Origin: Sipunculus nudus
Lineage: Eukaryota; Annelida; Sipuncula; Golfingiida; Sipunculidae
NCBI GenBank assembly: GCA_026874595.1
Contig: CM049313.1
Location: 79,414,659-79,478,658, forward strand
Direction: 5' to 3'
DNA length: 64,000 nt
This document shows positions 1-64,000 of this stretch, piece by piece (the first letter of the stretch is position 1; each line of letters starts with the position of its first letter). The notes under the pieces were generated by a model. That model made no database searches, was not told the origin of the DNA, and worked only from the letters and a program-made list of their open reading frames with translations. Both the position numbers and the translations under genes were made by a program.

Positions 1-3000
1 GAAGTTACCTATATAGGCAGGCAAGATTCCTTATGTTTTGTCCGGTGACCGTAAATGTACTGTTCGGTGAGGAGCCAAACCTGGGACGTTGTTAACGTTA
101 CTTCAGCCACAGCCTGGAAGGGGGCATTTTGGTGATCCATCGTGCTGTTGTATGGAAGTTACCTATATAGGCGGGCAAGATTCCTTATGTTTTGTCCGGT
201 GACCGTAAATGTACTATTCGGTGAGGAGCCAAACCTGGGACGTTGTTAACGATACGTCAGCCATAGCCTGGAAGGGGGCATTTTAGTGATCCATCGTGCT
301 GTTGTATGGAAGTTACCTATATAGGCGGGCAAGATTCCTTATGTTTTGTCCGGTGACCATAAAAATATACTGTTCGGTGAGGAGCCAAACCTGGGAAGTT
401 GTTAACGATACTTCAGCCATAGCCTGGAAGGGGGCATTTTGGTGATCCATCGTGCTGTTGTATGGAAGTTACCTATATAGGCGGGCAAGATTCCTTATGT
501 TTTGTCCGGTGACCGTAAGTACTGTTCGGTGAGGAGCCAAACCTGGGACGTTGTTAACGTTACTTCAGCCATAGCCTAGAAGGGGGCATTTGGGTGATCC
601 ATCGTCCTGTTGTATGGAAGTTACCTATATAGGCGGGCAAGATTCCTTATGTTTTGTCCGGTGACCGTAAATGTACTATCCGGTGAGGAGCCAAACCTGG
701 GACGTTGTTAACGATACTTCAGCCATAGCCTGGAAGGGGGCATTTTGGTGATCCATCGTGCTGTTGTATGGAAGTTACCTATATAGGCGGGCAAGATTCC
801 TTATGTTTTGTCAGGTGCCCGTAAATGTACTGTTCGGTGAGGAGCCAAACCTGGGACGTTGTTAACGATACTTCAGCCATAGCCTGGAAGGGGGCATTTT
901 GGTGATCCATAGTGCTGTTGTATGGAAGTTACCTATATAGGCGGGCAAGATTCCTTATGTTTTGTCCGGTGACCGTAAATGTACTGTTCGGTGAGGAGCC
1001 AAACCTGGGACGTTGTTAACGTTACTTCAGCCATAGCCTGGAAGGGGGCATTTTGGTGATCCATCGTGCTGTTGTATGGAAGTTACCTATATAGGCGGGC
1101 AAGATTCCTTATGTTTTGTCCGGTGACCGTAAATGTACTGTTCGGTGAGGAGCCAAACCTGGGACGTCGTTAACGTTACTTCAGCCATAGCCTGGAAGGG
1201 GGCATTTTGGTGATCCATCGTGCTGTTGTATGGAAGTTACCTATATAGGCGGGCAAGATTCCTTATGTTTTGTCCGGTGACCGTAAATGTACTGTTCGGT
1301 GAGGAGCCAAACCTGGGACGTTGTTAACGATACTTCAGCCATAGCCTGGAAGGGGGCATTTTGGTGATCCATCGTGCTGTTGTATGGAAGTTACCTATAT
1401 AGGCGGGCAAGATTCCTTATGTTTTGTCCGGTGACCGTAAATGTACTGTTCGGTGAGGAGCCAAACCTGGGACGTTGTTAACGTTACTTCAGCCATAGCC
1501 TGGAAGGGGGCATTTTGGTGATCCATCGTGCTGTTGTATGGAAGTTACCTATATAGGCGGGCAAGATTCCTTATGTTTTGTCCGGTTACCGTAAATGTAC
1601 TGTTCGGTGAGGAGCCAAACCTGGGACGTTGTTAACGATACTTCAGCTATAGCCTGGAAGGGGGCATTTGGGTGATCCATCGTGCTGTTGTATGGAAGTT
1701 ACCTATATAGGCGGGCAAGATTCCTTATGTTTTGTCCGGTGACCGTAAATGTACTGTTCGGTGAGGAGCCAAACCTGGGACGTTGTTAACGTTACTTCAG
1801 CCATAGCCTGGAAGGGGGCATTTTGGTGATCCATCGTGCCGTTGTATGGAAGTTACCTATATAGGCGGGCAAGATTCCTTATGTTTTGTCCGGTGACCGT
1901 AAATGTACTGTTCGGTGAGGAGCCAAACCTGGGACGTTGTTAACGATACTTAAGCCATAGCCTGGAAGGGGGCATTTTGGTGATCCATCGTGCCGTTGTA
2001 TGGAAGTTACCTATATAGTCGGGCAAGATTCCTTATGTTTTGTCCAGTGACGGTAAATGTACTGTCCGGTGAGGAGCCAAACCTGGGAGGTTGTTAACGA
2101 TACTTCAGCCATAGCCTGGAAGGGGGCATTTTGGTGATCCATCGTGCCGTTGTATGGAAGTTACCTATATAGGCGGGCAAGATTCCTTATGTTTTGTCCG
2201 GTGACCGTAAATGTACTGTTCGGTGAGGAGCCCAACCTGAGACGTTGTTAACGATACTTCAGCCATAGCCTGGAAGGGGGCATTTTGGTGATCCATCGTG
2301 CCGTTGTATGGAAGTTACCTATATAGGCGGGCAAGATTCCTTATGTTTTGTCCGGTGACCGTAAATGTACTGTTCGGTGAGGAGCCAAACCTGGGACGTT
2401 GTTAACGTTACTTCAGCCACAGCCTGGAAGGGGGCATTTTGGTGATCCATCGTGCTGTTGTATGGAAGTTACCTATATAGGCGGGCAAGATTCCTTATGT
2501 TTTGTCCGGTGACCGTAAATGTACTATTCGGTGAGGAGCCAAACCTGGGACGTTGTTAACGATACGTCAGCCATAGCCTGGAAGGGGGCATTTTAGTGAT
2601 CCATCGTGCTGTTGTATGGAAGTTACCTATATAGGCGGGCAAGATTCCTTATGTTTTGTCCGGTGACCGTAAATATACTGTTCGGTGAGGAGCCAAACCT
2701 GGGACGTTGTTAACGATACTTCAGCCATAGCCTGGAAGGGGGCATTTTGGTGATCCATCGTGCTGTTGTATGGAAGTTACCTATATAGGCGGGCAAGATT
2801 CCTTATGTTTTGTCCGGTGACCGTAAGTACTGTTCGGTGAGGAGCCAAACCTGGGACGTTGTTAACGTTACTTCAGCCATAGCCTAGAAGGGGGCATTTG
2901 GGTGATCCATCGTCCTGTTGTATGGAAGTTACCTATATAGGCGGGCAAGATTCCTTATGTTTTGTCCGGTGACCGTAAATGTACTATCCGGTGAGGAGCC

Positions 3001-6000
3001 AAACCTGGGACGTTGTTAACGATACTTCAGCCATAGCCTGGAAGGGGGCATTTTGGTGATCCATCGTGCTGTTGTATGGAAGTTACCTATATAGGCGGGC
3101 AAGATTCCTTATGTTTTGTCAGGTGCCCGTAAATGTACTGTTCGGTGAGGAGCCAAACCTGGGACGTTGTTAACGATACTTCAGCCATAGCCTGGAAGGG
3201 GGCATTTTGGTGATCCATAGTGCTGTTGTATGGAAGTTACCTATATAGGCGGGCAAGATTCCTTATGTTTAGTCCGGTGACCGTAAATGTACTGTTCGGT
3301 GAGGAGCCAAACCTGGGACGTTGTTAACGTTACTTCAGCCATAGCCTGGAAGGGGGCATTTTGGTGATCCATCGTGCTGTTGTATGGAAGTTACCTATAT
3401 AGGCGGGCAAGATTCCTTATGTTTTGTCCGGTGACCGTAAATGTACTGTTCGGTGAGGAGCCAAACCTGGGACGTCGTTAACGTTACTTCAGCCATAGCC
3501 TGGAAGGGGGCATTTTGGTGATCCATCGTGCTGTTGTATGGAAGTTACCTATATAGGCGGGCAAGATTCCTTATGTTTTGTCCGGTGACCGTAAATGTAC
3601 TGTTCGGTGAGGAGCCAAACCTGGGACGTTGTTAACGATACTTCAGCCATAGCCTGGAAGGGGGCATTTTGGTGATCGATCGTGCTGTTGTATGGAAGTT
3701 ACCTATATAGGCGGGCAAGATTCCTTATGTTTTGTCCGGTGACCGTAAATGTACTGTTCGGTGAGGAGCCAAACCTGGGACGTTGTTAACGTTACTTCAG
3801 CCATAGCCTGGAAGGGGGCATTTTGGTGATCCATCGTGCTGTTGTATGGAAGTTACCTATATAGGCGGGCAAGATTCCTTATGTTTTGTCCGGTTACCGT
3901 AAATGTACTGTTCGGTGAGGAGCCAAACCTGGGACGTTGTTAACGATACTTCAGCTATAGCCTGGAAGGGGGCATTTTGGTGATCCATCGTGCTGTTGTA
4001 TGGAAGTTACCTATATAGGCGGGCAAGATTCCTTATGTTTTGTCCGGTGACCGTAAATGTACTGTTCGGTGAGGAGCCAAACCTGGGACGTTGTTAACGT
4101 TACTTCAGCCATAGCCTGGAAGGGGGCATTTTGGTGATCCATCGTGCCGTTGTATGGAAGTTACCTATATAGGCGGGCAAGATTCCTTATGTTTTGTCCG
4201 GTGACCGTAAATGTACTGTTCGGTGAGGAGCCAAACCTGGGACGTTGTTAACGATACTTCAGCCATAGCCTGGAAGGGGGCATTTTGGTGATCCATCGTG
4301 CTGTTGTATGGAAGTTACCTATATAGGCGGGCAAGATTCCTTATGTTTTGTCCGGTGCCCGTAAATGTACTGTTCGGTGAGGAGCCAAACCTGGGATGTT
4401 GTTAACGATACTTCAGCTATAGCCTGGAAGGGGGCATTTGGGTGATCCATCGTGCTGTTGTATGGAAGTTACCTATATAGGCGGGCAAGATTCCTTATGT
4501 TTTGTCCGGTGACCGTAAATGTACTGTTCGGTGAGGAGCCAAACCTGGGATGTTGTTAACGTTACTTCAGCCATAGCCTGGAAGGGGGCATTTTGGTGAT
4601 CCATCGTGCTGTTGTATGGAAGTTACCTATATAGGCGGGCAAGATTCCTTATGTTTTGTCCGGTGACCGTAAATGTACTGTTCGGTGAGGAGCCAAACCT
4701 GGGACGTTGTTAACGATACTTCAGCCATAGCCTAGAAGGGGGCATTTTGGTGATCCATCGTGCTGTTGTATGGAAGTTACCTATATAGGCGGGCAAGATT
4801 CCTTAAGTTTTGTCTGGTGACCATAAATGTACTATTCGGTGAGGAGTCAAACCTGGGACGTTGTTAACGATACTTCAGCCATAGCCTGGAAGGGGGCATT
4901 TTGGTGATCCATCGTGCTGTTGTATGGAAGTTACCTATATAGGCGGGCAAGATTCCTTATGTTTTGTCCGGTGACCGTAAATGTACTGTTCGGTGTGGAG
5001 CCAAACCTGGGACGTTGTTAACGATACTTCAGCCATAGCCTGGAAGGGGGCATTTTGGTGATCCATCGTGCCGTTGTATGGAAGTTACCTATAAAGGCGG
5101 GCAAGATTCCTTATGTTTTGTCCGGTGACCGTAAATGTACTGTTCGGTGAGGAGCCAAACCTGGGACGTTGTTAACGATACTTCAGCCATAGCCTGGAAG
5201 GGGGCATTTTGGTGATCCATCGTGCTGTTGTATGGAAGTTACCTATATAGGTGGGCAAGATTCCTTATGTTTTGTCTGGTGACCGTAAATCTACAGTTCG
5301 GTGAGGAGCCAAAGCTGGGACGTTGTTAACGATACTTCAGCCATAGCCTGGAAGGGGGCATTTTGGTGATCCATCGTGCTGTTTAATGGAAGTTACCTAT
5401 ATAGGCGGGCAAGATTCCTTATGTTTTGTCCGGTGACCGTAAATGTACTGTTCGGTGAGGAGCCAAACCTGGGACGTTGTTAACGATGCTTCAGCCATAG
5501 CCTGGAAGGGGGCATTTTGGTGATCCATCGTGCTGTTGTATGGAAGTTACCTATATAGGCGGGCAAGATTCCTTATGTTTTGTCCGGTGACTGTAAATGT
5601 ACTGTTCGGTGAGGAGCCAAACCTGGGACGTTGTTAACGATACTTCAGCCATAGCCTGGAAGGGGGCATTTTGGTGATCCATCGTGCTGTTGTATGGAAG
5701 TTACCTATATAGGCGGGCAAGATTCCTTATGTTTTGTCCAGTGACCGTAAATGTACTGTCCGGTGATGAGCCAAACCTTGGACGTTGTTAATGATACTTC
5801 AGCCAAAGCCTGGAAGGGGGCATTTTGGTGATCCATCGTGCTGTTGTATGGAAGTTACCTATATAGGCGGGCAAGATTCCTTATGTTTTGTCCGGTGACC
5901 GTAAATGTACTGTCCGGTGAGGAGCCAAACCTGGGACGTTGTTAACGTTACTTCAGCCATAGCCTGGAAGGGGGCATTTTGGTGATCCATCGTGCTGTTG

Positions 6001-6690
6001 TATGGAAGTTACCTATATAGGCGGGCAAGATTCCTTATGTTTTGTCCGGTGACCGTAAATGCACTGTCCGGTGAGGAGCCAAACATAGGACGTTGTCAAC
6101 GATACTTCAGCCATAGCCTGGAAGGGGGCATTTTGGTGATCCATCGTGCTGTTGTATGGAAGTTACCTATATAGGCGGGCAAGATTCCTTATGTTTTGTC
6201 CGGTGACCGTAAATGCACTGTCCGGTGAGGAGCCAAACATGGGACGTTGTCAACGATACTTCAGCCATAGCCTGGAAGGGGGCATTTTGGTGATCCATCG
6301 TGCTGTTGTATGGAAGTTACCTATATAGGCGGGCAAGATTCCTTATGTTTTGTCCGGTGACCGTAAATGCACTGTCCGGTGAGGAGCCAAACATGGGACG
6401 TTGTCAACGATACTTCAGCCATAGCCTGGAAGGGGGCATTTTGGTGATCCATCGTGCTGTTGTATGGAAGTTACCTATATAGGCGGGCAAGATTCCTTAT
6501 GTTTTGTCCAGTGACCGTAAATGTACTGTTCGTTGAGGAGCCAAACCTGGGACGTTGTTAACGTTACTTCAGCCATAGCCTGGAAGGAGGCATCTCGGTG
6601 ATCAACAGTTATGGCACCGTGCCGGTGTATGGACGTTACGTATATTCAGGCAAGATTCCTACTTTGTTGTGGTGTTAAGGTACTGTTCGT
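1..6690. repeat. 154-bp satellite array with higher-order structure
   Basis: About 43 head-to-tail monomers, mostly 154 bp, fill the left edge and probably continue outside it. Each monomer has the landmarks ACCTATATAGGCGGGCAAG and GGAGCCAAACCTGGGACG. Marker variants recur together about 2308-2310 bp apart (a 2-bp-shorter monomer at 515 and 2823; TCAGGTGCCC at 811 and 3119; GACGTCGT at 1163 and 3471), showing a 15-monomer higher-order repeat present nearly twice, to about 4300. The array decays at 6590-6690. Since 154 is not a multiple of 3, the 60-codon open frames inside are by-products. Confidence 0.97.
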
Positions 6691-8200
6691 GAGATATTCA
6701 GTTCAGAACTTTTGAACCCGTATTTATCATTCACGTGTATTGTGCTAAGACTGTGTCATAAATCTTCGTGAATGCTTCAGTGAAGTTATTTTGTTTGTTG
6801 TGTATTGAGGGTGGAATCCCAATCTTTTTTAGGGTTCGTGCGCGGTATTACAAAATCTTACCAGGCTTGCTTTTCATTTTGCAAACAAATAAGGCCTTAA
6901 AAGTCTTATTTTTCTGACATTTTAGAGGATAGGCCTTACAAAAGTTTTGTTTTACAAAAGTTTTCACAGAAACTGAATTAATTTTATTTCAGTTTTGAAT
7001 AGTGAAGGAGGCAAATAAATGGATACCATTCACCTGAAAGTAGCTACTTTTTCAAAGCTTGTTCCTGTATTTAACTGCATGTCAGATATCAAGTTAAGAC
7101 TACCATGGGTCACATGACATGGGGGGGGGGGGGCGGACATGCGGAGTATTGTCAATGCGGATAACACAGAACAAATTCGAATCAGAAGACACGCGTTCAC
7201 AGGTTTCGGCGGTGTGAAAGGGGACTGAAAAGTTGCGCGCCAGTTCATCACCGATTATTATTGTATTTTCTTCTGCTGTACACTTTCCCTAAATCATGTC
7301 ACCTCTACAGCTTCTGCATGTCGGTGGATGCGCATTATCTTTGTTGGGAACTGAAAGTAAGGACGCGCTGTGTTTGTCGACAATGCAAACAAAGTAGAAG
7401 AAATTCAGGAAACTATGACTTAATCATTAACGAGTTCGGTCCTAAAATATCACTCGCCTTTTTTTATTTTTTTGTTTGCCATGAAGCTTCATGTATGTTC
7501 ATGTATAAATATTGACAGCACTTAAGAAGTTAATTATTTTGCTTGACTCGTGCACATAAGGATAGCAGGGCTCGTACTATTAAAAGGTGATTGAAAGCGT
7601 GATAGGTATATTTTGACACGTGCTTGAAAATGAAAGTTGAAATAAATATTTGTGTGTGAGTTCGTGCACAGAAGATGCTTCAGTGATTTCTAAACCACTC
7701 AGCATTAATATAACCCTGTATAACTGAACACGGCATGAAATGACGTGCGTTTTCTGTAACTCTGCATGATTTAGGCTCGTCCTGCAAACGTCGACATACC
7801 TGTGAGCTGAATTGTTCCAGGATACATATCGAATGCGATTTGACATAATTATGAAACTTTATCCCTATAGAAGTTTTAATAATACATTCGAATATTTACG
7901 TTGACAGTCTAACTCTTGGGAAATATGACGTTGACAAATTTACCTCCTTTATGTATATAGATCGTCGAGGTTACACTGCAGATAGCAAGTTTTTAATCTG
8001 CGCTGTAAAATATGTATGAATTAATTGAGCATTGGGATAACGGGCTATAATTGCTCCGCAGATGATCATCTAATTTTTGTAGGCTTATAAAATGCAATCG
8101 AATAGGAACATTTTTAATTACGTATCGTGCCCGCGTATGCAACACGGAAGGAGCATACATTGGTGTCAGCAATGGAAGGCCTAAAGGCTGTATCACCAAA
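6691..8200. other. no gene recognised between satellite and minisatellite
   Basis: I see no exon, RNA gene or known element here. A run of 13 G lies near 7121-7133. Short open frames on both strands resemble no protein I know. Confidence 0.5.
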
Positions 8201-8220
8201 TACTGCATGGATCATAAACT

Positions 8221-8660
8221 CGGTATTTCCAAAATATGCACGTCCATCAAGAAATCTATTTTGTTGATCGTGAATTATTTTTTATCATATTGCTCTCCAT
8301 TTCAGAACTTATTTTGCCCACGTATTACGGTCTGCCCGATGCAAACAATGTCAGTGTCATCCAATTGCATTTTTCCAAACGTATCCCCGTAAATTTTTGA
8401 ACGTCCAAGCTCATCAGCTCTCTTTACAAATGTCTCACTCTTTGGCTGGGACACGTGGTTTTTGCAGTAGATCGCGCTAATACAGCAGGTATTTCGAAAA
8501 TATACACGAACATCAAGAAATCTATTTAGTTGATCGTAAATTAATTTTGTCAGTGTCATCCAACGTATGAGTGTTTCCCAAACGTATCCCCGTAAATTTT
8601 TGAACGTCCAAGCCCGTCTGCTCTCTTTACATTAATGCCTCACTCTTTGGCGGGGATACC
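8221..8660. repeat. imperfect tandem duplication
   Basis: The stretch starting at 8221 recurs from about 8488: both hold the motif ACATCAAGAAATCTATTT or a near copy, GTCAGTGTCATCCAA, and CGTATCCCCGTAAATTTTTG (8378 and 8583). The minus-strand frame across it is not recognisable. Confidence 0.75.
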
Positions 8661-8862
8661 TGCGCTAATACAGCAGGATATCCAAGGGTTGAAAGGTGGA
8701 TACTTGTCACTTTCGCGGCTTGGAACCTCACGGTTATGCGTCGCGAATGTCTTCGTATGAAAAATTAAGCGCTGCGTTGTTTTTTCGGATATTCTGTACT
8801 TATCTGACTCTCCTATGTCACTGACACACGTTACTGTCACACGTTGCAAACAAACATCCTAC

Positions 8863-10642
8863 ATGTTGCTGTTACAGGAGCGTCGAACTACATTTTTTCT
8901 TTAACAGAAGCGGCGACCAACATGTTTCTGCTACAGGAGCATCGACTTACATGTTTTTTCTACAGGAACGGCGACCTTCATGTTTCTGCTACAGGAGCAT
9001 CGACTGACATGTTTCTTCTACAGGAACGGCGACCTTCATGTTTCTGCTACAGGAGCATCTACTTACATGTTTCTGCTACAGCAACGGCGACCTTCATGTT
9101 TCTGTTACAGGAGCGTCGACCTACATGTTTCTTACAGAACCATCGCCCTATATGTTTCTGTATAGAGCCGTTGACCTACATGCTTCTTTAACATGGTGCC
9201 CTTTTACAAACATGTTTCTTCTACAGTAGTGTCGACTAAAATGTTTCTGTTACAGCAGCGTCGACCAGCATTTTTCTTGAACAGGAGCGTCGGTCTTCAT
9301 GCTTCTTTTACAGGAGTGTCAACCTCCATTTTTCTGTAACAGAGCCATCGATCTAGAAGTTTTCGTTACAGGAGCGTCTACCTACATTTTTTCCTTAACA
9401 GGAGCGTCGACCTACATGTTTCCTTAACAGGAGCGTCGACCTACATGTTTTCTTAACAGGAGCGTCGACCTACATGTTTCGTTAATAGGAGCGTCGACCT
9501 ACATGTTTCGTTAACAGGAGCGTCGACCTACATGTTTCGTTAACAGGAGCGTCGACCTACATGTTTCGTTAACAGGAGCGTCGACCTACATGTTTCGTTA
9601 ACAGGAGCGTCGACCTTCATGTTTCGTTAACAGGAGCGTCGACCTACATGTTTCGTTAACGGGAGCGTCGACCTACATGTTTCGTTAACAGGAGCGTCGA
9701 CCTACATGTTTCTGTTACAGGGGCGTCGACATACATGTTTCGTTAATAGGAGCGTCGACCTACATGTTTCGTTAACAGGAGCGTCGACCTACATATTTCG
9801 TATTCTTGACTAAGCTGTACTTATCTAACTATACTATGTGGCTGTTACTGACACTCGTTACTGTCACACTCTGCAAACAAACAGCCTTCATGTTTCTGTT
9901 ACAAGAGTATCGAACTACATGTTCCTGTTACAGGAGCGGTGACCTACATATTTCTGTTACAGGGGTGTCGACGTACATGTTTCTGTTACAGGGGCGTCGA
10001 CATACATGTTTCTGCTACAGAGCCGTCACCCTATATGTTTCTGTACAGAGCCGTCGAACTACATGCTTCTTTAACACTAGCGTTAACCAACATGTTTCTT
10101 TTACAGGAGCGTCGACCTACATGTTTCCTTAACAGGAGCGTCGACCTACATGTTTCCTTAACAGGAGCGTCGACCTACATGTTTCGTTAACAGGAGCGTC
10201 GACCTACATGTTTCCTTAACAGGAGCGTCGACCTACATGTTTCCTTAACAGGAGCGTCGACCTACATGTTTCCTTAACAGGAGCGTCGACCTACATGTTT
10301 CCTTAACAGGAGCGTCGACCTACATGTTTCCTTAAACAGGAGCGTCGACCTACATGTTTCGTTAACAGAGCGTCGACCTACATGTTTCCGTTACAGAAGC
10401 GTGGACCTATATGTTTTTAACAGAAACGTCGACTTACAGGTTTCTGTTACGAGAGTATCGACTTACATGTCTCTCATCCGGCAGTGTCGGCCTACATGTT
10501 CCTGCTACACGGGCGTCGACCTACATGTTTTTGTACAGGAGTATTGGTCTACATGTTTCCGTTGCAGGGGCGTCGATACATATGTTTCTTTTACAGGAGC
10601 GTCGCTTTACATGTTTCTGTTACAGGAGTGTTGACCTACGTG
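8863..10642 (+). repeat. 29-bp acceptor-like minisatellite, gene A intron 3
   Basis: About 55-60 units of 29 bp end just before gene A exon 4. The unit reads TACATGTTTCTGTTACAG followed by GAGCGTCGACC; variants have TTTCGTTAACAG or TTTCCTTAACAG. Each has a short pyrimidine tract followed by CAG, like a 3' splice site. The array consists of two blocks (8863-9805 and about 9886-10642), each preceded by a related leader with CTGTACTTATCT (8797 and 9816) and GTTACTGTCACAC, so the array plus leader was duplicated. Open frames here are peptide echoes of the repeat (MFLLQERRP and similar). The array lies upstream of, not inside, the conserved exon. Confidence 0.93.
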
Positions 10643-10670
10643 TTCAGGTTTATTTCTTTTCGTTTCACAG

Positions 10671-12726
10671 AGTACATGAACAACCGAGACTGTCTGAGCA
10701 AACATTCCCTGGCTGAAGCAGGAGAGGCTTGCAATGATGAACTTAAAAAAATCAGACTCTTTGAAACATATGCCTTCAACTGTCACAAAATCCGAGTTCA
10801 CGGAATACGCATGCAGGTAATGTTCTGAATTAGAATGACTGATTTTAGTTTGTATGGATTTTTTGTTTGTTATTTGGCGATGAATAGTAAGTTGCAACAC
10901 AATGGCAAGTACATATAGCAGCCACCTAATCACCAGACTTATCTTCAGACTTGGTCATCATCTGATACATGGACAGAAATCTAATATTTTCTATGGGAGT
11001 AGGGCCAGTGCTAAATTATGAAATGTAATATTTGTGCAGTTTCTAAATTGTTGTAAACATTATTAATACCTTTACGGCTGCACCTGAAACTAGGATCTTA
11101 GGACGAGTACCATCTTTCTGTAGTAACGATGGTTACATATTTTGGAACAACAGTTATGAAATGTAAAATACCTAGCCAAATTTTTCTATATCGGGCACTG
11201 TTTATTTTAAATAGAGGTATTTAGTTTTCAGCAATGCATGTAATTTGACAGGCTTTAAGGACAATATTGCAAGGCTCCTAAAGTCTCGCTGCCTTTGTTG
11301 TCAAACGACTTATGGTGAATATTCAACTTTTTAGGCAAGGGATGTATAGTGTTTTGCAGCATTTGATAGGTTTGATAGGCACTTAATTATCCAAGTACAT
11401 CATTGCTGTCAAACGAGATTAAGCGAGATTTCATAATACATTTTGCACAGTAATTCCTTAGGCGAAGGGGGATTATTTTTCGACATTGAGCGGCTCTGGA
11501 TATACTTTCGATGACACACACAGTTGAAATATCTTGAAATGTTGCCCCATCTGTTGTCAAAGGAGAATAAATGGATAATGCCCAATATCAACACTGATCT
11601 CTAGTATGTTGCATTGTGTGGCATTAGGTTTGTTCGATCCGCCTAATCTCGTCACATCCCGTCCTGTTTGTACTAAGATGTGTATGCTGTGGTATGTTTT
11701 AAAGTTGTCTCATTGGCACTGCTGACACCGTATTTTCTTCTTTATATGTTTAAGGTTATGAACGTATGTCCACGCTGAGAATGACACATTTGGTTTATTT
11801 AAATGTAAGGCCTTAGGTGTATTATCTATAATTGATTTAAATACATTGCATTATCTTAGGAAGTAACACGTTTGGTTTATTTATTTGTTATGCCTAAGCT
11901 GTATTATCTATAGTTGATTTAAATGGATAACATTATCTTATAAAGTAACACGAGGGTTTTATTTATATTCATGCCTTAGCTGTATTATCTTGAATTTATG
12001 TTAAATAAATAGGCAATGGTACCAGAATCTGCTGTTTACTTTTGCTCATTACAGGTATATTGACGAGGCTGAGACGTGTGTCCACGACGCAGTGAGGAGA
12101 GAGTGTTCCGAGGAGGCCGCCATGTTTGTACAGACCTTCGTGGATAAAAATCTGCATCACCTGAAGAATATTATTGGGTGTGGTAAGTTGTTTTTTACCC
12201 GGAAGTTATTTAACCGGACTACTGAGAGGTGGCACCACACTCGAAAGGTGATCGACGCAATGTTTTTGAAACATGAACGAACCGGTCTCTTACAAAGACA
12301 ATCGGAGGCTTATGAAAAAAAAAACTAAAATAGTACTAACAGATCGCATACCTCCGCTAACATGAAAACAAACTTAATTACGGGCTCCATCCTTCGATCA
12401 TGCTTCGTGACAATGGATCAAGAAATTTTGGCGAAAGTAAACCACCCAATCGACAACCACAGGTAACAGAATGACTTCCTTGGGTGAAGTAAAAATAACA
12501 ATTGAATGCTCCCAAACAACCCGGTGGAAGGAGTGATTATTAAAATTTATAATCGTGTATCATTGTGTTTTCAGGTGCTCTGTCCAGCACTGTGATTACT
12601 CTGATCGTGTTTGCTGTCATGTTGCCGGTGGCCGTCTTGATTTGTCTGTTGTATCGTGCATGCAACAGGAAGTGTGGCAGAAGGGCTGACTCACCCGGAG
12701 GGATGATTCTACAGATTAGTGCATGA
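10671..12726 (+). pseudogene. gene A: two-domain Cys-rich membrane protein, 3' half, frameshifted
   Basis: Three exons match paralogue B: exon 4 (10671-10816), exon 5 (12055-12182) and exon 6 (12575-12726), all with AG/GT borders. Exons 4 and 5 encode the second six-cysteine domain; exon 5 ends in the final Cys (IGC) in phase 1. Exon 6 gives a membrane segment (about VITLIVFAVMLPVAVLICLL), a basic stop-transfer and a short tail ending at TGA 12724-12726. Exon 4 is 8 bases shorter than in B. Two of these fall in an A-run near 10746-10752 and shift the frame, so exon 4 would end in phase 0 and exon 5 would meet TGA at 12061. Exons 1-3 are not visible. It is either a young pseudogene or a homopolymer sequence error. 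Function unknown. Confidence 0.72.
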
Positions 12727-13880
12727 TTTTCCGTTATATGTAATAGACTTGTTCCCTTCATATTACATACAATACATGGGCTTAAAGCAAAGAGTTTAAC
12801 ATATTACACTGTTTGCTTAAACTGCCATGAAACATCGTCTCAAGACAACAGCTGGTGCTGTTTGATAACAATGGTGGCCATATAAGCTCAAAAGCTAAAC
12901 GTACACAAATGTTAATATCCAAGAATAGAATACAATGTACTCTAGAGCAAATTCAGTTTGTGGCTTTGAGGAATGCTTTATAATGACAAAATCCTGCGTT
13001 GTTTCGTTCTAGTTGTTACAGTCATAAGTTAATCATATGTACGGCAACAACAAGTAAAATCCGGCTATTTACACCGTGTACCCGCTCATTTATCAGTTAG
13101 TGCCTGAAGTGAAAATGCGTATAATTTGATCCAAAAATAAATTAAATCACATGATGACCAAAAACACCACGGATCTAGACTGTACAATAAAAGTAAAAGT
13201 GTTCCGTTAAATGCAATGGTTATTTGGATGTATTATTATCTACGGAAATCTCATGTTTTTTCACTAGCTTTAGATCTGGTTGACCAATATCCAGCCCACG
13301 TACGTCCTAATACCACTCTTTACAGTCATGGGTAGGGTTGTGTCTTATGTAAATGAATAATTTTATTTACACATAAACTGTATTTTATCATAAAATACAG
13401 GTGCCTCTTGCTTTTGCTTAATGTGCCTTTACAGTGGGCGCAACGGACGCTGTCCTCTGTAACTGTTACCTCCGCAATACAGGATGTGTCATCTGGGGTA
13501 TGCGATCAACGAAATGCCTTTATATTCATATAAAATACTGAATGTATTTAATTTTTCATTTTTCTGGAATAAAAATGTGTAAAAAAACCTGCTGGCGTTT
13601 GTTAATGTATCGAACTGTTCAGTGTGTCTGTTTGTGTCTGCATTACGATAATTTCCTTTTTAAGTCAGTATGTGAACAAAGAATGCATGTGTGTAGGTTT
13701 CTGTTTACTACCTTTTACCTCAGGTTTTTACTTACCCCAGTTTGAAATTATACATTAACGGCGATATTCGTGATATTACACAATTCAACCCATAGGTTTA
13801 TAAAGAAATGTTATAGTAGTCGGGGTTTTAATAAACAAAAATGTAATACCGAACCAAAATAAGTGGAGTGTTCAAATCTA
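12727..13880. other. gene A 3' flank, no further exon seen
   Basis: Probable 3' untranslated and flanking DNA of gene A. AATAAA occurs near 13136 and 13185. No other gene is recognised. Confidence 0.45.
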
Positions 13881-13884
13881 AAAA

Positions 13885-13888
<4 letters not shown>

Positions 13889-13951
<63 letters not shown>
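13889..13951. repeat. (TA)n microsatellite
   Basis: An uninterrupted TA run of about 62 bp. The poly-Ile/Tyr frames over it are not genes. Confidence 0.97.
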
Positions 13952-13954
<3 letters not shown>

Positions 13955-14283
13955 CATCCAACATTCGGCGTATTTTCCTTTGTTCTGTCTGTACGTTCAA
14001 ATCTACTTGCATCACAGGGTCATAAAAAGTGACCATGCAAGTTAAGTTGCATGGCAACTTTCCAAGTATTGCAAAGAACAGGTTTAATCTCATTAGCATA
14101 GTAACTCCACCTCCCTAGATCCCCGGGCAAACAGATTCATGGCTTATTCTGACTCAATGTTTACACTGCTGTGTGAAACGAATTTTTTCAAGTTTGACAT
14201 TCTGAGCGAACGCGATGCTTTTCCAAAACAAAAAATGACACGCGTGACCTTCGACCAAGGAGGCAGGGCATGTGGGACAAATC

Positions 14284-14412
14284 AGTTATAGCCGAATGAA
14301 ATGTAATGCAGCCATGAGATTTGCTTGGCTTGTGTGCCTTAACGAAAGCCTGCCATGTGACATAAGCCTCGCAAAGCTCACGGCTTAAATTACATTTCAT
14401 TGAGCTATAACC
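14284..14412. mobile_element. hairpin MITE-like inverted repeat
   Basis: The ends are inverted copies over about 40 bp (GTTATAGC then AATGAAATGTAAT on the left; the complement ends at 14411) around a 50-bp centre. This is the shape of a short non-autonomous DNA transposon. No clear target duplication was identified, and the open frame here is a by-product. Confidence 0.6.
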
Positions 14413-14561
14413 AATACTTATCTAAAAGAATTATCATTAGAGCTATCTGGATGCTCTCAGATTATGCCCATGAAAACTAAACGTGTTATCAACTAAAACA
14501 GCCTAACTACATGACAGGAAAACTCCTACCCGCCCCACGCTCCCTCTAATATTGGAGAATT

Positions 14562-14627
14562 ATATATATATATATATATATATATTGTGTGTGTGTATAT
14601 AGGATTGGGCATTATTATAATATACGG

Positions 14628-14694
<67 letters not shown>
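14562..14694. repeat. two (TA)n microsatellites
   Basis: TA runs at about 14562-14585 and 14630-14694 with a short spacer containing GTGTGTGTG. In paralogue B the signal-peptide exon lies about 220 bp before the homologous segment, so this repeat occupies the place where pseudogene D has lost exon 1. Confidence 0.95.
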
Positions 14695-14699
<5 letters not shown>

Positions 14700-15747
14700 G
14701 GACTGATATGATTGTTAATCATGGCTGATTACTGTCAGTCAAGACTCAAGAATCAATATGAATGATTTATTGGCCTAAAAACGATATAAAAAATAGTCTT
14801 CATAAAGTGGCTCAACAAACTGAACAAGTTGCTTAGTATTATTAATCTGTTTCACAATAAGAGCGCTATATCCTCCTTGGTCGCTTGGAAACTTTCACAC
14901 AAATAAAAGGACTCTACCCAAATATTTAAAACACGTCTTTCTGTTCAATTTATAAGCATATCCAGTATTGTGCCATTTTTAACATTGGTTGCCTTGCGGT
15001 TACTAGAATAATCTTATAGCCTCTCTTACCATAAATAAAATTAACATTTCTCAACAATTATAATGTTTATAATCATAAATGAGTTGATCATTTTTAATAT
15101 TATTATTCATATTATCAACTTTTGTTATCTGTATAAATTAAGAGTTAAATAAAATATGATCCCCCTCCCCTCAGGAACACCTGGAGTCTTATAAACCTTA
15201 ACGCAACTGAAAATCACCCATCCTTGTGGTGAACTGTGGCCATTATAATAAATAAGGAATAACATCATCAGAGTTGTGTTATGATGCACGGAATTAATAA
15301 TCATTCACTAAGTTTTATCTTAAGTCCCAAAATAACATTTTTGATAATCTTTATTACATCCCCATTGGTGATCTGCCATGAACAAGGCTTACAGGCCTAA
15401 CGCGTACCTGTGTGATGGAATACACATCAGGTGTAGTGGTTGGTTGATAACTTGTGATACACCATTAGCATTCATCCATTAATGTTAACATCAGGGGCGT
15501 CAATATAGGGGGGGTGGGGGGTATATATACCCCCCACTTTTTGGCAAGGGGGGGATGGCCAATGTAATCATCCCCCCCCCAATTTTTGGAGAATAATATT
15601 ATAATATTGCAAATAAAATATAAAAATAAATAGAATTAAAGACTTTGGATCCATTTACTAAAAAATGTTATATCTAAACCTTGCTTTGAATTACAAAACC
15701 TTATTTTCTGTTACAATATTATAATTATTTGAAATATGATTAACATT

Positions 15748-15751
<4 letters not shown>

Positions 15752-15793
<42 letters not shown>

Positions 15794-15810
15794 CATATAT
15801 ATATATAAAT

Positions 15811-15844
<34 letters not shown>
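15752..15844. repeat. (TA)n microsatellite pair
   Basis: TA runs at about 15752-15789 and 15807-15844 separated by degenerate TA-rich sequence, within a part of pseudogene D that has no match in B. Confidence 0.95.
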
Positions 15845-15848
<4 letters not shown>

Positions 15849-16528
15849 GAATATGTTACTCAGAGACGCTGAAAAATGTATATGTTTGTGTGGATATAAA
15901 TATACAAAGTCATTCCCCCCACCCTGGAAGAAATATTGAATAAGTTAAGCCTATCCGTGAGTTTTTTCGTCCTTAAATCACATTCTAATATAAGCCTCCG
16001 CCAATCACGCACACCGACCCCGCCCACCACCCACCCAAACACCGCCGTCGGAATGGTTGATTAAAGGGGTTGATCCTAAAACAGTATTTGTGTTAACATT
16101 TTTGCGGATAGATTTTACTTGGTCCTTTTCTGTCGGAGTTTACGATAGATCTGCCTAATGATAGCTCCACGATTGCAGACGTTTAGATACAGTTAATTAT
16201 TTGCGTTATATCAGCGTCTCTTTCTGTCAGATGTCCACCATATAGGCGAACCGGCTACTAAATAATAAACTATAATAATTCTGTTCCATTACAGCTGTTA
16301 GAGTGCACGGTTGCTGCAGCGAACAATATACCCTTGTTTCGATGGTACCATCTTTAGAGAAAAACCAGGAGAACCAACCTCTGTTTGTATAATACAATAT
16401 CACAAAAATGAAGCAAACGTGCAAGTAAACAAATTCCTCTCTTAACTGAAATATCCGTCGTCTCTATAGGACCTTCCATTCACTAGAAGCTTAAGAAATA
16501 CAGGTTTCCTGCAGTTTAGTGAAAATGC

Positions 16529-16929
16529 AATAAAGAGGTAGAGCACAGGTCTAAAAGCCGGGAGATCGTATGTTCGACTCTCAGCCGAGGCGGTGAGATT
16601 TTTCACGGTCGGCCCCACCTAGGATGAGGGTTCGGCGGTCTCAATGGGAATACCGTATCCAATGGCCGTGTGTCACTCATAAATGAGTGCGCCTTTCGGG
16701 GGTTCCTCGGTGATATGACCCAGCAATTGAGAAGGTGACACACTCAAGGCCCGCAGGCTCCGCGGGCGCAGTGGTCACCGGTCCGGGTTAACACTAGGAT
16801 ATAACATGTGAAGAAGCGTGTGATACTGCTCGTGTGTAGGATGGGATAGTCCGGAACAGAAATGGAATTCTTCGTGAACATTTAATTAGAGTTAAGCTAG
16901 TATTAAAAATGGAGGCGGTTACCTCCAAC
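16529..16929 (+). mobile_element. tRNA-derived SINE, copy 1
   Basis: It is inserted in pseudogene D relative to B (the break is after AGTTTAGTGAAAATGC). The head looks tRNA-derived, with an A-box-like GGTAGAGCACAGG and a B-box-like ATGTTCGACTC near 16570. The body is about 320 bp and ends in the hairpin GGAGGCGGTTACCTCC (16911-16926) followed by an A-rich tail. The reversed copy at 22338-22727 shares both head and tail. Confidence 0.72.
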
Positions 16930-18897
16930 AAAAAATATCAAATAAAATCTAAGTTTGACATTTAAATGATAATATCTACACAAACATGAGACTTCTGTTT
17001 TTGTTCATCTGTTCCCATTCCAGGTAATTGAGGCAATTAAACGAGTTCAGGGAAATAATTTTCCTAAGATTAATTGTATGGTAATAACTTGACTGTAATT
17101 AACTCCGACCTTTTTCGCTATATTCGGTAATTACTATGATTTAAAAAAAAGTAACAATAAAAGGAAGGCATTTATATTTGTTTCATTAAGTTAGGATCAA
17201 CATGGAGGAAATTATAACGTTTGTTTGCCCTACATTTCCCATTGCCTGCATGTTGCATATTTTTAAAATGCAAATTGTTACCCATGGCAGCTAAGAAAAG
17301 TTAGGCTGATTGGCGTTAAAGTTATGAGCAGAGGCTGATTAAGCAGCCCAAACAGGCCTCAACTTGCTTTCACTTGATTTTTATAGTAACAGAAATATCT
17401 CCGAGGCTTGCCACAATAAAAGCTATCTAATAATCTCTAAGAGATTCTTGAATAATTTGTATTTTATTCAATTACATCCCTCATAATGTTACATTTGTAG
17501 ATCATCTTTAAACAGGAAACACATTCACTGTTTCAGTATGAATAACTATCTCTGATTCTTCCTGGTTATAGATAAGGCAATAGATAGCGCTGGCTATCAG
17601 TAGAGGTACTGCCGTGAATATTAATTGGTATTGATTATGTTGTTTCGCTGTGTTAACGTTTAACTTTGATCAGTAAGAGACATTACTAACATATACTAAC
17701 ATTTCAATAAATGAATAGCCTGAGGTTTGGAATTAAAATTATAAATAAGATATACAATTTGGTCATTTCACAGAAAGATCAAGGTGCTCAAAAATGTTCA
17801 GTCCATTTGCTGAGGGGTTCCCGTGTGCATGAGATATGCCCTAAGTTACACTTTAATTTAATGAACTAGACCATGGGAAATAACAAAAAGTTCAGGGTAG
17901 ACTTTTGGTAACCCGCCAATAACTCAGAAAATTACGTCATCAGTCATGCCCCTGGCTGCATGAAAAGTGCTCAATTTAGAGGTAGGGGAAACGTAAAAGG
18001 CTATATATTTTGAAATTCAAGTCACAGAACAATAAATGACCACTTAAATTGTTGATACTTAAGTCTCCTACTCATGACAATTATCAATATGCAAATTGGT
18101 ATGATAATGAGTTCATCAGAGATCAAAAGGTCACAAAACTCTGGAAAAGTGAACATTTTACGTCTCTCAGTAACAGATATTCTGAGACAACGGAAATGCC
18201 CAATCTACACTACAAAAGCATAAAATCATCAAAAATCATTTCAACAAGACATTCATGTACAATCAATGACTTGCGTTCCGAAGTAATGCACAAAATACGA
18301 ATTGATAAAGTAGACATTCATAAATTTGAAGTTTTCCTGCTCCTCAATCTTTAAAAGTGTAGTCTGTGTGCTGATTCTATTTTTTCAATTATCTGTTCTT
18401 GTATTATGGTCATAACTCGTTGTTTCCTTTCATTTGAGTACTTTGCACCAGCACCTTTGAAGGTAGGGCAGTAGAAGTCAAAAGGTCATTGCAGCACAGT
18501 TGAAGCAAGAATAATATTGAATAATTTAGTTATAAAGTAACGACTGTTGGCGGCCTACCAAAGGATTACATTCCATTTATGTAACTATAATTATTAAATA
18601 ATGTTCCTGTAGCAACAATTTGGTTTCATGTCATTATTAAATAAAAACTGTATAAGGTATTTAATCATTCAAAGATAAATATGTCTTAAGCATTGTCAAT
18701 ATACAAATGAAGCATTATGTGACTTCCATACCTTTTTTCTTGGCTGGGATCTTGAGACCGCATATTTAACTTTATTATCGGCTTAACATTATTTAAGGTT
18801 ACAAAGAAGGTATTTAGTTCTGTGTTTGCATGACGTTGTCAGCTCGTTCCTATTGTTTAGTGAACTCAGATCAGATCGGCAAATTATGTAGCATTTC

Positions 18898-19083
18898 TCG
18901 GTGGTGCATAAATTACACTTTTTGGACGTGTTGGAATAAGCTCTGCATTTAGCCATGACCTCGGTGGTGCATAAATTACATTTTTTGGACGTGTTGGAAT
19001 AAGCTCTGCATTTAGCCATGATTTCGGTGGTGCATAAATTACATTTTTTGGACGTGTTGGAATAAGCTCTGAATTTAGCCAAG
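18898..19083. repeat. 62-63-bp minisatellite, 3 copies
   Basis: Three tandem units beginning GGTGGTGCATAAATTACA at about 18901, 18963 and 19026. The overlapping minus-strand frames are reflections of the repeat. Confidence 0.92.
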
Positions 19084-19329
19084 TCTCAAGATCCCAGCCA
19101 ATGTATGCAGGAACAACCAACTGGACCACTAATCCACTGATCCCCTGACCGAACCAACACCTGGGGTCTTGACCAACATTAAGCAATTCAACAAATCCTC
19201 GAGCGCTTCATAATAGCCCTAATACAGTACAATAAGCCAGGCACCCAGTAACCCTTATTCACCAACAAAACAAAAACTTTAAATACATGCCTCACATAAC
19301 CTAGTAACCCCAGATCAAGAGACCTTGAT

Positions 19330-21000
19330 TTTGAAGAGATTAGTAAATATATAGACCCAAAAGGGAGGGTTATAATTATACATTGTTTAATCCAAGGAAG
19401 CCAATTTCTTATTGTTGATTCCTACGCTCCCAACACAGAGCCAGAGCAAGTACAGTTTTACTCTGATCTTTTACAGAACATTAATAGATTTAACATAGAA
19501 ACTGATATAAGGTTGATCTGAGGAGGAGACTTTAACTTCTACTTTAGTGAAATAGATGGGGATGGTGGTAATGTACATAACTTTAAATCAAAGTCAATTC
19601 GTGCAGTTCTTGCAATGATGGACCAGCTCGATTTGTGTGATATATGGAGAGTTGGGAATGAAAAGTTGAAAAGATTTACATGGCGATCATCGCATCCACT
19701 TATACAAAGGCGTTAAGATTATTTCTTAACATCTTCTAATCTCCAGTCAGTTGTAAAAGATTGCGATATAATACCGGCAGTAGCTACCGACCACTCCGCT
19801 ATCATTCTTATTATTATCTCATACCCTGTGCAGAAACATGGTCCCTCATTTTGGAAGTTTAACTCTTCACTTCTAAAAGATGAAAGTTATGTAAAAAATA
19901 TGTGACAATTTAATACATTGGAAGCAAAATTATGAAAACAATACTAATGCACAGATGCTATGGGAATATTTAAAATTTAAAATAAGAGAATTTACTATAA
20001 ACTATAGTAAGAAAAAAGCTATCCAGTCTGGGAAAAGACTTAAACAACTGGAGGAAATGTAAAAAAAAATTAGAAGATAACTCTAAAACTATAAAAAAAC
20101 AAGTCCAGTTACATTTAAGCTAAAGCCGAGCTTGAAGAATATTATGATAAAATAACCAAGGGGATTATTGTGCGATCACGGGTACAGTGGATAGAAGAAG
20201 GGGAAAAGTCTACACATTATTCTTAATTTAGAAAAGAGAAATAAAAATAAATCTGTAAAAAGAAAACTGTTACTTGATAATAAAGAAGTGACTACTAATT
20301 CAGAAATTTTGAAGGTTTTAAGACAGTTTTACTCTGAATAATATACAAGGAAATCAAACATAAATGAATATGAATGCTTAACTTTTTTAAGAGATATAGA
20401 CTTACCTAAACTTAAAAGAGTCAGATGCAGAAAAATGTGATGGTATTATAAGAAAGAAGAAATTCATAAAGCACTTCTTGAGATGAAAAATAATAAAGTC
20501 CCTGGAAACGACGGGTTAACAAAAGAATTTTACCTGAGCTTTTTACCAGAGATTGGCGATCTTTTATTACATAGTATAAATAAAGCTTTTGAGACTTGTG
20601 AATTGAGTTTACGTCAAGCAGTTATAATCTTTATAGAGAAAAAGGGGAAAGATAATAGATTAATAAAAGCTTGGCGGCCTATAAATTTGCTGAATGTGGA
20701 TACTAAAATTATTAGCAGCGTATTAGTCAAAAGATTTATTAATTTGTTACCTGGTATTATTCTCACGGATCAAAGTGCTTTTGTCAAAAACAGATTTATT
20801 GGCGAACCTGTTCGGTTAATATCAGATATTTTATATTATGCAAACAAAGACAATATGGGTGGGCTTCTAGTAGGAGAATACTTTGAATCTGCTTTCGATA
20901 ATTTAGATCATAATTTTATTTGGATAAATACGGTTTTGGAGAGTCTTTTCGTCGATGGATTAAAGTTTTGGATAACCATGTTCAAAGTACGGTGTTAAAT
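19330..21000 (+). mobile_element. L1/Tx1-like LINE fragment: endonuclease plus N-terminal RT
   Basis: From about 19380 the conceptual protein shows an APE-type endonuclease with GGDFN (just after a TGA near 19517), then a stop within the R-x-DYFL segment and TDHSAI with a following FWKFN. The RT part (20483-20998) begins with NNKVPGNDGLTKEFY, then WRPINLLNVDTKI and DQSAFVKNRFIGEPVRLISDIL, and stops soon after the first catalytic-Asp region (ESAFDNLDH). In this family the first block is usually DFEKAFD, so the catalytic block looks altered. Stops and frame changes show it is dead. It lies in intron 3 of pseudogene D. Confidence 0.85.
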
Positions 21001-21059
21001 AATGGATTTAGTTCAGAATAAATTGGAAATATCTGAATTTTGTAGCTAATGTTAATGAG

Positions 21060-21745
21060 GGAATATTTTCAAAAGCTTTTAACACTTAATCTTGGTTGAT
21101 AACCCCTATTTCTGGCTGCCACTTCACCATAACTCTAATGGGCTGTGTACATTTTTTCTTAAGGAGTTCAGCAAATATTGCTTTCACCGGTTGTTTTCAT
21201 CTGCATTATCTTGTTATCTTTATGTTTCGGAATAGGATTTGTATTTGACCTATTATTTTCCATTTCCATGTGTCAGGTATCGTTTGTAAAAAACTATTAT
21301 TAGCCATTATTTTAATTTTTATCTTGTATTAATTTTTATCTTGAGTCTGGCTTAAATATTCACCAACAGTTTCTGGATTATGAAAATTATAATTACTCCA
21401 TTAGCGATAATTTCTATCCAAAAAGTGTTCATTTTCTGTAACAATGCAATCTACATCAAATCAGCTTTTTGGAGATTACAGGTGAAAAAATATGAAGCCA
21501 TATTATTCAAACTAGTATCAATGATCTGTTACTATCCATGATTCAATTCATCTTTAAATAATCTGTTTAACCATGCTGGTTTTGTTGCTTTAAGTTTTAT
21601 ACGCATATCTCTCATATGCAGTCCACCATCATGATATGGTGCTATGACAGTCGTCCTTTTTATCTGTTTTTTTTTATCTCCTAAAAAGAAATCTTTCCAA
21701 TTCTTTTTAAAATGTCCTGGGTAGTTCTGGCAACAGTGTCATTTA
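21060..21745 (-). mobile_element. L1/Tx1-like LINE C-terminal fragment, reversed
   Basis: The minus strand from about 21740 reads HFKKNWKDFFLGDKKKQIK, then RTTVIAPYHDGGLHMRDMRI and KATKPAWLNRLF. This is the conserved segment downstream of RT in L1/Tx1-type LINEs. Multiple stops follow. It directly abuts the opposite-strand RT fragment that ends near 21000, so one element was rearranged or two insertions meet. Confidence 0.75.
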
Positions 21746-21947
21746 GTATTGTATTTATGACACAAGTTACTATAAGTTTGTATTCGATGTATCTTGCATT
21801 TGATTTTTATTAGTATATTTTATTTAAGGATACGCTTGCTTCTGGTGGGTATTCAATGTAATATGTTTCATGTAGAAGGATATCATCAGCAATCACAGGT
21901 GTACATCAGTACCTTTGCAGATATTTACTCTACTTTATGTTTTAATG

Positions 21948-22040
21948 AAGCGTCGACCTCCATGTTTCTGTTACAGGAGCGTGGGCGTACATATCTCTGC
22001 CAGATCAGCGTCGAATCATGTTTCTACTGTAGCAGGCCCG
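21948..22040 (+). repeat. remnant of the 29-bp acceptor-like array in pseudogene D
   Basis: GCGTCGACCTCCATG, then TTTCTGTTACAGGAGCG and a decayed third unit match the minisatellites of genes A and B. It sits at the expected place, before the position of the lost exon 4. Confidence 0.8.
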
Positions 22041-22337
22041 ACTAACATAATTGTATTACAGGATCTAACATTACCAATATTTGATACATTGGTCTCAGTA
22101 GAACTCTGTAATTCCCAAAAGGACTGGTGATTTCAGATGATGTTGGTGTTAAAAGAGTGTGAGTATGATTTTTCAGTATGGTATCTCAAGTATTACATAA
22201 ATTATTATAAATGTTAAGGCTGCATCTGAAATAAGGATCCTTGGGATTATATCTCGGTGCGACCACCCTCTTTAGGCAATTACCACGGTTAGAGTTATGA
22301 AATACAAAGTACCCAGCCTTTCTTTAATAATATATTT

Positions 22338-22727
22338 TGTTGGAGGTGACCGCCTCAATGTTAAATGCTAACTAAACCAAATATGTACATCTACAGATTT
22401 ACATCAGCATACATGACAGAGTAGTAACATACGCTTCCACTCATTTTATATCCTGGTGGTAACCTGGCCCGGGTGACTTCTATATCTGTGAGTGTTTAAT
22501 ATTCCCCTCTGAAGGGTCAACCCCCCCCCCCCTCCCGGAAAGCCCGAAGGCCGCACTCGTTTGTGAGTGAAACAGAGCTGTTGGACTCGGCCTTAATATT
22601 AGGCCTGCAGTGCGACCACCCTAATGAGTTCTTGGGGCTGACGTTTAAAAAATCAAACTCACAAGATTCGAACTCATGATCTGATCTCACGGCTTTTGGC
22701 CACGTGCTCTATCCCCGACCACAGGAG
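22338..22727 (-). mobile_element. tRNA-derived SINE, copy 2 (reversed)
   Basis: On the minus strand it has an A-box-like head (complement of CACGTGCTCTATCC), a B-box (complement of GATTCGAACTCATG, near 22665) and the same terminal hairpin as copy 1 (GGAGGTGACCGCCTC at 22342-22356). It interrupts homology to gene B intron 4. Confidence 0.72.
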
Positions 22728-23285
22728 ACGGAAAAACACAGAGCGTTATATTTCTATCGCGGTTACTGTACGCTAAAAGAGAGGTATAATTTTCAGCACG
22801 GAATATAATTTGATAGCTTAACAGGGGGTCTATATACATAGCAAGTCTCCTACAACCTTCCAAGTGTTTACTGTCAAACGAGAATAAGTGAGATTCCAGG
22901 AAAGGGTGAAAGGTTTAGCTCATAATTTGGGTGCATGGCACCTGATAAACATCCAGTGACACAATTTAAATGGTCTTCACATGTTGCCCCATTCGTGGTT
23001 AAATATATAATTTTTTTTTTGCGTAAAAGTAAACGCTTATAACTTGATTGATCTTAAGGGATAGAAGTCTGGTGTTTTTCACTGTGTAGCATTTGATAAG
23101 TTATATCCATTCTAATCTCGTCACGTCTCGTCCCGTTGGAACTACAATGTAAATCATCATGCAATGGTATCTTTAACAATTCCCTGCTTGGGAGGGCTGG
23201 CGACTAAGGTACGGCCACGTTTAGGATTAAATACTTGGTGGAGAGTAACAAGTGTGGTTTAGTTTAGATTTATGTCTTAAGCCAA

Positions 23286-23580
23286 GAAAAAGGTATGATT
23301 CTCAGGCACCGCCTGCGTCAATTTAACCCCCGCATAAAAAAAAATTATTATAATTTTCATCTTTTAAGGAAATAAAAAAAGTATAATTTTGATCAGATTT
23401 CCTTTATTATGTAGCGCTGCGCTTTATCTGTTTTGCAAAAAAAAAAATCATTTATTGTGATGCTTTTCCCTGATCATATGACATTTTATCGAAACATACA
23501 AAGAAAGTTTAAAAAAAAGAAAACAATCGCCCGCCGGCACTGATTTAAAAAAAAATTCCTGAGAACCATACCTTTTTTTA
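23286..23580. mobile_element. hairpin MITE in pseudogene D
   Basis: It is bounded by inverted ends AAAAAGGTATGATTCTCAGG (from 23287) and the complementary CCTGAGAACCATACC near 23579. It breaks an alignment with gene A (near 11817) and has only low-complexity sequence inside. It resembles a non-autonomous DNA transposon of about 295 bp. Confidence 0.65.
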
Positions 23581-24251
23581 GCCTTTGTCGCATAATTTGA
23601 TTTTAATGGATTGCATTATTTCAGGATTATCATCACATTTTAACTGTCCTTTCATATTAATTCATTCCAGTGCTTCAGTAAAATATAGGTACCCACAAGG
23701 TTTTGTTTGAAAATATTATTTTATTGTAACAGTAATCTGAGCAGTGACATCAGGAACTCAACAAGGAAACAAGACTTTCAGAAGGAAACATGGTTCTAGT
23801 TTTTTTCTTAGGCATTAGATAACCCATATCTGCTTTCAAGTACAAATATATTTAAAATTATGATAGATATTTTACAAAGAAGGTATTAAAGTATGTTGTT
23901 TACTTTTACTAATTACAGGTATATTGACGAGACATTTCCACGGCACAGTGAGGGAAGTATTCCGAGGAGGCCGCTATGTTTGTACAGACCTTCGTGGATA
24001 ATAATTTGCATAACCTAAAGAAGTTCATTTAATGTGGTAGGTTGATTTAAAGTCCTCAGACTAGACAAGTTTATGTGTGCGACTGTGAGCTAAAGGGAAA
24101 GATATTCTTAAAAAATCTAAATATATTCACCATATGATATGGATTTTATTAATTATTATTTCTGCTATCTGTTTTATTTACTGAGCTCTCTCTCTCTCGA
24201 TATAGCAAAGGTAAAGATAAACAGTAACGTATATTATATAGACCAACTAGT

Positions 24252-24300
24252 TTATTAACACACGAGCTTTCAAAGCACACAGGCTTCTTTGTCAGGTGGC
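24252..24300 (-). ncRNA. degenerate hammerhead-like motif
   Basis: On the minus strand: CTGACAA (24289-24295), a 4-bp stem AAGC/GCTT with loop, then GAAAG (24267-24271), and GTTAATAAAC. The order matches a hammerhead core, but one invariant G of CTGANGA is A and stem III is unclear. It is next to a (TA)n run. Confidence 0.33.

Positions 24301-24303
<3 letters not shown>

Positions 24304-24357
<54 letters not shown>
24304..24357. repeat. (TA)n microsatellite
   Basis: Pure TA run of about 54 bp between the degenerate hammerhead-like motif and motif 1; another run lies at 24515-24560. Confidence 0.96.
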
Positions 24358-24360
<3 letters not shown>

Positions 24361-24417
24361 GGTAGTGTTACCCTCCGATGTAAAGTGCTCTATGGCCTAC
24401 AGACTAGGCCAGAGCGG

Positions 24418-24513
24418 TATAACTCTGAAGAAAAACAACACTGTTAATTCACAACAGTCTGTTTCACGGGGTGCGACCCGATCATCAGGTGAATGTGGTT
24501 AGAATCTTCAGAG

Positions 24514-24518
<5 letters not shown>
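24418..24518 (-). ncRNA. hammerhead ribozyme-like motif 1
   Basis: Minus-strand order: stem I 5' arm (complement of 24505-24518), CTGATGA (24482-24488), stem II CGGG/CCCG with a 6-nt loop (24467-24480), GAAAC (24461-24465), stem III ACTGTT/AACAGT (24440-24445 with 24453-24458, loop between), then GTT and stem I 3' arm. Stem I has a 14-bp perfect helix (24418-24431 with 24505-24518). The expected cut is after the base complementary to 24437. Stem III has a 2-nt bulge, and stem I has a large internal loop near the core. Such ribozymes are known in Penelope-like elements and animal retrozymes. Activity is inferred only. Confidence 0.62.
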
Positions 24519-24557
<39 letters not shown>

Positions 24558-24561
<4 letters not shown>

Positions 24562-24643
24562 CTCTTAAGAAAAACAACACTGTAAATTCACAACAGTCTG
24601 TTTCACGGGATGCGACCCGATCATCAGATGAATGTGGTTAGAA
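24558..24643 (-). ncRNA. hammerhead ribozyme-like motif 2
   Basis: A second copy 139 bp from motif 1: CTGATGA (24621-24627), stem II CGGG/CCCG (24606-24619), GAAAC (24600-24604), and stem III ACTGT/ACAGT. The core is intact, but the long outer helix of stem I is lost on one side. The two copies flank a (TA)n tract, as a dimeric unit would. Confidence 0.55.
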
Positions 24644-25239
24644 TGAAGCTAACGGCATGGTTTGAAAAGCCGAGACTTTACGAGATATAAACATATATTA
24701 GTTACACCTAGTATTAAATGATATATGTTGAAAAAAATCCAAGATGTGTTGGAACAGAGTCTTTGGAGAGGGGACAGGTACAAACGAAAAAAAATATGAT
24801 GAAGACCAATCCACAAATCCTCCAAAGTACAGAATATTGTATTTAAGATAATTGTATAATTTATTACTAAAGCTGAAATGCTGCCTCAGTTCCAATAACT
24901 GACTCCATTCTGTGTTTTACCACAGGGAAAAGGAATAATAGAAGGGAACTTTTTTTAATATATTTACCTTTAAAATGGATTATATCATGGCTACATCCAA
25001 TACACTTTTAGGTAAATTAATGTGATGTTCAGATTATGAAAAAAAGTAAGTGGATAAATGTCAGAATTTAACATCGCGCAGGATTTATCGTAAGTAACTT
25101 GAAGAAGGTGATTGCCTCATTTTATTAAAGAATTAATTAATTAGGACTGTACTAACAGACTGCATACCTCCGCTACGAAAAAACAAAACAAAACAAGATT
25201 AATGATATGATCCGTCCCATTTATCCGGATCAGCATCAA

Positions 25240-25699
25240 TTTAATATTTTGATAATGGATAACCACTTTGTTTCCTATATGTCTTTATTGTTTTCAAAAA
25301 GGGTTAATTGTGTATTTAAAGATAGCCAAACTCACACAAAGACACAGGAGTCCAAAAGATAAACCGTCTGCGTGAAGAGTCGCATAAAATGCCTTTGTTT
25401 ACCTAAACGAGAACTGGAGAGACTGCCCGAGTTTTACTGATATTTTACTTGAGTAGCTAGGGCCTTATACGTCCTGACATCTAGCGGCATATTATTATCA
25501 CTTATTACCGACTGCAAAAGGGAACCTGTGGCGGATTCTTTGTGCCGCTTGTCACCACGTGGCTGAACTAAGGATCTTAAGCGTGAGAGGCAAATAGGCA
25601 AATGAGAGGAAATCGCCAGCCCATCCAGCGGCTTTGTGACGTACCAATATTCAAATTCAGGGAATCGTCCTATACACTGTTCATGTATCCAGTATGAGC

Positions 25700-25769
<70 letters not shown>

Positions 25770-28700
25770 TCATGACTGTCGATCCATGGGATAACGTTAC
25801 ACATGAGTTATATATTTCGGAGAGAAACATTAATAGGAACCTTGTTAAACGTCAAATTGAGCGAAAATGTCACTGTCCATTACATTCCAGCAGCCAAGTG
25901 GCCCAGGAGGACATTTATCGTTTCCCGTGATAAGGGGAAATGTTATTTGATCCCTGCCTCTTGTTGGCATTTAAAGCCAGTAAGGGAACAGCTAAATACC
26001 ACGTGATATACTCCCAAAAGATCCAAAGTTAATATTAAACCAGGTGACCGATCGAAAAGTAGTTTGTCATCATCAATTATCCTATGCATAAAATTGTGTT
26101 TGGATTCAAATGTTAACCTTACATTAAAAAAAACTAACAAATAACGAAACATGATCGATAAAAAAGAAACTTGGTATAGATATATTGCCATAAAATTTAA
26201 CATAAGCTCATCCAAAACGTATTTTCCAAGTGATTATTTTGTATATAGCACAATTAACTTATTGTAATAGCATTCGAATAAGAGTTTGATGAAAATTATA
26301 TCAATACCTATATATATATATATTACCAGGTGTTAAATATATTTCTTTTTTTTTTTTTGACAAAATATAAAGAAAATCCAATATGCGCAAGTAATGATAT
26401 GCTATTATTATCGAGAAGTTCTGTATTGATAATTCCCATTAAAACTCCCAATTTAAGCCAGATTTAAACACATTTTTGAAGAACTACCAGAATATCTTTC
26501 TATCAACAAAAACGACCTTTACATAATGAAGACGTAGCTAGGCGTGTTATCCAAAACTTTCTGTGCCAACCCCTCCCTATTTGTTGTTTTTTTTTCTTTT
26601 TTAAAAAGGCTGAAAATATTTTTTGTTAGAATCTTTAATTCAAGTGTCACACCGGTAAAGATGTGAACGTCCAGGTTCTTTAAAGAGTAACATGTACCCA
26701 GCACATTATTGTTTATAATTCAAGTTGTACACGAAGAAGTAAAAAGCTTAATAATTGAAAAGATATGAAAAGAAAATGCCTATGAAATATACAATATATA
26801 TTTATATATTTATATATATATTAATCTATATTGCATGGTTAGGATCACACACAGCTGCACATATACCTTTGTAAAATGCACTGCAAAATACGATACAACA
26901 TTAAACAGCGTACATGTATATTGCGGATAAACTTACGTTACACAACACTAAATGTGAATCGCACGGCATATTGATCATATACGGAAATCATCTTACAATG
27001 TTGGCTGGTAAATATAGAATAATAATTAAAATTATAGACACTGATATAAGTATATCAGACAAAAATCAAGAAGTGAAAGTTCAGGCCGTGAGTGTTTTAC
27101 TTATTAAATTAGTTCTGTGCTTGGTAATAACCATTCAGAATAACAAGGAAGTATTAACTGGAATTCTCATTCTGAATAACTGGATATAACCTAAACCTAT
27201 ACACCACAACCGAGTGCAAAACTACAAAATACTCAGAGAGCGCAGACCTCTGCCAAAGCAGCTCATTAGCAATTTTCCTTAAAAGATCCTTGATTCATAT
27301 GGTCATCTGGATCACAACAAAAAATTAACCAATTTTTCCTTGTATAATTGCCGAGCTTTCCCGAAAATTTCCTCAGTATTCATTTATAACTTGCCAACAG
27401 ACAAACAGAGAAGCAAAAAGACAAACAAACTAACGCCGGCCAATACATAACCTTCTTGGCGGAGGTATACTGCATAAGTAGAAAGAATTCTTTGGTTTTA
27501 GTGCCCATGGACCACCCTTAGACATGTTTTTATTGAAATGTCCAGAAGAAATGTTTAGACATTTACAACACACACTCTTTGGAACCAGCATGGGGCACAT
27601 AGCTTACCGCTTGCTTATATTTTACAGTCTGCAATATATATCCTTGTTTCCTGAGGTCTGTTGCGATAACATTATTTAAGTGCCGAATATAACTATTATT
27701 AGTCCACCCAACCAATGGTAAATTGTTCTTTGACCTATAGTCCACCATTCCATGATTGTATCGAAATCATGATATGTCATGATGAGGCAAGCCACCAACG
27801 CTGATAAACCAATGTTATATCCAGACATCTTAGCCTTAAGACTCATCAGTCTTGACAATTCTGATATTTTTCTAAAAAATAATACTAATTTATAATATAA
27901 TCTTTCTTTATTTCCTGTCATTGAAATTGTTATAACTAATCCCCCATCAGAAGTTTTTATGCATATCATTACATTCACGCAGAACTTTTACTAATTAGTC
28001 AATTAATAACGTTACTATCCTGAACTCCTCGTGTCATTTAAAACATTATTTTCAGGAGACATTGGTTTGGCTATGGTTCTGGCAGTCTAATTAAATTCAT
28101 AAACAGGCCAAGCACATTGGTTGATGTGTTGACGAAGAGGGATGGGAGAAACACAGAATATTTAGTTTATGCATTATGTCCATTGCATATGAGTTCAACT
28201 CTATTGTATGGCAGTCAGTTTCATAGGTAGTAACGAGTTTTAACACAGGGACGGATTCAGGATCTTAGAAAAAAATGGGGCTCAACACCCTGACCCAGGT
28301 AGTCTGATGAGCCGACAGGAGACTTCGTACATAACATGTGGATATGGAAATATAGGGAAGAAAAACGAGACAGACGCAAAATCTGGCGCTGCTTCTCGGT
28401 ACTAAGGGGACATTAGTATCTTTTCCAAATTTTTACGGGCGAAAGGGTGGGTATGTGTGTGTTTTGGGAGGGGGAGGGGGGAGGAGTGTTCGCCCCACTA
28501 TATCAGAAAAGAGAGGACACCGATTAAATATCGATTAGACTACTTTTAGGGCTCTTTCCTTATGCTCCTTACTAACTAGGAAGAGATACAAAAATTAAAC
28601 CAGGTTATATCTCAATACACTAAACGTTTGTAAACTGCTCATGGTCAAGAATTTCCTTATAAAATAAATCTGGGAAATAAACAAACGCCATGGGTTCAAA

Positions 28701-29240
28701 TCAATACCCACACGATTAAATAGATAGACAAATAATAATGCTTCCATTTATTTGAAAAAGTTGCATCTTAAACAAAGTTTCCTTTTGGGCAGAACATCTT
28801 TAACTCCCCATCTAAGGATGATGACCGTCCAGTAGTTAAATGTTTGAGATGATATATAACTTTGTTTCAGTTAATGGCTCTGTGACATATCTTTATCTAA
28901 AACATTCTTTAATATTTACTTTTTTTATGAGTAACATCTTACATCAATTCAATATTCCGTTTTGTTAGAATGACAGTCTTACATTTACTGTTACATGGAA
29001 AACGAAATATACGTTCTTCAAAAGAGACCTGATACTGTGTCATTGACTATGAAACACGCCAGCACCTATCGTTCTCAGTTATTTATAGATAACTCTGGCA
29101 AAGCATGACTGATTCACCATTAGTTAAATTAAATAGAGGCATCTAGATGTCTACAAGCGTTCAAATGGGAGGCAATTCCCGCCGCATAAATGGAAAGTGT
29201 TCATGCCCATAGCTCTACTAATGTGGTTTCTGTTTTCAGA
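25240..29240. other. spacer between pseudogene D and gene B
   Basis: No exon or known element is recognised apart from a (TA)n run at 25700-25768 and short TA or poly-T tracts near 26310-26360 and 26800-26820. A 25-bp motif near 26644 (GTGTCACACCGGTAAAGATG) recurs near 30111. Several short frames lack any recognisable domain. Confidence 0.5.
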
Positions 29241-29260
29241 TACATGTCTGAAGTTGGACC

Positions 29261-32200
29261 ATGGTTTCAGCAAGCCTGCTCGTCATTCTGGTGGTGTGTG
29301 CACCATTTGGTACGGTATATCTTTTGTCTATGGCAGTAGATTTGGGTATAAAATATTGATGTATATTTTATTATCTAAAAAATATCAGGATAGCCATCTG
29401 CTCTAAGATTATTTCCATAAAAATAAACTCGCAACCAACTTAAACATCATGACAGCTAATACCCAACGCCGCCTCTAATACCAAGGAGCTAAATAATCTT
29501 CATAAAGTGGCACAACAAACTGGACAAGTTGTTTAGTATTTTTAAACTATATCACAATAAGGTCGCTATTACCCTCTTGCTCGCTTGGAAACTATCACAT
29601 CAAGAAAAATATTTGAAACACATTGTCCTTCTTTCTAAGTTTCATCTTAAGGCTCAAAATAACATAAATGTAAATCTTTATCACATCCCTGTTAGTGATC
29701 TGCCAAGAACAAGGGGAACTAGGCCTAATGCGCCCCTTTGTAATTGAAAATACATCAGGTGTAGTGCTTGTTCGTTAACTTTTTTATTCAGCAGCAAATA
29801 TTTAGAGTAAACAAAAGCGATACACACATACAAACATGAAAGACACTACAAGCATACAAATATTACTTTAATTCTGAAAATGAATGTTTGTTATCCTGGT
29901 GGGCAACATTAGCATTCAGCCATTCGTAGTAATATTAAAAATGTATTTATATGAACCAGTAGATTTCGGATAATATAGAAAGTCCCGTACTATAGGCACA
30001 GATATATGAAATTTCAAACAATTTCTATACACATAAGCCTCTTCCTGGACAATCAAAAAAGCCGGGAGTTAGCCGGAGTTAAGCGTATCCCATGATTACC
30101 TGTCCCAGTGTCACACCGGTAAGATGTGAACGCTCCCTTTGCACGAATAATTAATATCTAATACTTATAAAAGGAATTCAGTTCACGTTTGTTTGCAATG
30201 TTCTCTTAAACCACGCTGTGTACAATATTGTGCCATACATCATTTTAAAGGTTATTATCCCCGCAGTGACATAGGTGATATGAAAATAAATAATTTTTAA
30301 TATACATATAATTTTGAGTGATTTTTCCGTTTTTTTACCGAACTGCCTTCGGCAATCACCGTAATGCGTGCATCGTGGTCACTTAACCTCTAACACTAAG
30401 GACTATTGTTCATATGAATAACGCATGCTTTCAGTGAGGGATTTGACCCACGTGCGTGGTCAGTAAAAGAGAAAAACACATTTTTTTCGCTTTATGAAAG
30501 GGAGAGTTCAATCCAGGTGGATTAATGACAAAACCTAATTCAAGGTTCCAATTTCAGGAACAGGCGTGGGGTGGGGTGGAGTGGTGTCTGGGGTTTCAGA
30601 CCTAAAAATTTGTCTAATACGATGAAAAAAAAAAACATTGCGGCGGTTAAAAATGAATACGGACCCTGTGCATGGAGTATCGTTGGGTCCGCTTCTGCTA
30701 CTTACGAGGTATGCATATTTCTGTTTCTTTCTTCAGGAACAGTTTCCTTGCAACGTACATTTAATAAATCAACCTAATCTTTATACGTCCACCGATAGAA
30801 TCCAGTCAAATATCATCGAAAACCTGAATGCCCCCGCGTCTCATTCCGGTTCGCAATGTCAACACCATCACTGGCCAGGTCATCCAGGTAAACATAACGG
30901 GGTATAAATTTCCTTTCCACGAGGACAGAACCACAATATAAATGTTAAAAATATTGAAGCGACTGCAGGATCACTCACGCACTGTCTCCACCACATTATG
31001 AGTTTATACGGACGGACGGTAGATTGTTAAGGATTCATGTAATTTAAAAGTAAGTGGCAAAATTAAGATACAAGCAGCTGTAAATAGAAACGTTTTCTGT
31101 TCACAGAAGTGTTGTGCCTCAGAGAGGTGCGTGAGTTATTCTGCAGTCGTGCCAAAATGTTTATACATATCTTATGGAGACAGTTTCCACTGAAAACCTA
31201 TATTTTCTGTTAACTTTTAGAATAAAAAAAATGAGCCAACATTTCACATCTCAGTTAATAAATCTCCCCAACCCCGGTAATAAGCCCGGTATACCGGGTC
31301 TATCAGCTAGTAACCACATATATACACAGAGTCCACTCATAAGGGCAAACAGCAAAATTCCTGATCACTCGCTGCCTAGTCACTTGGCTATCGCGTACAC
31401 ATGTAACACCGGGATGTAACACTGACCTGTATTCACGGAGTTTCTATAATCCTCAATCTCTTGCTGTGTATACACGTTTTACAGTCCACGTACCGCGCAC
31501 AGATTATTCTTTCTGAGCGTTGAATTACAGTCTCTCTCATATGATATCTCCTCGAATCAGCCAGACCTGGCACTTGAATAAGCTTCCAAACAGCAATATC
31601 CTGTACCTCTACGGTAATGCGTATATATAAAGTCCTCGGTCTTTTCCTGGAAGCGCACACAACAAGTATCAATCCGCCAGATTACCAGTCCATCACCAAA
31701 ATGCGTTATTTGCTCTGAAGTCCTTACAGAGAAATCACACGTGCTTCCTTAGACATCGACTATCTACCCATGTAGTCACCACATCTCAGCTGTCTCCACT
31801 GTGACATATGCAGACCGGCCCAAGGACTGCTCTAGGTATCATCAGTCTATACCACACACAGTACGCTGAAACGGGGCCTTTTCCCAAAAAAGTCATACTC
31901 CACTCCTTATAAATGTTTGCTGACGTCACAACTCCCGATTGGCCTCCAGCCAATCATTAATCCAAATAACGTCGACCGCCAATCACTGTGCGAATATAAC
32001 GCTTCTAGTAACAGTGTATGAGAAAATCTAACTTACACAGGTGCACTTCCTTTGAAATCTACAGCAAACACTAGTGATCGCCACTAGTAATCCATCTACA
32101 TTAAACCATACTGAATTTAACATTAGACGAGACACGTGTGCACTCTAACAACATCTAACGAGATACGTGTGTCCCTTAACCAACTATCTCACGCTATTAT

Positions 32201-35200
32201 CTAAACATGTTACTACATATTAATGCACAATAAATTATCAAAACATTCAGCTGGCTATTATATCTACTAGAATATGTAACAATACCTAGGTCACAGCTCT
32301 CTGGTGACATCAAGTTATCCCTGTTATTGGCCGGCCGGTCAACTATATAAAATACAAGCACTTATGGTCAGTAACCCAATAAGAACCTCTTGGAGCTCAC
32401 ATATTATCACATGGCTGTTTGTGTTTTAATTCCTTCTTGTAAGCACGACATGCTAATAGGCAAGCTCAAATGTATACGCTGTGAACAACAATCGGCCTTA
32501 CATTAAATGTTTAAGATTGGTCTACGGTTAACATTTAAATTGCCAATAATCAATTAAGCTTATCCGTGAGTTTCTACGTTTTAAAATCACATTCTCATAT
32601 AAGCCACCGCTCACCACCCACCCAAGCCCCGCCGTCGGAATGGGTTGATTAAAGGGATTGATGAGTTTATTCTGTCAACATTCTGTGGATAGATTTTTCT
32701 GGGTCCTTTTCTTTGTTCTGACGGTGTTTACGCTAGAACTAATCAACGATAATTCCATGATAGATAGGTTTTTAGCGTTAAGTCAGCGTGTGTTCCTTAC
32801 ATTTCTATATATTACTATATATTAATATTATTCCATTATAGCTGTTAGAGTCCATGGCTACTGCAGCACACAAGCAATAGACACTTGTTTCGATAGCACC
32901 ATCTTTAGAGAAAAGTTCAAAAACCAGGAGAAACAGCCTCTGTTTGTGTACTACAATGTCAGTGAAATGAAGCGATTGTGCAGGTAAATAAAACACGTCT
33001 CTAACTGAAACATCCGTCGTCACTTTAGAACCTTCCAATCCAAAAGAGCTTCAGAAATAAAAGGTTCCCCTAGTTTAGTGCAAATGCGTTTAAGACGCCC
33101 TGTTTTTCATTTGTTTTCCCATTCCAGGGAACTACAGGCATTTAAAAGAGTCCAGGATACAATTTTCCTAAACTCAACTATATCATTATAACTTGAATGC
33201 AGTTCACTCCTACTTTTTTATATCCGGTGATTACTGTAATGTATATAAAAGTCGTTACAGTAAAAGGAAGGTATTTATATTTGTTTGACTAAGTAAGGAT
33301 CATCATGGAGGATATTAAAGCGTTTTTGTTGGTAAAGACAAGTCACCGTTTGTTTGCCCTACATTTCCCAATGCCTGCATGTTGCATATTAACAAAATGC
33401 TAGTTTTTAACCATACCAGTCAAGAAAGTTTAGGTTGACTGACGTTATAGTCCTGAGAAGAGGCTGGTCCAGGAACCTAAACAGGCCTCCAGTGGCTTTC
33501 AATTGATTTCATATTAAAGGAATCATCTTATAATCACTAAGATATCCTTGAATAATTTGCATTTTATTATATTACATATAACATTATTTTATATTTGTAA
33601 ATCATCTTTCATGAGGAAACACATACGCTGTGTCTGAGCAAATCTTTCTGATTCTGTCTGGTTCTGGCGCTGGCGATCAGTAGAGGCACCACCATAAATA
33701 TTACTAGTCATTGATTGATGTTGTTACGATTTGTAATTTTTTTTAACTTTGACCAGTAAGACACACTACTAACAATTTAAAAAATGAATAACCTGATGAT
33801 TGGAATTAAAAAAAAATAAATGAATAAGTAACGCAATTCGATCCTTTCACAGGGACATCAAAGTCCTCAAGAATTGCCTGAACCCTGCCCTTTCGGGATG
33901 TGACAAGCCGGTAGTTGCGGCATTTGAGGGCATCAGTGACAGTATGAGCTACCTCTGTGGAAAGGGCTACAATAGTAAGTGATATTGTGTGATTGTGTTT
34001 GTGTGGGAATGGCCCACGACTAAAATACTATCCTTCGTTATGAAGTTAGTAAACATGCTAGCGATGGTGTGAGGTAATCTTTTATCATATCTAAATTTCT
34101 TCGCTCCAGGGAAAATGCTCTCAGCACTTTATCAATACTCTATCAATACAATCATCGATCCTCGGAATCGGGATAGTGTCAGTCTTGGTGACAGAGTTCA
34201 GTTATCGATAATCTATGCACATACGGTAACTTCAATCAGGTTTTGGCACAAGAATACATGGTGAACTCCAGTTACTGTTACTAGGTTCAATAAAATCATT
34301 GTCCAGCAAATATTGAACTTCATCTTGTAGATACTTTTGCTTTTCAAGATTCTGTCTATAAGGATGCTGCTTGACTACGCTTGCCTCGCTAACATCTACG
34401 TAATGGTACAATATGTTAGTTCGCATTGGAATGTCACTAAACAAATGCAGGTTCTTGAGGTCTTGTTGTTGCTGTGCGGTAGGGTGTGAAAGTTTGGCAT
34501 CCAGGTTATTATGCACGTCTGAGTTTTTTTAGTGGTACTGTTCCACACTGAATATCTAAATCACACTTACAATCAGTATCTACTTTAACTGGGTCAGGGT
34601 CAGTTTTTTACACAATTAACAGCAGTAACATTATGTACAACATCTCATGTGCTATTTCTGTCATAATATGGTTTCAACATGTTAACATGGTACGGTTGTT
34701 TTTTCTTGCGCCTATCTGTTGTTAACAGTATGTAATTTAAATCACTGACTTTCTTGTCAACAATGTAAGGACAAAAATACCTAGCTTGCAGAGGTCTGGG
34801 CATTTTTTAGTCCCTATTGAGCATGTCGCCTTCTCAATTCTTGCGCCACGTGTCAGCCATCTGGTTAATAAACCCCTTGGTATTTTGTAAGATGAGCTCA
34901 AATTTTTGTGACAGTTTCAAATGACATCAATTAATCACATACTAGCTTTTCCGAAATTACTTTAAAAAACATATTTTCAGTGGTTCGGGTTCAACCAAAG
35001 CTGATATTCGGGAAAAAATACCTCTAGTCTATGGGTTTGGAAGTGTTTCAGTGCGCTCTCTAGAGACGTTAAGTAGTCCTACGTTGCAAACAGCCTGTCT
35101 GAAAACTAAAATCTGTGACCTCCCTCAGGGTAATAAAACAATAAATTTAGATTTTGAATCCCAGTAAACCCTTATAATTACCCTGAACATTAAAACAATA

Positions 35201-38200
35201 TAACCTCTTGATCATTCTGTTAAAGAATTATCGGCCAACATGCTTTTGCTACAGGTGCGTCACCCAACATCATTCAGTTACAGGAGTCGACCTACTTGTT
35301 TCTCTTACAGGTGCATCGACCTACATTTTTCTGTTACAGGAATGTCAACCTAAATGTTTTTGTTACAGGAGGGTCGTCTTACATGTATCCTCTACAGGGG
35401 CGTCGACCTACATGTTTTTGTACAGGAGTATCGGTCTACATGTTTCTGTTACAGGAATGTCAACCTAAATGTTTTTGTTACAGGAGGGTCGTCTTACATG
35501 TATCCTCTACAGGGGCGTCGACCTACATGTTTTTGTACAGGAGTATCGGTCTACATGTTTCTGTTACAGGAATGTCAACCTAAATGTTTTTGTTACAGGA
35601 GTGTCGTCTTACATGTATCCTCTACAGGGGCGTCGACCTACATGTTTTTGTACAGGAGTATCGGTCTACATGTTTCTGTTACAGGAATGTCAACCTAAAT
35701 GTTTTTTATACAGGAGTGTCGTCTTACATGTATCCTCTACAGGGGCGTCGACCTACATGTTTTTGTACAGGAGTATCGGTCTACATGTTTCTGTTACAGG
35801 AATGTCAACCTAAATGTTTTTGTTACAGGAGTGTCGTCTTACATGTATCCTCTACAGGGGCGTCGACCTACATGTTTTTGTACAGGAGTATCGGTCTACA
35901 TGTTTCTGTTACAGGAATGTCAACCTAAATGTTTTTGTTACAGGAGTGTCGTCTTACATGTATCCTCTACAGGGGCGTCGACCTACATGTTTTTGTACAG
36001 GAGTATCGGTCTACATGTTTCTGTTACAGGAATGTCAACCTAAATGTTTTTGTTACAGGAGTGTCGCCTTACATGTATCCTCTACAGGGGAGTCTACCTA
36101 CGTGTTTCTGTTACAGGAATGTCAACCTAAATGTTTTTGTTACAGGAGTGTCGTCTTACATGTATCCGCTACAGGGGCGTCGACCTACATGTTTTTGTAC
36201 AGGAGTATCGGTCTACATGTTTCTGTTACAGGAATGTCAACCTAAATGTTTTTGTTACAGGAGTGTCGCCTTACATGTATCCTCTACAGGGGAGTCTACC
36301 TACGTGTTTCTGTTACAGGAATGTCAACCTAAATGTTTTTGTTACAGGAGTGTCGTCTTACATGTATCCGCTACAGGGGCGTCGACCTACATGTTTTTGT
36401 ACAGTATCGGTCAATATGTTTCCGTTGCAGGAGCGTCGATTAACATGTTTCTCTTACAGGAGCGTCGCTTGACATGTTTCTTTTACAGGAGCGTCGCTTG
36501 ACATGTTTCTGTTACAGGAGCGTCGGCCTACATGTTCAGGTTTATTTCTTTTCGTTTCACAGAGTACATGAACAACCGAGACTGTCTGAGCAAACATTCC
36601 CTGGCTGTAGCAGGAGAGGCCTGTACCAATGAATTTAAAAGAAAATCAAACTCTTTGAAAAATATGGCATCAGCAGGATCAGTCACGGAATCCGAGTTCA
36701 AGGAAGAAGCGTGCAGGTAATGTTGTGAATGTGAATGACTGATTTTTGTTATTTGTCGATGATATAAGTAAGGTGCCACACACAATGACGGCAGCAACCT
36801 GTCCGCTGGCTGGTCTAGGCTGATCTGTGTGTTTGTTTGTTTGTCCATCGAGTTTACTCCTAAAGTCGCCCTAAAGACGCCTAATGGCATTATCTTCGGA
36901 CTCGGTGCTTATCTGTTACAAGGGCAGCAAAAGAAATCTTATATTTTCTATTTGACTAGGGCGAGGACGAAAATATGAAATATAACTTTTGTTCAGTATC
37001 TCAATTATTATAAATATTGGATGAAATTCTAAGGCTGAACCTATACTAGGATCTCAGGACAAAAACCTTCATTCTGCTGTTACCGTGGTGACGAATTATG
37101 GACAACAGTATTTTTCTATCTGGGTCACTGACTTTTGTTTGGGAGATAAAGTTTTTTCAACAAAACGTATAACTCGACGGGCTTTAAGGGCAATATAACA
37201 AACGAGAAATGGTAAATATCAAAATTTTTAGGCAACAGAGGTCTAGTGCTTAGCAGCAGGTGATAGGCTTCAGGGATCTAATTACATGCTGCTGTCAAAC
37301 GAGAATAAGCGAGATTTCAAGAAAAATACGTTTAGCTCAGTAATTCATTATAGGGGATTAGGTTTCGACTTTGTGTTGCACTGGATAAAGTGTCTGTAAT
37401 AGACACGGATGAAATCTCTTCAAATGTCTACAAAACGTGTGTGTAGAACTTTTTATCATAACTGGAGCCTTTTTATGATAACGGGAACCTCAAATACGGA
37501 AAAATGGTTCTAGTGGTAGCCATTTTTTATATCATGAATCTTAGAGTGTACAAAACCCATTACACTTTTGATGCGCAAAGATATCTATGCCATACATATA
37601 GGAAATGGTGTCAGAATCTGTTGTTTACTTTTGCTCATTACAGAAGAATTGACGAGGCTGAGAAATGTGTCCACGACGCAGTGAGGAGAGAGTGTTCTGA
37701 GGAGGCCGCCATGTTTGTTCAGACCTTCGTGGATAAAAAGCTGCATCACCTGAAGAATACTATTGGGTGAGAAGTTGTTTTTTACCCGGAAGTTAGTTAA
37801 CCGGATTGCTGACAGGTGGCACCACACTCGGAAGGTGATCGACTCAATGTGTCAGAAAAAAGAACGAACTGGTCTCTTACACAGACAAACGGAGGCTAAT
37901 GAAAAACTAAAATAGTCCAAACAGACCGCATACCTCCGCTAAGTTGAGAACAAACTTAATTACAGGATCCGATGATTTTTCCGGGTGTATGTCCCATCCC
38001 TCAACCATGCTTTGTGACAAGGGATCAAGCAGTTTTGGTGAAAGTAAACCACGCAGTCGACAAAAAACAGTTGACTGCTCCCAACCAACATGATGGACGA
38101 AGTGATTTTTTTTCAAGTTTATCATCTTGTACCATTGTGTTTTCAGGTGCTTTGTCCAGAGCGGTGATCATTTTGATCGTGTTTGCTGTCATGTTGGCGG

Positions 38201-38316
38201 TGGCCGTCTTGATTGGTCTGCTGTATCGTGCATACAACAGGAAGTGTGGGAGAAGAGCTGACACAGGCGGGAGGGATGACTTTCATCACCAGAGCATTAT
38301 GTTCAGTCATGTGTAA
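29261..38316 (+). CDS. gene B: two-domain Cys-rich protein, secreted or membrane form
   Basis: Coding exons: 29261-29309, 32842-32983, 33853-33974, 36563-36716, 37644-37770 (stop) or to 37766, and 38147-38316. Phases agree through exon 5. Exon 1 is a signal peptide (MVSASLLVILVVCAPF), chosen because it has the same 49-base coding length and phase as in gene C. Domain 1 has Cys 24, 32, 63, 72, 80 and 99; domain 2 has Cys 112, 125, 155, 164 and 173. An NVS glycosylation site lies in exon 2. In gene A exon 5 ends in a Cys and a GTAAGT donor; here that site has changed, so reading through stops at TGA 37768-37770 (197 residues). A GTGAGA donor after 37766 joins exon 6 in another frame: it restores the final Cys and gives a soluble 234-residue protein ending at 38261. 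The exon 6 membrane frame (to TAA 38314) remains open but cannot be reached. Function unknown. Confidence 0.8.
29950..32555. other. extra DNA in gene B intron 1
   Basis: The homologous part of pseudogene D (15490-15930) lacks most of this 2.6 kb, so it is probably inserted or rearranged. I find no coding domain or terminal repeats. The part at 31400-32200 is less AT-rich than its surroundings. Confidence 0.45.
34105..34810 (-). mobile_element. Ty3/Gypsy fragment with integrase end before RT
   Basis: Reading the minus strand, 34804-34650 has an integrase C-terminal motif: RYFCPYIVDKKVSDLNYIL, TDRRKKKQPYHVNMLKPYYDR. After a spacer of about 130 bp, 34516-34232 gives the RT start: HLFSDIPMRTN, VKQHPYRQN, EVQYLLDNDFIEPSNSNWSS and PCILVPKPD, followed after a stop by RMCIDYR. 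Integrase before RT is the order of Gmr1-like Ty3/Gypsy elements. Stops and truncation show it is dead. It lies in intron 3 of gene B, antisense to it. Confidence 0.85.
35233..36536 (+). repeat. 29-bp acceptor-like minisatellite, gene B intron 3
   Basis: About 45 units of 28-29 bp related to the gene A array (consensus TTTCTGTTACAGGAG then CGTCGACCTACATG). From about 35339 to 36040 four units form a 115-bp higher-order repeat (28+29+29+29) in near-identical copies, which shows recent amplification. All three frames of the 29-bp unit lack stops, which accounts for open frames of up to 190 codons. The array ends 27 bp before exon 4. These frames are not treated as genes. Confidence 0.95.
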
Positions 38317-39126
38317 TAGACTGGTAGCTTTGATATGATCTAAACTACATTCGCTTGAACCGAAGAGTAACATATTACACTCTTTGCTTAAATTGCCATG
38401 AAACATCGTCTCCAGACAACAACTTCGGTTGGTAATAACACTAGTGGTTGAGTTAGCTTAAACGCTGTACACACAAATATTTTAATATTAAAGCATAGAA
38501 AACAATTTACTATAGAACAAATGAAGTGTTCCCAGCTCATGGCTAAATAAGGAGATCTGAATGCAGTTTTACCCCTCACAGTTTGTTGTGGCAGTTATCG
38601 ATTTAATCAGTTATTGATTCTAACAAATCTAGCAATTCCCCTGTCAGAAGTGAACATAGAAAAAGGCGTGTACAATTCATCTCGACTCGGATCGAGCAGA
38701 TGTTATAATTCATGGACTCGTTACAATCGACTCTTGTAAATACCGCTCTGTGTGACATTCCTCAGTACAGCTTGCCATTTTGCTATCAGGAAAGGCCGCG
38801 AATATTTCATTAAGCCGAAGTGAATCGATTTTGTTGTATGCATTCAGCTTGAGAAAAAAAAATAATACAGAAAGATAAATCTTAAACGATTAAAATGCCC
38901 GAAACATAAACAGACTAATATAAAGTTAGGTTTGTTGATTTTGATGCTAAGTGAAGAAAAATAACATTTAAAAGAATGTTCAGGTTTTGTTAATTTTGTT
39001 TTTTGTCGCTGAAACTAAACGATGTGCTGTTTAAGTATGAAAGTGTTGGCTTGTGTAACCACCAGGACAAAATATACTCCACATTTAATCTCAAACTAGT
39101 TAAATGGATGTAATATGCCACACGTT
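38317..39126. other. gene B 3' flank
   Basis: The sequence just after exon 6 resembles the gene A 3' flank (CATATTACAC, TTTGCTTAAA, CCATGAAACATCGTCTC), so homology extends beyond the stop. No other gene is seen before the foldback element. Confidence 0.5.
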
Positions 39127-39919
39127 GTAAGATTTGGCATGATAGGTTGTATATTCTTGTATTTCATGTCTCACTTAATGAGTTCAATGGGCCTCTATCT
39201 CTCATTTGCAGCTGTTCTCAATAATAAGAATATTTTAATTATTATTATAACTTTACTGATTTTGTGAATTTAATCTTTCGTATACATTCAAACCTCTGCA
39301 TTACCTTGTGACATATCACACATGTATAACAAGCCTTTGTTCCATGATGCCTGGCTACTGATTGCATAATCTCCTAGTCATGGTCACTGGGTCCCGTATT
39401 TGTACAGGCCAGATCCTAATCTGTTAATCTCATCAGGGTAAAGGTGTTGATCTCATCAGGGTGACCACTAATGGTGGGGTCCCGTGATGTTTGGTCAGCT
39501 AAGAGCACACACAGATAGATGATATCAGGATAACGTATAATTACACTGTATGTAGACCTTGTGTATGTCAGGGTATAATCAACAAACTCTCATTTCATTG
39601 GCCAGTATAGGGGATGGAGTTCACCTCACCCATCTGACCAATGGAATGAATGGGTGATGTTATTGGTTATATTCAAATGAGATAGAGAACAAAAACCATG
39701 GGATAATTATGTGTGGGCAGATTTCCACTTTGGCGACTCGGCACCTAGGACAGTTTCTGTGTATGGACATTTTTATCATATACTTAATACAAGAAGAATA
39801 AAAAATGGTTACCTAAGTTACCGAATTTGTGTGTTGTGGCTGTGTGCCACAAGTGCCACGAACTTGCCTGAAGGAGAGCGTGACTGGGAGAAAGACGAAG
39901 TTTATATAGTAAAGTAACA

Positions 39920-40062
39920 TGAGTTTACATTGGTGTCGCGTGCCAGGTCGAACTAAAATGTCAGATCACACGCCTAGAGATAGAAAAACCCCTGCACCAA
40001 CGGAGAGAGCAGTGTTCAAGCACATGAAATGGAACAAAAATCAAATACGCTGCCGAAACTGA
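39920..40062 (+). other. possible LTR-element primer site and gag start inside the foldback
   Basis: TTACAT is followed by TGGTGTCGCGTGCCAGGT (39931-39948), which resembles an LTR 3' end plus a tRNA primer binding site beginning with TGG. A short frame then starts with ATG at 39958 (MSDHTPRDRKTPAPTERAVF) and stops near 40060. It would be a captured piece of an LTR retrotransposon. No second LTR is seen. Confidence 0.28.
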
Positions 40063-40619
40063 CGCCTCTACAATCCCTGTGGTCCTGATGTGTCCATCAA
40101 GAAACGCTAGCAGTGTCACAAGCTGTGGAGAGGCCATGCAGAACGCTCAGGATGACAGTAAGAAGTTAAACGTCGAAGAATTTTATTTTATTATTATATA
40201 TGCTTCTAAAAAAAAAGAATGTAAAACGTCTTTATATATGATTATAAAAAAATAATGACAGAATGTATATTTTTTTTTATTTTGTGACATTTCAATGTGT
40301 ATTGTAAATAAGAATTCTATGAGCTTTTCAGTTCTCACTTTATCAGGTGTAATTTGATTTATGGTTGTCTTTGTATTTTGATAGTTCCCAGTCCTAAATA
40401 TTAGATCGTCCTGCTGTGTGCTGCAAATTTTAAATATAGTTCTGGGTGACAGATTCACTGCATATGCCATCATGTGAGGCATAGACTTAAACTTGAAACA
40501 CTATGTATACATATTCTTGAGGCAATTATTTATAGATGTACTTTAGATAAACCAAGTTATCACTTCAGAAATTAAAACGGAAATGTCTTATTTATGAATC
40601 TATAAACATCATGTTTTGA

Positions 40620-42195
40620 GCTGAATGTTGTACACTGTTTATTGATTGTCCCCTGAATATTAGATCTGACTGTATGGGTGGAACAGATAAGACTAATTTC
40701 ATGTTGATAGAGTCACAATGCTAAAGGGGCCAGCATAGATTTGGACGTTCAATACAGTGCATAGTCATGAAGCTAAACATTAAATTTTAAATTACTAGAC
40801 GCAAGTTCATATTGAACCACTCTTTTCATTTATAACACTTTTATTTTACATTAAGCTGAATGTTGTACACTGTTTATTGATTGTCTCCTGAATATTAGAT
40901 CTGACTGTATAGGCGAACAGATAAGACTAATTTCGTGATGATAAAGTCACGATGCCAAGGGGTTCAGCATAGACTTGGACGTTCAATCAAGTGCATATAG
41001 TCATGAAGCTAAACAGTAAATTTTAAATCATTAGACACAAGTTCATATTGAATCACTCTTTTCATTTATAACACTTTTATTTTACATTAAGCTGAATGTT
41101 GTACACTGTTTATTGATTGTCCCCTGAATATTAGATCTGACTGTATGGGTGGAACAGATAAGACTAATTTCATGTTGATAGAGTCACAATGCTAAAGGGG
41201 CCAGCATAGACTTGGACGTTCAATACAGTGCATAGTCATGAAGCTAAACATTAAATTTTAAATTACTAGACGCAAGTTCATATTGAACCACTCTTTTCAT
41301 TTATAACACTTATTTTACATTAAGCTGAATGTTGTACACTGTTTATTGATTGTCCCCTGAATATTAGATCTGACTGTATAGGCGAACAGATAAGACTAAT
41401 TTCGTGGTGATAAAGCCACGATGCTAAGGGGTTCAGCATAGACTTGGACGTTCAATCAAGTGCATATAGTCATGAAGCTAAACAGTAAATTTTAAATCAT
41501 TAGACACAAGTTCATATTGAATCACTCTTTTCATTTATAACACTTTTATTTTACATTAAGCTGAATGTTGTACACTGTTTATTGATTGTCCCCTGAATAT
41601 TAGATCTGACTGTATGGGTGGAACAGATAAGACTAATTTCATGTTGATAGAGTCACAATGCTAAAGGGGCCAGCATAGACTTGGACGTTCAATACAGTGC
41701 ATAGTCATGAAGCTAAACATTAAATTTTAAATTACTAGACGCAAGTTCATATTGAACCACTCTTTTCATTTATAACACTTATTTTACATTAAGCTGAATG
41801 TTGTACACTGTTTATTGATTGTCCCCTGAATATTAGATCTGACTGTATAGGCGAACAGAAAAGACTAATTTCGTGGTGATAAAGTCACGATGCTAAGGGG
41901 TTCAGCATAGACTTGGACGTTCAATCAAGTGCATATAGTCATGAAGCTAAACAGTAAATTTTAAATCATTAGACACAAGTTCATATTGAATCACTCTTTT
42001 CATTTATAACACTTTTATTTTACATTAAGCTGAATGTTGTACACTGTTTATTGATTGTCCCCTGAATATTAGATCTGACTGTATGGGTGGAACAGATAAG
42101 ACTAATTTCATGTTGATAGAGTCACAATGCTAAAGGGGCCAGCATAGACTTGGACGTTCAATACAGTGCATAGTCATGAAGCTAAACATTAAATT
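40620..42195. repeat. 235-bp tandem repeat, alternating dimer
   Basis: Seven monomers start with GCTGAATGTTGTACACTG at 40620, 40855, 41091, 41324, 41560, 41793 and 42029. Two types alternate strictly: one with TGGGTGGAACAG and AAAGGGGCCAGC, the other with TAGGCGAACAG and AAGGGGTTCAGC. The true unit is therefore a dimer of about 470 bp. The last monomer runs directly into the right arm. Confidence 0.95.
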
Positions 42196-42712
42196 GTCAG
42201 ATGGGTGAGGTGAACTCCATCCCCTATACTGGCCAATGAAATGAGAGTTTGTTGATTATACCCTGACATACACAAGGTCTACATACAGTGTAATTATACG
42301 TTATCCTGATATCATCTATCTGTGTGTGCTCTTAGCTGACCAAACATCACGGGACCCCACCATTAGTGGTCACCCTGATGAGATCAACACCTTTACCCTG
42401 ATGAGATTAACAGATTAGGATCTGGCCTGTACAAATACGGGACCCAGTGACCATGACTAGGAGATTATGCAATCAGTAGCCAGGCATCATGGAACAAAGG
42501 CTTGTTATACATGTGTGATATGTCACAAGGTAATGCAGAGGTTTGAATGTATACGAAAGATTAAATTCACAAAATCAGTAAAGTTATAATAATAATTAAA
42601 ATATTCTTATTATTGAGAACAGCTGCAAATGAGAGAGAGAGGCCCATTGAACTCATTAAGTGAGACATGAAATACAAGAATATACAACCTATCATGCCAA
42701 ATCTTACACTGT

Positions 42713-43194
42713 GATATAGATAACGTGTTTTAATAAAACGGGTACTTTGCAACATTATCCAATGAGTAGGTTTCCTAAGCTGGCGGCCGAAATTTTGTAG
42801 CCGAATCGAGCCATAGTCGGCTTACTACTAAATCCAGTCATCTTTTTGCCCAAAACTAGCCAGATTTGAGTGGCTGAAATGGCTCCGGTCTCTACTTACG
42901 GGCCAAGTCACACCTGAGCTAAAATCACCTGCGACCCCGACTAGTCTCAGGAAACAAGCGGTCGTGTGTCGCGGTGACTGGCCGCGTTTATTTGCCATAA
43001 GAACAGTTGCGGTCACATTAGAAAGGCTGTTGCACGACCACCAGTGACCACCTGCGATTTGTCTTGATACATGTTATGACTTGCCCCAGGACCAGCAACT
43101 ATCCATGTAACTCATGCGGCTCGTCGAATGCGATCATGCGAGCACAGAGACACTCGTGAGGTCACCTCGGGACAATGAAAAAGTAATATATATT

Positions 43195-43249
<55 letters not shown>

Positions 43250-45186
43250 GGATCAGTCACGTGGCTCTAACATCTAAGTCAGCAGGTTCTCACCTAGTGG
43301 CTCAACCTGTTACAAGGTAAAGTTATTATGCCAGTGTTGGTTCCTTGAGTGCATTCGCTTCAGCACGAATGCTGTATAATATAATAATGCCCAATCTTAT
43401 GTGATTTATATATATATACGTTAAACTACAGTCCATTGATTTGCTCGAACACACAGTTCAATATGCCTCCACCATGTGATATTTATGTATTTCTACATAA
43501 AGGGATCTACCTCGTCAACGCGCCCATTCAAATCCATGTGTTGTTCATTATACAACACAGACTGATGCTATTATCATGATATATACAACCTAACATGAGC
43601 GTTATCAATTTAACATAGCTGTAAAGGCGATGAAACTCCGGAATCAACAGTCTATAGTCATCACCTTCATTAAAAATTAAAGCAGCAGGATGATGATGAC
43701 TCACAAAACACGTGCCCACGCAGGAAGTTTGGCCATGACTCACCTGTATTTACATTACTCGGTACTTTCTCTGAAGACCTCGTTGACCTAACCAGTTAAA
43801 GATACCGATCGTCGTCTAACTTTACGAGGCAGGCCTAGTTCACCAGGATGTGAACTTTGATCTGTCTGGGTATTTCCAGAGTTTGTAAACTGCTAAACGC
43901 TTAGTTCAGAGGTACTAGCTCACACTGGGCCGTGTGTGCATTAACCCGGGAGCTTTAGCGATAGACAAGCACACCTACAGGCAAGTATAATCATACAATA
44001 GAATATGTTATTTCCACTCTCTGATTTACGCAATATATACTTTGTCTGAAATATATTTCTATCCTTCCTTCCAATAGTCACTGGTTTCATACATAGGTCA
44101 GGAATGATTAATCCTGTTTAATAAACGAGCTCCTATTTATACTGGTGTGGGAAATAAGAAGGTTGTCATCAGCTTTAAGTTTCAATGTGTTTGGGTCGTA
44201 ATAGTCCACTCAATGTCCATGGTTTTCTCCAGGCTTATAAGGTTTCCTCTACATACAGAGACATGCATCTGCGTCATCGAGAGTGCCTCGTAACTCGTTG
44301 TACAATCAGCGTAAAACATAAAGTTTCATTTATTGGTTTGGAGATCCTTGTACTTGGATCTCTCTGTGGTCCATCGCCTGTCACCGGTTTGTAGCTTTCC
44401 TTAGAAATGAGTATCTGGATTCTCACACAAAATTGAGCACAAATCCATTGTAAGAGGTGGTTTCATGTAGGGCGGGTTGCACAATCGTTGGGTTCAGACG
44501 TTTCCCCATTTTTAGCTAGAAAATTCCATTTAAGATATGTCAAATTGTTACATAAGATGTGCGTCTTATAGTATGTATCATCTGATACCTGTTGTGTCCC
44601 CCGCGTTTTAAACGTAGGCTTTTGTATAAACAATAATGGTGAAAAGGCACGCACATTCTCCGATTAAAAATTATTAAAATTGGATGAAAAGTTGAGATCT
44701 ACAATATACTGTAACAAGTATTACTTTTTACATCTTATTTAAATGATCAAGCGAGGCGTTTTTAACGTTTAAGTAGATATAATCTTATCCATGTTGCCCA
44801 TAGGAGATAATAATAATAGTTATTATATATATATATATATGTGGTGTGTGATGGTGTGTATTTTTGAGTCACTTGTGGCTGGCGACTTGTCAAGCTTAAT
44901 GTTTGATCTATCGATTTGTCATTTTCCCTGTCAGGTTCAGGATAACCCGGCCCAACCAAAATACATGTATATACGATATATCAGGCCTGGACCTTACCAT
45001 GTTTATTATTGGATCGGAAGCTAAAATTAACATCGCAGTGCCGACACATGTAGGGTGTAAAACTCTTACGTTACTTCGCTGGTTCCTATAGAAGTGTTCA
45101 AATACACAGAGGGATTGGGGATCTGGCGTACCTTAGTGGTTTAAGCAGCCGGAAGGTCATGTGTTCGATTCCCACCAGCAGTTAAC

Positions 45187-45233
<47 letters not shown>

Positions 45234-45310
45234 CATTAAGCGCCTAATTCAGAGAAACATATGATAAGGTCAAGGCCTGATATATCGAGTCCCAACCAAG
45301 AGTATCCAAA
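42713..45310. other. spacer before gene C
   Basis: No exon is recognised. It includes a GC-richer stretch at 42780-43130, a (TA)n run at about 43196-43245, a short TA run at 44824, a tRNA-like SINE head at 45117 and TA repeats at 45190-45232. Confidence 0.5.
45117..45185 (+). mobile_element. tRNA-like SINE head
   Basis: An A-box-like GGCGTACCTTAGTGG and a B-box GTGTTCGATTCCC at about 39 bp spacing, followed by CACCAGCAGTT and then a (TA)n run. It may be a SINE head or a tRNA pseudogene. No proper cloverleaf or CCA-type end was confirmed. Confidence 0.5.
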
Positions 45311-45315
45311 CGTTA

Positions 45316-45682
45316 ACCCGAGGCTGTAATCGAGTGCTGCCTCACTGCATCCACATATTTACACATTTTTACCCGAGTCCGTACTCGAGTGCTGCCTCAC
45401 TACTTCGAGATATTTACTTATTTTTACCCGAGTCCGTACTCGAGTGCTGCCACACTGCATCGAGATATTTACTTATTTTTACCCGAGTCCGTACTCGAGT
45501 GCTGCCTCACTGCATCGAGATGTTTACTTATTTTTACCGAGTCCATACTCAAGTGCTGCCACACTGCATCGAGATATTTACTCATTTTTACCCGAGTCCG
45601 TACTCGAGTACTGCCTCACTGCATCGAGATATTTACTTATTTTTACCCGAGTCTGTACTCGAGTGCTGCCATACTTATTTAC
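45316..45682. repeat. 55-bp minisatellite with a hairpin in each unit
   Basis: About six to seven units of 55 bp lie 200-570 bp upstream of the gene C start codon. Most units carry CGAGTCCGTACTCG (for example 45374-45387), which has perfect 5-bp arms around a 4-nt loop, then GTGCTGCCTCACTGCATCG. The three overlapping frames of up to 136 codons are reflections of the repeat. Confidence 0.93.
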
Positions 45683-45887
45683 TTACTTTTTACTTACATT
45701 TACTTATTTACTCTGAGGGAAATATATGTGTCAAGTTTGATTAAAAGTCGTGTGCACGTACTTACAGTCAAGTAATCTTTATACCCTGTGTCGCTAATGA
45801 TATTAACATTATTTCGACACATTATGGTCGAATATTGCAGGTGTCTTAGCGTTTACACGTTATATCTTACAGATCAAACTTTAGAAG

Positions 45888-48800
45888 ATGACTAGGCAGA
45901 GAACAACATTGATTACTGTGATATGCCTCAGTTACGGTAAGAATGATGTTATATTTATACTGTTCAATGTAATTAATTTGAGCATTATCTTTCATTGTTA
46001 AAGATGGTAAATATAAACGGCTGCACTATATTAGATTATCAAATTACACAATCTTCTATAATTACTGTTATTATTAATGTTTACCCTCTATATACTGATG
46101 AAAAACCATGCAGGAATTTTAAGTTCGATGTCGAATATAGTCATTTTCTGCATCGAATTAGTTGCGTGTGCTTTCAGCGGCTTTGACTGTGAGGGGGCAG
46201 TGCAGTACTGACAACATACTTAGATGCGTCCGCGGCACAATCTTTGAGCAGTCACTTCAGAACAAGGATATGTTGGTCCACTACTCGGCTGCGCAATTCG
46301 AACAAGTGTGCAGGTAAAGCACTAGTTTAATATAACATTCCCACATAGCAGTGACACCTGCTGGTCAGGAATGACACTGAGTGTTCGGGCCTCTTTCATA
46401 AAAAAAGACAGAACATCTTTTTTTTTGCAACTCAGATGATAAAACGTAAAAACCTACCTTTCCTTTACGGTAAGATTCCTGCCGATTTGCCCGGTTTTGT
46501 TTCATTTCATTACAATACCTAAAATACTGGCTCACTGAATCATTTTGCGCAGTGCAAATGCGTGTGGAAAGAGGTCTATTATCGGTCAATATTTTCCCGT
46601 TTACAAGCTTCTCAGCTGAAAGATTAAATAAGGTCATATACATCACCCACATTAATTATTAAATGAATGTTGAAAGGAAAACATTCTACGACTTTGTTAC
46701 ATATTATTGAATGATGATAATGGATCTTGAAGAAGGAGTAGAAGTCAAAATGTGGCTGTGGAGACATATCGGGAAATCACCGAGCGTCTGTTATGTAACC
46801 TGCGGATGAGGGTAATCAAAACATTTTGCTTATGTATTAAAAAAATATTGCATAAGTTATCTACAGACACTGCTCAATCAATCCACAAATACTACTTGTG
46901 TAATGCACAATGTATTGTTGATATATTCCAGAATATTTAATGCGTATATGTGTAATCTATAAAATATTGCCTATAAATTTGTTTTGCAGGGAATTCTCGG
47001 ACGTAGAGCGATGCTGGCGGCCTGTATTACGGACCTGCCCACGGACTGTTAGACTGCTTGTAGACGGACTGATTGACGGTGTTAATTATCTGTGTGGCGA
47101 GGGAAAACAAGGTAAGTCAATAATACGGACCTGTCAACCAAATGTTAGACTGCTTGTAGACGGTCTGATTGACGGTGTTAATTATCTGTGTGGCGAGGGA
47201 AAACAAGGTAAGTCAATAATACGGACCTGTCAACCAAATGTTAGACTGCTTGTAGACGGTCTGATTGATGGTGTTAATTATCTGTGTGGCGAGGGAAAAC
47301 AAGGTAAGTCAATAATACGGACCTGTCAACCAAATGTTAGACTGCTTGTAGACGGTCTGATTGACGGTGTTAATTATCTGTGTGGCGAGGGAAAACAAGG
47401 TAAGTGAATAATACGGACGTGTCAACCAACTGTTAGACTGCTTGTAGACGGTCTGATTGACGGTGTTAATTATCTGTGTGGCGAGGGAAAACAAGGTAAG
47501 TCAATAATACGGACCTGTCAACCAACTGTTAGACTGCTTGTAGACGGACTGATTGACGGTGTTAATTATCTGTGTGGCGAGGGAAAACAAGGTAAGTGAA
47601 TAATACGGACCTGTCAACCAACTGTTAGACTGCTTGTAGACGGTCTGATTGACGGTGTTAATTATCTGTGTGGCGAGGGAAAACAAGGTAAGTGAATAAT
47701 ACGGACCTGTCAACCAAATGTTAGACTGCTTGTAGACGGACTGATTGTCGGTGTTAATTATCTGTGTGGCGAGGGAAAACAAGGTAAGTGAATAACACGG
47801 ACCTGTCAACCAAATGTTAGACTGCTTGTAGACGGACTGATTGACGATGTTATTTATCTGTGTGGCGAGGGAAAACAAGGTAAGTGAATAATACGGACCT
47901 GTCAACCAAATGTTAGACTGCTTGTAGACGGACTGATTGACGGTGTTAATTATCTGTGTGGCGAGGGAAAACAAGGTAAGTGAATAATACGGACCTGTCA
48001 ACCAAATGTTAGACTGCTTGTAGACGGTCTGATTGACGGTGTTAATTATCTGTGTGGCGAGGGAAAACAAGGTAAGTGAATAACACGGACCTGTCAACCA
48101 ACTGTTAGACTGCTTGTAGACGGTCTGATTGACGGTGTTAATTATCTGTATGGCGAGGGAAAACAAGGTAAGTCAATAATACGGACCTGTCAACCAAATG
48201 TTAGACTGCTTGTAGACGGACTGATTGACGGTGTTAATTATCTGTGTGGCGAGGGAAAACAAGGTAAGTGAATAATACGGACCTGTCAACCAAATGTTAG
48301 ACTGCTTGTAGACGGTCTGATTGACGGTGTTTATTATCTGTGTGGCGAGGGAAAACAAGGTAAGTGAATAATACGGACCTGTCAACCAAATGTTAGACTG
48401 CTTGTAGACGGACTGATTGACGGTGTTAATTATCTGTGTGGAGAGGGAAAACAAGGTAAGTGAATAATACGGACCTGTCAACCAAATTTTAGACTGCTTG
48501 TAGACGGTCTGATTGACGGTGTTAATTATCTGTGTGGCGAGGGAAAACAAGGTAAGTCAATAATACGGACCTGTCAACCAACTGTTAGACTGCTTGTAGA
48601 CGGTCTGATTGACGGTGTTAATTATCTGTGTGGCGAGGGAAAACAAGGTAAGTCAATAATACGGACCTGTCAACCAAATGTTAGACTGCTTGTAGACGGT
48701 CTGATTGACGGTGTTAATTATCTGTGTGGCGAGGGAAAACAAGGTAAGTCAATAATACGGACCTGTCAACCAAATGTTAGACTGCTTGTAGACGGACTGA

Positions 48801-50936
48801 TTGACGATGTTAATTATCTGAGTGGCGAGGGAAAACAAGGTAAGTCAATAATACGGACCTGTCAACCAAATGTTAGACTGCTTGTAGACGGTCTGATTGA
48901 CGATGTTAATTATCTGTGTGGCGAGGGAAAACAAGGTAAGTCAATAATACGGACCTGTCAACCAACAGTTAGACTGCTTGTAGACGGTATGATTGACGAT
49001 GTTAATTATCTGTGTGGCGAGGGAAAACAAGGTAAGTCAATAATACGGACCTGTCAACCAACTGTTAGACTGCTTGTAGACGGTCTGATTGACGATGTTA
49101 ATTATCTGTGTGGGCAGGGCATACAAGGTAAGACAGCCGCACCGTTATGCTTACAGTAGAATTTCCCTATTACCAATGTGTAAAATTCTGATTTCTATTA
49201 TATTTGGACTTCAAATGCCTATGTTGTTATTATCCCTATAATAGTGGTTGGAGCTGTTCAATAAGTATTGCCTGCCAATAATTATAATTAATCGTTTTGA
49301 TAGTTTATTACTCTGAAACTGGAATATTGGTTAAATTACATATTAACTGAGCCATAACGGAATAAAAATAATATTTTATACTATTTTTTATCTACTTTCT
49401 GATAACTACAATCAGTATAACCCAAGGAATAGTTTAAAATTCCACGTTAAAGAACGTTTGTTTTTTCCCCGAAAATTACAGAAACCAATAGTTTGAGGAA
49501 GTATCCGTTTATCACTGGAACATTAAATCTGTATATACAATAAAACAAACCAAATTATAGCAACATGAATGAGTCATTATTTAGGGAAGGCCGCAGATTA
49601 GCAGAGGCAAATATTTATGTAACTGTGTTAATTAAAATCCCCAGCATACCTAAGAAACGTAAACTGTTTTACCAACCGGAACTTGATGACTAAAGTTCAT
49701 CACTGCACCGAAGTGCTGAAGAGACAGCAACAGGATATTCAAAGGGCAGCTACCAGGTTTCATGGCTCCGCTGTGGAGATCAGGGCCAAGGGATGCAGGT
49801 TTGTACCCTTTATACGGATGTCAACCCTCCAAAGGTGGATATCGGGATCCGGGATGCTTTCTGTTGTAACAAATCCTTTCTATGTAGAACTAATGATGAC
49901 GAGATGATTACCTGTATAAATAGCTTTCCTGTATTCCTGTATTAGAGGAGCATGTTTAATGCAAATGTACATTAATTTGTACCATATCTTTAGATAACAA
50001 CTTTTTGAAAAATTCTTCGAGTGTCAGTCATGTTTAGTTACTTTCAGTCATTGGCATTGAGATTGTGCAATCAATCTGTGCGCTGACACTTTGACGAAAA
50101 AATTTAGACCTGCAATAATCTTTTACACAGAGTTTATCCCATAAATTAACTCCCCTAACTGAAACATCAAACTCACCAAACTTCATCAAATTTCAGCGCC
50201 GTAACTGGATGCGTCCTTGTCCAAACCTTGTTGAATATGTTTGGATTATTTTGACGTAAGCGCGTTGGGATCGGCGTTTTCTCCTGGAAATATCATTCTA
50301 AGCGGAACTATTTCGTTTTAAAAACCAGTTTTCATGCATCCTACCGATTATTATTGAATATTTCTTTGTATGTTACACGTCGCAGAATGGTCGCTGATTA
50401 TGAGAGCTGTGTCAGCACCGCTGTGCTGAGACAGTGCAGTTCTGAAGGCGCGGACTTAATGAAGACTGTTATGGACAAAGTTCTCGGTCCTTCCAGTCGA
50501 CTCCTTAACTGTGGTAAGCATTGGACAGCCCGTGTTACTGTGTACTTGACATCCACCTGCAACCTCTTTTTGACTCCCATCACTCTATTTTTTAACTTGT
50601 TCTTGAATGTTTAAACAGCCATTAATGTACGACTATCACAACTCCTAACATATTTACAAAAAATAAGAAGGTTATTTAAAGTAAGGCAAGTGATATATAA
50701 TACATATATATTATCGATTGACAATAATAGTTTTAATTACATGGTCAAGTATTATGTTGATAATTTATTAATATATTTGTATGTATACACAGAAAGTTAT
50801 CTTTTATGATTTTATATTAGATGGAAACATTTTTATGTTTCACTCACAATAAAGAGATACAGCGAATTGATAAGAGAGAATGACAGAAAACGAGAGAGAG
50901 ACGGAGACAGCCAGCCAGACAGACAGACAAACATAA

Positions 50937-50990
<54 letters not shown>

Positions 50991-51198
50991 ACAGACAGAG
51001 AGGTAGACAGCGAGACAGAGAGACAGAGAGCGACAGACAGGAAGAGAGACAGACAAACAAAGAGAGACAGACAGAGTGGAACAGACAGAGAGGAAGAGAG
51101 ACAGACTGGAAGAGAGACAGAAAAACCGAGAGAGTCAGACAAAGAGAGACAGACAGAGAGTAAAATAGACAGACAGACACAGAGAAATATATATATAT

Positions 51199-51287
<89 letters not shown>

Positions 51288-52054
51288 CATACAGAGAGAG
51301 AGAGAGAGACATAGACAGAGAGACAGACAGACAGAGACTGACTGAGTGAGAGGCAGACAGAGAGAAAGACAGAGAGTGAAACAGACACAGAGAGAGAGAG
51401 AAAGAGAGAGAGAGAGGAGAGAGAGAGAGAATGAGACAGAGACAGACAGATAGAGAGAGAGACAGACAGAAAAAGCAGACAGAGAGACTGACGGACAGAA
51501 AGGCAGACAGAGAGACAGACAGAGAGAGACAGAGACGGAGAGAGACAGACAGAGATACAGAGACAGAATGAGAGAGACAGAGAGAGAGAGAGACAGAGAG
51601 TGAAACAGAGAGAGATAGAGAGAGAGACAGACAGACAGACAGATAGCTAGACAGACAGACAGACAGAGAGCTTTTCACCAACTACAATGGTTGTCAATAA
51701 TTGTGTCTTTTGTCACATTTGTACTTTGGCAGTTCTATTTTGTTGCAGCTCCTCGAGTCATATCCGGGTTCTCAGTACCACCTCATGCACCTAATGACAG
51801 TACGTACGACAATATAACAACACAGCCTTTACACACCAATGCACACGCAAATACAAACCAAATTTTGTCTAAAATATAACTAATTTAGCAGGTGTGGCAC
51901 TGGTTTGCTAGCGTTGTCACGTATACATCAGCCAATTAATAATAACAATAATAATTCCTCGGCGTGATTAAATCATGGCTTCGCCTCGCGATTGCCATGA
52001 ATGACACACGCCTCGTAAAATCTTACATGTTGTATAACATTCCAGTGGGCTATA

Positions 52055-52114
<60 letters not shown>

Positions 52115-52749
52115 TGAATATAATATATGTAAAATAAAATATAAAACAAACTTTTTTTATTTAATTATATATAAATATTAACAACCGATAAAATGCAAAA
52201 GGATAAATTCGTAAAAGAGATTATAATCTTGAGTCTATGTCACAGGTATACCATTGATCAGAGTAGGTAAGCCATGAGATTATTATCTTATATTGTTAAG
52301 TGCTCTGGACTTGCCGTTTCATGAATAAATCTTTACAGCTGTACTTCTATATCTCCTTAAAATGTTTACCGAATTCCGGTCCCCAAATGTTAGAAATTGC
52401 CTTTTTAAATATTTTCGTGGTTAAAGGAACGCCTGTAGCGGGAATAACAGACTCCCTAATCCAGGCCCTAATTTAAACTTCATTAGCCTTGATCTGTTTA
52501 CGCTAGAAATTTTATCATAATGCGCTGGCGTTTAACAGGCTGATACATATTGATGAACAAGGTCAGTGCTTTCCTCTGGGACTTCCGGTTTGCTTTAACC
52601 CCAGTACTTGCTGCATGACAACATCTGAACAATGGAGAGTACCTCGGATTAATTATCATAACTATTTGTACATTCCATGTGAAATAAATACTGTTTAAAA
52701 TAAATACTCTCTAATTATTTTTTAATTGAAGAAATAAACCTTTTAATAC

Positions 52750-52793
<44 letters not shown>

Positions 52794-55592
52794 CAATCTA
52801 TTTTTCTATATATAATATTATTTTTTTTTCATTGATGTTATTTTCATTAGCTTAGCTATTTGGACGGTTCTTTGTTCTGTCCTTTAGCAGGTTACAAACA
52901 GTGTGTAACAGTTAGAGCTAACCTTAGAGCTTTCCTTTGTAACATATTTATCTAAGCTTGCGAGGTCTTGATAGTGAGGCTGGTCTGTTATCCCTGAGCT
53001 ACATAACCGAATAAAAACACCAAACTAATGCTGACGTTTCACCTTGAACAGCTTGAAAAAGAGTGAAGAATATTCATTTTGGTCAAGGTTATCGAGACAT
53101 AATTGTATGTGAAACGAGGAGAGTTTTGGGTATGAGGCTGGCTACGATTAAGATATTTGTTGATATGTTTCAGGGCCTCTGAATACTCCCAGACTCCCCG
53201 GTAATGGTACGTATACAAACAAAGCCCCAGACTATATGCTAGACTGAAGGATTATTTTTTTTTGTATAAAGACAGCTAAATAATATACTCTTTGTGTTCC
53301 CTTATGCTAAATTTATACTTTATGTTGTTTATTTTTTACCATTTCGATTTCCTGGTAAAGTTGCTACAATTCATATATGGTATATAGGTGTGTTGCTTCG
53401 AAGAGACTGTAATTTATTTATGGTGTAAGGTACTTCATATTTAAATTACCACATTTTACATATGGTTTAAGATACATTGTGTTTAACTGGCGGGCTTTGA
53501 TATGTGGTTGACACCGTTAGTTAAGTGACGGAATCACGCTATTTCTAAAATATTACAATTTGGCTTACTTATATTTATGCTTCTTTAGCAATCTTTGTAA
53601 TCAAAAAAGAAATAGCGCTAAATCCCATGTTTGTTCGATAATTATCATGATGTATTGAAGATGTGGGCGGTGCTACTTTCAAAATATATTTAAATTTAAT
53701 TGTTGCAGCACCGGAGAAGATACATGACTTCTCCCAAGTTGGTAAGTAATACACACACGCATACGCACACACGGACGCACACACAAGAGCGGCGCAATTT
53801 GAGAATAGACTGACAGCCTATGTGAAATAACTTCACAGTAAAGGCAGAGGAAGGTTGTACAGGGGATTATATATGTTGACCCTGAACTCATTATATATAA
53901 GTGAGACATGTCAAACCAGTAATGGATATTCTACATAGTAGGCCTATTATATATGAGCACCCTAATGTTGTACTGAAGGAAATTGGGGGGGAAGGGGGGG
54001 GGTAAATAAAATTTCCTTTATTGATTGTACCTTCTTGTAAGGTTTTAGTACGGCTTTAAAAACATCAGCATAGTAAACACTTCCGTCCTTGAGTCCTTGC
54101 CAATAAGATACAATGAATTAGAAAGCATTCAGAAACCGCATACCACCGCCAGTGTCAGCTTGGTCACCAGATCAGGAGTACAAGCAATGATCATGATTAG
54201 ACTGTGTTGTGTTTCATGTAAGCGCGGTAAATTATATGGACCAACACCGAGAAGTATTTGTGTTAAGATTCACCAGTTTGGTGGCTGGATAACAGGTCAG
54301 CTATGCTCGTCTGAACAAAGCGACTAGCCGGCTCAAATAAGGTCTCACCTGCACATATGTCAGGATGTGGAGACATTATTCGGAAATTTTTACATTTATT
54401 GTGTACATTGTACTGGCGAATGACGACGATCTCGCCCACGACCGCGATAAACAAATTATAATGGTAAAGAACACTTATGGGGATCAATATTGCTCAAATT
54501 ATTACTTTGCCTCGGCAAGTTTCACAAAAAATGGTAAGCTTGTGAGTAAAGTTGCTATAAACTAATCCACTAATTAAGATTTAAACCTCACCTCCGCCAC
54601 CTGGCATGGGTAATTTTAGCGCGAGTCACCACTGACGAATGGTTGTGGGGCCCCTCAATATACTTACCCCTGGCGACCTCTGCATGCTCACATTATATTT
54701 TCCCGTTAATAAAACCGTCTCAAGTGAAAGTATCCTGTTGGCGGTACTGATAAGAGGGCACACTACGCTAATAATACTGCACCGATTGACTTCAACATAC
54801 GGCGTCATGCACGTAATTATACATCAGGTTTTATGCGATCATTCCGCTGAATAAATACCCGTGGTAGGTAGAAGTGCTCCACATAACACAGTTATGACTT
54901 TCGATCTTAACATTTTCAAACTGAAAATGAACAGTTTTTAAAAATTATTTCATTGCTATATACACAGATTACGTTTAATATTGATCATAATTAAAATCTC
55001 GACATAAATTATAACCAAGCGGGCATGTTTATCCTCTACCACGCATAATAATGGGGCGGGTAATAGTCTATGTATATAAAACTTAATTATATGTTTATAC
55101 ATCCTAGTTGTATTTCTCAACTTCTCAGATTAAAATAAATAAAAAATAGAGTTTTTTTTCTTCTTATATTTAGCTCTTTATATCCCATAGATGTTTTGAG
55201 CCACCCCCCCCCCCCCCACCCCCCCACCCATTGATGTATTTTAAATACACCACATTGGATAATCACACAAAAAAAACAAAGTTGTATTGTACAAGTCTAT
55301 ATGGTAGTGTTACACATTGCGGGATCATAACCATGGTAAATAAGAAAATACATGAGGTCTTTTGTTGCATTATGAATCAGTATGGTAATTAACTTTCTGA
55401 TATATTTTCCGGTAAGATGAAGCAGACGACTTCCGGACCAACTGGCTCATAGTGACTCTTGCTGTAAGCGGTGGCCTGTTTGTATTTGGAGTGGTCGGTG
55501 TCATTGCGTTTGTATACAAAAGATCCAAACGTCACGTGGCTGAATCTGGGGACTTCAGCAATCAACCTTATAGGAAACTTCCTGAGGTCTAA
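45888..55592 (+). CDS. gene C: two-domain Cys-rich single-pass membrane protein
   Basis: Nine coding exons with matching phases: 45888-45936, 46178-46313, 46990-47111 (first donor), 49696-49798, 50386-50513, 51749-51799, 53174-53206, 53709-53741 and 55417-55592; 276 residues. Residues 1-21 are a signal peptide. Domain 1 has Cys 25, 33, 61, 70, 78 and 97 (C-x7-C-x27-C-x8-C-x7-C-x18-C). Domain 2 has Cys 106, 136, 145, 154 and 179; the second Cys found in gene B is missing. Residues 180-218 are a Pro-rich stalk from three small exons; 228-252 is the membrane segment, then KRSKR and a short tail with YRKL. An acceptor-like AG at 45872 suggests a 5' untranslated intron. AATAAA lies at 55741. The exon 3 donor border is repeated 22 times (separate entry), so the real exon 3 end is uncertain. 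Function unknown; probably a plasma-membrane receptor or adhesion protein. Confidence 0.84.
47025..49137 (+). repeat. 96-bp array duplicating the exon 3/donor border of gene C, 22 copies
   Basis: Twenty-two donors, each CAAG/GTAAG, lie at 47111 + 96n up to 49127 with no indel. Each unit holds the last 25 or so codons of exon 3 (RTCxPxVRLLVDGLID and VNYLCGEGKQ), the donor and the first 13-14 intron bases. The unit is 32 codons, so reading past a donor stays in frame unless the base after GTAAGT is G (TGA); units 1-3, 5, 12 and 16-21 have C (open), units 4, 6-11 and 13-15 have G (stop). The last unit has GTAAGACAG. An open frame of four units runs from exon 3 to 47407. The minus-strand frames (up to 221 codons) are shadows. 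Confidence 0.96.
50862..51672. repeat. purine-rich GACAGA/GA simple repeat with (TA)n core
   Basis: About 810 bp of almost pure (GA/GACAGA)n on the plus strand with a TA tract at 51186-51255, in gene C intron 5. The long Ser/Leu/Val frame on the minus strand is low-complexity translation, not a gene. Confidence 0.96.
52060..52112. repeat. (TA)n microsatellite in gene C intron 6
   Basis: TA run of about 52 bp. A second run near 52752-52778 continues into (GT)n. Confidence 0.96.
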
Positions 55593-55748
55593 ATGGCTCC
55601 GTCATTGTTGAAGAATACTCTCTTCTCGTCTTTTCTGCCGTTTAGACGCATTCGACATCATAGCTAAAACAAGTATACACGTGTATACTACATACTGTGC
55701 TTCCCAGTCAAAAATCATTGTTTAACACAAAAGTAATGGAAATAAATA

Positions 55749-55755
<7 letters not shown>

Positions 55756-55804
<49 letters not shown>
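55756..55804. repeat. (TA)n microsatellite after gene C
   Basis: TA run starting about 10 bp after the tandem AATAAA motifs at 55741, so it lies at or beyond the likely end of the gene C transcript. Confidence 0.96.
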
Positions 55805-55807
<3 letters not shown>

Positions 55808-57913
55808 TGTAATTCAAATGAAAACAATTTTCTTGTTGCAACCGTGATGAGTGCGATATACAGAGATTCTTCTTTCCCACATGGTGTGACAGTTTCTTGC
55901 CCTTTAGATATTTTAAGAAGACGAAATTCGGGACCTGGAGAAGAATGCTTGAAATAAATTGGCTAGTAAATGTTCCATTGGATGCCAATATATTAACCCA
56001 GAGTTCAGAGTTTTTGAATGTATGTAAGCATGAACTTTAAGGTCAACTTTTTAAGAAGTTGGAGGTATATGTAAAGAACTTTATAGATGTGTCCGTTATA
56101 CTACATCATTTATATATGAGTAAACATAAATTTATTTTTCATACGCTTGTTAATATATTAACCTGATTACAGAAACTAACATTCCGTATATACCTGGTCT
56201 TAATGTTTATTTTTCTTTTTCCGTATGGAATTGCCGTGAGGTGTTTTATTCCAGAATAAATATTTGTTTTTAGATTATACTCATGTTGTTATGACAGTGT
56301 AATTGAAGTTCTAGCATACAGCAGTAATTCCATACGCTTCTTTGATGGGTTTTTAATACACATGTAATTTGCATACATACCTTTTTTCTTATTTGTTTAT
56401 CTGTATTCTGGGTGACTTGTTTAAAACCCAAATTGTTCCTGCTATAAGGCAAATTTTATATTCAGTTATAACAGATACACACAAATGCACTGCACTAACA
56501 ATCCCAGATTACATTTATTTAAGGTTACGGCTACTTAAATCAAATCCCTTTGGTTACTGTTTTAAAGAGGTTACATATATATATATATAAGTATAAAGGG
56601 ATACGCATCCCCGCCCTCAAAACTTCGTGCTGTGCCAGCACATCGTTAATACATCCCCCTCTGGCGTCTCTAATAATATTCTGACATTTGCCATCTCTAT
56701 ATATGACGAAGGCTTAGGTCAAGGGATATGGACTCGCCGTATATCCTTGTTCAGACACATTGGCGTCCTGTAGACTCTGCTGGGACCAGGGGTCTAAATA
56801 AAGCAGGTTTCAATCCAAGTACTGCGTGAATTGTTTAAAATAAAATGCAATATCCGGCTTCCAAAAAAAATTAATAAATCAAGTCACACCTTTCCAGACA
56901 TGATTGATACGAGTAAGCATATCAAACCTCGTATTTATTCGGCAACAAAATATGAATAATCTTGGCCTACAAAAAATCGTGCAAAAACAAAGAACCTTAT
57001 TGTTTTAAACAAAATGACTTACCATCTGTTACCAGAGTTCAACCCTAGTTATTGATTTAACATATAAAATGTAAAATTTATAGTGTAAATTTTTTTTAAA
57101 TTGGCAAACTTCCGAATCAAGGGACTCTATTTGTACGGCCTCATTTACATGTGCAAAACATGGCCAGGGTGACTGACATACGGAGCTCCCTCCTGCATGT
57201 AGCGTGCAAATGGAACAGCTCACGGAACTAAGATGCAATTTAACACAAATTTTCTTGATTTAAATAAAATTACACTTTTAGTCTTACATAGTTTTGTGAG
57301 AGGCCGGCTTTACTATTCGAATGGACAGGGACATCTAGTGGCAAACGGGAAAACTACTCTTGTTACCAGTATATCAAAATCATGGGCCGTGGCAATGAAA
57401 TTTTACTTTCGCAGTAGCATCAATGAAAATTAAAAGGGGGGCCTAATTACCTAAAAATCATGTTGAAAAATAGTGTCTTCTCTTTTTTAATATATTTCAT
57501 TGCACAAATCATACAATGTATACAATTTATACAAAGCACATTTGCAGAATCCAAATTTTCCCATTCTCTTTTTCTAATACTTAAACTACAAAAACTACTG
57601 TAAGTTATATTTATTTCCTTATTTTGTCCCATTTTCCCAAATGTATGGTAATCTTATATTTCTGTTTTGCTATTATATGCTCAATCTCCTTACAAAATCT
57701 GACATCACATTACTTATGTTCTAAGTATATTTCTTTCTGCTATAATATACACTCATTTTAAATGTAAGGAGCACCTGATTTATTAAAAAAAGGTTACTCT
57801 TAATTGGAAACCATCCGTACAATTTCGCTTCTGTATGGCAACACCCATGCTCAAATTGGCAGGCTGCAGCGCCTTTAGAATTGTGCTGCTCGGCTAATGA
57901 CAATCACCCAGTG
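55805..57913. other. spacer, no gene recognised
   Basis: AT-rich sequence without a supported exon; a short TA run lies at about 56573-56589. The short frames have no recognisable domain. Confidence 0.5.
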
Positions 57914-58215
57914 GCGAGCTCACATCAAACCGGTACTTGTTGAGCTACATTGGCTGCCGGTGGAGTAGAGACCTTGTTTTAAAATGCTGTTGCTTACCTA
58001 CAAAGCTCTCCGTGGCCTAGCACCTTCATACCTCGCTGACATGATTAAGGAGTATCCCCTGGTGCGTGCACTAAGGTCGGTCAATAAATCTCTCCTTGAG
58101 GTGCCGAGGGCCCGGACACAGAACGGAAAGAGATCATTTAGATACTCCTCCGCTATCTTCCTCAACATATCAAGAATGTCTCAAGTGTTCCATGTTTCAA
58201 AAGACTACTGAAAAT
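57914..58215 (+). mobile_element. CR1/Rex-like LINE C-terminal fragment
   Basis: The conceptual peptide gives LVELHWLPVE, a stop, then MLLLTYKALRGLAPSYLADM, LRSVNKSLLEVPRARTQ and GKRSFRYSSAIF. This is the conserved tail after RT in CR1/Rex1/L2-type LINEs (HWLPV...LLLTYKALxGLAPxYL). The 5' part is absent and an in-frame TAG is present, so it is a dead truncated copy. Confidence 0.78.
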
Positions 58216-60540
58216 AGACCTTTTCCAGTTGGCATATTATAAGCCGATGTCATCCACTTTGTTTGGATTCTCAATTATTTAGTTTTCTGCAGATCTATTT
58301 TTTAATATTTTCTAATATTTTGATATTTTTAATCATTTCATATCATTTTAGGATTTTTCCTTCCTTTGATACCAGGTGTTTAACAAACCTTATTCCACAT
58401 AAATCCAAAGATTTACAGGACCGCAATTTGAGCTCTCATGAAAAAAAAACAAAAAAAACAAAAAAACAAAGTGAAACAGGATAATACAGGGTGTCCCGCC
58501 AAGGAGATACTAGACTGAAAAATAGGTCAGGACGCCCTGGTTCTGCTTAAATCACGCTATGTAACATAGAGAGTGACGTACCATCAAATCAAAGGAGAAC
58601 AGCATCATCCTATATAGTCTAGAGAGTAACCGTCAGAGCCAATAAGGCAACAAACAAATTAGGTTTATACATGTCTACAAAGCTATACGACCCTAACAGA
58701 GTTCACACTATACAAATGGAGATTTAAATTTTTTCATATTTTAACTTTATGATGTACTCAGAATCCAAACAAATGTCTTTGTTAAAAAAACATAGTTTAT
58801 TAAAGTTGATATAATTGTTTGTGTAAAAGAAATCCAACTGGTATTGTACGTAGGCAAAGTCTGTATCATATGACATACGGAATGTCACGTAACAGTTACC
58901 AAACACATTTTATTTGTTTTATTATTTCTGAAAAGATTCAATTTTTCAGCTTTGACAATAAGAGCTTACTTTAACACACTATAAAATGATCTTTCAATAT
59001 GATTATAGATTCAAGATCTAGAAAAACACAGAAAAAAGAATAGAACAGCAAATGTTACCTGATTCATTTGTTATTCAGTAGGAAGGGCTGTTGTTTACAG
59101 TTGAGTTACCGGGGATATGAAAACGACCCTGCAACATGACTCCGTCTTTGTGAGTTCAATTGGACAGGGCAAACGCAAGAACAATTCGACAATCGTCACA
59201 ACTAAAATTTTTTTTTATTTTTTTTTAGTTGATTCTAGGGGTATTTTTTTCCCGTAGAATCCATTTTTGCTTATAGGAAAATTTTGTGCATATTGAATGA
59301 GATAATTTGCATATTTCAATAAATTAGTAAAAATAATTATATATTACACAAATATACTGATAAACTCCCTGTAGGTAAGCAAATTAAGGGTACAAAATAT
59401 TTTAACAATTTCATGTATTATCTAATTTTATGTTAAATTAGGTCACAGGGTAGTTATTTGCATATAAATTATGTAAATTAGGTAAAATGATTAAATTTAT
59501 TTTCGATATACATGTATGTATTTTTATTATAAGAAAATTATGACGGTGAATATATTGACGGTGTGTCCTTAATATGAACTTAAAACAAAACCTTGATTAT
59601 CATTTTATGTTAATAAATATATCTTCAAAATCTGCATATGTGAATATGTCAATGTTTAATAGAAAAAGCGATATTGAGTGAAAATTAAAAAAAAATAATA
59701 TATATAATGAGAAATTGGTCGATTCATGAGTATCGTATATTTTTGTGTAAAATAAGTGTGCAGCACACCCACCCTGGGGTCTCTGATCCCAAGGAAATCG
59801 TTTTTGAACGTAAGGAGGCAATATTGTATGTTTGAAATAAATTTTACAGCAACATTGCTTACATTCGCTTGAAATCGTCTGTACAAGTATCCCTCTCTCT
59901 CTTTTTATTGGAAAGGAATTAGCACTCGAACATCAAAGATCGTTGGCCAAGCTGTCCCCCGAATTTTATTGCCATATCCGTTTGTCCCGGCCCTTAGCGG
60001 CTATTGTTCTCCGCTTCACGCTTATCTTGGAACTGAAGAGTGAATTGCAATCTAACATCTAGATCCCCGATGTCATGATGGATGTTGTCCCTTTTATAGA
60101 CACAGATCATACAGAGCTTAGAATACCACCCAAGTACATACATAGTGTGGTGACTAAAATTTACTCTTAGATATATTTATCATTTTAGTCACCCGTGGTG
60201 GCTATAGGCAGAGTTTGGACATGGATGCCCATGGGACTGTTTTTTTTAATTTACACCTGCATTGTTTGTTACTGATGGTGCACTAAGTCCTTATATCTGT
60301 ACTTCCTGCAGCTAATTCCATGACAGGCAGGGTACAGGGAATCTATTCCACAGATCAGCGTTTCTTGTTGGACCATCAAACCTTCTGTATATTGTTATCT
60401 TAACTTTGCCAAAATCGGGTGAATGTTGTCTGTTTCAGGGGTATGTCATCAAATTTTATTGAACCAGGTGATTTTTTTTAATGATTTATAATGACTATTT
60501 TTTTTAATGTATAAAACTAAATAAAAAATTCTTGTTCACA
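58216..60540. other. spacer, no gene recognised
   Basis: AT-rich sequence with A-rich tracts near 58440-58470 (possibly the LINE tail) and T-runs near 59205-59225. No exon with supported splice sites was found. Confidence 0.5.
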
Positions 60541-60550
60541 CCAACAGGCC

Positions 60551-60758
60551 TGTATGGCCCTGCGAAACCTTGTCGAAACGCCAGGGAACACTGTCAGGAT
60601 TTACTGGAACTTCAGAGGCTCTATTCTATGAAGCCAGGCGGCGCCACAAGGCTGTTGATAATGAGGGAAAGGCAGGGCTGAGAGACCTTGACTGTAACGT
60701 AGATCTGAAGAAGAGTTGGACCGGAGAAGGCCAAGGAATTACACGTTTAAAGATGTAA
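60551..60758 (+). CDS. weak candidate terminal exon
   Basis: An acceptor-like CACACCAACAG precedes a less AT-rich stretch that is open in one frame to TAA near 60758 (SKRQGTLSGFTGTSEALFYE and on, 62 residues) and in another to 60670 (PCRNAREHCQDLLELQRLYS). No in-frame ATG starts the longer frame. I recognise neither peptide. It could be the last exon of an unseen plus-strand gene or chance. Confidence 0.2.
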
Positions 60759-60759
60759 C

Positions 60760-61790
60760 CATTTGGTACTTCTTAATTAATATAATACATTTCTTCCAGT
60801 TATACTTTAGCTTACAGAAACAGACTTATACACTGCAACAACTGGAATCAAAATTGATTAATAGAGAAAGAGATGTGTGATATGTAGCACTTTGTCCCAG
60901 TGTGATAAACATTGTCTTATGATAGTTCAAAGCTGTTCAACACAAGAACTGGGAAAAAATAGCAAATCCAGGTCAAAGGAGGAAGACAACATATATAAAA
61001 AATATGTTAAAGATATTAACTAATTGTGTGTTGTCTGAGTCTGGTAAACATTATATGATTACACTTCCCTTAGATATTCATATTACATTGCAAGAACATA
61101 ATATCAGCTTGAGGAGGGGACAAGATTATTTCTGTGACTCCTTGGTTTCAGTATGTCTCAGTATACTGAATAAAAACACATTAGATGTTATCAAGCCTTA
61201 TTGATTTTTTTATGTAGTTTTCATTTGCCTTCACAGGTTCCATTTTCCCCTATGTAAACACAAAGATTTGCTAAATGTAAAATAACTGATTTTCCCAACG
61301 CCTTCCCAAAAAGACTTTTTTTTTATTTTGTCCCTTTGAAGGCTGTTTTCTGTGACATCTGCTGAAAAAAATAAACGCCCAAAACGTATTAGTGAAATTA
61401 GGTCAGAAGCATTGAACTATTGATCATACACTCAACCTAAGCTTTTGTACACCACTTACGACACTGAACAAACAGAAGGGCTGCATTTATACTGAGGCCT
61501 TACCTCACTCTTACCGTAGAAACAATGTACATACTCTCACCATGATTGTATGTATTATTTAATCAGTGCTATACAGGTTGGGTACGCTCCTGGATGTAGT
61601 TGACAAAAACTTTTTAATATGACATTGCTTTATTTTTTAAATAAGTACGTTTTCTCCCTGACATTAGGAGTACAGGTGTATATCCAGTTATGCCTGGACT
61701 GCAACCTTATACAATTCCCAAAATGGGAAGAACCAATAAATTATAGTTTACAAATTATTAATGATAAAGGCAATCAATTTAATTAAGTAT
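60760..61790. other. spacer, nothing recognised
   Basis: Contains several short frames (one of 66 codons at 61004-61204) without domain features. No element is identified. Confidence 0.45.
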
Positions 61791-61794
61791 GACA

Positions 61795-61892
61795 TCACAT
61801 AAAGGGTTTGGTTTCCTGACGATTTTCTCGTGTTAAGAAACCATCTTTGTACATGTTAAACATATCAGCTTCAGTTGGTAATTTGTTCTTTC
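61795..61892 (-). CDS. candidate terminal exon, minus strand
   Basis: On the minus strand a good acceptor (TCTTTATTTTCAG) is followed by 31 codons (KNKLPTEADMFNMYKDGFLT, then RENRQETKPFM) and TGA at 61797-61795. The peptide is hydrophilic and not low-complexity. It needs phase 2 at its start (one base from the previous exon), so it does not fit the phase-0 end of the aldo/keto reductase exon at 63295. I do not recognise the family. Confidence 0.32.
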
Positions 61893-62518
61893 CTGAAAAT
61901 AAAGACTCATTATTATACACAGTTATACAAAGCTCTTTTTGCAAATACAACTAATAGACTCCAAGTATAATGCGCGATACAGACAAGCATAAAATTATAG
62001 CTATAATTTTTTATTACCTTTACCTGAAATTATGAAACTAATCCCATTTGCTGACAGTTCCATCACAGCTGTATATCGACAATGTCAGCTGTACATAGGT
62101 CATGTCAGCCGAATAAGTAGAGAGTGATAAGTATGTGTGTACTTGTTAAATGACATCGTTAAATGGCTGCTTTTGCAAAATACAGTTTTGGTTCATTCTA
62201 GTTAATTAGGCCACTTCATCATTCTTTAATTGCAGCTTAATTTATTTTAGTTGAGGAGTCAATATATAAAAGAAAACATTGCAAAATTTGTGTGAACTAT
62301 TAAGGAAATGGCAGGACAGCCTTTACTTTTAACAAGACCACAACCAATGTTTGCTAGACCATTACTAATATTTAAAAAAAATGATGTGCTTCTTCTACTC
62401 AAAAACCCGTCCTTAAATTGAGTTGCAATGTTATTTTAAAAATGTAAACCATATGCTTCTGTACACTGAACAAGAAACATTAAAACAAAAGCTTCTTTAA
62501 ATGGTCATATTAAAGAGT

Positions 62519-63434
62519 TTAGTATTCCGCCGGGAGTCGGCGCTCTCTTCCAACATTCATCTTGTCTATGAACTCATAAAGATTGCCACGGGCTGCATGG
62601 GAAGCGTCGTCCAGAATTTTCATCTGAAACAGAAAACGTTCAAATACATATTAAGACTTTATGAATATATTAATTGTACACTGAACAATGATTCTGCTAA
62701 GCCTCCCTGTTAAAATATCGTTTCAGTTCTTTAATTCAGATATTAACTTTGCTTACACATCATTCTTTTTTTTTTCGAAAAAAAAACCCTCGAAGTTCCA
62801 TTTTATGTCAAAATTGCTGAATGCATCGCTTAAAATAAATGAATGATTCGTTTGGTTTTTGCTTGATTTATGTCAACTTGAGGCCCTCTTGCCTGCTATC
62901 AAATATTCCTCAGCGATTACACCAATCAGTACTTTCTACATGATTGCCATATTGTTGACCCACAAATGTATAGAGTATCTTAAAACTGTGAGGCTAAAAA
63001 AGTTGGCTTCTCAGGCACTCCCTCCCCAAAGAAATCAATCGGGGAGGGTGATTGCTATAACCTTTTTGTCATAAATATTTCATTACAAATGGATACAATA
63101 AGGGGAAAACATAAAAACGTAATAACTTTGCTAAATAAGGAAAAGCAGATAAAACCAAACGAAATTTGTAATAAAAGTTGAATATTTTATTTTGTTGAAG
63201 AAATTTCCGACCGGCTTTAGCGGTCAAAATTTACACACGCAGTTCTTTCGAAATCAACCCTTACTTATCTTGTTTTATTAATCTCTAACGCAACCTGTTC
63301 ATGTGACAGCCTCCATCCTGCCCCCGCCTCCATATTGTCTTCAAGCTGAGCCATAGTTTTGGCGCCAATAATCACTGACGTCACTGGTTTCTTCTGTAGC
63401 AGCCACCGTAGCGCCACCTGGGGAATGCTTTTCC
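62519..63434 (-). CDS. aldo/keto reductase, last two exons (5' end outside or unseen)
   Basis: The penultimate exon is 63434-63295, giving KSIPQVALRWLLQKKPVTSV, IIGAKTMAQLEDNMEAG and GWRLSHEQ. The last exon is 62623-62519, giving MKILDDASHAARGNLYEFID and KMNVGRERRLPAEY, then TAA. Both borders are AG/GT and join in phase 0 (HEQ/MKILDDAS). The first block is the conserved C-terminal NADPH-binding segment of the aldo/keto reductase barrel (QVALRWLL, SVIIGA, QLEDN); the second matches the usual ending L-D-E/D-A-S...YEFI. The family reduces carbonyl compounds with NADPH in the cytosol. The catalytic Asp, Tyr, Lys and His lie in upstream exons not found within the remaining 560 bp. No other member of the Cys-rich cluster is adjacent. 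Confidence 0.86.
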
Positions 63435-63439
63435 CTGTA

Positions 63440-64000
63440 TAACAAAATGTGCTTATATTTTATGAGCTAAGTCTATGGAAAACGTAGTTTTTTTTTCATT
63501 TTGTAATGCAAAAAATATTATTATAATCAAGAATAAAATGACAAACTAAAATATATGAAATTATATGTACTAATATGGCGGTTACAGTTGTGAAATGCAA
63601 TAAAAATAAAGCTTAACATGCGTAAAACTAGCATTGCATATGTATGCGTATAAGGAACGTATGTCTATGAAGCTAGAAAAAATAGACTGTGATTCCATCA
63701 ATATATACATATTTATGCGTATACGATACGTATGCAGAAAGATATAGTAAAGGATATAGTAAATGCTGCAGGAATACAGGGGGGTCATCTGCAAGAGGAA
63801 TACCCTGTTTAATACGTTTGTTCAAGTGTGGAATTCCTGTCCGTTACAAAGCATATACTTTTTCAGTCGCGACAGTGGGCGATCGAGCCATACACGCATA
63901 CGTACTGCATATTTCTAGTGGCTTGACAAAGGGAGCATGTGGTCCAATCATTACGTTCATTCAAGATTCGCAAGTACAAAGACACATATGTATCAAAAGA
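63440..64000. other. intron or flank of the aldo/keto reductase gene
   Basis: No further exon of the minus-strand gene is seen. The sequence is AT-rich with a few short frames. Confidence 0.5.

Follow-up and report, generated by a model that had tools for sequence, protein, structure and literature searches.

The 3' end of a coding exon in gene C of the sipunculan Sipunculus nudus lies within a 96-bp minisatellite of 22 copies, each of which holds a donor consensus, and it is likely that the first of these donors is the one used, copies 2-22 being passengers within intron 3, with perhaps a minor use of donors 2-4. The window, that is the whole stretch of 64,000 nt analysed here, corresponds to C8:79414659-79478658 (CM049313.1) in a genome of 1.43 Gb and 153 contigs; all gene C features are given on the + strand of the window.

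An earlier note on this DNA had claimed 22 donors at exact 96-bp steps without a single length change, and this is borne out: the exact sequence CAAGGTAAG occurs 22 times (starts 47108 to 49124, span 47108-49132, from the sequence and pattern counts), with a spacing of 96 bp in 21 of 21 intervals and no indel. Chance would be expected to yield 0.54 occurrences, and none of 100 dinucleotide shuffles reached 22. Tandem Repeats Finder reports a period of 96, 21.9 copies, 96% matches and 0% indels over 47028-49132. The 96-bp unit fits the minisatellite range of 15-100 bp that one abstract gives. CAAG/GTAAG is indeed present in every unit, as previously described, with the added detail that the next base makes the donor hexamer GTAAGT in donors 1-21 and GTAAGA in donor 22. 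The 5' edge of the array (TACGGACC, about 47028) falls inside exon 3, so that copy 1, which is the end of exon 3 itself, comprises about 84 of the 96 columns. When a 401-base piece of the array was searched against its own genome at the DNA level, all seven reported matches fell within the gene C array, in a search that scores best candidates only and skips very common words.

Gene C exons were located through homology to paralogous genes of this genome, giving a model of nine exons. Exon 1 (45888..45936) would encode a signal peptide, having an ATG, a hydrophobic start, a GTAAGA donor and an open joined reading frame; exon 2 (46178..46313) has a homologous exon in gene B and in paralog loci; exon 3, if ended at donor 1, covers 122 nt (46990..47111) and is supported by paralog homology; exon 4 is placed at 49645..49798; and exon 5 (50386..50513) has homologous exons in genes A and B and in the paralogous loci L028 and L029. 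Splice sites and frame point to three short linker exons (exons 6 to 8: 51749..51799, 53174..53206 and 53709..53741) and to a last exon (55417..55592) with a hydrophobic transmembrane-like stretch, a short tail and the stop. With donor 1 and exon 4 at 49645, intron 3 measures 2533 nt (47112..49644) and the model is open over 293 aa, with 12 ectodomain cysteines followed by the hydrophobic stretch and the tail.

The earlier note saw one upstream acceptor (46989) and one downstream acceptor (49695); the former is kept in the model and the latter is probably unused, exon 4 homology reaching back to 49645. The residues encoded from 49645 (residue 2 or 3 on) gave tblastn matches to gene B, L028, L029 and L032 (E 9e-6 to 0.01) and a weaker one to L035 (E 0.07), E values whose meaning is bounded by a database of ten sequences only, and this start supplies the cysteine that takes the ectodomain total to 12. 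Exon 4 thus probably starts at 49645, as far as homology can tell. On a small family acceptor matrix, from whose training set the 49645 acceptor was excluded, both candidates score poorly, that of the earlier note being higher (-4.7 for 49645, -1.9 for 49696). The ectodomain resembles the cysteine-rich DUF19 (PF01579) and CPG4 (PF15481) domains, matching both weakly with its 12 cysteines and remaining under the curated Pfam cut-offs (19.9 bits vs 23.2 and 23.3 vs 32.7, respectively).

Which of the 22 donors is the old one can be read from the relatives of gene C. Exon 3 is 122 nt long in six of the seven measured paralogs and 125 nt in the seventh, and gene C exon 3 up to donor 1 is likewise 122 nt. 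In the paralogs the exon ends just past a conserved YLCG or YMCG, the place homologous to donor 1; the donor 9-mer is found once within the next 3 kb in each of the seven, and an enlarged exon 3 in none of them. Copy 1 also shares more residues with the closest paralog, L028, than the later-unit consensus does (16/30 vs 11/30). Given the length and end of exon 3 in the paralogs, and the greater nearness of copy 1 to L028, donor 1 (CAAG/GTAAG at 47108..47116, intron start 47112) is, on paralog comparison, the ancestral end of exon 3, and copies 2-22 are extra. In L028 itself (C8:38705209 region) the donor of exon 3 in the corresponding position appears weak by eye (ATAG/GTTGGT).

The consequences of using each donor differ sharply along the array. 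Because the 96-bp unit amounts to 32 codons, the phase is common to all donors, and exon 3 remains open through donors 1-4, with lengths of 122, 218, 314 and 410 nt. Donors 2-4 (47204..47404; intron starts 47208, 47304 and 47400) would add 32, 64 and 96 residues in frame. At the seventh base past the exon end there is either a C or a G, giving the open form GTAAGTCA or the form with a stop, GTAAGTGA, donor 22 reading GTAAGACA. The first in-frame TGA (47405-47407) lies within the GTAAGTGA of donor 4, and is taken in by all 18 donors from 5 to 22 (47492..49132), which meet a premature stop with 91-1723 nt of the enlarged exon 3 still to follow; of the 21 later units, 10 carry the TGA. This frame analysis used the exon 4 start at 49695, a choice immaterial to these stops since they lie inside exon 3. 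With 20 other donors of the family as the training set of a matrix (left-out scores 1.4-12.2), the array donors score 10.7-12.3; donors 2 and 3 equal donor 1 (12.3) and donor 4 comes close (11.3). The proposal that each of the 22 could be spliced to exon 4 therefore stands in part: competing donors are present and all are strong, but a full protein is predicted from donors 1-4 only, the TGA being included by the rest.

Sequence variation within the array was also considered. The 20 variants, in 19 columns, comprise 13 nonsynonymous, 6 synonymous and 1 stop change, for expected shares of 69, 27 and 4% (transitions weighted 2:1), and look neutral, in a comparison that has little power with so few variants. 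Adjacent units differ by 2.8 bases on average vs 3.4 after shuffling (P 0.0016), neighbours being more alike as local duplication predicts. Selection on the donor motif was tried as a candidate and rejected: none of the 19 variable columns falls within the 10 donor columns (21 units, P 0.10) and the longest invariant run of columns is 19 (P 0.21), so that the invariant donor columns are weakly compatible with constraint. Folding of exon 3 with the first units revealed no RNA structure beyond that of shuffled sequence (z-score -0.04; 8 of 20 shuffles fold equally well or better).

Taken together, these observations favor a passive origin. A 96-bp segment running from the interior of exon 3 to just beyond its 5' splice site would have been duplicated in tandem and would have grown to 22 copies by local unequal exchange or slippage; every copy holds a donor because the duplicated piece held it. 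Exon definition most likely pairs the acceptor at 46989 with donor 1 (47111/47112), producing a 122-nt exon, and copies 2-22 would then ride along within intron 3. If donors 2-4 were used now and then, the in-frame additions given above would result, and transcripts from donors 5-22, with their early stop, would likely be degraded. For this reading speak the 122-nt exon, the open 293-aa model, the spread of TGA, the neutral-looking variants and a DUF19 score that falls from 19.9 to 13.9 bits, both under the 23.2 cut-off, when one array unit is inserted, the CPG4 score being nearly unchanged (23.3 to 23.0). Against it, donor 22 is nearest to exon 4, so that acceptor proximity would favor donor 22; donors 2-4 are as strong as donor 1 or nearly so; and the length of the unit keeps the frame (1/3 by chance).

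These last two points are also what an alternative draws upon, in which donors 1-4 are all truly used, adding 0-3 extra modules of 32 residues that each contain two cysteines, and donors 5-22 act as a poison tail reducing expression, both effects being tuned by copy number. The kept frame, the openness and about equal strength of donors 1-4 and the two cysteines that the first, second and third extra units each add would suit it, and it has a parallel in human IFI6, where two downstream repeat units serve as donors and yield three mRNAs according to a citing paper (PMC4526556). The absence of an enlarged exon 3 among the seven measured paralogs, the DUF19 score that falls with an extra unit and, as a weak test, array variation without coding constraint argue against it, and we regard it as unlikely. 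Its stronger form, a splice switch tunable by copy number in which 0-3 modules are added through donors 1-4 and transcripts are sent to decay through donors 5-22, is decidedly unlikely; if true, repeat length polymorphism would set the size and amount of a membrane receptor-like protein.

An error of assembly, by which the copy number was inflated or collapsed, deserves mention since tandem arrays are error-prone, but the mean difference between units is 3.4 bases, neighbors being more alike, and the array extends over just 2.1 kb within an 81 Mb contig, so that this explanation appears very improbable. The unit could also be a miniature intron plus exon, spliced between GTAAGT and an acceptor within the unit (CTGCTTGTAG/AC) with 48 nt out and 48 nt in, at phase 1; the TGA-bearing part would then be removed and up to 21 in-phase mini-exons of 16 residues joined. 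The exact 48/48 split, the phase and the confinement of the TGAs to the intron half fit this scheme, as does the lack of any variable column among the 16 around the acceptor (P 0.02, uncorrected for the five AGs tried). However, the commonest form of the acceptor (13 copies) scores -5.5, equal to the median of the background, whereas 22 family acceptors score 3.2-13.8; the mini-exon half has 9 nonsynonymous vs 5 synonymous changes, with its cysteine lost in two units; and 48 nt is far under the other measured gene C introns (241, 676 and 587 nt). Both the scheme and its chain of joined mini-exons are highly doubtful, and are retained as a low-probability rival since the homology-favored exon 4 acceptor (-4.7) scores little better and an internal AG at 48444, in unit 15 alone, reaches 5.1.

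A recursive splice site consists of a polypyrimidine tract and AG directly ahead of a donor GT. Recursive splicing was rejected, as the pre-donor sequence (GGCGAGGGAAAACAAG in most units) is purine-rich and has no pyrimidine tract, its commonest form (18 copies) scoring -13.7 as an acceptor on a first matrix with 4 training acceptors one base off (96% of background AGs equal or higher), and the pre-donor AG being absent from the 12 best AGs of the array on the corrected matrix.

The short repeat unit of human IFI6, of 12 bp, lies at the end of exon 2. This gene (6-16, G1P3) has been described as carrying a minisatellite that provides several splice donors (Turri, Cuin and Porter 1995, Nucleic Acids Res 23:1854), so that the statement in the earlier note that no such case was known has a precedent in print against it. 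In both genes a minisatellite provides repeated splice donors to one transcript, but donor use in IFI6 is reported in mRNA, whereas in gene C it is predicted from sequence; gene C also differs from the short IFI6 unit in its 96-bp unit, its 21 extra copies and its in-frame stops from donor 5. The gene C array is best filed as a larger IFI6-like case by anatomy, with putative use of multiple donors. In the potato RdRp gene, an intron gain through tandem duplication across an exon-intron boundary is described (PMC4974935), and there as here a boundary-crossing duplication copies splice signals. A new intron was detected in potato, whereas the duplicated boundary of gene C has a donor and not an acceptor, its candidate for intron gain being the 48-nt segment whose acceptor scores at the background median. 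A search of the general literature on repeat arrays or competing donors found no match.

To what extent does a repeat holding a donor word need a special cause? Genome-wide, tandem (triple) occurrences of AGGTAAGT number 2311 vs 1953 for the reversed octamer, and by gap (4-34, 35-65 and 66-96) 307, 1024 and 980 vs 376, 691 and 886; only the middle class stands 1.5-fold over the control, the others being below or near it. These counts are of overlapping matches, many from few arrays, and a single reversed octamer is a thin control; in sum, a marked genome-wide excess of AGGTAAGT arrays over this control was not found. Such arrays are about as common as the control, so a repeat that holds the donor word calls for no particular cause. 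Minisatellites abound in this genome, an array with a donor word is unremarkable in it, and the start inside a real exon is the special part.

Gene C offers a natural competition experiment, with 21 identical GTAAGT donors and one variant set at 96-nt steps in a near-identical exonic context, where the donor chosen is legible as exon length (122, 218, 314 nt, etc.). Should cDNA contain donor 1 only, this would be a clean demonstration of exon definition, and otherwise an isoform series dependent on copy number. It is also a warning for gene predictors, which could misplace the end of exon 3 or the start of exon 4 here.

Other repeats were noted in the window and beyond. Intron 3 of paralogs A and B contains 29-bp arrays (8858-10644 and 35215-36536). 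The unit (TTTCTGTTACAGGAG...) looks like a strong 3' splice site, and dozens of copies of it immediately precede the true exon 4 acceptor; 29 of 106 and 37 of 71 of the AGs in these arrays, respectively, match or exceed the median score of left-out family acceptors. By homology, the exon 4 edge in both would lie outside the array and adjoin the exon body, in keeping with exon definition. Positions 1-6603 hold a 154-bp satellite of about 43 copies (96% matches) that extends beyond the window start. At 39340-42520, flanks that are mutual reverse complements by eye (about 39380-39680 and 42200-42500) surround a tandem array of about 236 bp, an arrangement suggestive of a transposable element with long terminal inverted repeats. 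Elsewhere in the genome, the 42-bp and 36-bp minisatellite units at C2:8512622-8514269 and C3:3275611-3275762 appear by eye to be whole tiny introns set head to tail (GTAAGT ... pyrimidines ... CAG), and the units of a 78-bp array on the minus strand of C2:54154873-54163677 appear, likewise by eye, to be EGF-type coding repeats, each with AGGTAAGTG.
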